Below the pieces are notes generated by a model. It made no database searches, had not been told where the DNA came from, and worked only from the letters and a program-made list of their open reading frames with translations. 64,000 nt of DNA from Fragilariopsis cylindrus CCMP1102 (Eukaryota > Bacillariophyta > Bacillariophyceae > Bacillariales > Bacillariaceae). Numbering within the stretch: position 1 is the stretch's first letter; each line of letters opens with the position of its first letter. The stretch is from contig FMBT01000523.1 of NCBI GenBank assembly GCA_900095095.1, positions 1 through 64,000 of the forward strand, read 5' to 3'. This document shows positions 1-64,000 of the stretch, piece after piece. The translations under genes were made by a program, and so were the position numbers.

Positions 1-3000
1 CACTAACAGCACCTAATCGTTTCAATGTTAAAAATACATCCTCTACAGTCGATCCTGGTTTCATTAATAGTACATCACGTAAATTTATGAGGATTCATAG
101 TAGTATTCTTATTATTGCTATAGTTGCTTTCATCAGCATTCCAACATGCTGGTGATGTACCGCCAGCAGCAACTATGCAGTCAATCATCCCCTTATTGGG
201 CAAAGATGGGTTCTTTCCTTGTATTGACGCTAGTTTATTCATACCTGGCATAGGTTCCCATGTAATGATGTCACCTACTGGAAAAACTAGTATTGGCAGT
301 CGCAACTCAATAGCAGATGTTAAACAATTCCATACACCACTAACCGGTGATGATTCTGTTGTTGATGTTGCTGTTGCTATTGACGTTGCTGTGGACGTTG
401 CTGTCATCTTCGTTGTAGCTATATTCTTTAATGATCGTAACATATGTTCTTTAACAAAATTCATTTCTTTTTTAGCTGATACAGGTGTACCAACAGATGC
501 ACCATGAATTGGTAAGTGGTCTTGTATACTTTTAACAAATTGTTTTGCTGATGGTAAATCTGTTTTATTTAATGCTAATGCCATTGGGAATCGTACACCA
601 AGAAATAAACTAACTAATCTATGTACATCACATTCGTACCATAAATCTATACGATCTAATGATATAGAAGTAAAGTTATTTTGATGTTGATCGTGCTTTT
701 GATTGTCGTCAAGATACTTATCTAAAGCATTGAAAATTGTGTCAATCATTACCTCTCTTTGTCCGTATCCACTAAACATACCAATTAATTTGGATCGTCC
801 TTTTCGTATTATTATATCCCATTTTGCAATTAAATTTGAATATACCCATTCGACTAATTCTGATCGTATCCATTTTAAATCATTTATCGGATTAGTACGT
901 TGATAAACTTCTGTACATGCCGTGTCATTGATGGAACCACCATCCACTTTTTCTTCTTCTTCGATAATTATTTTATTACCAGACGAATCAGCTGATCCTG
1001 ATGAATCAACAACATGAATAAGTACGGTTGCATCCGTTAAGTCATTTAAAAATTGATTACCCCTTCCTTTTCCTTGATAAGCACCAGGAACTAATCCGGC
1101 AACATCTTTTAACTGGACAGGTATAAATCGTCGACCATTTGGATCACGTCCATGTGTCGAACCGAATAATGACAATAATGACTGGCCGTCATCGCAGTAA
1201 TCATCTTCAGGACATGAACCTGAAAATAAGGACAAAAAGTGGCAAATTAGAGGAAAGTGTGAGAAATCAGCTCTCGCGGTCATGAAGATGAATATGTGTA
1301 AGTAAAACAAAACATATTACGACTAAAGTAATACATACCATATGGCGCAGGGATTAAACAATATCCAATATTTGGATCGATTGTTGTAAATGGATGTGCT
1401 GCCATACTTGCACCACCCAATATTTTTGATTCCTCCTTTGTAGACGCATCATCAATGCTGCCAGCAGTAGCAGTAGCTGTTGTTGCTTGTGTTCGATTGT
1501 GTTGTTGCTGTTGTTGTCCTCTTTGTCGACTAAATCCTGTTGCTGCATTAAAGAATGTTGATTTACCAGCACTTGGTTTACCAACTAAACCAATCGTATA
1601 TGATGTACCAAATGAACCACCGCCACTACTTTCGACGACGACGTTAGGATCTTCTTTTTGTGGTAGGTGTTGCTGCAATGATAACAGTATAGATTGTGCA
1701 ATATCTAATCCTTCCAGAACGCTTTTCTGTATTTCTTCAGAAGTAGATTTTCGAATCAAAGGCTCAGAATTCTCGACGTTCTTGTGATTTCCGTTGGTGA
1801 TGTTGGCATCGCTATCAGCAGCAGCAGCAGCAGCAGCAGCAGTAGCATTAGTTGCGGCAATGGTTTTGGCGATATGATGAACGTTGCTGTTTGTATCCCA
1901 TACTTCATGATCGCGGTCTGAATCTAAAAATTCCCGTGCTGCATATAAACACGACAACACGCATGGCATACCACGTTCTTGTATTGCAGTATGCCGGATT
2001 ATGTGTAGCAGTTTTTCGGATATTACTGACGGGAATTCAAAAATAGTATTATTATGAATCAATTTAAATACTGGTAAACAATGCTCGTCATTCTGATGTT
2101 GTTCGCCATCATCGTCGGATGGATAATTTACAGGGTATCGTATTTCAATAGTTAATGGTTGTTTTGGCCAATTCGTCGTCGTCGTTATATTATTATCCAT
2201 TTCTTCTTCATACATAAAGATATTATTTAGTTTTATACGATACACAATAGGAAAATCAAAAATACTCTCTTCTTCGCTACCTTTACGACGAGAAATAAGT
2301 TGAATCGCATTATTATCAGGATAAATAATTTCAAGTGCCTGTACTTCCTCTTGTTGCATTGCAGCTATTTCCTCGTCAGGAATAATCACACTAGCGATGA
2401 CCATGGGCTTTTCTATTTTTACCACCGTCTTCGTCATCGTCATTTCCTCCTTTTTTGACGCGACCTCGACTACCGGTGTCGGTGATGAGGATGACAATGT
2501 CGGTGATGGTGATGGTGATGGTGATGGGGATGATGATGATGATGATGATGAAGTTGATGATGACAAAACTTTACGAATAAAATCAATATAAATATGAATT
2601 TCAGATCCTTTTGTTGGTACATGATGTCGTCCTGGATGGACGTAAATCTGTCTTGTTGGATTATTATTGCCTTCCTCCTCTTCATCAGTATCAATATAAT
2701 GACTGGATAATACTTCCGATTGATCAGGTGTGACCAATGTATCATTAGAACCCCAAATATGCAAGGATGATAATGATAATATGGATCTACCAGTAGTAGA
2801 CGCTTCGAAGAATACGTCATCATTATTTTTATTTTTATTTTGAAAGTAGGAAACTAATTCGGATGGAATTGACGGTGTAGTAGCATCGTATCCAGCAACG
2901 AGAGTAACAAATCGTAAATGTGGAAACCAACAACCACAACTATCATTATCGTCGTCCTTCTTCTTTTTTAAAATTTGATTTTGATGTTGATGGTGATGTA

Positions 3001-3574
3001 CTTGTACTAATAAATGTGCAAATCTGGCACCCTGTGAAAACCCCAAAATTCCAATAATTTTTCTGTTCTTCTTCTTATTTTCTTCCTTTTTCAATCCAAG
3101 TACCGTTTGATAGATAACATCTAAACTGTCCTCTAATCCCACATAGTTATTCTTTTCATCACGATTCCACCATGTTCTTAAAAGGCGATTGTTATTGTTG
3201 TTGTGATTGTTGTCAACTAGTAGATGTGGTGCATCTGGTGCAATTGTTTCTATCTCAAATTCTTTCTTTAAACGTTTTGTTAATCGTTCAATACGACCTA
3301 ATAATAATTGTCCAGTTTGTTGATTACCATGTAATACTAAGAGTATATCATTTTTACTAGTAGTGTCGTCACTGTCATTATTGGTGGCATTCCTACTAGT
3401 ATTGTCATCATTATTCTTATCATTCTTATTCTTATTCTTATTCTTATTGCGATTTTGTTGACGCTGTTGTTGATTATTACGTTGTCGACTAATGTTGTTG
3501 TTGTTGTTGTTGTTGTTGCTGGTGTTGGCATTATTGCTATTATTGCTACCAGTATTCATGATAGATTTTTTCAA
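1..3574 (-). CDS. FSH serine hydrolase - RWD - Ygr210/YchF-like GTPase fusion, 3' partial
   Basis: Two exons, 3574-1339 and 1219-(<1); the 1220-1338 intron is GTATGT...TTTCAG and joins PAPYG to SCPEDDY. After an Asn-rich leader, residues ~75-335 look like an FSH1-type alpha/beta hydrolase: LLVLHGN, nucleophile elbow GFSQGARFA, Asp in GSNDTLV, His in GRHHVP. Residues ~400-555 are RWD-like (EEVQALEIIYPD, then RYPVNYP). From ~655 on comes a GTPase: P-loop GKPSAGKST, switch HPFTTIDPNIG, G3 DVAGLVPGA, G4 NKTD. NKxD with this switch fits the Ygr210/YchF branch of the Obg superfamily. A TGS-like tail (DVLLMKPGSTVEDVF) reads from bases ~95 to 1 in a different frame from the exon, which stops at 75; an unresolved intron or a one-base error lies there. 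GTP binding and ribosome-linked function are inferred from family. The domain assignments are firm, the biology of the fusion is not. Confidence 0.85.
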
Positions 3575-3893
3575 TCAGTCAGATAAGTCGGAATGAATTA
3601 GAGTCAGATAGCTATCTCTATCTTGTCCTATTTCTTATCCTCTGCTGCTTATACGACAGGAGACAAGAGAGGTGTGGTACTTGTATGTATGCGATCCTGT
3701 GCTCTTGTGCTTGTGCATGACGATTGACGATCGATGTGTTGGTCAATTAATTTTAATTTTAGGCAATTCAAATTTCAAATTCTTGCTTGGGTGAGTAAAC
3801 TTTGAAAAAAATCTTCAGTCGTGTGAGTGAACGACAGATCGAAAACTCTACAATGCGATTCGATTTTTACTTTTTTTTAACTCACGCTTCATA
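3575..3893. other. Intergenic, upstream of the fusion gene
   Basis: Presumed promoter and 5' UTR of the leftward fusion gene, ending at the TA dinucleotide that flanks the DNA transposon. AT-rich with short poly-T runs. I see no gene and no clear motif. Confidence 0.5.
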
Positions 3894-3920
3894 CTACAGG
3901 CAACCCACTTTAACTTTAAA
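3894..3920. repeat. Left terminal inverted repeat of the transposon
   Basis: Starts CTACAGGCAACCCAC and continues as a T/A-rich ACTTTAACTTT stretch that recurs once more just inside (near 3935). It is the inverse of the right end at 6517-6540. Confidence 0.8.
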
Positions 3921-5148
3921 GGTTTTTCAACACACTTTAACTTTTACGGGCTTTTTAGTTAATTAAAAAGTGCTAGACTTTTAAGCAAAAAAAAAGTACT
4001 TAATTAGTAACATTTTAACTTTTAGTCAAATGACAGAACTGTACTTATTTAGTTTTTATTCGAAAAAGCTAAATCATGTCCTGTGGTACTTGCTACCTGT
4101 ACTCCACTTTTTGCATTCTAACCCATCCTAGCATGTATAAAGTCCCAATCAGATGGTATAATCTGAGCTTAATATACATAGGGTGGATACCTGGACCAGA
4201 CTTTGGGGCGCTAGGTATGCTTTCTTCACACTGGAAGGTGGTAAAGGGTGTGATGCAGCCTAGGACATGGGAAAATGGCCCATTTGGGGGGGTATGTGAC
4301 CTAGTACACACTCGAAAATATGAATTGTCCCAAAGTAAGCACATGGGGTTGACCATATACACCAAAGGGAATATAAACTTGGCAAGCTATGGGTAGGACC
4401 ATGCTGATGCGGGTGCTAAAGGGGAAAAACCTGTTTTGGGGCATAAATGACCCTTTTTGTGGCTTAGTACACCCTGACACCTTCCTAACCTCCCTAGAGC
4501 CCTAAGCAATAGTTGGACCTTGTACCCATAGGTATAATGTTGAGCTCCATGTAATTTTTCACGGTTATTAGGTCTGTATTGATGGTGCATCGCGGCCTTG
4601 ATTACACGCGCACTTGGCACTTAGAGAAATTGCGTGTTTTAATAGCAGTGGATTTTGACCCGTGACACCCCAAATATATGCATGGTAACTTAAAGCAATG
4701 ATATAGTCCAAATTTTTATGAATTAGGTTGATGTCTAGCTATTTTATTTGGGACTCAGCATACCTGGTATGGGTGCTGTAGCATCTCAGATATTTTTGCT
4801 GTGTGTGCATTCTGGGCCATTTTATGTCTATTCTATTGTTCCCCGTCCCACTACACCACCAATATGGCAAATGATTCATGCATTGTTGGTGCATTTTGAC
4901 CATATGCATATATTGAAGGTATCTGGGTGTTGAAACCATGGCCCAATTCCTTTTTTTGATGTTGTGGCAGCCTATTTCTGAATGGTACTTTTGGGCATGG
5001 AAATATGACATGTTGGCCAAAATGCAATGTTTGTGTTCTGGAGACAAGAAGAAGGTAAATATGAGGGATCATGACCCTTGCTTCATCCCATATGGGTATG
5101 AGATGGATGACTGGGTGGTATTTTGGTGCACCTTGCTGGTTCTGGAAC

Positions 5149-5215
5149 CTAAGGAGAAGTTATTCATCTTATTATTGACCTAAGGAGAAGTTATTCATCT
5201 TTTATCTTATTATTC
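5149..5215. repeat. Two direct copies of a ~29-bp unit
   Basis: CCTAAGGAGAAGTTATTCAT is repeated in tandem (two copies). The related element carries three copies at ~61110-61200. Confidence 0.8.
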
Positions 5216-5324
5216 AAAGTTGTTTAATATTCCAATAACCCAACTCCACTGGAGAATTTGTGAGATAAAAATGATACCAATCAGAATTACTTTAGTCAAG
5301 TGATGGTAAACCACCAGGGATGGT

Positions 5325-6120
5325 AGGAGGGAAACACATTCAATCTGTCTAGTGTTTCATACCAACCTACACCTGGATCTCTTGTTCACCTAGTTGTTTT
5401 TGTGCCTACCACAACAGCAAAATCAAGTTTACTCTTCAACCGCAGGACCAAAAAAGTGGTAGGAGGGTAACACAAGGTTCTCATACACTATGTGGAGGCT
5501 GCTGCACCCAACCAAAAGAAAGTTCTTCTTTGGAACCATTCTGAATAAGAATTTCCGTGATGCATTTTGCTCAAAAATATGGTTATTTGTGTGCATACCT
5601 ACCCCAGCCAAATCTACATTTCTCTTCAACCACACATACAAAAAAATGATAGGAGGGTTAGGCAAGGTTCTCATACGCTATGTGGAGGCTGCTGCACCCA
5701 ACCAAAAGAAAGTTCTTCCTTGGAACCATTCCGAATAAGAGATTTTGTGGTGCATTTTGCTGGAAAATATGGTTATTTGTGTACATACCGCAGCAGCAAA
5801 ATCAAATTTACTCTTCAACCCAGGAACAAAAAAGTGGTAGGAGGCAAACACCATATACTCATACACTATGTGGAGGCTGCTGCACCCAACCAAATAAAAG
5901 TTCTTTGTTGGAACCATTTCAAATAATAGATTTCTTGGTGCATTTTGCTCAAAAATATGGTTGTTTGTGTGCCTACCACAACACCAAAATCAATTTTTCT
6001 CTGCAACCGCAGGAACAAAAAAGTGATAGGAGGCAAACACTATGTTCTAGTACATTATGCGGATGCTGGTACATCGGACCCAGAAGATGTTGTTTGTTGC
6101 AACACTTTCAAATGAGATAT
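5325..6120. repeat. ~189-bp tandem array inside the transposon
   Basis: Units can be phased on the anchor AGGAGG at 5325, 5461, 5651, 5839 and 6028, giving spacings of 136, 190, 188 and 189. Each unit carries ACTATGTGGAGGCTGCTG or a variant, then GGAACCATT, then TTTTGCTCAAAAATATGGTT or a variant. The open frames here are by-products of the repeat. The related element at 61.3-62.3 kb has the same array with the same period. Confidence 0.85.
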
Positions 6121-6510
6121 TTTGTTGTGTGTACACATACATTTTAAATCTCTGAAATGTGTGCTGTGTGTGAGTCTACATTGTGAGGTACCAGTAGACT
6201 TACAAGACTAAGGAATATAACAATTCTCCATCCAATAGGTAAATTGTAAACTTCATAGATAAATTTTCCAAAAAAATGACTTTTTAGGTGTATATACTTG
6301 ATGCTAAAGTTTTTATTATATACTACACTAACAAATACTAGTAAAGTATTTTTTGGGGGGGGGGGGTTACGATTTTTTTTACCCCAAATTGTATTTTTAA
6401 TTTGGGGGCCCCTCTATGCTAATTTTGGGGATAGTTAATTATAACCAGTTAGACTTTTAAGGATTTAAAAAACAGTAATTTAAACACACTAGTTTTAACG
6501 AAAACCCCCG

Positions 6511-6540
6511 AATTTAAAAGTTAAAGTGGGTTGCCTGTAG
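6511..6540. repeat. Right terminal inverted repeat of the transposon
   Basis: Reads ...AAAGTGGGTTGCCTGTAG, the inverse of the left end, and is followed by TA at 6541-6542. Confidence 0.8.
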
Positions 6541-7391
6541 TAGGTAACATATCTACTTTATGATACTAGTATCTGGTATAGTAGAGTAGCTGATACAGTA
6601 GTGAATTACTTTAATCAATGTAGTTATTCTTAGTTCATTCCTTGGAAGCCACAATGCTGTACATGTACGCACTGCCTACTACAGCAATAGATGTTATCGA
6701 AAGAAAAATTACCCCTGACTGACTGTAAGAACATGATTGGTGGTAGCCAAACCATAATAATGGGTAAAGGAAAATATAGATGAGTTTAGAATATAATATG
6801 ATACAGCTGATGAAGGTGAGATGATGAAGTATGTTGAATGTGAGAAATAACATACAGGAGCAAACAGATAAAAATTGACACAACAAAACAAGATTGTTAA
6901 GAGACTAAATAGATGAGTATTTATTTGTATATCATGATGATGAAAAGATACAGTACACCAAAATGAAACTGGGTAGTGAATTAAGAGATGGTGAATTTAC
7001 TAGTTCGGAGGTAGGAGCAAAACTTAAAAGTGCAGTATAGTAGTAGGCACGACAAAATCAGATGGTGAAATGACTTTGTGTTGATTTTCAGATTTCAAAT
7101 TTACAGTACAGTACAGTAGAGTGTTCCCAGTAAATTATAGATCATCCAATAAAGATGGGAATAGTTTCTGCCCCAAATTCCTTCTAACCCATCTGCTGGC
7201 CCCGAAATTGGTCGTGACTCGACTCACCAACAGACACTAATCACTTGTTAATTCTTTTTATTTTACTTTATATTTTAATGGGAAATCACGAACAGAACAG
7301 ACAACACATAACCAGAACACAACAGGAAACAAACCAAGCAAGCAAGCAAAAAGGCAACAGCAAACAACAAAGCATGACAATATAACTAACT
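6541..7391. other. Intergenic between transposon and ankyrin-like gene
   Basis: No supported gene. It contains several TACAGTA/ACAGTAC words (about 6575-6600 and 7100-7125) and, just before the start codon of the next gene, an A-rich leader with CAAGCAAGCAAGCAA near 7335. Short open frames at 6635-6891 lack any recognisable features. Confidence 0.5.
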
Positions 7392-8786
7392 ATGCCGTCA
7401 TCAATACTATCATCAATGCCAATGTCGATGTCATATTCGATTACATCACCTGTATTAAAAATGTATTCTGTTATTAATCATAAAGAAAAATTTCCAAGAA
7501 AGATCCGTATTGCAATTAATGAGGAAATTATTATTCGAAAAGAATCTATTGCGAACAAAGCTGCTATATCCCAAGCCAAACATAAAGCACGGAAGGGTAT
7601 TCCTAACAAAATGAAAAGAATGAAGGATACTGTGAATACCGATACTGCTATTATCTTTCTTACTAATCTATATACAAAAATAATGGATTTTCTTTTTGCG
7701 AATTCTTACTCCAATAATGTCAATCCTCATCGTGGATTAAATTATGATTATGATACGGTAAGTGAAGTAGAAACGATGATACGATTTTTTCCTGATTCTT
7801 TGAAAAAAGAAAAAAAAAGAAATGGTGCTGATGGACAATACTCTATTACGTGTCAGGCTACCAATCATCGTGGTGAATTTAATTTAAAATCTCTTCCCTT
7901 CCTTCCTATTATGGCAGAATTAGGTATCGAATTAGGGATGGGTGAATATGCAATTCGTAAAGAAAAGGAATTACGTGGTGGTTTAATCGGTACGACAGTA
8001 TCAACTAATATGATACGTTTACTTGTTACTACTACGAATGACAAATGTCTTACTCATAAATTTAAGACGAAAGATGAAAATGAAAATGAAAATGAAAATG
8101 AAAAAACACATCTTTATTGTCATCGTATTGATGAAATCTGTCTTGATATAATAAAACAGTTACGAAAAAAGAATTTATTTCATAAAGAAGATATTAAGAA
8201 ATATAAATTACTTGATATATTGTGTAGTCAAGATACATCTTATTTTCCGGAACATCGATTCCGATATTTAGTAGATTGGGATCCAGATTCATTAGTATCA
8301 TCATCCATTGGTAGACTATACTGTCCCCTACATTATTCTTGTAAAAGTTCCAGCTCTAATTCTATACGTGGATTTCAAATTGTATTTGAAACTGGGATAC
8401 AATATTTTCCAAGACAATTTGGATTCTTATTTCATAAAGATGGTATTGGTCGTACATCCTATCAATTGGCATGTGACAAGTATGGAAAAAAGAAAATTGA
8501 TTTATTCATTGATGACATTATTATTAGTACGATAAACAACAACAACAACAGCAACAGCAGCAACAGCAACAGCAGTAATAATGATGATAAAAATGCAACT
8601 ACTGCTAATAATCATGTAGTTGGTAGTGGTGCTGGGGGTGGTACTGGTACAGAGGGTAGCATCGATAATACAATAACAATGATGATGAAGGCATTAATAT
8701 TCGCAGCGACTGAGGATAATATCAGTTTAGAAGGAGTATATTTCTTTGTACGAAGAGAACCAACCATCTGCTCTTTGTTAAATTAA
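7392..8786 (+). CDS. Ankyrin-like diatom family protein
   Basis: A single exon of 464 residues. The central part (~280-380) shows loose ankyrin-like phrasing: DWDPDSLVSSSIGRLYCPLH, then FQIVFETGIQYFP, then FLFHKDGIGRTSYQLACDKYG. The C-terminus reads ALIFAATEDNISLEGVYFFV followed by RREP. From memory this layout recalls a large ankyrin-like family in Fragilariopsis and relatives, where the consensus is closer to TPFQLACEKYG and GVYFLLRREP; this needs a search. The protein carries ENENENEN and Asn/Ser tracts coded by simple repeats (~8080-8100 and 8530-8580). No signal peptide or membrane helix is seen. Function is unknown; a protein-binding scaffold would be a guess. Confidence 0.7.
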   Translation: MPSSILSSMPMSMSYSITSPVLKMYSVINHKEKFPRKIRIAINEEIIIRKESIANKAAISQAKHKARKGIPNKMKRMKDTVNTDTAIIFLTNLYTKIMDFLFANSYSNNVNPHRGLNYDYDTVSEVETMIRFFPDSLKKEKKRNGADGQYSITCQATNHRGEFNLKSLPFLPIMAELGIELGMGEYAIRKEKELRGGLIGTTVSTNMIRLLVTTTNDKCLTHKFKTKDENENENENEKTHLYCHRIDEICLDIIKQLRKKNLFHKEDIKKYKLLDILCSQDTSYFPEHRFRYLVDWDPDSLVSSSIGRLYCPLHYSCKSSSSNSIRGFQIVFETGIQYFPRQFGFLFHKDGIGRTSYQLACDKYGKKKIDLFIDDIIISTINNNNNSNSSNSNSSNNDDKNATTANNHVVGSGAGGGTGTEGSIDNTITMMMKALIFAATEDNISLEGVYFFVRREPTICSLLN

Positions 8787-9152
8787 TTACCACCTCAATA
8801 TTCTACAAAAGCAAAAATAAAGGGTTCATAGCAGCTTGCAGCGGAGCAACAAATCTAATAGTAACAACATTGATTGATATACTGCATTCTACAGTAGCCC
8901 TACTGTTCCACTGTACTGTAGAGGCCATTCTATTCGATTCATTCTAACTAAATAATATGCAGAAAAAATACGAACAAATAAATCAAAACGAACAGCGCAA
9001 CATACATTGTACATTCTAAATCCAAGTCACTACTTGGGGAGGATGGTAGATCATTAATTCCTATCTATAGTATGACGTATGAAGTAGATTCGATTTTTTT
9101 ACTTATATATTTTGACTGTAAAGTACATCGTCGTATTCTATTAGCTATTCAC
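8787..9152. other. Intergenic, 3' flanks of convergent genes
   Basis: Lies between the 3' ends of the ankyrin-like gene and the carboxylase gene. Contains CTACAGTAGCCCTACTG and CACTGTACTGTAGAG (8890-8925), part of the window's recurrent TACAGTA motif. No gene seen. Confidence 0.5.
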
Positions 9153-12100
9153 TTAACCGGTATTTCCCATTCCATTGGCAACTCCGGTAATGGTAGTGAG
9201 TAGACAATCCTTCAGTACCTTATCTTCCTTACCATCGGCTTCAGATTTACGGAGTCTTTGTAATGTTTCGGATTGAAGACAATTTAGTACATCAACGTAA
9301 CGGTTTCGGACACCCAATAATCCAATTAGGACGGAATTATCTTCACTCAATACCTTATGTCCTGTTAAATCAAGAACGGCACCTTCTGTTTGAGCGTGCA
9401 TTGCACGGATCTCGGCACCTAATTCCTTTGCCTTTTCATCCGATACTAACATATCATCGTAATTTTGTGCAATTTTTGGCTCACTTTTTGCTAGAACCAT
9501 TTCAACCATATCAACTGTTGTACGGAATGACGGCCATTGTTTGTACATTTCACGAAGTTTATCACCATCCTTACTAGCAAGGATCGTTGTGAATGCTTCA
9601 CCGACACCGAGCCATGTTGGTAAATTTAATCGTGTTTGTGTCCATGAAAAGTTCCAAGGGATTGCTCGTAAACTTTCTACACCACCGGTTGCTTTACGTT
9701 TAGCTGGACGTGATCCAATATTAAGATTCGATAATTCCAATTCCGGTGTTGCCGAACGGAAGTATGGTACGAACCGTTTATCTTCACTGACGATTTTACG
9801 GTATGCGTCACAACTAACATCCGATATTGTTTTCATTAATGAACGCCATTCATCCGTAGGTTGGACGTGTTCTGTTAATTTTTCAGCAAGGACAGCTGCG
9901 GTGTAAATATCCATAGTCCGCTCGGCACGATCCTGATAACCGAAATTTTGTGTAATCATTTCACCCTGTTCAGTGACACGGAACCGGCCATTGATAGTAT
10001 CAGGTGCATGGGCTAAGATCGCCTGGTATGTTTGTGGATTACCACCTCGTCCAACTGTACCACCCTTACCATGAAAGAACGTCATTTCTACACCAGCATC
10101 CCTGGCGACCTTGGCCAATGCTTCTTGAGTCTCGTATTGAGCCCAACTTGCTGCTAAACGACCAGCATCCTTCGCACTATCACTGTATCCAATCATGACC
10201 TAAAGGCAGGCAAAAATAGGTAAAAAGGTAGGTATGTAAGAAGGTAGAGAACGAAAGGGGTGTGAGGTGAGAAAAATATGAATTATAAGAATAAGAATAA
10301 CTGCAATGGTGCGTTTGTTGTGGCGTATTGGAAGGTTCAAATCTGTATTTCAGTGCAGGCGCATTGAAACACGTACCTCATGCTTTCCATCAATTGCACC
10401 CATATAGGCCGGAAGGCTAAATAATTTTGTCATTGTAGCAGCTGCGCCATTCAAATCATCTAATGTTTCAAATAATGGTGCGACACGAAGTGCTTTCTTA
10501 ACACCAGCATTTTTTTGTAATACTAATACAGCAAGTACGTCACTGGGTGTTGTTGCCTGACTAATAACATATGCTCCAAGTGATTCCTCATATTGTTCTT
10601 CAATCACTTGGAATGTCTCAAGTGTATCAATTGCATTAGATGAAAAGAATTTCGGATTGTCATTCCATGATCCTGATCGGATTAATGGTCGTGGGGATGC
10701 CAATTGTTGTTGTAACCATGATAATTTCGTATCTTCATCCCAATCGGAATAGGATCCTAATCCTAAGTATCGTGTAATAGAATCAATTGCTTCCTCATGA
10801 CGATCACTTTCCTGACGGATATCTAATTTTACCATGGTTAATCCAAATGCGTGTACATTACGAATAACATCCGTTAAGAATCCATCAGCTTCAATTTCAT
10901 TATCAGTTTCACATAATGAACGATAAATTAACATCAATTCATTAATAAGATCTTCCTTTTTGGTATAAACATCTTCAACGTCATACTGTGATTGATTTTG
11001 TGTCGATTCAAGTTGTTCTTCAGCCCAAATTTCGGTACGATTCATTCTAGCAATCATCTATTATAGCATATACAGGAAAGAAGACAGATAAAAACAAAGA
11101 GCGTTAGTACTAAATCTTTCTTTAATACACAGCAATTTGTATCATTTTTATTTTTGTTTATCGTTCTCTTCTTATATAGTATTGTACTACTAAAAAGCTT
11201 ACCTTTGATAGTACAGTACGGTATGGTTCAAAATTACCAGCATCACCACCTAATGATAATGCCATATCTTTTAATTCAGATGAACAATCCATAATAGATA
11301 ATTCACTTTCTAAACGTATTAAATCACGTTTCAGTAATCCAGCAGCCTGTGCACGATTTTTTAAACATACTTCACGTGTTACATCAGGTGTAACATTTGG
11401 ATTACCATCCCTGTCACCACCCATCCATGATGAAAATATTACAGGAGATGCATCTAATGGTAAACTTTTTGAGATAGTTTTTGTTGTTACACTATTCAAT
11501 CTTCGTAGGAAGGCTGGTAATGCATCCCACAAAACAGTCTCAACCACTAATGTACCACGTTCTGCTTCATTTTGTGGTGTTGGCTTGACATGGGCAGTTT
11601 CATCTGTTTGCCATGTGGATGCAATTTCACGTTTCAACGAACGATCTAATTCAGTTTGTGCATAACCTGTACTAGAGGATAAACCAGCATCACGTAAATA
11701 ATCAGCTTTTGTTAATATTTTTTGTACACGACGTTGTTTTTCTAATATTGTACGACGATTAACTTCTGTTGGATGTGCTGTTAACACCAACTCCACCTTT
11801 TGTGATAGTAAGGCATCATATATATCATCCTCACTATGACCTTGTTCTAATAAAGACTTCAATGCTCCACCACATGAATCATACCGATCAGGTAATGCCT
11901 CTTCACGTGTTGCCATGTTAAGACGTCGAATACGATGATGGCCTTCTGCAGCATTAGCATTCGATAAAAAGAAATTAAATGCACGTGCAATAATTAAGAT
12001 TTCACCATTACTTAAATTAGAACATGCCTTTGTTAATTGTTTAAATGTTGCATCCGCTTCATTTACTTTTGATACATCAGAACCACGTCCAGCACCAGCC

Positions 12101-12570
12101 ATTCTCCATTTTTTGGATAGACCACGTAATTCTTCAATCTTTTCAAATATTTCTGTACCATGATGATCTTGTACAATATGTCCAAGTAATGAACCCATTG
12201 TACGGATATCTGCACGTAATTGTGTATCCTTCTTGTCTTTATCATCATTTTCTGCTTCTGCCTCGGATGGTGTAAATGCTGCTGTAATTGATTCACCAGG
12301 TGAAGAAGAATTCTTCATTTCATCGAAAAGACTTTCACAACCAGGTTCAGCGAAACTTGACCCAAATGAAGTACTCATTGATCGGATGGCAGTAGTAGTA
12401 GTGGCAAGGCCACTACTACGGCTAGTGGCAAAGCTGTTTCCCGCGAAAACAGTCGTCGTCTTTTTTCTGGCTGCAATCGACGACGACGCCGTCGTCGTCG
12501 ACGACTTCATAAGCCAACGACGGGCAACGGATCCTCCCGTTGTGGATGATGAACGGAGCATGATTTTCAA
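9153..12570 (-). CDS. PEPC: Phosphoenolpyruvate carboxylase, likely mitochondrial form
   Basis: Three exons: 12570-11203, 11057-10377 and 10199-9153. Introns 11058-11202 and 10200-10376 have GT-AG ends and restore VLSK-MIARM and GKHE-VMIGYSDSAKD. About 1031 residues, normal for PEPC plus a presequence. It carboxylates phosphoenolpyruvate to oxaloacetate. Hallmarks: VLTAHPTEVNRRT (catalytic His), GGDRDGNPNVT, FHGKGGTVGRGG, RAIPWNFSWTQTR, and the C-terminal GNTG that matches the usual QNTG terminus. The first ~75 residues are rich in Arg, Ser and Thr, nearly free of acid residues, without a strong hydrophobic core, so a mitochondrial presequence is likelier than a secretory one. It shares a ~740-bp divergent upstream region with the vWA-type gene at 13313. 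No breaks seen. Very confident of identity, moderate on location. Confidence 0.96.
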
Positions 12571-13312
12571 GGTTTTATCGATTTATTTTCTCAACTGTCG
12601 GTTCAATCGAATATGATGAGAGCAAGAACGAGATGAAAAGAACTTGAAGACACAACCTAACGTACTTGCACTGTTGCTTCTGTTACGAGATTACGGTACA
12701 AGAATGAATAAGATTTTTGAAGCAACCAGCCGAAGTAAGGAATAAAAAATCAAGAACTTACGTAATGTGAAGATGACAAATGCATGAGTCAAATGCCAGA
12801 AGAATGATGGGAAGTGGGATCACAACCAGAAAAAGAGTCGCTCAACGCACGTGGTAAATACCGTAGGTAGTTTTTGTTGTGAATGATGTGTCGAAAATCT
12901 TGCATTTGCGCGCGCCAGAACAAAAAATCTTTTTCGAAACGTGGAAGTTTGTTTTGCTGACTGACGTGAATTGACATGCTATATTTCTATTTTAAAGGGG
13001 AGAGGAGGGAAATATATGATTGGGGGAGATATAAGTATTGTTAGGGGTAGTGATCGACAATGCCACGACTGAATACAAAAAGATAAACAAGGCAAGAACT
13101 TGTAGCTAAGATAGATTTTTCCTGCTTGGCACGAATGAAGAACGCATAGCGCGCCGCCATGCTTCAAAGCGAAACCTCCCTTCTCACGCAAAGATTTTTT
13201 GATGATTGCTTCTTTCGAACTCAACAAACATCAACAACACATAATAACTTCACAAGTTTAGAAGAGAAAAGAAGAGACAAAACAAGAATAAGAATAAGTT
13301 AACCTAAAAAAG
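12571..13312. promoter_or_regulatory. Divergent upstream region, PEPC and vWA-type gene A
   Basis: 742 bp between two oppositely directed start codons, so it should hold both promoters. It has TACGTAA and TGACGTGA words near 12760 and 12962, and the GC-rich stretch TTGCGCGCGCCAG at ~12906. Short minus-strand frames (12789-12977, 12979-13227) show no recognisable features and are probably chance. No TATA box can be assigned with confidence. Confidence 0.45.
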
Positions 13313-14732
13313 ATGGGTTTTATGAAGAATGCATTCGAGAAAATACAGGCCGAATTAGATCCATCGGCTACTGACGGTTCGACGAAGTCTGCTGCTCGTT
13401 CTTCTGGCGTACGCAGTAGCAGTAGCAGTAGTATCAGTTCATCCTCAACATCATCATTAAGTATGGCAAGTGTTATGCATTACGACTCCAATGCAACACG
13501 ATGGGAAAAGGCTGTTGTTGGTGTTGATACAATTGTTGCACAGGTATCAAAATTTGATCCTGATGGTGTTGATATCGTTATGGTTGGAGGTGTCACTATT
13601 GCTGGTGTTATCAACGAAGAAGAAGATGATGATGATGATGATTCAACTCAAGAACTGGTAGCCTCAGACAACGCTGACGCTGTTGAATGGCATCGTGGTA
13701 TCAAAAATACAGAAGGATTAGAAGAATTAGTAACATATAAAGAACCAAAAGGAATATGTCCATTAGGTCAAGCCATGGATGAAGTATGTACAGAGGCATT
13801 ATCAAGAGATTTAAAATCACGACCTTGCTCAGTTTTAGTATTAACAGCTGGGAAACCAGATGATCCAGAGCTTTTAGAGCAAACATTAGAAAATACTGCA
13901 CAACAAATTGCTAATTCAGGTGGTATAGCATTATCACCATTATCAATAACATTTATACAAATTGGTAATGATCCAGATGCATCACAATATTTACGTCATT
14001 TGGGTAAGAAAAAGTATATTCCATCGTCAACATATTCAATGAATGACGCTGAAGACAGTATTAGTACTGATGAAGATAATGGTCGTACAATTGATTTAGT
14101 TGACACAATGTCATATATAGAAATAAAAGAAACTATGGATGAAATGGGTAAGGCTGCTAAAGAAGCAAAAAAAACTGGTAGTAATGGCAGTAATGGACGG
14201 AATGGTGCAGTTGTTGGTGCATTAGCTGGTGCAGCTTTAGGCATTGGTGGTATGTATCTAGTTGGCAAGCAAAAAGAAAAGAAACGATACACATCAGGAT
14301 CATGGGATGGTAAATGGAAATGTTACTACGATGATGAAGAAATTGCTACATTAATTGTCAAAGATGACAAAGATGGTGGAATAAAAATTGACGGATTAAT
14401 TGATACAATGCATGGAACATACTCACATGGATCAGACTCCGATAAAGATGATTTTTTTCATTCAATTTATTGATCCAACAGGTGAAGTTGTTACTGGTGA
14501 ATTTGATGAAAAGTTATTTATACTCATTTGGAGTGATGGTACACGATGGGAAGCACTTAATAAAACAAGTGTTGTGAAATATTTAGGTGCAGCCACAGCT
14601 GGTGCTGCTATATTAGGTGGTACTGGATATATGGTTGATAAAAAATTCTTCAATAAGATACAGTCAAAAGATCAATGTGATTATATTATTATTATTGACC
14701 GATCAGCTAATATGACACATCGAGATAAATAA
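13313..14732 (+). CDS. Permuted vWA-type protein A with glycine-zipper segments
   Basis: Paralogue of the gene at 15439-16867. Order: conserved start MGFMKN; Ser-rich linker; vWA core (TRWEKAVVGVD, DPDGVDIVMVGG, LGQAMDEVC, SVLVLTAGKPDD, LSITFIQIGND); glycine zipper GALAGAALGIGGMYL at ~300; a small Trp-rich beta region (WDGKWKCYY, TLIVKDDKDGG); IWSDGTRWEAL; a second Gly/Ala segment; and, only 20 residues from the end, CDYIIIIDRSANM, which looks like the first vWA strand with its metal-site loop. No intron. The frame slips once in a seven-T run near 14451-14457: the first frame stops at 14473, the homologous continuation (IQFIDPTGE) reads one base over to 14732. Function unknown; membrane-associated metal-site scaffold is a guess. 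Confidence 0.7.
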
Positions 14733-15438
14733 AATAAGTAATATGAATAATAAGCAAGACGAATGAAGAAAAAGACGAGAGAGAAGGACAGAGACGATGT
14801 ATATATGTATATATATAGAATGAGACGAGAACGATTAATAAATTTTGGATTATTAAGACACGATGAACGAAGTTTTAAAAATAGTTCTAAACATATATTT
14901 ATCTTTAACTGTAGGAATGAATGCAACTTCATTATATCGTAGTAAAAATAGTAAAGTTAAAAAAGTTTACCTTCTAACTTATATTTTACAAGGAAAATCA
15001 GTAATAGTAAAGCAACCCATTATTTATTATCATACCAGTATTCGAATTGTGTAATCTCAGAGTTGGGTGTAGTGATGTACACTTGCATGCCACCGCTACT
15101 ACAGTGTAGAAGTGCGGCAAAGGATCGTTGCTTTCTTGTATGAATCATGTAGTATCGTCCTCCTCGTCGGTACTCAGTACGATCGAACGACAACGATGAG
15201 GCAATCCGATAAGCTACAAGAAAGACAAAAATATTTTCCTGATTCTCTACATTCTACTTTATGTTGAATACCCTTTAGGGTGGATTGCGTAAAATAGTAT
15301 GTATGTATGTTGATTTTTTTGATTTTTAAAGAATTATTACTATGGAACGAAGAACGAAGAACGACAACGGAGTGTTCCTTCATCGTGAATTAATTAGGTG
15401 TGTATTGTATATATATTATTTCATCTTTATTTTCATAT
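14733..15438. other. Intergenic between the convergent vWA-type genes
   Basis: 3' UTRs of both paralogues. Contains a short alternating GTATATATGTATATATATAG near 14799 and TGTATGTATGT near 15300. A 63-residue open frame at 14863-15054 has no support. No third gene copy and no downstream vWA exon is visible in either direction. Confidence 0.55.
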
Positions 15439-16867
15439 TTAAGGATCAACAACAGCCATCTTCGCTGATCGGTCCATTAAGATAATGTAATCGCATTGAT
15501 CACCCTTTGATGCCTTATTGAAAAATTTCTTATTCAATAGGTAACCAGTTGCACCAGCTGCAGCAGCACCGCCAGCAGCAGCGGCAGCATAGCCAGTCCA
15601 ATGTCCACCATCCGGTGGCATTTCATCCCAACGTGTACCATCACTCCACGTGATGGCATGTTCATCTTCGACAGTACCTTCAATATTCCAATCACCACTA
15701 GGGTCTTTAAATTCAATTGTATATTCTTGGTCTTCATCTTCTTCATCTAATACACTGTATGTTCCAGTTGTTGGTTCACCAGAAGGAAAACCTTCAATGA
15801 CAAGTCCACCTTCCTTGTCATCTTTTACCTTCAGAATCGAAATTTCTTCACCTTCATAGGTAACCTTCCATTTACCACCCCATCCTGCTGTGCGTTTCTT
15901 AGCTTGGTTCTTGTTGTACAGGTACATGCCACCAACACCTAATGCAGCACCTGCAAAGGCACCAATAAGTGCACCATTCTTACCAGATGTTTTAGTGCCC
16001 TTAATTTCAGACATGGCAGCTTTAATTTCAACATCCTTAATGGTATCAACTAAATCAAACATTTCACTATTTGCAGCACATTCTGCTTGGATGTGTCCAT
16101 CTAAATGTTTTAAATATTCGTCTGCCTTTGGATCATTACCGATTTGAATAAATGTTACTGACAATGGCATTGTTTCACATGTATCAGCAAGGCGTGTAAC
16201 AGCCTTAAGTAATGTCGCATCAAGTTCATCAGCATCATCAGGACGACCCGCTGTCAATACAAGGATAGCAACAGGTCGGTTTGTTAAATCCTTATTGAAT
16301 GCATCCTGAATAGCTTCATCCATTGCTGCACCCATACGACATGGCTGTTGTTGTTGTTTGTTTTACGTCGGGTGGTGTGTGTGTTGGTGTGTGTGTGTGT
16401 GTTTGAGAGAGCGAGAGAAATAATATAGCGGAGAAAGTAGAAGAACATGTGTGAGAGAGATTTGCAACAATTTTGAAAGTGGGAAAAAGTCGTTGACGTC
16501 GGGTCGTTAATGGGAGGAGAATGAAAAAAAACTAAAAAAATACAATACAATACGATACAAAATAATGACTACTTACACCACTTGGTCGTTTGTCATTGAC
16601 CATTGCTTCAATATGTTTAGTTTTTTTGATGTTACGATACCAATCAGCATCGTCATCACCACCAAAGCATACAATATCAACCCCATCAGGATCGACTTTT
16701 ACAACTTGGACAACAATTTTATCCATAGAAACAACCGCCTTCTCCCATCGTGTTGGCGGTGGTCCTGATGCACGTCGTGTTGCTTTTCCTGAACTTTGAC
16801 TGGTTGATAAGGAACTACCACCAACTTCTTCTTGTAAATTTGCGAACATGTTCTTCATGAAACCCAT
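15439..16867 (-). CDS. Permuted vWA-type protein B with glycine-zipper segments
   Basis: Two exons, 16867-16577 and 16344-15439, giving 398 residues; intron 16345-16576 (GTAAGT...CAACAG) joins KRPSG to PCRMGAAMDEA. Residues 39-46 TRWEKAVV, 59-70 DPDGVDIVCFGG, 101-108 MGAAMDEA, 122-130 VAILVLTAG and ~159-168 SVTFIQIGND follow the later strands and helices of a vWA domain. Missing at the front is the usual first strand with DxSxS; a matching CDYIILMDRSAKM sits at 381-393, five residues from the end. Between are a glycine zipper (221-240), a beta-rich region with WGGKWKV and ITWSDGTRW (251-336) and a second Ala/Gly segment (~347-366). The metal motif is DRSAK, so the last Ser is replaced. The frame is intact. 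Location may be a membrane via the zippers. Novel arrangement, function unknown. Confidence 0.75.
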
Positions 16868-17500
16868 CTTGATTGTGTTTTGTTTTTTTTGGTTTATTGG
16901 ATTTGATTACTAGATTTACGTTTCTTTTCTTTGTTTGTATTTCTTGTTTTATGACTTTTTGACCTTTTGACTTTTTAATGTCGAACTTTTGAATTTTATG
17001 GAACAAAGAAAGACTGGGTCTGTTGGATCTTTTCAAATTATTTCAATGCATTATTGGGCGTATTCTCTTGTGATAGAATCTTTTCATAGCGCGTTGCTAA
17101 GGCGAAGATGTCATTAAGTCGTGGACAAGTTAGTCTTGTGCTTGAGAGCCTGCATAGCTAGGTTCACGTTGTATAGTATTTCTGGGTCGTGTGGGTCAAG
17201 CCACCATGCAGTTTTGCGCTACCAATCCCTACTGTAGTACAGTAGTAATTAATTAATAAAGAATAGAAGAGGTCTAATACAAATCACGATTATTGTCTAG
17301 ATACTGTCCTATTATTGTAACTGTGCTGCACCTTTAGTACTGCACATGGAATACTAGTAACTCAGAATTCACTGAACTTCCTTAAATTACTCACTCACTC
17401 ACTGCAACACAATGCTAAAAGTGGTACAAATGAAACCTTATTCAAGATATTATTTTTTGTATTACTGATGGTTGAATGGGATCATATGGCAACAGTCAAC
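16868..17500. other. Upstream region of vWA-type gene B
   Basis: Probable promoter and leader for the leftward gene B. Contains the ACTGTAGTACAGTAGTAATT palindromic stretch (about 17231-17250). No gene recognised. Confidence 0.45.
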
Positions 17501-17559
17501 AGAGTGTTGTACAGATAGATTATTCCCCTGACTGAATGACACACCCAAAGAAGCTTGTT

Positions 17560-19260
17560 GTTAAGTGAAGATGCATACATTACATGTCATTGAAAAGTGG
17601 TGCAACTATATTTGGTATTATCATATCACTGACATAGATCACATTCCTGGTTCATGCTGGTTTTATCTGAATATTCATCCTGTTGACCAAACAGCAGTAT
17701 GAGATAAACAATAACAACAAAATCTGCTGATGTGTGTAGATTTTTATGCAATGAGCTGTGCAGCACTTCCTGGAAACTTCTGCATACCATGTAAAGATGG
17801 TACAATGATATTATTGGTATATAGTCATATCATCACTGTTGATCCACTCACATGTATGTGGAGTATTTCAACCACGGGAGTGGTTCAATTGTTGCATTGA
17901 GGTTTGCCATGAGTTTAGAAGTTGTTGGTTGGTTGTATGCACTGTTTGCTGCATGCTGCATGTATTAGTGGGCTTTTGTGCTAATAGTTGTAACTTTTTT
18001 GTAGTGTTTGAATGATTGGTATCATCCATAGTGTGGATGCCTTGTCTCTTTTTCCTTTTAGTATGACTTTATCGTTTGTCGAATTGACTAATAGTGGTCC
18101 AGAGTATAGTGGTTGTTCTATTCCATTAAAGTGATACACTGTTTTACTTTCACATATTGATGATAGCTCATGTATGCATCATGCTGTTGTTGCTACTGAT
18201 TCCATTGATTGGTTCTTGGACATACTATATCAATTACATTGTGTGGCTATTTGTTCTATTGTCTTTGTTTGGGAGGAAGTGCCCAGTTGCCGCCAAATCA
18301 GCTACCTACTGTACAATGGTTGTTGCATTTTCCGGTACTGTTTTTAGTGCTGTTTTAATAGTATAAAGGCGTTTATCTCTCGAGGAATGACATTGTGAGT
18401 TTTTCTTAATATAGTTTCTTGTTTACTATTATTTACTAGTACTATTTCAACCATGTTGTCATGCCTCCAATCTTTCCATGGTCTGAGATGTAAGTTGCAA
18501 GTGGATCCATGCATTGTGTTGGTTGCTACTATACAGGCATGTAGGAGCTATGTCATACCAGTATGTTTAACAGCTTAATGTCATAGCCACGTGTGCAACA
18601 GTAATTGTCATTGTCCCATCTTTGAGTTGTTCTGATCTCATCACTATTTCTCCGGTAGTTTTTGCTTCCTACTTTTCTGTACTGCTAGTTGATTGATTCT
18701 GTCAGTTAGTGCTTTAATTGTTGCCACAGTTGTATCCCCTGTTGTTATTGTGGCTATTGGCTTGTTCTATCTATTTCCATCAACCAAAGAGTATTATGAA
18801 ACAAAATAACTAATACTGAGGCTGTAGGAGAATAATTTTGTACACTTCCTGTAAACTTCTACATGCCATGTAAAGGTTGTCCTCCTATAATAAAGTTGTT
18901 TACATCACTGGTACATCTACTCCTGGCTCATGTTGTACTGGTCTCTGTCTATTCCTACTAATCAGACAATATGAAACATCAGTAAGAACTGATTGTTATG
19001 TGACCAATTTTTGTTGTGTATTTTTCCTGTAAACTTCTGCATGTCACTAATTAATGGTCCACTCCTGGTATGCTGATGGTTTTACCTATTACTTTCAACC
19101 AAGCAATAATAGTATTTAGTATGAATAAAAGAAGTGTAGATTTTTCCTGGAAACTTCTGCATGTAATGTAAAGTTTGTCACACAGTTATATTGTTGGATC
19201 ACTATATACTAGTGGATTAGATTCCTGGCAAATGATACGCATTCACATTCAGAAGGTTCT
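17560..19260. repeat. Decayed long-period tandem or dispersed repeat
   Basis: A unit containing TTCCTGGAAACTTCTGCAT, then ATGTAAAG, then a run ending in TTGGTATA or similar, then CACTCCTGG recurs at about 17580, 17770, 18850, 19027 and 19145, with spacings near 125-190 where neighbours survive. Copies also share a TTCAACCAA / GTTGACCAAAC word and GTGTAGATTTTT. Divergence is high, so this is an old array. The 69-residue hydrophobic open frame at 18157-18366 falls among these units and has no independent support. Confidence 0.55.
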
Positions 19261-20160
19261 GATTCTTCCTCCTGTCAGCTAAACTATATGTGGAAGAACA
19301 ACTAGAACTGCTGATGTGTGGGAATTTCTTAAGGCAGATGGCGGCTATATTGGTGTATCTCACCACTGGTTGGTCCACTCCTGTTCATTTCTGTCAACCA
19401 AACTGTGTGAGAATCTGTTCTACACTTAATGTGTAAATATACGTGTGTAGTAGAAATTTCATATATAGAGTTGTGAGAGAGTCAGTTGCTAGTAGACTCA
19501 TGCATGGCGCATGTAAGTATTGTACATATATGGTGCATGTTATATTTTAGGGTTACTAGTGAGGTTATATTCCTAATAGCAGTTAAACCATGGAAACCAT
19601 TGTGCATATCTAGAGATTATTTCTGCAATTATTGATGCATTAGAAGGGACACCGATCAAAGTCAATGGTATGTACAGATCATTTCTGTGCATATTTTGGT
19701 GAGGTTCACTATTCAAATAACTAAGGATGGAAGACTGCTCCAGCACTATATTTGGGGGTAACAAACCTGATAAAGAGAAGATTGAAACAACACACCAATA
19801 AGAGTGGCCAGGGAAAGACGTCAATACTATGTCTTTACAAATACATTTCAATTTAATTTAACTGGAGTCAATTCTCTGTCTTTACAATAAACATCAATTT
19901 GACTTGACTCATTCATTTACTATGTGATATCTTTCATAAATCTAGCTAGTTTGTATGTAGATTTGTATAGCAGACTATTTCAGGTCTTTAAATTTGCCTC
20001 AGTTAAGTGATGCCACTGCGGTTGAACATGATGTTGGTGGTTCTATTCTTCCATGCGTCAAATTTGAATTCATTTGGTCGAAATATTCGGCTGGGCCTTC
20101 GGTTAGTTTTAAATATCAGTGAATTAAATAATTTTTATTTAGGGGAGCTCTTCATATAGG
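19261..20160. other. Gene-poor stretch
   Basis: I see no gene with recognisable features. A 92-residue minus-strand frame (19573-19851) has no domain signature or biased composition that would support it. Confidence 0.4.
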
Positions 20161-20169
20161 GGGTGGCAT

Positions 20170-20860
20170 AACCTGAAACAAGGGAACAAATTGTTCCCTT
20201 GTTTGTGCGCAATATCTCTCAAGCAATCAGGAAACTTACTAAAAACTGAAATGGAAAATTATTCGATTCAACATGACACTTGGAATGCATCAAATCAAAC
20301 CTCCATGAATATCAATTTGTTTAATACAAACTTATGAGACGAAATATAGATATTTGTACTGTTAATAGAGAGAAAAAGTTTGGGTTGAATTTAGTCATTT
20401 GGGGAAAATTCTATGAGGTTGTAATGGGATGGTAGGCAGATTTTGAATCACCAGGAAGAGGTGCATAAGAGAGGAGGATCACAAATCTAATAAAAGACTA
20501 ATAGATAAAAACTAAGAGTAGAGTTGTCTCTATTATTGTGATATTAGTTAATGCGATAATTTTTACTGTTATTGGTATATTAGGAGAGGACCTATTATCA
20601 ACAGGTATGTTGGACGTGTCTTAGTTATTTTTTTGGTCTTAAAATAAACAAACAAGGGAACAAAACACAAGGTTTTGCGTGATAAAACAAGGGAATGAAT
20701 GTTCCCTTGTTTGATAAACAAGGGAAAACAAGGGAACAAAGGACAAGGATTTGCACGCAAACAAGGGAACAGGTTGTTCTCTTGTCTGAAACAAGGGAAC
20801 AAAGCATGAGATTTTGCAAAAGGGAACAACTTGTTCCCTTGTTTTTGTTTCATACCTCAA
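20170..20860. repeat. Cluster of AACAAGGGAACA palindromes
   Basis: About a dozen forward or reverse copies of AACAAGGGAACA. The first site (20177-20205) is a 14-bp perfect inverted pair, AAACAAGGGAACAA with its complement, around one centre base. A dense group lies at 20644-20855, with pairs at ~20683-20711, ~20758-20788 and ~20818-20845. Open frames through the group on both strands arise from the repeat. Confidence 0.8.
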
Positions 20861-21718
20861 ATATATCTCAATTTTGTCCCCTCCCTGAAATAATTATATC
20901 GCCGAGTTTTAATATACTCTAACGGAAGGCCTTGTTATGTTCCACCCAAAGTTTTTCATCTTTTTTATATGAAAATTATCGCGTGTTTTTAGCTACATTA
21001 CTGTATGTGAAAAAACAATACAAATTCCATACAGTAGCTTGAAAGCTGTTAAATTTCCGTTGAAATGACACAGAAAAAGAAAAACTAATTTATTCAATTC
21101 TTTGACACATTTTACGCAGCAGCGAGAACTTGAAGAGCGAATTGTGGCTTCTTAAATAAAATGATTGTTGCTTTGGGGGCGCATTTTGTCGGACAAAGCA
21201 TACACTAATAAAGATATTTTTGTTGATTTTACTACAGTCGTACGGTACCGTGTGTAACGTTACTGCTAACAGGGGTACTATTTTTATTTCACCTGACAGA
21301 GTCTCCGATCACAGCCTAAGTAGCAAAACAACCAGCAAAGCGCCTTTTAAGTGCTTTCAGTTGTATCGGTCTCAAACAAACAAACAAAACAAACCTTGTT
21401 GTTGTTGTTGTTGAATATCAAAAATCTTGAAAGGTAAGGAACAAGAAGAAAAAACACTGTTTCGAAACATTTATTTGTGAGAAAAAAAGTTTGAAGTTGA
21501 AATCGCTGCTCTCTCACAGCTCACGCATAATTTTTTCTATCTATTGCTTGTTGTCGTTGTCGTTTTGTGTTTTTCAAAGTCCAATAAAGATAGAAATTAA
21601 AATCAAAATATAAATCATTTCTCCAGTATTCAATTCAATTTAATTTAATTTAATTTAATTCAATTCAATTCAATTCAATTCAATACAGTAATAGTAGGTA
21701 GCGTAACAAATAATAAGC
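20861..21718. other. Upstream region of the SNF2 gene, with pentamer array
   Basis: No gene seen. Immediately before the start codon at 21719 is an AATTC/AATTT pentamer array (21629-21685), likely within the 5' UTR. A short CAAACAAACAAAACAAACC tract is at ~21375. Confidence 0.5.
21629..21685. repeat. (AATTC/AATTT)n array in 5' leader
   Basis: About eleven pentamers, AATTC at both ends and AATTT in the middle, ending ~35 bp before the SNF2 start codon. Confidence 0.9.
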
Positions 21719-24700
21719 ATGGCACAAACAAAAATAGATGGACGAAGAAGAAATACAAATCTCAAAAGAACTACCGTTAGGACTGTCACTATTGGTGATG
21801 CTTCTGAGAACCTTGCCGTCGTCGAAGAGAAAACAGGAAAAGAAGAAGGAGAAGGTGCAATCAAAGAAAGTGTTACAAGTAGTAGTAGTAGTAGTAGTAA
21901 AACTGCAAATAATAATGATAATAACAATAACAATGATATGGTCGATTTAACTGCAACCGATGACGATGACGATGATGATGATGACGAACAGAATATGAAA
22001 ATGCCAGCAAAATGGAAATGTCCACGTTGTACATCATTGAATAATAATTGTGCATCGATTTGTATTGCATGTGATTATAATCCAATTGAAGATGGTAATA
22101 ATGATAATAATAATAATAATAATAATACAGTATGGAAATGTGTACAGTGTACATTAAACAATCCAACTACATTATCTGAATGTGATGCCTGTGGTCAATC
22201 ATCTCCTGTTGCTGCTGCTTCTGCTGTAGCTGCAACATCGTCAATCAACGATAATGTTAAGGATGAAGATGTTAAGGATGAAGATCAAGATACAGCAATG
22301 ATGGCATCATCATCAGCATCATCAGCATCTACTACTTCAACGAAAAAGAAGAAACGCAAGAAATCGGATGTTGCAACTGTTACTAATACTAAACGCGTTA
22401 AACGTGAATCAAGTGCTAGAACTAATGATGATGTTGCTAATGATGATAATGATGATGTTGTTGTATCAGCAGTCGTAGAATCAAGAACAATAACAACAAA
22501 TCGTGATCGTCGTGATCGTCGTAATAATATTCGTACAAGTGCACCTCCCCGTATTGTTACTACTGGTAGTGTAACTACTACTCACGCAGCTACAGCTGGT
22601 GACGACGATAACGACGGCGATAACGACGACGATGATGACGATGATGATGTTGTATTAGAAGCGGTTATAAATGGAATGAAATTACCACATAGTCGTGAGG
22701 ATTGTATTGAAAATATATTTAGTAATATTGATACAACCACATCATTATCATCAAATAATAATAATAAAGCCTTTAAGGGAACAAAAAAAACAGTATTATT
22801 ATCAAAGAAAAATAATAATAATGTATGTGATTGTTGTTATTGTTACGTATGTGATTCTCCTGCAAAAGATTGTCAAAAATGGTATTTGTCATCCTCCAAT
22901 TCAGCAAGACATAATCATTGTTGTGCCAGAGCTAATATTCAACCATGGAAATCTTTACGAGATACACATAAGGCTGAAGTTGATGCTGCTAAAGCTGCTA
23001 CAGCAGCTACAGCGAGAATGATGCCAGCTATTGCACTAGCTGCTGGCGCTGCTGCTGCTGCCGCCGTTGGTGCACGTTATGGTGCTACTATTACTACTGC
23101 ACGTCAACGTACTCCACGAGCACCGGTCGGTCGGCATTTTATGAATAAGTGTCGTCATTATTTAAGAGGGAAAGGCAGTACTGGTATCTGTGGGAAGTGT
23201 TGGTGTTATGTTTGTAATAGGGAAGGGAGTTCGTGCAGTAGTCGAGGGAGTCATGTCATTGCCGATCCTACAATGCTAATTTGGCGACAACAACGTGAGA
23301 TGATGGAAAACAAGTTAGCAATAGAGGTTCAACCTACGTACGGTGAAAAGGGTCCCTTTGAACCAAATGACAATAATGCATTACAGGATTCGATACTAGA
23401 TAAATCTCTTATCCAATGCCGTCATTGTAAATGGTTTATGAGATTGGGAAAACCACCTCGTCGTCATCATCCTTACGGTCCCGCTTTGGATGACTATATG
23501 ACCCAGAGAATGAATAGTATATCCAATACTGATTGGTGTCTGAAATGCGGCCTTGTTGTTAGTGAGAATGATCTAGAAAAAGATCAAGCCGGTACGATTC
23601 CTACCGATGCCGGTATTGGAGGTAACTCAATCGGTAATAAGAACAACGATGTTAAAGCTCCACTAAATGCACCGGGGACAAGTGTGCAACAACAACAAGC
23701 GGGTTCTGCAGCTACTACTCAATCATCGTTCCCTTTTCTACTAGGGACGAAAGAAATCTCCTTTACAATCAAACCTCACGATCCACGTAAGATGGACAGA
23801 TACAAGGGCAACTGGAAAGAATATGCAAAGGATGGTGGTTGGGTATACGATCTAGCGAAACAAAAGGAAGAAGTATTCTTACATAGGATTGGGAAGAATC
23901 CTCGTTTGAAAAATCTTTTAGAGAGAGCCGCGAGTGTTTCACCCGCACACATACCAACAGATGAACCCAAATATGATGAAGATGTGTATTCACGTGCTTA
24001 TACACGTGGAACTCCTGCGACCATGGATGATACAGGTTAGTTTCTTTCAAATGTACTTCGATTGTGTTTGTGTTTTGTGCCTTTAACATGCTTAAGTCAT
24101 CTAACTCCTCCTGCATACGTACTAGATGCAATCATTATTAAGGATCAACAACATCTTCAACTATTAAATCTTTTACGACATTTAGATGAAAGACAAGGAA
24201 TTGCAAATCTCGAGGTATCATGGGACGCTTCACATAGTTCTGGAGTGAGTACTTGTTCCATCAGTTCTCTTTTTACTGTATTTTTATCATCCCTTAATAA
24301 GTATTTCCCACTCAATTTATTTTTCCTCCTCCACAATAATTACAACCTTATTTTACAGACGATCACTTTAAACCTGTATCTTCCACGAAATGTTTTTGTT
24401 TTGAGTACTGGTGTAAACCCTGGGTTTAATATTCATCATGGAATTAACTGGCAAACTTTGATTCAACCAGCTATCATCTCCTTATGGTTTGGTATCAAAT
24501 TTAGTGCAGGAGGTTTGTGTGGATCGTTGAAAATTAGTCCTTCGCCTAAAGTGAAGTATGATACAAGTAAAAGTAAAAAAATGAAGGTACCATCGAAGCT
24601 ACAAAATATCGTGATTGATTCTAATTTGTTGAGAAAGTCGGAGAATAGATTGAAGAAAGGACATAAACAGATTGAGACTGATATTGAAAATATTTCCTTG

Positions 24701-27672
24701 CAAGAGGCACAGTCCCTAACTACTTCTTATAATGGTCCTCAACGATATTTATATCACGGGGGTATGGTAGTGAACGATACATCATTGATGAAGAACATGA
24801 CAAGATACTTTCGCGAAATGTTTCCGCATATGATTGATTCGTCTCAATCCGACGAAATCATGTTAAAGCATTCATCACGGTCATCAGATTTCTAATCACC
24901 GCTCACATAATAATGAGTGTCTCATTTTAGATGCTTTGATTGGTGTGAAAAATGCAGTTGTTGCTCGTACAGGATTTTCTAAAGACGCACGTGATGCTAT
25001 TAATTACAAACAAAGTAAGCTCGCTTATCAAGATCGTGTTGCACAAACAGTGGTGTGCTTTGAATCGCTCGGGCATGCAGCCGAAGACCACGTCGATGGA
25101 TTGGAAATTGAACTTTTAGAATTTCAGAAACAGGCTCTCAAGTGGACAGTCGATAGAGAACAAATGTCAGGTGGAATTCAGAGCTTCTTTTGGTCAAAAG
25201 TAAGTAACGACCTTCCACTGTATTACAATCCAATTCTTCATCAATTCAGAGAAGATCCACCAGCGGTAGTTCGTGGAGGATTCCTGGCCCAGGAAATGGG
25301 ACTTGGAAAAAACCGTGATTAGTTTAGCTCTCATCTTGAAAAATCCAGCACCGGCGAATCCTCCTAGCGGTAGTCCAATTTCCATGTTAGAGACAGCAAA
25401 TCCTCCTCCTATGGCGGCGGCGGCAGCAACAACAACATCATTAGGGGGTAACAAAGATGTTGAAATTGGATGGAATGAAGATTGTACAAGAACACGTCAG
25501 GAATCAACAAAAAGCGCGGGAGTATTCTATGTGGTGGTACTTTGGTGGTAAGTGATTTAGTTTAGTATTTGATTGTTTGGTTAGTTCTTCTTTGTCTATT
25601 GAATGCTTATTTCTTCTACTTGATTTGACTTGACTTGACTCACATTCATTTACCTGCCGTTCTTTTCTAACAATTGATGTCCAGATTTGTCCTGTTAGTC
25701 TCGTAGGACAATGGATCGAAGAAGCGCGATCCAAATTGTCAGATCCTGGTCTTGTATACCCATACCACGGACAGGGAAGATTGAGGAATTCAGGTATCCT
25801 TTCTAAAATTCGATCGTAGTCACGACGTACAATGTTGTTGCTTCAGACGCATTTTACCATTCTGCTAAGGGAGGTACCGATTATTGCCCTCCTCTCGAAT
25901 GATTCGTTGGTGGAGAATAATTGCTGATGAAGGTCACTGCCTCAAAGAAAACCAGACGAAACATTGGGAAATCGTGCTCCCAACTTGTAAGCGACCATAA
26001 ATGGATTGTTACGGGTACGCCACTCTCCACAAAAGTATTTGACGTGAAGCATCAATTGGCATTCCTTGGTATTGAGCACGTGAATAAGATTATGCAATTA
26101 TGTGGTACTACGTCATCTGGTGGACGTTCATACGCAGCAAATACGGTAGTTCCGGAACACATCATGTACCTTCTGAAACCAATCGTGCTGCGTCATGCCC
26201 AGAATCAAAAATATAGTGGGACGGAAACAACACTAATGTCGTTACCACCAAAGAAGGAAAGAATACAATTTATCGATTCGATAACGAGTAAGTTAATTTC
26301 TTGTATTGTATGTGCATTGTAATTGAGTATTACCGATTTGTTTACTAGTAAAAGACTCCTACTAATTTTCTTTATTTCTTTCCTTCTTCGGACTCGATCC
26401 TCGAAAATCAACAGGGAAAAGGAAGAATTTGATATAATCGAAAAGAAGGCCAAGCAGTTTTATTTGAGTTTTCGTGCACAACATGCTTCGACTATGTCTA
26501 AATATTTCCTGAAGGTATCACAAAAGTTGACGCCATTACGTGTGGCATGCAGTGGCGGAAAGTATCCTCTAGAAAATGAGGATAAGATTAACGATCATGA
26601 TACCGATATAGAGGATAACGACAGCGACGACGAAGACCAAAAGAAGACAAAGAAGAAACCTGCTGTGAAAATTTATTCCGAATTTGCGTTCAAGTCTAAA
26701 TTCCGTTTCCTGCTTCAAGAATTGGAATCAATTCGGGATAATAATGTATCCAGCAAATCTTTGGTATTTTCACAATTTAATTCAACATTAGAATATTTGC
26801 AAATTGAACTGCCAAAACACGGATTTCAATTCCGTACTTTATCTGGTAATATGTCAATGAAGCAACGAGCAAAGGCACTACGTGACTTTCAAAATGATCC
26901 ACCGACAACAGTATTCCTACTAAGTATGCGTGCAGGTGCAGTCGGAATTAACTTAACTCAAGCCAACCGAGTCTTTTTGATGGAACCATCATTCAATCCT
27001 GCACTTGAGGCACAAGCGATTGGACGAGTCCAGTAAGTTTTGTAATACAAAAGATCGAAGTGGTAAATCGGTACACATCAATGAATACAAAAGTAATTTT
27101 GCCCCTCAACTCGGTTCACTTTATCTATTCTCACTTGTGTGCTTCCCCCCTTTACCTTCTGAACCATTTTAACACTCAAATAAAGTCGGCTTGGACAGAA
27201 ACGAGAAGTGAATATTCTGCGATTGGTTATCAAAAATAGCTTTGAAGATAGAATGATGAAGTTCCTTCGTCAAAAATATCATCATAATGACCACAAGAAA
27301 AGTACTGAGGGTGGTGACGATGACGATGACGATGACGGCGATGATAACAATAAAAATGGTGATGGAAACGACAAAGATCGTGATCGTAGTGATATCGAGG
27401 GTAATGGTATTGGTGATAGTACAGAAGAGGAAGAGAAGAAAGATGACAATAAAGATGGTAATGAGATCGGTCCTGTTGGAAATATTTTCAGAGAAAAAGC
27501 TGAAATTATGACAGAAGAATTTGATCTTCTGTTTGGTGTAGATAGCATTGTCAAACAGCAAACGCAGGATGGTGTAGCTCCTGATCAAATCGGATCCGCA
27601 GAGGACGGTGTTACCGCTCCCGCTCCCGATCATACCGCATCGTCATCTGCTCCCGATCATGTCGTATCTTAA
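21719..27672 (+). CDS. SNF2/Rad5-like ATPase with RanBP2 and Cys-rich fingers
   Basis: Exons: 21719-24035, 24126-24246, ~24360-24895, ~24930-25551, 25684-26287, 26415-27032, 27186-27672. Most introns show GT-AG ends and exact joins, such as DDT-D-AIIIKD and GRV-H-RLGQ. Residues 99-119 and 139-159 are two RanBP2-type zinc fingers (WKCPRCTSLNN, WKCVQCTLNNP). Two CYCYVCD / CWCYVCN fingers (~368, ~490) and a further Cys/His block (~567-607) follow. The ATPase core has FQKQALKW, GGFLAQEMGLGK, DEGHCLKE, WIVTGTP, then SLVFSQFNSTLEYL, MRAGAVGINL and AIGRVHRLGQ. No RING is visible between lobes, unlike HLTF/Rad5. The Asp/Lys-rich tail is low complexity. The frame slips at about 24885, 25311-25316 (A run in the P-loop), 25509-25513, ~25815, ~25898 and ~25978: decayed gene or sequence errors. 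Chromatin remodelling or DNA repair is inferred from family. Confidence 0.85.
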
Positions 27673-28004
27673 AAAATACTTGTATTATTTTGATCAAAAA
27701 AATGTCGACGGAGAATAGTATATAAATAATGTGCCAGGATATCCGACAAAATGAATAGACTGAACAAATCAGTTGGATCGTAGATCATCCACTCCCGCTC
27801 CCGATCATACCGCATCGTCATTTGTTCCCGATCATGTCGTATCTTAAAAAATACTTGTATTATTTTGATCAAAAAAATGTCGACGGAGAATAGTATATGA
27901 ATAATGTGCCAGGAGAAAGAGATGAAAAACAAATTGAACGTAGCTATGATATCCGACAAAATGAATAGACTGAACAAATCAGTTGGATCGTAGATCATCA
28001 TCGG
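27617..28004. repeat. Tandem duplication of the SNF2 gene's 3' end
   Basis: Bases 27617-27791 recur at 27792-28004: CTCCCGCTCCCGATCATACC, the stop codon region, ATACTTGTATTATTTTGATC and ATCAGTTGGATCGTAGATCA. The second copy has a ~38-bp segment absent from the first, and differs by only a few bases elsewhere, so the duplication is recent. Confidence 0.9.
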
Positions 28005-29084
28005 CTCAGAAATGTACTGAAAGATTAATAATAATAAAAATGAACTGAAATGACACAAATTTCTTCTACTCATCAAGATTCATCTTAGCATCTACTGTAT
28101 GCTGGTATTTGCTTTTTTTTACAACTATCATACGATTCCAATGGCAGATAAACCGTGTGCTTCACATACATACAAGTAGGATACAGTAATAATAGGTGAG
28201 CTGTATATTGCACAAACATCATTAGCACCATCCATAATGTAGTGTGTGATTTATATTCTTTCAAATTAATGCATTACAATTTTCATACACTGACATACCA
28301 AGTATATTTATGGGCTAGCTACATATCACCACCCATTTGTGTGATATAGTCCTAGTAGTATACTACTTTGTTGCAGTCATAACCAAATAAAAATGACATC
28401 TATTACCATTAGGTCGTACAAACAATACTAGTGTCTGCTCCAGAAGAGAGTAGACCCATAAGATCTGTGTTACGAATTGGTAAAATATAACAAGGAATGA
28501 ATCACGAACGAATTGTCTGGTACCTAACTTAGGCTGGTCTCTGTGTCACTAATTTAGGCGTAAAAATTAAATAAAAAACAGATCATTCTTTAAAAATATA
28601 TAAAAAATAGCCCCAAAAGAATCGCTAGCTAAGCTAAGCTAAGCTAGTAGAACGTGTAGTACAATATTCTACATACACTATACAAAAAGGAAATATTGTT
28701 CCTAAATTTTAGAATGAATGACTACCATATACAGTACAGTTACTTAATTATTATTTGTTTTTACTTGTTTTATCTTACGTCACAATGGACAGGCTGGGCG
28801 ACGTGCAGCCAATGTATCTTTCTGGTCCCTATATTATGTTATGTTATATTATTTTACTATACATATATATATATGTATATCTATGGATTAAAATTGAGTA
28901 ATTATTGTTATTTTCTTTTTATCGGATTTTAATGTCATGTGGATGCAAGTTGTGTTGATGTGTTGATGTTCTTTGTGTTTGTGTGTGTGTGCTGATTTTA
29001 ATGTTACAAAGTCTTGAATTTCTCTTTGTGCATGAAGCAGGACAAAAGAATCTTACCTTCTTTAATTTACCAGTGACTTAATCC
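28005..29084. other. Intergenic between SNF2 gene and secreted repeat gene
   Basis: 3' flanks of two convergent genes. Contains GCTAAGCTAAGCTAAGCTAG at ~28627 and ATACATATATATATATGTAT at ~28859. No supported gene; a 78-residue frame at 28696-28932 is hydrophobic by AT bias. Confidence 0.5.
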
Positions 29085-29178
29085 TTTGTAGCGGGTTGTT
29101 CCTTTCTACATCTCTTGTTAAATATATGCAACGTATGAATCGCATGTAAATTCTGGTTTGTCTTCAGATCAGAATGAA
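29085..29178 (-). pseudogene. Decayed ShKT-like repeat beyond the stop codon
   Basis: Just downstream of the secreted repeat gene's stop, the minus strand still reads EDKPEFTCDSYVA in one frame and KRCRKEQPATK in the next, matching the module DNPELTCDSYVAEKP...RCREEQPGT inside the gene. This is a former coding repeat now left outside the reading frame. Confidence 0.75.
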
Positions 29179-32100
29179 TCATACTGTTGGGGATAATGTT
29201 GGGGAATCAGTTCTTCTACATTTTCTCCTGCAGATTGATGGACAAAAGAATTTTAAAAGTTTATCAGTACCAGGTTGTTCCTCTCTACATCTCTTCCTTG
29301 GTTTTTCTGCAACATATGAATCACATGTAAGTTCTGGATTGTCTTTAAATCGGAATATCTCAGAATTTGTACAGTCCCCACGTTGTTCTGTTGGTGATGA
29401 TGGTGGTGAATAAGTTTCACATTTTTTCTTGCATGTTGCTGGACAAAATTTACGAACACTCTTTCCACCAGAACCTTGGACTTTCTTTCTACATCTCTTG
29501 ATGGGGTTTTTTGCAACGTATGAATCACATGTAAGTTCTGGATTGTCTTTAAATCGGAATATCTCAGAATTTGTACAGTCATCACCTTTTACTGTGGGTG
29601 ATGAAGTTGGTGATGATGCTGTTGATGATGTTGGTGATGATGTTGGTGAATTAGTTTCACATTTTTTCTTGCATGTTGCTGGACAAAATTTACGAACACT
29701 CTTTCCACCAGAACCTTGGACTTTCTTTCTACATCTCTTGATGGGTTTTTTTGCAACGTATGAATCACATGTAAGTTCTGGATTGTCTTTAAATCGGAAT
29801 ATCTCAGAATTTGTACAGTCATCACCTTTTACTGTGGGTGATAAAGTTGGTGATGATGCTGTTGATGATGTTGGTGATGATGTTGGTGAATTAGTTTCAC
29901 ATTTTTTCTTGCATGTTGCTGGACAAAATTTACGAACACTCTTTCCACCAGAACCTTGGACTTTCTTTCTACATCTCTTGATGGGTTTTTTTGCAACGTA
30001 TGAATCACATGTAAGTTCTGGATTGTCTTTAAATCGGAATATCTCAGAATTTGTACAGTCATCACCTTTTACTGTGGGTGATGATGTTGGTGATGATGCT
30101 GTTGATGATGTTGGTGATGTTGTTGGTGAATTAGTTTCACATTTTTCCCTGCATGTTGCTGGACAAAAGTTGCGAACTCTCTTTCCACCAGAACCTTGGA
30201 CTATCTTTCTACATCTCTTGATGGGCTTTTCTGCAACGTATAAATCACATGTAAATTCTGGATTGTCTTTAAATCGGAATATCTCAGAATTTGTACAGTC
30301 ACCACGTCTTACTGTTGGTGATGATGTTGGTGATGATGTTGGTGAATTAGTTTCACATTTTTTCCTGCATGTTGCTGGACAAAAGTTGCGAACTCTCTTT
30401 CCACCAGAACCTTGGACTTTCTTTCTACATCTCTTGATGGGTTTTTTTGCAACGTATGAATCACATGTAAATTTTGGATTGTCTTTAAATCGGAATAAAT
30501 CAGAATTTGTACAGTCACCACGTCTTACTGTTGGTGATGATGTTGGTGAATTAGTTTCACTAGGAACAGAACTTGGTTTCAAACTTCGGACAGCACTTGG
30601 TCTTCTACTCGGATCAACACTAGGAGCAGTACTAGGTACATCACTTGGTGATTGACTAGGCTTTTGACTTGGAATGGAACTTTCCAATGAACTTGGTACA
30701 GTACTAGATAATGAACTTGGTTTCGAATTCGGGACAAAACTTGGAGCTCTGCTCGGATCGAGACTAGGAACAGAACTAGGTACCATACTTGGCGGAAGAC
30801 TTGGCTTTTGACTTTGAATAGAACTTGGACCAGCACTAGGAACACCACTGGGCATAGAACTTGGTTTCAAACTTGGGACAGCACTTGGTCTTCTACTTGG
30901 ATCAACACTAGGAGCAGTACTAGGTACATCACTTGGTGATTGACTAGGCTTTTGACTTGGAATGGAACTTGGAGCTCTGCTTGGATCAAGACTTGGAAGA
31001 AAACTAGGAGCAGTACTCGGTGAATGACTCGGAAGGGAACTAGGGGCAGCACTTGGTGAAATACTTGGAAGGGAACTGGGTGCAAGACTGTTGCTTGGTT
31101 CAGCAGTTCTGGTGGGTTCAGAACTGGGTACAGCGCTTGTGGTTGGTGCATTGCTTAAGCTTGGTAGACTACTTGGCAGCAAACTTGGTGCAAAACTAGG
31201 GTTAGAACTAGGGACAGCACTGGGTGAGTGACTTGGGTCAGAACTTGGTGTTAGACTGGGCCTTGAACTAGGAACAACACTTGGTGATTGACTAGGCTCA
31301 GAACTTGGTGTAACACTGGGCCTTGAGCTTGGAACAGCACTGGGTGAACGGCTTGGCTCAGCACTTGGTGAATAACTTGGCTCAACACTTGGATTCGAAC
31401 TTGGCGCAATTGATATACTTGGACCTGAACTTGGTTCAGAACTAGGCTCCTCACTGGGAGGCAAAATTACCGTAGCTTCTATCCCTAAAGTTTCCTCTAA
31501 AACTTTGGCATATTCTTCTGTCACAATTGCTTCTTCATTTTCTGCTGCTGCTGCTGCAGTGTCAAAGCCTGTTGAAGGTGGAGCAGTGAAGGTACATAGT
31601 ACATAAAAACAATTAGAATTAGTTGTATCTTCATTAGTTTCCGCTTCAATATCTTCACAGGGTGTCTCTGTTGCAGTACACTTAGTAAGAATTTCTTTAG
31701 CAATAGATAGAAAACGTTGGCGTCTAGTTGAGTTTGTTGAGATACCAGCAATTGCTTTTGACGTATCAGTAGCACCTATAGGAACAAAGAACAAGTGAAA
31801 ATTGGTTAGAAATAGTTAATGATGAAAAAAAGACAGTGTTTGGGGGGAAAAGTAAAAGGTTTTGGCTTACCTTTTGCAACTTCCTCAGCAGTAACAGTCG
31901 ATAGAAAACGTTGGCGTCTAGTTGAGTTTGTTGAAATACCAGAAAGTGCTCTTCCGGTATCATCAGGAGCAGCACTCGGTGAAAGACTCAGAGAACTAGG
32001 AACAGCAACAACCGCTCCATAAGTAGTTTCAGGTGTGATAGTCGGAACATTTGAGGGCATCGAACTTGGGAAAAGACTTGGATTGACACTTGGCAATGAA

Positions 32101-35100
32101 CTTGGTGTGAGACTGGGACTAGAACTAGGCACATCACTAGGAAGAGAGGAAGGTTCCAAACTTGGTGAATGACTTGGCAGTAAGCTGGGTCTCAAACTAG
32201 GTAGACCGCTCGGATCAAGCGAAGGAGGACAAGATGGAGACACACTTGGAACATCACTTGGTGCAGAACTTGGTGATTGACTAGGCTTAAGACTTGGCCC
32301 AAAACTAGGCAAACCACTAGGAACCTCACTTGGGATGGAACTTGGTGCGCCACTCAGATCTTGGAATGAAACTTGGAACAGCACTTGGTGTAACACTTGG
32401 CCCAAAACTAGGCAAACCACTAGGAACCTCACTTGGGATAAAACTTGGTGCGCGACTTGGATCAAAACTAGGAGAAGAGCTGGGAGCACCACTTGGTGTA
32501 AGACTTGGAATGGAACTTGGTACAGTACTTGGTGTAAGACTTGGCCCAAAACTAGGCAAACCACTAGGAACCTCACTTGGGATGGAACTTGGTGCGCGAC
32601 TTGGATCAAAACTAGGAGAAGAGCTGGGAGCACCACTTGGTGAAAAACTTGGAATGGAACTTGGAACAGCACTTGGTGCAAGACTTGGCCCAAAACTAGG
32701 CAAACCACTAGGAACCTCACTTGGGATGGAACTTGGTGCTGAACTTGGTGTGCCACTTGGATCAAAACTAGGAGAAGAGCTGGGAGCACCACTTGGTGTA
32801 AGACTTGGAATGGAACTTGGAACAGCACTGGGTGTAAGACTTGGCCCAAAACTAGGCAAACCACTAGGAACCTCACTTGGGAAGGAACTTGGTGCTGAAC
32901 TTGGTGTGCCACTTGGATCAAAACTAGGAGAAGAGCTGGGAGCACCACTTGGTGAAAGACTTGGAATGGAACTTGGAACAGCACTTGGTGCAAGACTTGG
33001 CCCAAAACTAGGCAAACCACTAGGAACCTCACTTGGGATGGAACTTGGTGCTGAACTTGGTGTGCCACTTGGATCAAAACTAGGAGAAGAGCTGGGAGCA
33101 CCACTTGGTGAAAGACTTGGAATGGAACTTGGAACAGCACTAGGTGTAAGACTTGGCCCAAAACTTGGCAAACCACTAGGAACCTCACTTGGGATAAAAC
33201 TTGGTGCGCGACTTGGATCAAAACTAGGAGAAGAGCTGGGAGCACCACTTGGTGAAAGACTTGGAATGGAACTTGGAACAGCACTTGGTGCAAGACTTGG
33301 CCCAAAACTAGGCAAACCACTAGGAACCTCACTTGGGATGGAACTTGGTGCTGAACTTGGTGTGCCACTTGGATCAAAACTAGGAGAAGAGCTGGGAGCA
33401 CCACTTGGTGTAAGACTTGGAATGAAACTTGGAACAGCACTTGGTGTAACACTTGGCCCAAAACTAGGCAAACCACTAGGAACCTCACTTGGGATAAAAC
33501 TTGGTGCGCGACTTGGATCAAAACTAGGAGAAGAGCTGGGAGCACCACTTGGTGTAAGACTTGGAATGGAACTTGGTACAGTACTTGGTGTAAGACTTGG
33601 CCCAAAACTAGGCAAACCACTAGGAACTCACTTGGGATAAAACTTGGTGCGCGACTTGGATCAAAACTAGGAGAAGAGCTGGGAGCACCACTTGGTGAAA
33701 GACTTGGAATGGAACTTGGAACAGCACTTGGTGCAAGACTTGGCCCAAAACTAGGCAAACCACTAGGAACCTCACTTGGGATGGAACTTGGTGCTGAACT
33801 TGGTGTGCCACTTGGATCAAAACTAGGAGAAGAGCTGGGAGCACCACTTGGTGTAAGACTTGGAATGGAACTTGGAACAGCACTAGGTGTAAGACTTGGC
33901 CCAAAACTTGGCAAACCACTAGGAACCTCACTGGGGATGAAACTTGGTGCACCACTCAGATCAAAACTAGGAGAAGAGCTGGAGCACCACTTGGTGAAAG
34001 ACTTGGAATGGAACTTGGAACAGCACTTGGTGCAAGACTTGGCCCAAAACTAGGCAAACCACTAGGAACCTCACTTGGGATGGAACTTGGTGCACCATTC
34101 GGATCAAAACTAGGAGAAGAGCTGGGAGCACCACTTGGTGAAAGACTTGGAATGGAACTTGGAACAGCACTTGGTGCAAGACTTGGCCCAAAACTAGGCA
34201 AACCACTAGGAACCTCACTTGGGATGGAACTTGGTGCTGAACTTGGTGTGTGACTTGGATCAACGCTAGGAGTAAAACTAGGTACATTACTTGGTTTGTG
34301 ACTTGGATCAACACTAGGAGTAGAACTTGGTACCAAACTTGGGACAGTACTTGGTTTGTGACTTGGATCAGCACTAGGAGAAGAACTAGGTACACTACTT
34401 GGACCAGCACTAGGTGGTGAACTTGGTACAAAACTTGGGACTGTACTTGGTTTTTGACTTGGATCAGCACTAGGAGTAGAACTAGCTACATTACTTGGAT
34501 CAGCACTAGGACCAGCGCTAGGACCAGCGCTAGGTGATGAACTTGGTACCGGACTTGGGACAGTACTTGGTTTGTGACTTGGATCCTGACTAGGAGCAGA
34601 ACTAGGTACATCACTTGTTATTTGACTAGGCTTAGAGCTCGGACCAGAACTTGGACCAGCACTAGTACTTGGTTTGCTACTTGGATCCTGACTAGGAGCA
34701 GAACTAGGTACATAACTTGGTGATTGACTAGGCTTAAAGCTTGGACCAGCACTAGTACTTGGTTTGCTACTTGGATCCTGACTGGGAGCAAAGCAGCCTT
34801 GTTCAAAATTCTGGCACCACGGACCTAATGTTGGATTTGGGTCTTTCTTATCTGGACATCCAGAAAATTGCAGCATTTGGCCAGTATCAACATAACCAGA
34901 AGTCTTTCCAGCCCATGTGGAAAGACATTGATTGAGAGAAGTTGCTCTACGAAACATAAATCTCATAGTTTCTACCTGAGAGACATCCCAAGAGTCAATA
35001 GGTTGGTTGAAAGAAGTTGCACTATAAAACATAGATTGCATTGATGTTACTTGAGAGACATCCCATCCGTCAATAGATTCGTTGAAAGAAGTTGCACCAG

Positions 35101-36304
35101 AAAACATTCCATCCATATTCACTACCTGAGCGACTTTCCAAGAGTCAATAGATTGGTTGAAAGAACTTGCACGACGAAACATTTGTTTCATATTCACTAC
35201 CTGAGCGACTTTCCAAGAGTCAATAGATTGGTTGAAAGAACTTGCACCAGAAAACATTTCTTTCATATTCTCTACCTGAGAGACATCCCATGAGTCAATA
35301 GGTTGGTTGAATTTTGATGCATATTTAAACATCCGGTACATAGATACTACCTTTGAGGTATCCCAACACTCTATAGGGTCATTGAAATATTTAATATCAT
35401 TATCAAAACTACTGTAGAATTCTTCATAATCGTCATTGAATTCTTCATAACCGTAGAAAGCTTTATCCATATTAGTAATTTTTGACGTATCCCAGCAGTT
35501 AATTGTGCCAGAATAGTTGTCTCTCCTATTTTTGATCAAATTTTGGAAACTTCCACCATATTCAGATACATCTGGACGTGGACTGGGACATGCTGCACAA
35601 GCAGATGCTGGAAGGCGGCGTTCATCACGTGCAGCAGTACTAGTAACAGTATCCTCCCAATAAGAAGCTGGAATATCAGATGAAGCACTGGGATCACTGG
35701 AAGCCCAATAGGCAGGTGGGATATCGTTGATGTCAGTACAAACTCCGGACTCCTTTTCAATAGATGAAGATGATTGCCTCATATCTTTGTTGATACAAAT
35801 CTGCTTCCTTGAGGAGGAGCATGAAGACAATGGAAGACTCCCAGCATCAACCTTCCTAGTTTTGCCAAGTGTTACAGGAGGGAAACATTCTTCCTTACCC
35901 CAACGGGAAAAAGAATAGGTAGACTTAGTAGTAGGATGAGAAGCCGCTGCTTCTTCATCCTTCTTGTTGTTATCCTTAATGTCACTATCCACATTGCGAA
36001 TTCTGTTTGGTTCAGAATGGACCTCAAGAGAAAAAGTAGACTCAGTAGTAGGATGGTAAGCAGCTTCTTCTCCCTCCTCCTTGTTGTTATCCTTAACGTC
36101 ACTATCCATGTGGACCTCAAGAGAAAAGAAAGACTCAGTTGTAGGATGGGAAGCCATTGCTTCTTCATTCTTCTTGGTGTCACCATCCATGTTGCGGATT
36201 TTGTTTGGTTCAGAACGGACCTCAAGACCGTTAGCAACTAATGACTTAGCAGTAACAAGGAAGGGAGCAAGTAACGAGCTGACACATGCAGGAGAAAACT
36301 TCAT
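29179..36304 (-). CDS. Large secreted protein: DUF285 repeats, PSxx repeats, ShKT-like modules
   Basis: Start 36304 gives a hydrophobic leader (MKFSPACVSSLLAPFLVTA), so secretion is likely. Next come Ser/Glu-rich HPTTES segments, then ~7 BspA/DUF285-type repeats (FNQPIDSWDVSQV, MFSGASSFN) at ~35460-34930, then over 1000 residues of PSxx repeats, then six Cys-rich modules with six cysteines each (CTNSEIFRFKDNPELTC, FCPATC) at ~30530-29210. One clear intron, 31776-31870, joins EVAKG to ATDTSK. Within the PSxx array the frame slips three times: one G short near 33980, one C short near 33626, and a small deletion near 32355; because the array is open in several frames, no quick stop follows. Cell-wall, adhesion or matrix roles are inferred from similar diatom proteins. 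The ShKT label is by cysteine pattern only. Confidence 0.85.
29405..30125 (-). repeat. 240-bp tandem repeats coding Cys-rich modules
   Basis: Three almost identical 240-bp units (phased at 29589, 29829 and 30069) each code one six-Cys module plus an SPTSSPTSS linker. Flanking modules are more diverged, so the middle three arose most recently. Confidence 0.9.
32290..34250 (-). repeat. PSxx minisatellite, 144-156 bp units
   Basis: About thirteen near-identical units coding EVPSGLPSFGPSL, then PSAVPSSIPSL, then PSGAPSSSPSFDPS. Units come in a short form (ending RAPSFIPS) and a form with an extra GTPSSAPSS. High identity implies continuing expansion and contraction. Confidence 0.9.
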
Positions 36305-36640
36305 TATGACAAATAGTAAAGATTTTTTTGCTGTGAGTTTTATTTTAGAAAATTAACAAAAAAGAATCAGAAGAAGGGGAAAATAATAACAACAAAAGAT
36401 ATGAGAAGAAGGAAAAAATTTGAATTTAACAATAAAGCAAGTAAAATCGTAGCACTGGTAAATAATGATGCCTGATTGATATATAGTTAAGAGTATGTAC
36501 TAATATATTATCTCAAATAGAACAATGAAGACAGTAACGGTGGCAACATAAAGGCATGTACATAATAAAAAACGAGGATGATATTGTAAGATTTGTTGTT
36601 GTTGTTGTTGTTAAGTCTTTTGGGGGGTTCTTGAAGAATT
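36305..36640. other. Upstream region of the secreted repeat gene
   Basis: Presumed promoter and leader. A-rich, with TTGTTGTTGTTGTTGTTG near 36595. No gene seen. Confidence 0.45.
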
Positions 36641-36651
36641 TTTGCTTTTTT

Positions 36652-36789
36652 TTCGATTTTATTTTCGAAATTATTTTTTGTTGAAATATTTTCGAAATTA
36701 TTTTTCGAAATTATTTTTCGAAATTATTTTTCGAAATTATTTTTCGAAATTATTTTTCGAAATTATTTTTCGAAATTATTTTTCGAAAT

Positions 36790-36821
<32 letters not shown>
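36652..36821. repeat. 13-bp TTTTTCGAAATTA tandem array plus poly-T
   Basis: About ten copies of a 13-bp unit with the palindromic core TTCGAA, followed by roughly 30 T. An open frame through it is meaningless. Confidence 0.95.
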
Positions 36822-36911
36822 CTCCGACTCAATTATTTTTGAGTCACATTATTGACTTAATCGATTCAAATGGCTAATCAATTCGAACTAGTCAATCATT
36901 TACGTCAAAAA

Positions 36912-36982
36912 TATGAGTCCCATGAGTCCACTCATGAGTTGAGACTCATGAGTCCACTCATGAGTTGAGACTCATGAATCGA
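36912..36982. repeat. GAGTC/CTCATGAG palindromic repeats
   Basis: Two direct copies of a ~26-bp unit containing GACTCATGAGTC, itself a perfect palindrome, plus CTCATGAG variants. Confidence 0.9.
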
Positions 36983-37312
36983 ACGTTCGATTTCGCTGAT
37001 TTTCGATTTTTTTCAGATCGAGGATGTTCCTTGTATACCAGCAGTAGTTGTTGTTTCATTTATTATTGACGTGCTTGTTGATGTTGTTGATGATGTACTA
37101 GCAGGTTAAAGATAGCATCAGAATCACCATCCAATGGCATACAGTTATGTTGTTATGATAGTCCTGGGGATTGTGATCGTGATGTGATGGTGCCATTGCT
37201 GTTGTTGTTGTTATTATTATCATTATTGTTCTTGTTGCAGTGGTGTTTGTGGCCATCCGAATTACTGTTGTGATTACTTGTGTAACCATCGTATTATCGT
37301 ATTGTAAATACG

Positions 37313-37550
37313 TTTCATTATTATCATCATTACCATCATTATCATCATTATCACCATTATCGTCGTTATCATCATCGTTATCATCATCATCATCATCATT
37401 ACCATCATCATTACCATCATCATTACCATCATCATTACCATCATCGTTACCATCATCGTTACCATCATCGTTACCATCATCGTTACCATCATCATTACCA
37501 TCATTATTACCATCATCATTACCATCATTATTACCATCATTATTACGGCA
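37313..37550. repeat. (TTACCATCATCR)n microsatellite
   Basis: Imperfect 9- and 12-bp units of TTACCATCATCG/A over ~230 bp. The open frames it produces (LPSS repeats on plus, MMVM repeats on minus) are artefacts. Confidence 0.95.
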
Positions 37551-37837
37551 TCATGCCATCGTCGACGTTAATGTTAATCTAATTACAATAGCAACGACAA
37601 TATATTCAATACAAATTATTACAGTATGGTACTTACATTTTTTAACGATTGATATTGAGTATATTCTTTTCTTGAAAGAATTGTAAATTATGGTATCAGC
37701 GTTGCATCGATCTAATTTATCTTTTTAATATTATGTGTGTGTGTTTTGCATTGATTAGTGCTAACAAGCACACAAACATGCAGTTTGGATCTTTCATTTT
37801 TTCTTTCCTGCCGGTACTGTAGTAGTACCGTCTATCA

Positions 37838-37912
37838 GTGTGACAGTGAGACAGTGTGACAGTGAGACAGTGTGACAGTGTGACAGTGAGACAGTGTGAC
37901 AGTGAGACACGT
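37838..37912. repeat. GACAGTGTGACAGTGA minisatellite
   Basis: Five to six copies of a GTGACAGTGAGACA / GTGTGACA unit, alternating two 7-8-bp variants. Confidence 0.9.
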
Positions 37913-38265
37913 CGTTCCATCTGTTTTAGTTACTTAACAAACAAGTACGTAGGATGGGAATGAGGATTGGTTGTCAAAGTACGTCATCGATCCATCTGTT
38001 TCCGAGACGTAACAGTCAAAGGACGTAGGCAAAGCGCTGCAACGTACCATCTGTCCGATTTACTCAACAAACGCAACTACTCAACGAAATACGTCTGGTA
38101 CTACACCGTACAATGATGTGAAGGCGTAATTCCTGTGCTTTTTTGTTGATAGTGTCGCAGATAGTGGCGGCATTAAAGTCTGACTCTTGTATTGTTCTCT
38201 TTTGATTTTACTTGCGATACGTGCTACGTACTGTGAAGAATCGAATCTCTACATATTAGGTAATC

Positions 38266-38316
38266 CAACTTGTTTTAGAAACAAGTTGAATTACACCTTG
38301 TTTTAGAAACAAGTTG
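38266..38316. repeat. Two tandem hairpins, CAACTTGTTT-TAG-AAACAAGTTG
   Basis: A perfect 10-bp stem with a 3-base loop (38266-38288) is followed by a second, almost identical hairpin (38296-38316) with one stem change. They are ~30 bp apart, so direct and inverted symmetry are combined. Confidence 0.85.
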
Positions 38317-38479
38317 AATAATACGTGAGCTCATAGTTGCCGAACTTGACCACCCAGCGTGCAGGAGTGCGTCTCATTTATCAAATCTACAAATAGTGAT
38401 GTCGTTTAGCTCGTCGCACGATTAGTGGCAGGATTTATTATATGACGTCATGATCATCATCGCGACGACTAAAGTCTCT

Positions 38480-38765
38480 TAATAAAGAAATACGCTCGAG
38501 TCTCGGTTCAAGATTGGTGTATAAATAATAGTTATATTGAACGCACTATGCAAGTTTGGTTTTCTAAATAATAGTTTTATCTAACAATAAAGAAATACGC
38601 TTCGAGTCCCAGTTACTAGTAATACCGTACAGAGGGCGAAGGAAAGAGATCGTAGAAGTAGTAATACCCTACAGAGAAAAAGGAGAAGGGAAGGTTGGTG
38701 TATAAATAATAATAGTTATATTGAACGCACTATGCAAGTTTGGTTTTCTAAATAATAGTTATGTT
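38480..38765. repeat. Duplicated ~65-bp segment
   Basis: GGTGTATAAATAATAGTTAT through GCAAGTTTGGTTTTCTAAAT occurs at ~38515-38575 and again at ~38697-38760. AATAAAGAAATACGCT is likewise repeated at ~38481 and ~38586. This indicates local duplication; no gene seen. Confidence 0.85.
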
Positions 38766-39317
38766 ATGTTAATGAGCGAACATTGATAAAAAAATAAATT
38801 GAAGTACGTTCGAACAAAGACTTTTATTACAGCCCTTCCTTCTACTGAAAGTATAATCCTTCGCTCGCGACGTCGTGGTTTTTTAAGAGAATTGAATGAA
38901 TGTGAATCATCGAATCTTCATCGAATGAATCATCGAATCGAATGAATCGAAGATCGAATCAATCAAGTTCAATCGATAATAAGATCCAAAAATTCTTTCA
39001 AAAAAAATCATTTTAATAAGACTGATTGATTCCAAATCAAATCACGAAGACAAGACAAGACACGAACACAGAACACACAGCAGCATACAGTACAGTAATA
39101 TGAAACGATAGTACTGTACTGCTGTACACCTAACTAAAGTAAGCAAACGATGTACAGTACTTATATGCTGCTTCTAACAACAAACCACAACGCGGAATAG
39201 AACAGAACAAAACAAAACAAAACAGAACAGGAGCCTGTTCCCCCTTTTGTTATATTACAGTACTAGTACCTTAACAAGACAAAGTCAATCTCTGCTGTAC
39301 TTACTGTAACGTATAGT
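38766..39317. promoter_or_regulatory. Upstream region of the amidase gene
   Basis: Contains an ATCGAATGAATCATCGAATC repeat (38925-38970) and a cluster of ACAGTAC / TACTGTA words (39085-39160 and 39255-39315) directly before the start codon. Likely promoter and leader; no precise sites can be assigned. Confidence 0.45.
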
Positions 39318-41909
39318 ATGGTATCATTATTTTCATCATCAGCATCCTCATTATTATCATTTCATTATTCTTGGGCTATTCTTGGAATAATTGTTGCTAT
39401 AATTTTTCAATTATTTTCTATTCTACAAGAAATACCGAATAACAATCATAATAATGTCAATGTCAATACTACTATTACTGCCAACAAAGAAAAACAAACA
39501 GATGAAATATTAACAAAAATATTTGAGTCGTTTTCATACGATGATGATGATGATAATAATGATAATGAAATAGTAAATTTATTCAAAAGTAATCCAGATG
39601 ATGGATTAGTATTTGACTATACTATCATTGATTTACAATCAGTACCATCCGGTACAGGGTATAAATTAAAACTAATTGCATGGATTGTTACAAAATCATG
39701 GTTCTTTAGTCCATTTTTATTACGGAATATCATTAATCAAAATGGGATACATCATGTACGTCAATTAGTCTCCTCGAAATCTTATATTAATTCCTTACCA
39801 CCTACACATTATCCGATACATAAAGCAACACAACAACAAATGGTGATATCGAATGAATGGAATAACAAATATTATAGTAATAAAAATGATGAAGAAGAAT
39901 TATTACTGTCATTCTTTCCATCATCGGATAATGACAATGACGATAACGATTCTTCTTCTTCTGCTACTACTGAAAAAGAATCAGGTAGTTCAAATTCAAA
40001 TTTCAATACTTCAAATACTTCAAATTCCAATTATCGTACTGTATTGGATTATAATAAATTATATAAATCTGGTCAAGTCACACCAAGTATTGTCATGGAA
40101 CATTTAATTGTAGGTGTGACAACTCAGTTACAACATTTACATATATTTAGTTGTTTTCGACCCAATCATATACGACAACAAGCATTAGCCTCCAATGAAC
40201 GTTGGCTTGCTAAAAAACCATTATCTATCTGGGATGGTGTACCAGTAGCCATTAAAGATCAATCCCCGGTCTCGGGATTAAAAACATGTCATGGTTCTTC
40301 GGAATGTATCGAATGGTCGAATGATGATATACCATCGGAATATTTAAAAAATTCTGGTGCTATTATTATTGGTATGGTACGTGACGTAATGTATACAAAT
40401 TACTTTTTGTTATTTCTTTTCTATTGTTTTGTCTGCCATTATTGTCGTCGTGATCCTCATTTTTCTTACTCGTCGTCATCCTCACTTTTCTTACTCGTCG
40501 TCGCTGTCGTCATTTGTTTCTTCTTCTTACCGTCCATTGTAAATCTGTAGACAATAATGACAGAGGGTGGTGTGACACCATTAGGATATAATGCTCATCC
40601 CATCCATGATGGACCATTTAATCCATATTCACCCACGAAACATTATTGTGGAGGTTCCTCTGGTGGATCCGCGGTAGCGGTATCGACCGGATTAACAGTA
40701 ATGTCAGTGGGATGGGATGGTGGTGGTTCGATACGTATCCCCAGTGCCATGTCGGGTGTGATTGGTTTAGCACCTACATTTGGTCGTATATCATTTGAAA
40801 AATCAAATATGAGTACAAATATTAAAGCTGGTCCAATCTGTTCCTCGATGATTGATATTGCATTATCTTATTTATTATTAGGACAAGTCTATAATACTAC
40901 AAGTACTACTGAAAGACAACAAGATGGTCGTCGTCAACGACGTCGACGTAAAAAAGTCTACTATAATGAATTATTCGGGGAAGCGTATTTACCACCACCA
41001 CATTTGACAGGTGTTTTTATTCCACCATCATCGTCGTCGTCGTCGTCATCATCTAATGAGAATGACAATGACAAGACCCTAGTATTATCATCAAAAAATC
41101 AGAATCAAAATAAACAAAAACCATTATTAGATGGTATACGATTAGGTATATTTTGGGATCATTTTCAACATACCGAGAAAGAAGTCTATGAAAAATGTTT
41201 AAAGGTGGTGGAATTTTTACAATCTCCATTCATTGGTGCAACTATTGTCAATATCACAATACCCTATTTAAAAGAAATTCATTTAAGTCATGGTATTAAA
41301 ATACTAAGTGAATTTGGTCTAGTATGGGAAAAACAATTTTATAATTCCTCTTACATATTAGAAAGTAATACAGAAATTAGTATCAAACTTGGACGAACAA
41401 TTACAGCGGATGAAGTATTAGCGGCTGAAAAGATACGGACATTTGGTATATTATATGTACGGAGTATCATATTTAAGACATTACAAATTGATTCGATTAT
41501 ATCACCAGCATTAGGTGATAAGGTACCAAAATTACCAACGGCGGCTAATTTTAGAGGTTATGGTGAATCCAATGTACCATTAATATATAAAATTATGAGA
41601 TACGTACCGTTGGCGAACTTTTTAGGTTTACCAGCATTAAGTATACCAATTGGATATCATGATAATGATGGTAATGATTCAGACTACGATACAGATTATA
41701 TTGGTTTACCAATCGGATTCCAATTTATGGCGGATGCATGGAATGAACCAATGCTAATTAAATTAGGTTTTATTATTGAACAATATTATCTTACTAGGAA
41801 TAGTAATAATAATTTTACTACCGGTGGTGGTGGTGGTGGTGGTGGTAGTACTATTCGTAAACCACCAAATGAAAATTTCTTTGATGTATTAAAACCTTGG
41901 CTTGGATAA
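39318..41909 (+). CDS. Amidase-signature family enzyme, FAAH-like
   Basis: Two exons, 39318-40376 and 40551-41909; intron 40377-40550 is GTACGT...CTGTAG and joins AIIIGM to TIMTEGG. About 805 residues. The N-terminus has a membrane segment ([20 protein letters not shown], ~18-37). The catalytic set of amidase-signature enzymes is visible: Lys in VAIKDQ, then CGGSSGGSA, then [18 protein letters not shown] with the nucleophile Ser. A single N-terminal helix plus this core is how fatty-acid amide hydrolases are built, so hydrolysis of a lipid amide at a membrane is the likely role; substrate is not provable from sequence. Asn/Asp/Ser and Gly tracts sit in loops. The frame is clean. Confidence 0.9.
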
Positions 41910-42146
41910 TCAAAATAAAACAAAATAAGAAGCTATAATATATATATATAATTTAGTACAGTACAATACTAATAGGAACAACAACATCATAAGAAAACGT
42001 ATTAAGTAGAACTGCTGTTTAATAACTAGTTTTATTAGTACTCTTTGACGCTTGACGATATATTTTTTTGTTATTTCGACCGACGCACGACCGGTTGTCT
42101 ACCAGTTACAGTAGCTAGCTATTCCTTATCTTTTAATAGTATTGTA

Positions 42147-43088
42147 TCATAATTCTTTTTTCTTGTCATTGTTTTCTTCGTCATGTGCATCTTGATGATG
42201 ATGATGATGAAATTCTAATCCAAGATAGTTACCTAATGTTGGTTCCATAATAATTTCTGCTGTATAATCTACAGCGGGAACGACTGGTATAATAGATAAC
42301 ATAGCTGCACCAACAGGAATGAATGGCTGATATCTTATCGGTATATGTTTTACTAATGATGAAAATGAAAATGATGTTGCTTTCTTGGGTGGATTCTCCA
42401 ATGCATGTTCCACGGTATGTACAATTTTATGGATAATAACAGCGGGGACGACTAAACTTGCTGGAATATGAAAGACCGTCCAATACAATGCAGTTTCTTT
42501 TTCTTTATCGGGTGGTGCATCCCATGTTCTGGTGGTGATGTCTGCCGCGATAGCTAATCCTGATATACTCCATGCACCATAAAACATCCAGGATGGCATT
42601 ATTTTAGCACCAGCTACAGCACCTTCACTCGCAAAAGCTAATGAACGTGTACCACCAATTGTCCGTACAGCAGTCTTTGCCAATACAGCTTTTGTTCGTG
42701 CCGCAGCAGCAACACCTATTTATTTATTTTTGATAATATAATATTATTATTTTATTTGAACGTTCAGTGTATCAAAAGAAAGAGATAATTAACATATTTA
42801 AGTTTGAAGATGTTGGCAAAAAATTAAATAGAGGCATCAAACCTCAGCCAACTGCTTCTTTACAAAGATTAGATAATAATAAATAAACGTACCACGAAAT
42901 ATTCCACCGACACTTAAACTAGCTATATCCTCCACATCATCGTCTTCATTATTGTCGGCGGCGGCGGTGATGGCGAAGGCGAAGGCATTATTGGTATCTA
43001 CTTTCTTGCTTTTCTCAATTACAACTTCTATTTGTTTCTTATTGTTGTCGGAAGTTTCAGCAGCAGTAGTAGTAGTAGTAGCCGTCAT
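42147..43088 (-). CDS. MTFP1/MTP18-like mitochondrial inner-membrane protein
   Basis: Exons 43088-42893 and 42715-42147; intron 42716-42892 joins GGIFRG to VAAAARTK. About 254 residues. After an acidic, Ala-rich start comes an MTP18-type core: LAFASEGAVAGAKIMPSW, then YGAWSISGLAIAADI, then LYWTVFHIPASLVVPAVIIH, then FIPVGAAMLSIIPVVPAVDY and the terminal helix. MTFP1 proteins act in inner-membrane fission and membrane integrity; the same role here is inferred. The C-terminus has five His followed by a charged tail ending KKEL. It lies tail-to-tail with the amidase gene, 237 bp apart. Confidence 0.8.
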
Positions 43089-44223
43089 GGTGGTGCTTTA
43101 TTGATGATAATAGGTATAAGGAGAGTTGATTCGGTACTGTCGAGTCGATGCAATGGGATCAAGGTAGTAGTGTGCGTGTATGCGGTTGTTGTCTGATATT
43201 ATGATGTTCGAGGTATGTGTTGTTTGTTCATGTTCCTATCTCTCTATCGAATATCGAATTGTAATATGTCCAGGAACCCTTTATTCAAAATATACATGTA
43301 ATTTAGCAGGTAAAATACGCGGACATGCAATTTAGCAGGTAAGGGAAAAATTAATTTTGATTCACAGTTCTCCTCTCTCTCTTACTGTGCTTTCTACTGG
43401 TTAAATTCGCGTTGATTTTTTTGAAAATACACGGTCGAAATCGGCATTTTGATTTTGTGTTGCTATGTTGAATAAAATCGACATTGGTAATCATTCTTAT
43501 CCATTTTGAGTTTCAAAAAATGAACATACTGCTTTACAGCATTTTGAATATCAACGTAAACCCGACATGGGTATTCGAGATTGCATAACGGCCTCGAGAT
43601 ATTTCCAAGTTTATTTCCACTCCATTGTCTTCGATTTCTGGAATAATACTTTGGTGGGGTTCATATGCCGATAGGACAGTATGCAATTTGATCTCGTATA
43701 TAATTTTTTTTGTCTCTGACGGCAACTGAAGCGTTACCGCCATTTAACGCCCATTCCTCGACGACATCATTTGATTTGATTCGATTCGATTCGATTCGAT
43801 TTGATTCGATTCGATTCGATTCGATTCGATTCGATTCGATTCGATTCGATTTGATTCAATTTCGATGCATCAAAGAAAAGAAAAGGAAACCCAGGTCGAG
43901 TCGAAATGACTAGTTGATTTTTTACTGGTCGAAGCTAGCTAGCTACTTACTTACTTGCCTAATAGTCATTCCAAGAGTCGAATCGAATCGAATCGAATCG
44001 AATCGAATCTACCTTCTGTACCATTGCTGGAATGGACTACCTATAGCTACTGCTAGACAACAATAAATTTCTTGCTCTATTACATATAAATAGTTTAGTT
44101 TTCTATTGTTCTTATTACTATTATTAACATTTGTAATTTATACTATTATTGTACATTTCTATTCTATCCTATTCTTTGCAGGTATTTGCAGTTACTTTGT
44201 TTTTTTTTGTCTTACATATTATA
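43089..44223. other. Intergenic with (GATTC)n arrays
   Basis: Upstream of the MTFP1-like gene and downstream of the bilin reductase-like gene. Holds two pentamer arrays (43769-43862; 43978-44010). Short frames at 43534-43913 are unsupported. Confidence 0.5.
43769..43862. repeat. (GATTC)n pentamer array
   Basis: About eighteen copies of ATTCG/ATTTG. A second array of GAATC, the complementary orientation, lies at 43978-44010. Confidence 0.95.
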
Positions 44224-45618
44224 TTATATCTTATTTCTAGATAATGGAAATAAGATACGATGTACTAATTGATTCCCAATTTTGGTACCAAATGCATGAC
44301 ATAATAATTTTCCGGCTGGTTCTTTGGCTGAAACAAATGTATCAAAATCAGAATGTAATTTTAATAATATAGTATCAGTATCATTATTGTTGTTGTTGTT
44401 ACTGTTCTTGTGCGTCATCATCCTATCTTCTTTTGTTAATTTAATATGTGTTTGAATATAATCATGTTGTGCACGAACTAATTCTTGATGATGAAATTCA
44501 GAATTAGAATCAGAATCATTACTATCACTATTAGTAGTATCCCATTTACATATTAATGGACAATCGGTAAAATATTTCCTTTCCTCTTCTGAATCAAAAT
44601 GTTTATGTGAGATTGGTGTATTCATGGATGGTATTTCAGATCGGATCCGTAATAATTCCGAGATGTAGTTATTATTAACATTATCAGATGTTGATAATGA
44701 AGATGATGTTGGTAATAATATTGGTTGATAATCCATAAATGCCATATTTTTAGTGATAGAATTAGATCCACCAGTAGATCCACCATTAGATCCATTACTA
44801 CCACTACTACCAAATTGCATATAGGCCATCCCTAATATTGGTACATTACATGAATTTGGATAACACATACAACGAAAAAATTGTGATCCTGGAAAATTCA
44901 TATAAGTGATCCGTATATCACGATATTCGTCGGATTGATACGAGACGGTATATATACGTTGTTGTTGATCTTTTTGTTCATTATCATCGGTAGTATGTGT
45001 ATACATCAAATCATTGTCATCAGTTGTTTTCTCTTGTTGTGGTGCATCAGTAGTATCATCGTTGATACGAAAATTTGTTAAATGTTGTTGGAAATAGGAT
45101 AATTGCCATTCCCAATGAGATAAATAAACATTATTCTCATATTTCTCATTCTTGTTCACATTATTATAATCGATCCATGGTAATTGACTTCCTATAATAA
45201 TACTATTATTTGTTTGTTGTTGATTTATTTTGGGATAGGATTCTTGTTTCGACTTTATCTTAGAGTGAATATCACGTATACTGTATATACCATTGTGCAT
45301 ACGACCTCTCTTTCTTATACTTGTTATAATAGGAGAAGGAAGAGGAGGAGGAATAGGTACTGATGTTTGAAAATCATCATCATCCGTAGTTAAAGTCTTA
45401 TAGAATGCAGCAGTTTTACTTATGCTTGTTGAGGACGGTGCTTTTGTAGTGGATGCAGCAGCATTATTATTACTACTACTACTAGTTGTCCATCCATAAG
45501 AAACTTTGATTGTTGATGATAATGTTAACAGCATTAAGAAAATGGACGTTACCCGACGATGACGATGCCTTCTACTTTGTTGTTGGTCTTGGTGTTGACG
45601 TTGACGTTGACGTTCCAT
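44224..45618 (-). CDS. Ferredoxin-dependent bilin reductase-like, plastid-targeted
   Basis: One exon, 464 residues. The N-terminus is basic, then hydrophobic (TSIFLMLLTLSSTIKVSYG) followed directly by WTTSSSSNN, which fits a diatom signal peptide plus transit peptide with an aromatic at the cleavage point. The core matches the HY2/PebA/PcyA family in outline: LSHWEWQLSYF, then FFRCMCYPNSCNVPILGMAY, then KNMAFMDYQPIL, and near the end HSDFDTFVSAKEPAGKLLCH followed by FGTKIGNQLVHRILF. These enzymes reduce biliverdin or a related bilin using ferredoxin. Which bilin is made cannot be told; diatoms lack phycobilisomes, so a phytochrome chromophore or tetrapyrrole turnover are options. Asn/Gln/Ser inserts lengthen it beyond the usual ~250-300 residues. 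No break seen. Confidence 0.78.
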   Translation of the reverse strand: MERQRQRQHQDQQQSRRHRHRRVTSIFLMLLTLSSTIKVSYGWTTSSSSNNNAAASTTKAPSSTSISKTAAFYKTLTTDDDDFQTSVPIPPPLPSPIITSIRKRGRMHNGIYSIRDIHSKIKSKQESYPKINQQQTNNSIIIGSQLPWIDYNNVNKNEKYENNVYLSHWEWQLSYFQQHLTNFRINDDTTDAPQQEKTTDDNDLMYTHTTDDNEQKDQQQRIYTVSYQSDEYRDIRITYMNFPGSQFFRCMCYPNSCNVPILGMAYMQFGSSGSNGSNGGSTGGSNSITKNMAFMDYQPILLPTSSSLSTSDNVNNNYISELLRIRSEIPSMNTPISHKHFDSEEERKYFTDCPLICKWDTTNSDSNDSDSNSEFHHQELVRAQHDYIQTHIKLTKEDRMMTHKNSNNNNNNDTDTILLKLHSDFDTFVSAKEPAGKLLCHAFGTKIGNQLVHRILFPLSRNKI

Positions 45619-47296
45619 TATGCTATTGTATTCTATAATTCTATTCTATTATTTTGTCTTGTGTTGTGCTGATGGTAGTTGGTTGGAGGTTAGGGTTGGT
45701 ATATTCTTTGTTTGTTTTTGTTCTTATGACCTGTTGGTTACAACACAACAAAGGCAGATAGATGGGAATTGCAAAGGAAGGAAACACGAGAAAACTGAAA
45801 GACGTATTCTTAGCTAGTAATAATATGCACTCGCTCACTCTTGTTGCTGCCACGAGAAATGATGCCAGGTTAAGCATTATATATATACTGTATTTGAAGC
45901 TTCGATGCTGTTCACACTTGCTTCGCCACTTTTTATTTTACCCAGGCACTCTTCTGTCGTGCATTTATTCTTGTTTTTTCTCTCACGTGTGTGTATGTGC
46001 TGTCGCGTGAGCAAATAATGCGTCATTCAATCACAAACAAGAAATTCGAAAAAGAACTCCTACACAGTACGCACTATCAAGAGTTCTTATGATGACGTTG
46101 ACACCGGCAATGCGGCATTGCTCAACAATGCCCAAAATATTGTTGTATTTTGATTGGTTCAATTTTATTAATTCGTGTGAATCATGAGTCGAATACCGTA
46201 CAAGTTCGGCGAAAAGAAAACAAGCGAACGAAGCAAGGCAAGTGTCATGTCATGTCAGATTTGCTTTATTTTTTCGATCGTGCATGTTTTTTGGTATTTT
46301 TTAAACAGCACATAAAAAATAATCCAAATAAGAATGTTTCGGAAAATGAGTGGTGGTTCTTCGGCAAGAAAAGAAACGAAGTGTGCTTTATTAGCTAGCC
46401 TGCGCACTTTTTGGAAACACACACCCAAAAATCATAATATCAACCAATCAAAACCAACCATCATAACATGACTGAGGAAGTGAAGCAGAACTAACGTCAA
46501 AAGCAACCGAACTTGCTGCCAAAAACGCCAATAAAAATTCCTTCTCGTGCTGTGTAGCTGTTGCTCTGTCAGAAGAGAGACAAGGAAGTATAATATATAT
46601 ATATATATATATATATCATGGTGTAGCGTAGTGTTGCTTGCCTATCTATTAAGCAGTTACAGTAGTTATTAGTATATACCTCTGTTTATTATTCAACCTA
46701 TTCATACTTCTGTGGACCTGCCCTGCCTAGTCTAGTAAATTGTTTGTACTGTGTAGTGTTGGGCTTTTAAGAAGAATTCACAGGTTGTAAGTAAGTAGAA
46801 GTCTGTTCAATAAATTGTGTTCTAGATGTGTGTTGTTCACTGCTATGCTGGTAAAAAGAGGAATGTCAATGAGATCATCAACAGCAAGTAACTTCATAGA
46901 GAAATCATGTCATCATTAATATAATACTCTCTCTCTCTCTCTCTCACTCACTCTTTATAAAAATTAATCAACACAAAATGAAATAGACATGATTGCTGCA
47001 TAGTTTAGCAATACTTTTATTAATGCAAGTTGTGTCACTCAACAAAGAAGGAATCTCATCACTTTTACTAGTCATAAGTCATATAGATATATTTCATAAG
47101 AGTAAGTAAGTTAAAATTGTACTATTATTTCGTTTAGGGTATTAATTATTCATCCTTTTGAAAATCAAAAATTGTATGATGGTGCTGTATTGCTGCATTC
47201 CTGTCTTAAAATCGCTTCGTTTCTATACTATGTTTCTTTCTTTCTTTATTAGCTCTATTATTATTATATCATCTTATATCATTACGAATTCCCTTT
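45619..47296. other. Intergenic, simple repeats
   Basis: Upstream of the bilin reductase-like gene and downstream of the next leftward gene. Holds (AT)n at ~46591-46616, (CT)n at ~46928-46945 and AT-rich spacer. Short frames (45620-46398) have no recognisable features. Confidence 0.5.
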
Positions 47297-48283
47297 TTAT
47301 GCTGCTGCATTCACAATATTAGTTAATACAGATTTAACACGTGATAAACCACCACCACCACCATTAGTAGCAGTATTATGATTACAAAAACCAAGATATT
47401 TTTCTAATTCCTTTTCTGTATAACCACCAACCTCAATTAATAATTGTTTCCTTTCAAGAAATGATCGACGATGTAATTTTGATGGTGGTCGTCGTTGTTG
47501 TTGTGAACAATTATCATCATTATTTAAATCAATAATACGATCCACTGATACTACATCATTCCCTAATTCAATGGAATATCCATCTTCACAAAATGGATGA
47601 TCACCTAAAATTATTGAATATGTACGAATTTCAATATATTGTTCAAATCGTACACTTCGACGTCCACGTCCTCCTTGGCGACTTTGGCTTTGGCTTTGGC
47701 TTTGACTTTGTTTCGTACTACTCGACAAAGAAGAGGAAGAAGAAGTATTGGTGAAACATGTCATAGCTTCTTCGTCGTCTTCAACGACATTGTTACTGTA
47801 ACTGTTACTTTTAATATCATTACTATCATAGAAAGTGGATCGATTCCTTCTTCTTCTTGGTGGTGGTGGTGGTGATGATGATGGTGATGGTGGTGGCATT
47901 GTTGTGGTTGTTATTGTTGTTGTTTCGTCACATGTGTCGTAATCAACAAGACAATTATCATCATTATCATTTGTGCGTTCGGAATCATCCTCAGATGATT
48001 CTGATATTTCTTCTTCAATAAATAAATCAGACCATGTATAGGTACTACTTTTGACGCTTCTTCCATTATCGATCATCGGTGGTCTGCTGATATTAATCAT
48101 CACTGGTCCTTGATTTTCAGCCATATTGCTACTACAAGAAGATTGAGAATGGTGGGAATAAGAGACCGATGATGATGATGATGGTGTTGTGGATAGTGTC
48201 ATGCTATCGAATAAATGAGGGAATGATGTACTTGCTGTCATTACTACTGGTCCTATTGGCGATGGCTGTTTATAATATCTCAA
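47297..48283 (-). CDS. Conserved protein with a VRF...LGDHP core, unknown role
   Basis: One exon, 328 residues. The N-terminal two thirds are low complexity (Ser, Thr, Asp, a run of Pro at ~140, and SQ repeats at ~190). A folded core follows: RRSVRFEQYIEIRTYSIILG, then DHPFCEDGYSIELG. This VRF-(x)n-RTYS-LGDHP-(x)n-G-SIELG pattern is common in diatom proteins of unknown function. The C-terminus is basic (KLHRRSFLERKQLL) and predicted helical. No signal peptide or membrane segment is seen. I cannot assign a function. Confidence 0.7.
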   Translation of the reverse strand: MRYYKQPSPIGPVVMTASTSFPHLFDSMTLSTTPSSSSSVSYSHHSQSSCSSNMAENQGPVMINISRPPMIDNGRSVKSSTYTWSDLFIEEEISESSEDDSERTNDNDDNCLVDYDTCDETTTITTTTMPPPSPSSSPPPPPRRRRNRSTFYDSNDIKSNSYSNNVVEDDEEAMTCFTNTSSSSSLSSSTKQSQSQSQSQSRQGGRGRRSVRFEQYIEIRTYSIILGDHPFCEDGYSIELGNDVVSVDRIIDLNNDDNCSQQQRRPPSKLHRRSFLERKQLLIEVGGYTEKELEKYLGFCNHNTATNGGGGGLSRVKSVLTNIVNAAA

Positions 48284-49547
48284 CGGCGTTGGGTGTTGAT
48301 GTTGTTTATTTGTGAGGTTGTGAGATTAGTAATAGCGGTTCGGTTTTCTTTGCATTTGTGAGAGGTAGGATGCTCAGGCAGAGAGATTCAAGAGAAAAGA
48401 GAAGGAAAATGATGTCCAGCCAATACGTGATATGCCGTCATTTATATAGATTCGATCCAACGGGGTTTAAAACTTCCCAGATGATTTGAAGAGATTCGCA
48501 GTTTTTTGACAACATAATGTGACGCTTAAATAAAATTTTACATGAAAACAACGTACTATCACGTATACAAAAAGAGGCCCTTCAACTTGGGTCGACTAGT
48601 AGGCTATACACGTTCGCGTCATAAAGAGCGAATCCATCGGAAGTAAATCGTGGTTGATGGAGGAAAAAACAAAAAACATCAACGTTTCATTTAAAAATAA
48701 TGATTGGCTGCTACTGTACTGTATTTGAATTCATTTAAAAATAATGATTGGCTGCTATTGAATTCAACGGTAACATACATACTAGTCGTACTATACATAT
48801 ATATTATTATTATATACAACGGATTCTATCAGTTATAAATGACATTATTATCATCATAGACTGACATCACGGGCATATATCTCTACCTTATAAATAGATG
48901 AAGCTACTGGTAACCAGTTTATAGCTTAACTTGACTTTTTTACCCAGCACTAGGTTCAAGGAAGAAGGTAGTTAAATTTGCATTTTCCTCGTACTTTTAC
49001 GCCTTGTGGCGCGATTTTCGGCGCACGCTCCTAACACCTTAAATGTCGTGAATTTTTACGAAATTCAATGTTATTTATTGTCTTGTGCATGTGACAGACA
49101 CGCATGACCCCGTGCCTCACATTTTCCTTAATTCCGAAACCCGAAGGAAAGATATTTATGTTATGCTCCAGGAATACTAGCACGCTCTCAAGAATAGATA
49201 CAGTAGTACACCATTGAAGTTTTCCAATTAATTCCCGAGAATATGATAGCACTTTAGCATGTTGTGTTTTCACTGCTCACAACTTTTCTCTGACAAAAAG
49301 CAGACACACACTACGTGATTGACAAGTGATAACGAGACAATGAAAGTTTTCCCCACTTGCTTTAGGTTTTCTAGGTCTTGCCAAAGGTATGTTCACAAAT
49401 CGACAAAGCATGATGAATGATTTCTTCATGGAAAGAAATTCAAAAATGAGGACTGTAGCTCATTCTGAGTCGTTCTCCGAGATTTATCGTTCGCTGACAC
49501 GGTTTTAAATTCTCGTTCATTGACAATGGCTTTCAGGCGATGTTCCC
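48284..49547. other. Intergenic between divergent genes
   Basis: Contains promoters for the leftward VRF gene and the rightward propeller gene. A 42-bp tandem duplication sits at 48685-48765. A short minus frame (49031-49273) is unsupported. Confidence 0.5.
48685..48765. repeat. Tandem duplication, CATTTAAAAATAATGATTGG
   Basis: Two copies of a segment running from CATTTAAAAATAATG through GATTGGCTGCTA, about 42 bp apart, nearly identical. Confidence 0.9.
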
Positions 49548-51378
49548 ATGGCAGACTATTATTATCATCAGCAAGACTTATCACCTGCTATGTGGGTGTT
49601 TGGAACACAAGGTATTTATATCTACAACGATGATGGTTCCGTCTTGAAAAAACATCTTCCCGCTGAGGACATCTGCCTTCCGATCACCGACGAAGAGACC
49701 GGCGAGACGAGCCACTCGTGTTCTTGGAAAGGTGTGGTCTCGGATGGATCCAACAATGTTTGGGCTACGAATACCAACGCGGGATCCTATGTGGAGGTTT
49801 TCAATATCGATCACGGAATGCACGTGGCAAGCCTTCCGACTTGTAATTTTCCATGGAATATCGACTTCAATCCTCTGAGAAGCGAGGTCTGGGTACATTG
49901 TTGGTCTCCCAAACCAGAACTCGGTGACGTAGGTCACATCGATGTGTTCTCCACCACATCTCTGAGTCTCGACATGGACCAAATTGCGATCGGTGAGCTT
50001 GAGGTCCACGGACACGGAACTGTAATAACTGACTCCTCTATGCCAAACACTGTGTACGGAAACACCCTCGATGTCCCCATCTTATTCGAAATCGATGCGA
50101 ACACCAAGAAGGTTTTGCAGGAATACGAGATCCCAGAAGTATCGGGCCTATACCGCATGGAGTACTCTCACGTAAACAACCACATCTTTATGAGAGGCTA
50201 CGTCTGCTGCTCCTGCGGTTTTGAAGGCTCCGATCTAGGTATGGAGTGCGGAAGAGGAACTCCGAGTTTTGTGGATGTGGTGACAGGTCCAAATCAGTAA
50301 GTATCAGTCATACCTTTTCTACCAAAGTCTATTCTGTATCAGTGAATATCCGAATACGATCCAACTGCCTGATCTAATTATTATTATTTTCTTCACTTTA
50401 CATAATAGGGCAAACAATGTGACAGGAAAGTGCGGACACAGCTGTGAAGGCTCCCCTTCCGACGTCCTGGGTGTCTTGGAATGGGACACCAAGAGCAAAG
50501 AAATCGTTGGGTATCACCTGAACAGCCTCGGATACGCAGCAGATCCATACATCGACCCCACTGGAAAATACCTGATCCTGTTGGCCAACGATGGTGGCAG
50601 AGAAGCTACTATCATAAAGACCGGGAAGAACGGCGAACCTTCTAAACAGGCTAGGGTCGTTGACACCGGATTCTCCGAAGAAGACGGCGAGAAAGGAATT
50701 TGGGACGTCTGCTTCATCGAGCAAGAAAGCTACGAAATTGCCATATTTGTTTCCACCCTGGCTAATTTCGTGATCCTCGCCGACATGACCCAGCTGACTA
50801 CAGGTGGGACGATCAACACCGAGAAGATCTGGCTCACAGACGACCAGGAAGCAGAGGTCACCTCCAATCACGGCCGGGGTGCCCGCCGCAACTGTGCATG
50901 GGCTTTTGGGTCGCCCTACGTGTGGATTGATGCCGGAAAGACCGAGGAGGTCCACATCCTCGAGCTGAGCACGGAATTCGGAAAGCCCACTGCAACTAGG
51001 ATTCGCAACGTTCCGAATACCCCCTCTCGCTTCATGGCGTGGGTCTCGAACCACGAGAAAGATGCCATACTCGCACAGACTGAGGCCTTGATCGCGAAAC
51101 AAATGATTTCGAGCACTCAAAAATCACCGGAGGCCGCATCTACTTCCAAAGCGACAGGCCAGAGTTCTTTGGATACTACAGACACCGGAATTCCATCGGC
51201 AGTCGCAATTGCTGCTCTAGTATTTGGTGTCTTGGCGTTCATTGTCAGCGTAACCCTCCTTCTCAAGTACAATAAATTGACGAAATTACTAGAAGGCGAT
51301 AATACTCTTGCGAAAGTGAAGAAAATTCCAGTGCAAGAAGCTCCGGTGGACGAGTATAGCACCACTAGCAACGCTTGA
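49548..51378 (+). CDS. Beta-propeller-like protein with C-terminal membrane helix
   Basis: Exons 49548-50296 and 50409-51378; intron 50297-50408 (GTAAGT...AATAG) joins GPNQ to ANNVTGK. About 570 residues. Repeated WVFGTQGIYIY, NVWATNTNAGS, EVWVHCW, NTVYGNTLDVP and DPTGKYLILLAND segments suggest a propeller of the YVTN/SMP-30 kind. Paired Cys (VCCSCGF, KCGHSC) suggest an extracellular setting. A single helix AVAIAALVFGVLAFIVSVTL is near residue 515, then a short basic tail. No signal peptide is visible; a TTTCAG at ~49538 would be a fitting 3' splice site, so an upstream exon is likely. Codon use is richer in C and G at third positions than in neighbours. Function unknown; surface receptor-like is a guess. 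Confidence 0.7.
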
Positions 51379-52005
51379 GAACAATATTTGCACTCAATTG
51401 ATCGCAAGGAAACGAATGACGATGAATTGGTTGCTCGAGTTGTCAATACGTTTCCATCGTAAAAATATCGTTACGAGATACTTAGGATTATTTATATAAA
51501 ACACTCTAACGGAATCTGGATTAATACATAATGTTGATAATCATTAATGATTTTAATTTTTATCTACAATAGATTCGTGTCTTGTTGGCTACTTTTTCCT
51601 TCTTTCTAATTTTCCTCTCTTATGCACCTCTTCCTGGCGATTCGAAATTTGCCTGCCACCCATATACATCCTCATAGAGCTTTCCCCAAATGACCAAATT
51701 CAATCAAAACTTTTTGTCTCCATTAACAGTACGAATATCTTTATTTCGTCTCGTAAGTATGTATTCGATTCAATATATTCCCATTGTCATGATGATGGGA
51801 TAATTTTCCATTCAATTCTTTAGTAATTTCAAAAGAATTTTCCTGTCGCGAGCCTATGGCGCATGATCAAAAAAGTCCGCATCCATCAAGAACACGCCTA
51901 GTAATAGTGCAGATTGAAAAACAACACAAATTAAGAAGAGCCAAGAGAGAGAGAGAGAGGAAAGAATTATTAAGCTAGTGGTAGACCCATATACGCAGTG
52001 TCGAA
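51379..52005. other. Intergenic, 3' flank of the propeller gene
   Basis: No gene recognised. AT-rich, with GAGAGAGAGAGAG at ~51946. The Copia-type remnant begins near its right end. Confidence 0.45.
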
Positions 52006-54240
52006 ATGGGGACAGAACCACAAGCAGATATGAAGGAATCACCGGTAATGACTGAGCAGAGAGATACTCAAACAGAAGGCTGTGCGCCTTACCAACATAT
52101 TCTAGCAGACACACAGAAGCTGCTATTGAATAATTCAACTAATAATAAGTTGAAGACAAAAGGAAGGCTTGGTATTTGCACAAGCTTGGCATTTGCACAA
52201 GATGGTAGTAGTGGCGGATACACCTTTATTGGTAAATGTTTTAGGTCGGTAAAGAGGGTCACAGAGCATTCTTTTGCCCAGAGAAAAGTAAAAACAGTAA
52301 TAAGAATAATACTAAGACTGCAGAAAGCAAAACGGAAACAGCAGCAGCAATAACAGATAAAGTAGTAACAGAAGATCTAAATCACACAGACAGTACAACT
52401 CATTATGAAACATATGAAGATGATTTTGAATTACTTTTCTGTCAGCAAGGTAATGCATCTGTTAATATTGATGTATTTGATTATTATAAGGCATGTAGTC
52501 AGGTATTAAGTCAAATGGTTAGTATTGAAATTAGTCCATGGTGGGTATTATTAGATAATTAATGATGAAAGTGCAGGAGTGGAAGTCAAAACGGTTGAAG
52601 AAGAGTAAGCAGAAGTGCCTCATGAGCGTACAACAGGTGAGCCATCACGCACTTCAACTAGAACTTGATCCGAAGAGTGAGAACAACACACCTCAATTGA
52701 TTTTGTATACACCAATTATAGCTCATCACTAACACACAGCCAAAGTCATCTAACTCGAACAATTGAGCATGTACATGAAATGCACGCACTAGTAAACTAC
52801 GGACAAGTGATTACACCAGGAATCAAGAATGTAGTCATGGGGCTAGCAATGGCACAACAGTATCATGTTAATAAAGGTCTAAAGGTATTTGGTGAATGTG
52901 GTAGGGAGGCAGTGATGAAAGAATTGAAACAGCTGAATGATCTTGAAGTAATACAACCAGGAAACTGGAGTGAATTGACAGTAGAACAAAGACGGGCGGC
53001 ACTGCCATACCTGATGTTCCTAAAGCTAGAGGATGTGCTGATGGGAGTAAACAAGAAATGGATAAAGAAAATGTATCAGCACCAGTCATATCAACAGATG
53101 CACTGTTTATAACGCTAGTCATTGATGTGGCGGCATTTGATATACCAGGAGCTTTTCTACAAACAAATGCTAAACCAGGTACATATATGAAGATAACGGG
53201 TCCTATGGTTGATATATTATGTCAAATCAATCCAAAGCTGTATATGGAAAGTATGTTACAACTGAGAAAGAGAAAAGAGTATTATATACAGAAGCATTGA
53301 AAGCAATGGATGGATTGGTGGATAGCACATTCCTATTCTGGCTATATTTATCAAGCCATCTAGCAGACCATGGATTTGTAATGATCCCATATATAATGTA
53401 TCTTGACATATGAACAAGGAGATAAATGGATGGCATGTTGATGATTTAAAGCTATCACATATCATAGAATTAGAAGTGGTGACATCAGTAATAAAGATTA
53501 TAGGAAAGGAATTTGCAAAGCACAAGCCATTAACAATAGAAGAGGACTCTCTTACATGATTATCTAGGGATGGGATGACAATTGATTTTTCAGAGAAGGG
53601 TAAAGTAATGATCACAATGATTGATTTTATTGAAAAGGTGTTGGAAGAAATTCCAGAAGATATGAAAGGTGAGAAGCATTCACCAGCACAAGAGCATCTA
53701 TTCAAGGTGATTGAAGAGGGTGGTGAAGAGGGTGGTGTAAGATTAGAAGAAAAGGAATGTGTCAATCATTGTACGTCGAAATACAGCTAGACTATTATTT
53801 CTATCTCAGAGAGCAAGAACAGATGCACAAACCGCTACATCATTCCTCTGTACCAGAGTAAAAGAGGCAGATACTGATTATTCTGATGACTACAAGAAAT
53901 TAGCAAGAGTAGTGCAGTATTTGAGAGCAACGAAATACTTACCATTGATATTGGGTGCTGACATATCAGGTAATATATTATATTATTGGTATAAGGATGG
54001 TGTACATGCATGCAGTACATTACAATATGAGAGGTCATACAGGATTGATGATGGTATTTGGACAAGGTGCAGTTAATGAACAATCATTAAAACAAAAGTT
54101 GAATACTAGGAGCTCTACTGAGACAGAGCTAGTATTGTTTGATGATGGTATGTCTCAGCATTTATGGGTGTTGTATTTTACAGAGCATCAAGGAAGATTT
54201 CTGAAAGATAATATTGCATATCAAGATTAATACAAGTACA
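52006..54240 (+). mobile_element. Old Copia-type (Ty1/Copia) retrotransposon remnant
   Basis: Pieces of a Ty1/Copia pol can be recognised in order: a stretch before the reverse transcriptase (~52.8-53.1 kb), reverse transcriptase (~53.1-53.5 kb), and a Copia-type RNase H end (~54.0-54.2 kb). The part from 52.0 to 52.8 kb is plausibly upstream pol or gag but not recognisable. It is heavily broken, with at least half a dozen breaks and no flanking LTR seen, so it is old. It ends close to the start of the transposon stub at ~54258. Confidence 0.7.
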
Positions 54241-54257
54241 ATGAGAATGGAATAAAA

Positions 54258-54278
54258 TGATCGGACTTTTGGGCGCTA
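54258..54278. mobile_element. Left stub of second transposon copy
   Basis: The ~20 bases before the LTR element (GGACTTTTGGGCGCTA) match GACTTTGGGGCGCTA at 4200-4215 in the first transposon. The rest of this copy resumes at 60322 on the far side of the LTR element. Confidence 0.7.
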
Positions 54279-54427
54279 TGCCGTGGACTGGGACTGATTC
54301 ACTGTGGAGTCACGAGTAACACTCGTGACAAAGCAATACAAACACTAATAGCTCACAATTACATTCTATTGCAATACCAACGACCTATCTATCTATCCTA
54401 CTATGTAGTCTAGAAGTAGGCATGGCA
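54279..54427 (+). repeat. 5' LTR
   Basis: 149 bp, starts TGCCGTGGACTGG and ends AGTAGGCATGGCA. Partner at 60173-60321. Confidence 0.95.
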
Positions 54428-55313
54428 TGATTTTAAAATCCGCTATAAGCTGTTATAAGAGCAAACCAAGGTTTGAGCATGAAAGCACAGGTTTCGGAAT
54501 GAAACAGCTTTCGATAGAGGTGCTTGTACTCTTGTTAACGCTAGGATGAAAATAACGACTGATTGATATTCTATTTTCTAGAAATAATGAATACTTCAAC
54601 AACTGGAAGACTGCCAAGCGCAGCCGAAGACAACCTAAGGGTACAACGTCTTACGACAACAAACTAATGTACAACGAGACTAAGGTCCACACTGAAGTAC
54701 TGCCATGGTTACAACACCAGAGTACGAAATCGACACATAAGTTCAACTAAAATCTTCACATAAACTGTTCGTGATTAGCTATCATGACTGACTTATGTGC
54801 AAGTGACCAGTGAACACGTGCACTTTGCAATTGGATAAGACACAAATCAATATTCAAAAATATTTACTATGACCCATAAATGTAACAACATGTTACGGGG
54901 CATATACAATGCAAGCCTAAAGACGAGACAGTGCGTCATCAGTCTTAAATAAAGACACAACTCGAGTGTGAGTATATAAAACACACACACGAATCATTGC
55001 ATGTAACACTAATATTGCGATGGGAATCAACGCCAATTCCGTATTACATAGGAATATGTATGGAGGAAAAGTGCGAATAAAGTGAAGCCAACGCATGTGC
55101 TGAAATAATTCAGTATCCATCCATCGCTAATAATCGACTCAAAGAGCGATAATAAGAGATAGCAAGAGATGGCACATGCTGGTATTCAAATGAAATATTA
55201 ACCGGAGAAGACATTCAACGGTACACTCATTCCCACAAGCAACAGACCACTGCAACACGATAACAGCCCAAGATTACACTTGTGTTAAGAAAAACAACAG
55301 TTCAACTCGTACA

Positions 55314-56648
55314 ATGAAAGTCAAGTTTACAGACACCACCAAGCATAACACCAAGTACAAAGGCTTACGTCCTTTTACCCATGGTAGACGCGTGTGGAAG
55401 GATGATGCAGCGACTGAAAAGATTAAGTATGAGAACGCTGTTGGAGGCGTGTTATTTGATGAAAAACTACTTGTATTGGAAGGGAATGAACTCCCTGAAC
55501 TCTTTGTGATTTGGAAGATTGCTTTTATGAATCGCATCTATAACCATTCGTCACTGTCATGGGATTCTAAGATAACAGTACTCACTCGTATCTGCCGCAA
55601 CGAAGCGCTAGCAGTAGTTAATAACACACTTTCAAAGTGTCGAGACGGAGCAACTGTACACTTCGAAAAGATCAGTATTAAAGCAAGAGTCGATGCTCTT
55701 GACACTGATTCACCTGATGATTCAGATGACGACGCTGAGTTCCAAGCTTACGCAGTAAGTGAACAGTACAAGGAAGATATCATCAATGAAATACTGTATC
55801 ATCTCTCTCTAAAGATATTTGGAAGTGATCATGCAGGAAAAAGTGCATATATTCAACTAAGAAGAACGATTCATCAGTTCAAAGTTGATTTGAACTTTGG
55901 TATTAGGAAATGGGCTGAACGACTCGAAGACTTCCAAAGTTATCTCCCACACTGCCCATGGAATGCAGGCGAGAGACGAGGACAGCTACCTAAACCCTTT
56001 ACAGAGTTTGAAATGCGAGAGATATTAGAACACAACCTTGTGTTCGAACAACTAATGGAACTGTACAATATGGATTGGTCTGTACAAGACCAACCGTATA
56101 AAGAAACTATCACGAAGTTAGAAGGCTTAGAAGCAACAATCATTCGTGAAAAGTTAATGCAGAAGCGAGTAGCAGCATTAGAAGGTGGTGACAGCAGTGG
56201 CAGAGCCAACAACAAAAAGCGGAAAGCTTACAATGGAGGCGACTCAAATGACTCTTCACAGAGTAACAATGCCAACAGTGGACAATGCCCACACTGCAAA
56301 AAACGCCACAAGGGGGTATGCCGGTTCAAACCTTCAGGTACGGACGACGCATCCTCCACAACAAAAACCTCGAAGTTCAATAAACCACAGCGACAATATA
56401 TCAATCAATTGATTGAAGCTGCAGTTAAGAAAACTAGAGGTGAATCACATGTAGTGGAATCTGATGAAGACGATGAAAACAATTGGTCAAAGAACATGAC
56501 ACCAGGAGAACACATGTTTGTTCTCAGTGCAGCTCAACATGATCAAGGAACCGATTCACCAGATATCGACATTGATGAAGATGATTTAAGACAGTTCAAG
56601 AAAAACTACAAAACTGTTCAAAAGAAATTAAAGAAATCACGAAAGTGA
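55314..56648 (+). mobile_element. gag region of the Gypsy-type element
   Basis: Codes a ~444-residue gag-like protein with a basic, Asn/Ser-rich segment and one CCHC-like zinc knuckle near residue 325. Acidic C-terminus. It lies immediately upstream of pol. Confidence 0.85.
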
Positions 56649-56699
56649 AGTAAACTGGACACAAACTCTGATACAACAAAGCGATTAGGGAGGAAAGTC

Positions 56700-59600
56700 A
56701 TGAGACAATGGCGCCCTCCGGACACACTTAATAATAAGCAAAACAAGCAAGCCAATAACGGACGCAGTATTAACAGACTATTAAAAAGTGAACGCCGGTA
56801 TTCAGAGATATGTGTCCAGGTGGTGATGAGTAATGGAAGAGGTATGATGCTACGAGCACTACTCGATTCAGGCTGCTCTAAATCCATCATATTAAAGAAG
56901 TTTACAGAAAGAAAACGACGAATCGAACTGAAAGATAAAGATAAAGTAGAATATGCAACCTATGGTGGTAAATTCCAATCTACATCAACAGCGAGCGTGG
57001 GTTTCAAGTTGATTGAGTTCGCTAACAAGCAAACAATCAATTACAAATTCCAGGTGGATGATTTACAATCAGCCAACCAGGCAAGATACGATATGATCAT
57101 TGGATCAGATCTATTAAATGAATTAGGAATCAACATACGATACAGTAACAACTGTATCGAATGGGAGGAAGATACGATTCCAATGAAATTACTTGGAGAG
57201 TTACAGGATAAAGTCACATGTGAAATGATTTACAACATGCACACAGACAGTCCTATCCTCAAGGAGCACGAAGAGAGACAAGCAGCTATATTAGATGCTA
57301 ACTACTCGAAAGTGGATATTGACAACATGGTAAATGAACTCGATATCAAGGAAGAAAGCAAAGTGAAGCTCAAACAGACGCTCAAGAAATTCCCTACTCT
57401 GTTTGGGGGTGGTCTTGGACGTCTTGATATTCCTCCAGTATCAATTGAGTTAAAGAAGGACGCGAAGCCATTTCAAGGAAGATACTATAATATTCCAAAG
57501 GCATTCGAAGAATCTACAAGAAAAGAAGTCAATAGGATGTGTGAGATAGATGTCTTACGCAAACTAACCTATGACGATGACTCTCCATGGGCAGCACCAT
57601 CCTTTGCTCAAATAAAGAAGACTGGGGATGTAAGGATACTAACGGACTTCCGCAAGATGAATCTTGCTATTGAACGGAAGCCTTTTCCATTGCCTAGGAT
57701 TGGAGAGTCTATTCAAAAGATTGAAAAGTTCAAATCAGCAACGGCGTTGGATCTATCTCAAGGATATTATTCAATACCAGTTGACGAAAAGACACAAAAG
57801 ATATGTACAACAGTACTGCCTTGGGGCAAGCATGCATATAAGAGGCTAGCTATGGGAATAGCATGTGCCCCAGATATATTCCAATCAATCATGATGGAAA
57901 TACTTGGTGACTTAGATTACGTATTAGTATATATTGATGATATATTAATAATTCAACGAGAACATGAGACTGAAGAAGACCATCTTAGAAAAGTGGAAAC
58001 AGTACTACATCGATTGCAGAAGAAAGGATTTAGAGCAAACTTGCGCAAATCCTTCTTCATGCAAAAGCAAGTTGAATATTTAGGTTGGCTGTTAACAACC
58101 AATGGTTTAGAACCACAGCCAAAGAAGATCGAAGCGATGAAGAGAATCCAACCTCCAAAGAATACAAAACAACTAAAGATGTTTCTAGGTATGGTTAACT
58201 TCTATCGAGATCTATGGCCGAAAAATCACATATCTTAGCTCCATTAAATAAGCTTCGTCCAAAACAGGCAAGCTGAATTGGAAGTGGGGACCTGATCAAC
58301 AAAAAGCGTTTGATAAAGCAAAGGAAATGTTAGCTAATGAAGCAAGACTATCCTACCCAGACTTTTCAAAGCCCTTTGATTTATATACTGATGCTAGCGA
58401 TCTACAATTAGGAGCTACGCTGGTACAAGAAGGAAAACCTTTAGGATTCTACACACGAAAGCTCAATTCAGCGCAGATGAACTACACTGTAGGAGAAAAA
58501 GAGTTACTAGGGATAGTGGAAGGCTTAAAGGCATTCGATGGCGTAGTCCGTGGAATGAAGTAACAGTACACACTGATCATCTTAATTATTATATCAAAAC
58601 ATGCCATCTCAACGGATGGTCCGATGGAGACTGATGCTGGAAGAATTAATCCAACAATCAAACATGTAGCTGGTAAAGATAATGATGCAGCAGATGCACT
58701 GTCACGATTAGAGATGAAAGAAAAACCCTATGATGTAATCACATGGGAGAAACAAAACAAACCATTAAAGTATGAAAATGACAAGCAAATAAAAGTTATG
58801 TGCAATGTCATGTCACACTTAGAATTCGATTCCAATGTGGATGATGAATACTTGTATCCATTAGCAGTAGAACGCGAGTTCGCTGATAAACAATATCCAT
58901 TGGATGTATCATTATTTAAAACAAATCAAGATGCTGATACCAAGTTACAAACTAAAGTACAAGCAAATCAAAAGTTTAATAATGATAGATTCACAACAAA
59001 AGAAGTTGAAGGAGTGGAATTAATACATGATAATGGAAAGATATTAGTACCACAACAATTATGGGAAAGTGTCTTAGAATGGTATCACTTATTACTCGTA
59101 CATCCTGGAGAAAAGAGGATGGAATCTACAATTAGATTAGTATATACATGGCCAGGTATGCGGACGCAAGTAAAAGAACGTTGTAAGACCTGTCATGAAT
59201 GCCAAATGAGTAAAAAGGGTGGTATAAAGAAATATGGGCTTCTCCAGAGAAAACAGGAGAAGTAACAAAGTGGAGTAGAGTAAACGTTGATTTATGGGGA
59301 CCTAAGAGTGTTGACAATGGAGAATTTACTTATCAAGTCCATGTGATGACAATGGTTGACCCTGTAACCGGATGGTTTGAATTAGCGCCACTTTATGGTA
59401 ATCCAACAGCCTTTAGGGCACAACAACTACTTGACAACACATGGTTGGCAAGATATCCAAGACCAAGAGAAATTGGATTCGATAATGGAGGCGAATTCAA
59501 AGCTGAATTCAAGGATTTATGTAACAATATGGGACTAAAACAGAAACCAAGTGCTGCATGGAATCCACAGTCGAACGCCATCCTAGAAAGAATACATCAA

Positions 59601-60086
59601 GTATTGGCTGATTGCATACGATCATTCAACCTTGAAGAAAGGGAATTCAATGAATTAGATGATGATCCATTTGAAGAATATCTTACTGCAGCAGCATTCT
59701 CAATTAGATCTGCATTTCATCAAACACATGGTCATTCGCCTGCACAGATGGTGTTTGGTAGAGATATGTTCATGCCTGTGAGTGCAGACATTGATTGGGA
59801 AGTAATAAAACAACGTAAACAAGAAAGAATTCGTAAGAGCAACTCAAGAGAAAACTCTAAAAGAATCGAACATAAATATAAAGAAGGTGATCTCATTACA
59901 TTAGAGAAAACCGGAATCATTCGTACACTAACGTTACCACGACAAGGTCCTTATAAGGTTATAAAGCACCATAATAATGGGTCTGTAACTATTGAAAAAG
60001 AGCCATTTGTAACTGATAGGGTTAATATACGAAGAGTACGTCCGTACTATACGAGACAAAACAATAATAATACTACAGGTGACTAA
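56700..60086 (+). mobile_element. pol region of the Gypsy-type element
   Basis: Protease with a DSG active site at the start, then reverse transcriptase with a YxDD site, RNase H, and an integrase with an HHCC finger and a DDE core. Family and order are clear. It is broken in about three places. Known Ty3/Gypsy elements make pol with gag by frameshift or read-through; that cannot be judged here. Confidence 0.9.
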
Positions 60087-60172
60087 CATCCAACGACTGT
60101 AACAACAGTAGTTGAGTTGACTAACATTGTACAAATAACTATAGTTAATAGAACAGCACCCATGGAGGCGTA

Positions 60173-60321
60173 TGCCGTGGACTGGGACTGATTCACTGTG
60201 GAGTCACGAGTACTACTCGTGACAAAGCAATACAAATACTAATAGCTCACAATTACATTCTATTGCAATACCAACGACCTATCTATCTATCCTACTATGT
60301 AGTCTAGAAGTAGGCATGGCA
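60173..60321 (+). repeat. 3' LTR
   Basis: 149 bp, same ends as the 5' LTR with three base differences. Followed by the CGCTA target duplication. Confidence 0.95.
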
Positions 60322-60769
60322 CGCTAGGTATGTGTTCTTCACACTTGAAGGTGGTAAAGGAGTGTGATGCAGCCTAGGATATGGGAAACTGGCCCATTGG
60401 GAGGGGGGGGGGGGGGGTATGTGACCTATCACACACTCAAAAGGATGAACTACCCCAAAGTAAGCGCATGGGGTTGAACATATACACCAAAGGGAATATA
60501 AACTTGGCAAGCTATAGGCAGGACCATGCTGATGTGGGCGCTAAAGGGGAAAAACCTGTTTGGGGGCCTAAATGACCCTTTTTGGGGCTTAGCACACTCT
60601 AAAACCTTCCTAACCTCCCTAGAGCCCTAAGCAATAGTTGGACCTTGTACCTATAGGTATAATGTTGAGCTCCATATAATCTTTCAAGGTTATTAGGTCT
60701 GTATTGATGGTGCATCAAGGCCTTTATTACACGTGCACTTGGCACTTAGAGAAATTGTGTGTTTTAACA

Positions 60770-60905
60770 GGATTCAGGTTATGGCTCGGGGTGCCGAGCC
60801 ACTTTTTGGGGTCTATTTTTTGTGGGGGTGTATTTCCCTCAAAAAATGGACCTACAGCCCCATCTTGAGACACAGCGCGACTCCGTTCAACGGCGTGTGT
60901 GTGGT
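60770..60905. other. Unrelated block swapped into the second transposon copy
   Basis: About 135 bp here replaces ~295 bp of the first copy (4640-4935), with strong identity resuming on both sides. It contains the hairpin GGCTCGG-GGTG-CCGAGCC near 60783. Confidence 0.7.
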
Positions 60906-61109
60906 CCAATTCCTTTTATTGATGTTGTTGCAGCCTATTTCTTAATGGTACTTTTGGGCATGGAAATATGACGTGTTGACCAAAATGCAATGTTTGTGTT
61001 CTGGAGGCAAGAATAAGGTAAGTATGAGGGATCATGACCCTTGGGTCATCCCCTATGGGTATGAGATGGATGACTGGGTGGTATTTTGATGCACCATGCT
61101 GGTTCTAGA

Positions 61110-61205
61110 ACCTAAGGAGAAGTTATTCATCTTATTATTCACCTAAGGAGAAGTTATTCATCTTATTATTCACCTAAGGAGAAATTATTCATCCTATTAT
61201 TCAAA
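61110..61205. repeat. Three direct copies of a ~29-bp unit
   Basis: CCTAAGGAGAAGTTATTCAT is repeated three times here; the first copy of the transposon has two. Confidence 0.9.
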
Positions 61206-61311
61206 GTTGTGTAATATTCCAATAACCAAACTCCACTGGAGAATTTGTGTAATAAATATGATACCAATCATAATTACTTTAGTCAAGTGATGATGAACCA
61301 CCAGGGATGGT

Positions 61312-62290
61312 AGGAGGGAAACACATTCAATCTGTTTAGTACTGTTAAACCATTGTGTTTCATGCCAACCTACACCTGTTTTTGTGCCTGCCACAACAGC
61401 AAAATGAATGTCTATTCCGTAACCACAGGAACAGAAAAGTTGTAGGAGGCAAAACAATGTTTTAGTATACTATATGAATGCTAGTACAACAGACCCAGCT
61501 GGTGTTATCCTCTGCAACCCTTTCAAATGAGATATTTTATGGTTCATTTTGATCAAACATCTTGTTATATTTGTGCCTGCCACAACAGCGAAATGAATTT
61601 TATTCCTCAACCACATGAACAGAAAAGTTTTAGGAGGCAAACACAATGTTCTAGTATACTATGTGAATGCTAGGGCAACAGATCCAGCTGGTGTTATCCT
61701 CTGCAACCCTTTCAAATGTGATATTTTATGGTTCATTTTGATTGAAAATCTTGTTTTTTTTTGCCTGCCACAAAAGCGAAATGAATTTTATTCCTCAACC
61801 ACAGGAACAGAAAAGTTGTAGGAGGCAAACACAATGTTCTAGTATACTATGTGAATGCTAGGGCAACAGATCCAGCTGGTGTTATCCTCTGCAACCCTTA
61901 CAAATAAGATATTTTATGGTTCATTTTGATTGAAAATCTTGTTTTTTTTTGCCTGCCACAAAAGCGAAATGAATTTTATTCCTCAACCACAGGAAGAGAA
62001 AAGTTGTAGGAGGCAAACACAATGTTCTAGTACACTATGTGGATGTTTGTGCACCTGATCCATCTACCGTTGTCCCATGGAACCCTTTTATATGAGAAAT
62101 TTTGTGGTTCATTTCTGATCAAAAATCTTGTTATAATTTGTGTGTGTGCAACAACAGCAAAACGAATTTTATTCCTCAACCACAGGAACAGAAAAGTTTT
62201 AAGAAGCAAACACAATGTTCTAGTATACTATGTGGATGTTTGTGCACCTGACCCGTCTGGTGTTGTCCATTGCAACCCTTTCAAATGGTA
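61312..62290. repeat. ~188-bp tandem array, second transposon copy
   Basis: Phased on AGGAGG (AAGAAG in the last) at 61312, 61443, 61632, 61820, 62008 and 62201, giving spacings of 131, 189, 188, 188 and 193. Shared words are GTTCTAGTATACTATGTG, then CAACCCTTTCAAATG, then CCACAGGAACAGAAAAGTT. Units within this array resemble one another more than they resemble those at 5.4-6.1 kb, which suggests local homogenisation. Confidence 0.85.
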
Positions 62291-62443
62291 CTAGTGTAGT
62301 AGTACATAAACAATATATTTTTGTCGAAATTTTTTGTCCCCGAATACATTTTTGTGTCCCCAAATACATTTTATTTTCGAGGGCCCCTCTGCTCTATTCT
62401 AATTAATTTTTGGGGATTATTATAACCAGTCCTGTTTGTCTGG

Positions 62444-63002
62444 TTCTTTTGTATGACGTCGTGTTTTGGCGAGATATTTTCTTGTTCTGTTCTTCAATAA
62501 ATTCGCGGTTTGATTCGTTGGCATGACGTCATGATGACACAAACTCCAATAGTTCAAAACATCACATCACTAAGTTGTTAGTCGCTGAATGCATGCATGC
62601 ATAACCATCAAAACCACGGAAGAATCAATAAATCGAATCTGGCATGAGAATGAATCAATCGAATCAAGAATCTCCCTAACAGAAAGGCGCGCCTGAGTAT
62701 CACTTCTTATGGTACAGTGTCGTGTGTTATAATAATATTGACAATAAAGTGCCATTGCCAAGGCAAACGACATCCTGGATATAAAGCACGAAAAAGTGAC
62801 CCACAGGTGGTAGCGAAGATAACATATTCAGATTCATCGAGAATTCGAATCTTCGGTTATTTTTCCCTCACAAAATCACGCTAACTTACCAACTCAAAGC
62901 AGAGCAAAAAAATAAACTAAATCAAGAAACAGCGAAAAGCTAGAGATTCGATTTGATTCAATTCGATTTGATTCGATTCAATTCCTTTCGATTTGATTCG
63001 CA
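62444..63002. promoter_or_regulatory. Upstream region of the right-edge gene
   Basis: Contains TGACGTCGTG and TGACGTCATGATGACA (cAMP-response-like TGACGTCA words) at ~62454 and ~62523, and a GATTC/GATTT pentamer array (62947-63000) ending two bases before the start codon. No other gene seen. Confidence 0.5.
62947..63000. repeat. GATTC/GATTT pentamer array before the start codon
   Basis: Ten or so pentamers of ATTCG/ATTTG/ATTCA, imperfect, immediately upstream of the ATG at 63003. Confidence 0.9.
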
Positions 63003-64000
63003 ATGACTATAATAATAAAAACCAAGCATTCCACAATATACTTTTCCGAGCAACAACAACCCGTCGTCAATAAGGAGGAGGAGGACTGTATCGATATCAA
63101 GAATCACAACAAAAGCAAAAGCAAAAAAGACACGACTACCACAACAACAATGCGCTCCTCTACTTCTAAGAACAGACGCAGTAGCAGCAGCAGCAGTCCA
63201 TTTCTTCTCTTTCTCCTAGCAATAACTACAACAATGATGTCATTATTCAGTCGGTCGTCATTTCATCTTCTATCGAATTGTAGTCCTATTCTTGGAAGTA
63301 ATGGTGCAGTCGCGTTCGTTGGTCTTTATTATGTTGTTGTGACTACAGCGTTACGTCCATCGTCGTCGTCATCTTCTTCTTCACCACCTCAACAGACAAG
63401 TAAGAAGTCTACTATCTTCAAAAAATTAACATCCAGAGTAAGAACGAAACGTGGATATCAAAACGAAATTGATGGAAATATTAATGATGATGACTCGTCT
63501 GACTTGTTGCTAGTAGTATTATCTAGCGAGGAGCAGCAGCAGCAGAAGCAGCAGCAATACGGACTTTTTGATGATAATTTAGGTTCAAGAAAAAGTTTTG
63601 GACTACGTCTACAAACTATCCTCGATGAGAATAATCGTGATGCTCGCCTGAATCGTTACTCCTATTTACCTACTAAAAGAAGCAAGAAGAAACAACCACA
63701 AAAAAAAGTACCTATCGAAACGGTAGAAGAACTTCGAATGGCAATATTAGATCATCAATTAAGTCTTAGTGATACAGAAATTGCTGTGGAACAGGATCTA
63801 CAACTTTCAGACGTAACAATAGATGATACCGATGCTATTACTTTTACTGATTATAGAAGTAGTGATGAAAGTCCTTATTTTGTTTCAGATGCTGCTGCTG
63901 TTGCTGCTGCTGCTGCTAGTACTCAAGATCAAGAACTACAACAAGTAGTAGTAGAAGAAAAATCATCATCATCGTCATCATCATCTAGTGATGGTTTGAT
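63003..64000 (+). CDS. Unrecognised protein, 5' part, open to the right edge
   Basis: From ATG 63003 the frame stays open for 332 codons to the end of the window. After a charged, Lys/Thr-rich start, a hydrophobic stretch follows (SPFLLFLLAITTTMMSLFS at ~62-80, then GAVAFVGLYYVVVTTA at ~100-115), so it may be an anchored or secreted protein whose start could instead be the internal Met near residue 50. Then come a basic segment (KLTSRVRTKRGY), Gln and Ala runs and an acidic region with EELRMAILDHQLSLSDTEIA. I recognise no domain. An open frame of this length in AT-rich DNA supports a real gene; the 3' part is missing. Confidence 0.65.
   Translation, partial: MTIIIKTKHSTIYFSEQQQPVVNKEEEDCIDIKNHNKSKSKKDTTTTTTMRSSTSKNRRSSSSSSPFLLFLLAITTTMMSLFSRSSFHLLSNCSPILGSNGAVAFVGLYYVVVTTALRPSSSSSSSSPPQQTSKKSTIFKKLTSRVRTKRGYQNEIDGNINDDDSSDLLLVVLSSEEQQQQKQQQYGLFDDNLGSRKSFGLRLQTILDENNRDARLNRYSYLPTKRSKKKQPQKKVPIETVEELRMAILDHQLSLSDTEIAVEQDLQLSDVTIDDTDAITFTDYRSSDESPYFVSDAAAVAAAAASTQDQELQQVVVEEKSSSSSSSSSDGL

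Follow-up and report, generated by a model that had tools for sequence, protein, structure and literature searches.

The metal site of vWA domains, the MIDAS motif, is built from the DxSxS, T, and D metal ligands. The vWA domain of Rpn10 has the normal strand order and no working MIDAS and serves protein contacts. Several folds are known to have undergone circular permutation, and its usual route is through a tandem-domain protein that has been trimmed at both ends. The systems closest to the locus described here are the small cyanobacterial VWA proteins WP_028946484.1 (from Synechocystis PCC 6714), WP_057177078.1, and WP_015173955.1, which have the normal order, a length of about 200 residues, and intact MIDAS residues. 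No report of a permuted vWA domain was found in the open-licence literature, among the matches listed. The accessible part of one source mentions a permuted peptidase and no permuted vWA domain (PMC8195603), while another describes proteins with both a vWA domain and cpRAS, a RAS-like GTPase that is permuted (PMC2430557).

Two neighbouring genes in the 64-kb window (the whole stretch of DNA that was analysed), designated A and B, are deduced from sequence comparisons and structure prediction to encode vWA-fold proteins with a circularly permuted domain whose old termini are bridged by a separate module (probability about 0.8). The permutation had been proposed in the initial annotation and was borne out by the collinear match of re-ordered B (with its own C-terminal tail placed in front of the N-terminal part), by the swapped BLASTP pieces, by the gain of B in the Pfam score, and by the core-dependent confidence of the tail of A. 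Re-ordered B is approximately 26 to 33% identical to the cyanobacterial VWA proteins over most of the vWA domain, with the positions DY...D.S..M, RW, D.DG, IQ.G, and D...T in common, but those proteins differ from A and B in order, length, and metal site. Like cpRAS, the pair would exemplify a eukaryotic alpha/beta domain that underwent circular permutation in nature. In cpRAS the permuted part is the GTPase, and the vWA domain of those proteins is not described as permuted in the accessible part of the source (PMC2430557).

Gene models and the search for further vWA pieces

Genes A (13313..14732, forward strand) and B (16867-15439, reverse strand) face each other tail to tail, and their products are 50% identical. 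Gene A is intronless and encodes 472 residues when a one-base frame slip in a T7 run (14452..14458, forward strand) is read through. This slip is either an assembly error or a real lesion, and the frame past it still resembles B as far as the final block. A real slip would end the product inside the beta region, with loss of the tail, whereas an assembly error would leave gene A intact.

The 398 residues given for gene B in the initial annotation were recovered when exons at 16867-16577 and 16344-15439 were joined at an inferred splice. Exon 1 (16577..16867, reverse strand) comprises 97 codons for an N-terminal extension, helix 1, and strand 2, while exon 2 (15439..16344, reverse strand, including the stop) encodes the remaining vWA part, the zipper-beta-zipper module, and the tail. 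The 232-nt intron (16345..16576, reverse strand, GTAAGT...CAG) was deduced from the frame and from the paralogue. Since gene A has no intron at the same position, one gain or loss would have occurred since the duplication. Both products begin with MGFMKN and end with DQCDYII..DRSA.M, and every motif previously quoted for A and B was present where it had been placed.

It had also been claimed that no further vWA exon lies downstream, and none was detected by three approaches. A tblastn search with B across the 64 kb gave nothing above chance besides A and B, a canonical HMM run against 3,047 open reading frames of the window gave no other match better than E 0.13 (the best unrelated frame), and the strand-1 matrix described below found no additional block with a score close to those of the tails. 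The HMM search is weak for short exons, as the true tail of A itself reached only E 0.11. With this limit on short exons, a hidden extra vWA exon was rejected on the tblastn and HMM results. tRNA and Rfam searches of the window gave no matches.

These data bear on the possibility that the order is an artefact of the gene models or of the assembly, with a normal vWA gene split by missing exons or misassembly. The homopolymer slip in gene A and the weakness of the search for short exons would be in keeping with such an artefact. It would, however, have to account for two paralogues that are 50% apart, lie on opposite strands, and have the same order in frames that are continuous save for the slip in A and the intron in B. 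Furthermore, the 5' ends of both genes are short and stop-bounded, and the 64 kb contain neither another strand-1 block with a score close to those of the tails nor any other vWA piece that tblastn or the HMM could detect. An artefact is therefore considered very improbable.

Order of the vWA segments

Both proteins start at vWA helix 1, and the end of the chain reads as vWA strand 1. The N-terminal 200-odd residues resemble a vWA domain without strand 1, and the C-terminal 20 residues resemble the missing strand. In gene A, the N-terminal part from helix 1 to the last helix was located by HMM and AlphaFold2 at 13493..14173 (forward strand, residues about 61-287), and strand 1 with the former metal loop lies at 14673..14714 (forward strand, QCDYIIIIDRSANM, residues 454-467). 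The corresponding strand and loop of gene B lie at 15457..15498 (reverse strand, QCDYIILMDRSAKM, residues 380-393). Neither A nor B therefore has the canonical order of the vWA superfamily, in which strand 1 comes first, as the strand-1 block is C-terminal in both.

The first evidence for the permuted order was from Pfam, whose cut-offs are 23.8 bits for VWA (PF00092) and 27 bits for VWA_2 (PF13519). In the native order, B scored 19.0 and A 15.9 bits against VWA, both below the cut-off, with the N-terminal parts matching profile positions 40-150 (B) and 81-166 (A). Searches in the native order can thus miss such domains. The N-terminal part of B alone scored 21.1 bits, and with its own tail in front the score rose to 27.6 bits (profile 3-153), above the cut-off, compared to 21.8 bits with one shuffled tail in front. 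Re-ordered B also gained a VWA_2 match of 21.1 bits, which is below the cut-off. For re-ordered A, the VWA score was 20.7 bits, below the cut-off and with the tail outside the match, while a sub-threshold VWA_2 match of 17.1 bits took in the tail. The vWA-TerF-like profile (PF10138) matched neither protein, native or re-ordered, at E values up to 1.

The swapped order was also seen without any re-ordering. A BLASTP comparison of unaltered B with the Synechocystis vWA protein gave two pieces in exchanged order, residues 26-199 of B aligning with residues 14-180 and residues 379-398 with residues 3-22 (E values of 9e-17 and 9e-4, respectively, for this single comparison). Two extra pieces were attributed to chance (E 2.0 and 8.6). 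When a profile was built from 27 non-redundant relatives, re-ordered B scored 85.3 bits over profile positions 2-181, compared to 74.0 bits for its N-terminal part alone. This collinear match agrees with the proposal that joining the end of B to its start restores the usual vWA order, and it places re-ordered B in the vWA superfamily by recognisable sequence over most of the domain. With the same profile, the tail of unaltered A was a separate match to positions 2-20, and that of unaltered B was a weak match (1.3 bits) to positions 2-19. The two pieces of B, at profile positions 2-19 and 16-180, nearly abut in the loop that leads from strand 1 into helix 1.

The specificity of the tails was assessed with a strand-1 matrix of 14 columns derived from 11 distinct sequences out of 80 kept loci. 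The tails of A (24.8 bits) and B (19.2 bits) ranked first and second among the 64,848 stop-free six-frame windows of the stretch, the next window scoring 12.0 bits, and none of 200,000 shuffles of either tail reached the true score. For the whole-domain score, shuffled tails equalled or exceeded the true tail in 2 of 2,000 cases for B and in 0 of 2,000 for A. Windows taken from the core of B and placed in front did outscore the true tail (up to 90.6 versus 85.5 bits), probably through a second match of these windows to their own part of the profile. Among windows from outside the core (172 for B and 198 for A), the true tail was the top scorer in both proteins, by a slim margin in B (85.5 versus 84.8 bits).

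Relatives with the normal order were found in several collections. A tblastn search of plasmid records with re-ordered B detected three cyanobacterial VWA proteins (best E 5e-12, covering 4-184 of the 204-residue query). In prokaryote genomes, an alignment of re-ordered A and B found no relatives by itself, while the same alignment with cyanobacterial rows added found them in 403 of 484 candidate stretches. In the best 80 of these 403 loci, the match began at query residue 4 or 7 throughout; the titles of 79 of them name cyanobacteria or cyanobacterial genera, and the remaining one names a Polyangiaceae MAG. Viral contigs yielded 12 relatives with matches from residues 1-7, although re-ordered B and the full-length A/B alignment each gave no matches to viral contigs. 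In all 92 relatives examined, of which 80 are the best among the 403 prokaryote loci and 12 are viral, the strand-1 motif precedes the helix-1 motif [STN]R[WY], which is the normal order. Because the queries carried strand 1 in front, relatives with tail-like first strands may have been favoured; the Pfam test of B is free of this bias, as it is independent of the fetched relatives. No third permuted protein was recognised among the loci kept from the prokaryote, viral, and phage searches.

Other searches were less productive. One search of PDB sequences gave no match and another gave three matches, all with E above 1; PHROGs gave no match to re-ordered B; and in phage records the matches were all weak and partial, in four records of two Streptomyces phages. 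Two of the relatives, L001 and L004, match PF10138 above its cut-off. At locus L003 (1986-4546), the gene that comes next downstream of a Calothrix plasmid vWA relative belongs to the dynamin family.

Conservation between the paralogues is highest in the tail. Residues 379-393 of B are identical to A at 12 of 15 positions (80%), compared to 40 to 64% for eight other segments and one of five (20%) for the final five residues. At 4 of the 12 identical tail residues the codons differ. This suggests that the tail has been under selection and is not alike simply because the duplication is recent, although a comparison of two sequences allows no firm conclusion.

Predicted fold and metal site

The AlphaFold2 alignment for gene A contained 34 rows, consisting of A, the B exons as two rows, and 31 relatives (of 50 prepared). 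As the relatives had been cut to begin after strand 1, the alignment gave AlphaFold2 no hint of where strand 1 belongs. The best of five models had a mean pLDDT of 61 (range, 53.6 to 61.0) and a pTM of 0.56. In ten-residue blocks, pLDDT was 76 to 95 across the vWA core, except for residues 91-120, 241-260, and 281-290 (58 to 68), and it was under 50 for residues 290-329 and 362-445. The tail blocks (residues 451-472) had pLDDT values of 79, 85, and 67, and a strand was assigned by DSSP at 456-462. In a control with residues 285-472 of A and the matching part of B, without the core, the tail blocks fell to 30, 35, and 23, with a low-confidence strand still called, in runs that also differed in length and depth (34 versus 2 rows). 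On the basis of pLDDT and DSSP, the tail of A is confidently placed by the prediction only when the vWA core is present.

The same data are relevant to strand donation between molecules, in which the C-terminal strand of one chain would complete the vWA sheet in an adjacent molecule, and dimers or polymers would result. The sequence evidence would be identical to that for the intramolecular case, and the low-confidence stretch between core and tail (pLDDT under 50 over 362-445) would suit such an exchange. Against this, the tail is confident in the monomer, the only form modelled, and no pointer to oligomers was found here. Donation between chains is accordingly given a slim chance. An extension of this idea, a strand-donor device tethered by the module, in which the A/B pair or many copies would polymerise and folding would be gated by completion of the chain, is likewise doubtful.

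When the model of A was compared to the PDB with Foldseek, no match reached E 0.001 or better. The top match was 8jtk_B (probability 0.99, E 0.016, TM-score by target 0.53, identity 14%), taken to be Rpn10 from its title and chain length, and the top two entries were plant Rpn10 complexes. Other vWA domains appeared at lower ranks among many unrelated alpha/beta proteins. That the Rpn10 vWA domain is the best Foldseek entry for A does not imply a link to the proteasome.

The initial annotation had described the C terminus as the first vWA strand and its metal-site loop. The strand-1 block was located there as described, but the site is not intact: A and B keep the D and the first S of DxSxS, while the second S is replaced by K or N, the T by C, and the D of TDG by A. 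Three of the five MIDAS ligand positions are thus changed in both paralogues, so that neither is a MIDAS-containing vWA domain. Among the 92 relatives, a text pattern found DxSxS in 92, TDG in 92, and T in 90, and in one of the two exceptions (L062) the T is visible by eye. An intact metal site in A and B was rejected on these ligand changes relative to intact relatives, and from the same substitutions the tail loop is probably vestigial as a metal site. The changes would also mean that a ligand is not bound through metal. By analogy with Rpn10, the domain would most likely be a metal-independent platform for protein interaction.

The initial annotation had raised the alternative of an older tandem-domain protein trimmed at both ends. 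Since the same trimming is the usual route to circular permutation, this competes with permutation only if the tail is idle, that is, if it is left over from a second vWA domain and takes no part in the folding of the first. Such a relic would have the same sequence layout, and the loss of metal ligands from both parts could be expected of it. On the other hand, an idle remnant would not readily explain why conservation is highest in the tail and is lost in the residues that follow, why the pieces of B nearly abut at the loop, or why AlphaFold2 is confident about the tail only with the core present. An idle tail is therefore regarded as unlikely.

Bridging module, proposed topology, and surroundings

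Between the C-terminal helix of the vWA part and the tail lies a module made up of a glycine-zipper segment, a Trp-rich beta region, and a second Ala/Gly segment. In gene A (forward strand), these were assigned to 14195..14263, to 14300..14558, which contains WSDGTRW and is predicted by AlphaFold2 to form strands (block pLDDT 57 or lower), and to 14580..14636, a small-residue segment deduced from hydropathy. In gene B (reverse strand), they correspond to 15913..15984 (residues 218-241), 15622..15888 (residues 250-338), and 15535..15594 (residues 348-367). The Pfam glycine-zipper matches, which include the first segment of A, were all below the cut-off. An NCBIfam OmpA-lipoprotein match around the zipper of B (residues 204-267, E 1.1e-5) was rejected, as its score of 24.9 is far from the cut-off of 307. 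By hydropathy, the first segment was borderline and the second was low, which is weak for membrane insertion, and a two-helix membrane hairpin was rejected as a firm claim on this basis. Tethering of A and B to a membrane by the zipper segments is possible, although this is a guess.

In the proposed permuted topology, the chain would begin at helix 1, continue through strands 2 to 6, and exit the domain through the glycine-zipper, Trp-rich beta, and Ala/Gly module, after which its end would come back and take the place of strand 1 at the centre of the vWA sheet. The loop that joins strand 1 and helix 1 would be the cut point, with the module spanning the two former termini. According to a crystal-structure paper, vWA domains have their N and C termini near each other (PMC3919171), which makes a bridging module sterically reasonable. 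Synthesis of the chain would reach the central strand of the sheet last, with a whole module bridging the old termini, and folding may consequently proceed only once the whole chain is complete. The A/B pair would thereby offer a natural experiment on how much re-wiring the folding of a vWA domain can withstand.

As the order is common to both paralogues, the permutation is most simply older than the A/B duplication. The most likely route would be that an ancestor with the module ahead of a normal vWA domain was duplicated in tandem, and that the first copy then lost its strand 1 and the second copy all that followed its own strand 1. This route predicts that unpermuted relatives with the module followed by a vWA domain exist.

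Three other regions of the window were read by eye or from their repeats. Adjoining gene A, open reading frames at 9153-12582 (reverse strand) look like a fragmented phosphoenolpyruvate carboxylase gene. Large Ser/Pro-repeat proteins are encoded at 29179-36352 (reverse strand), with tandem CTNSEIFRFKDNPELTC...KKC repeats and PSxxPS repeats, in more than one frame around 32-34 kb. These proteins and other nearby genes make a diatom the likely source of the DNA. At 55194-60086 (forward strand), the open reading frames read as a gypsy-type retroelement with reverse transcriptase (YIDDIL) and integrase.
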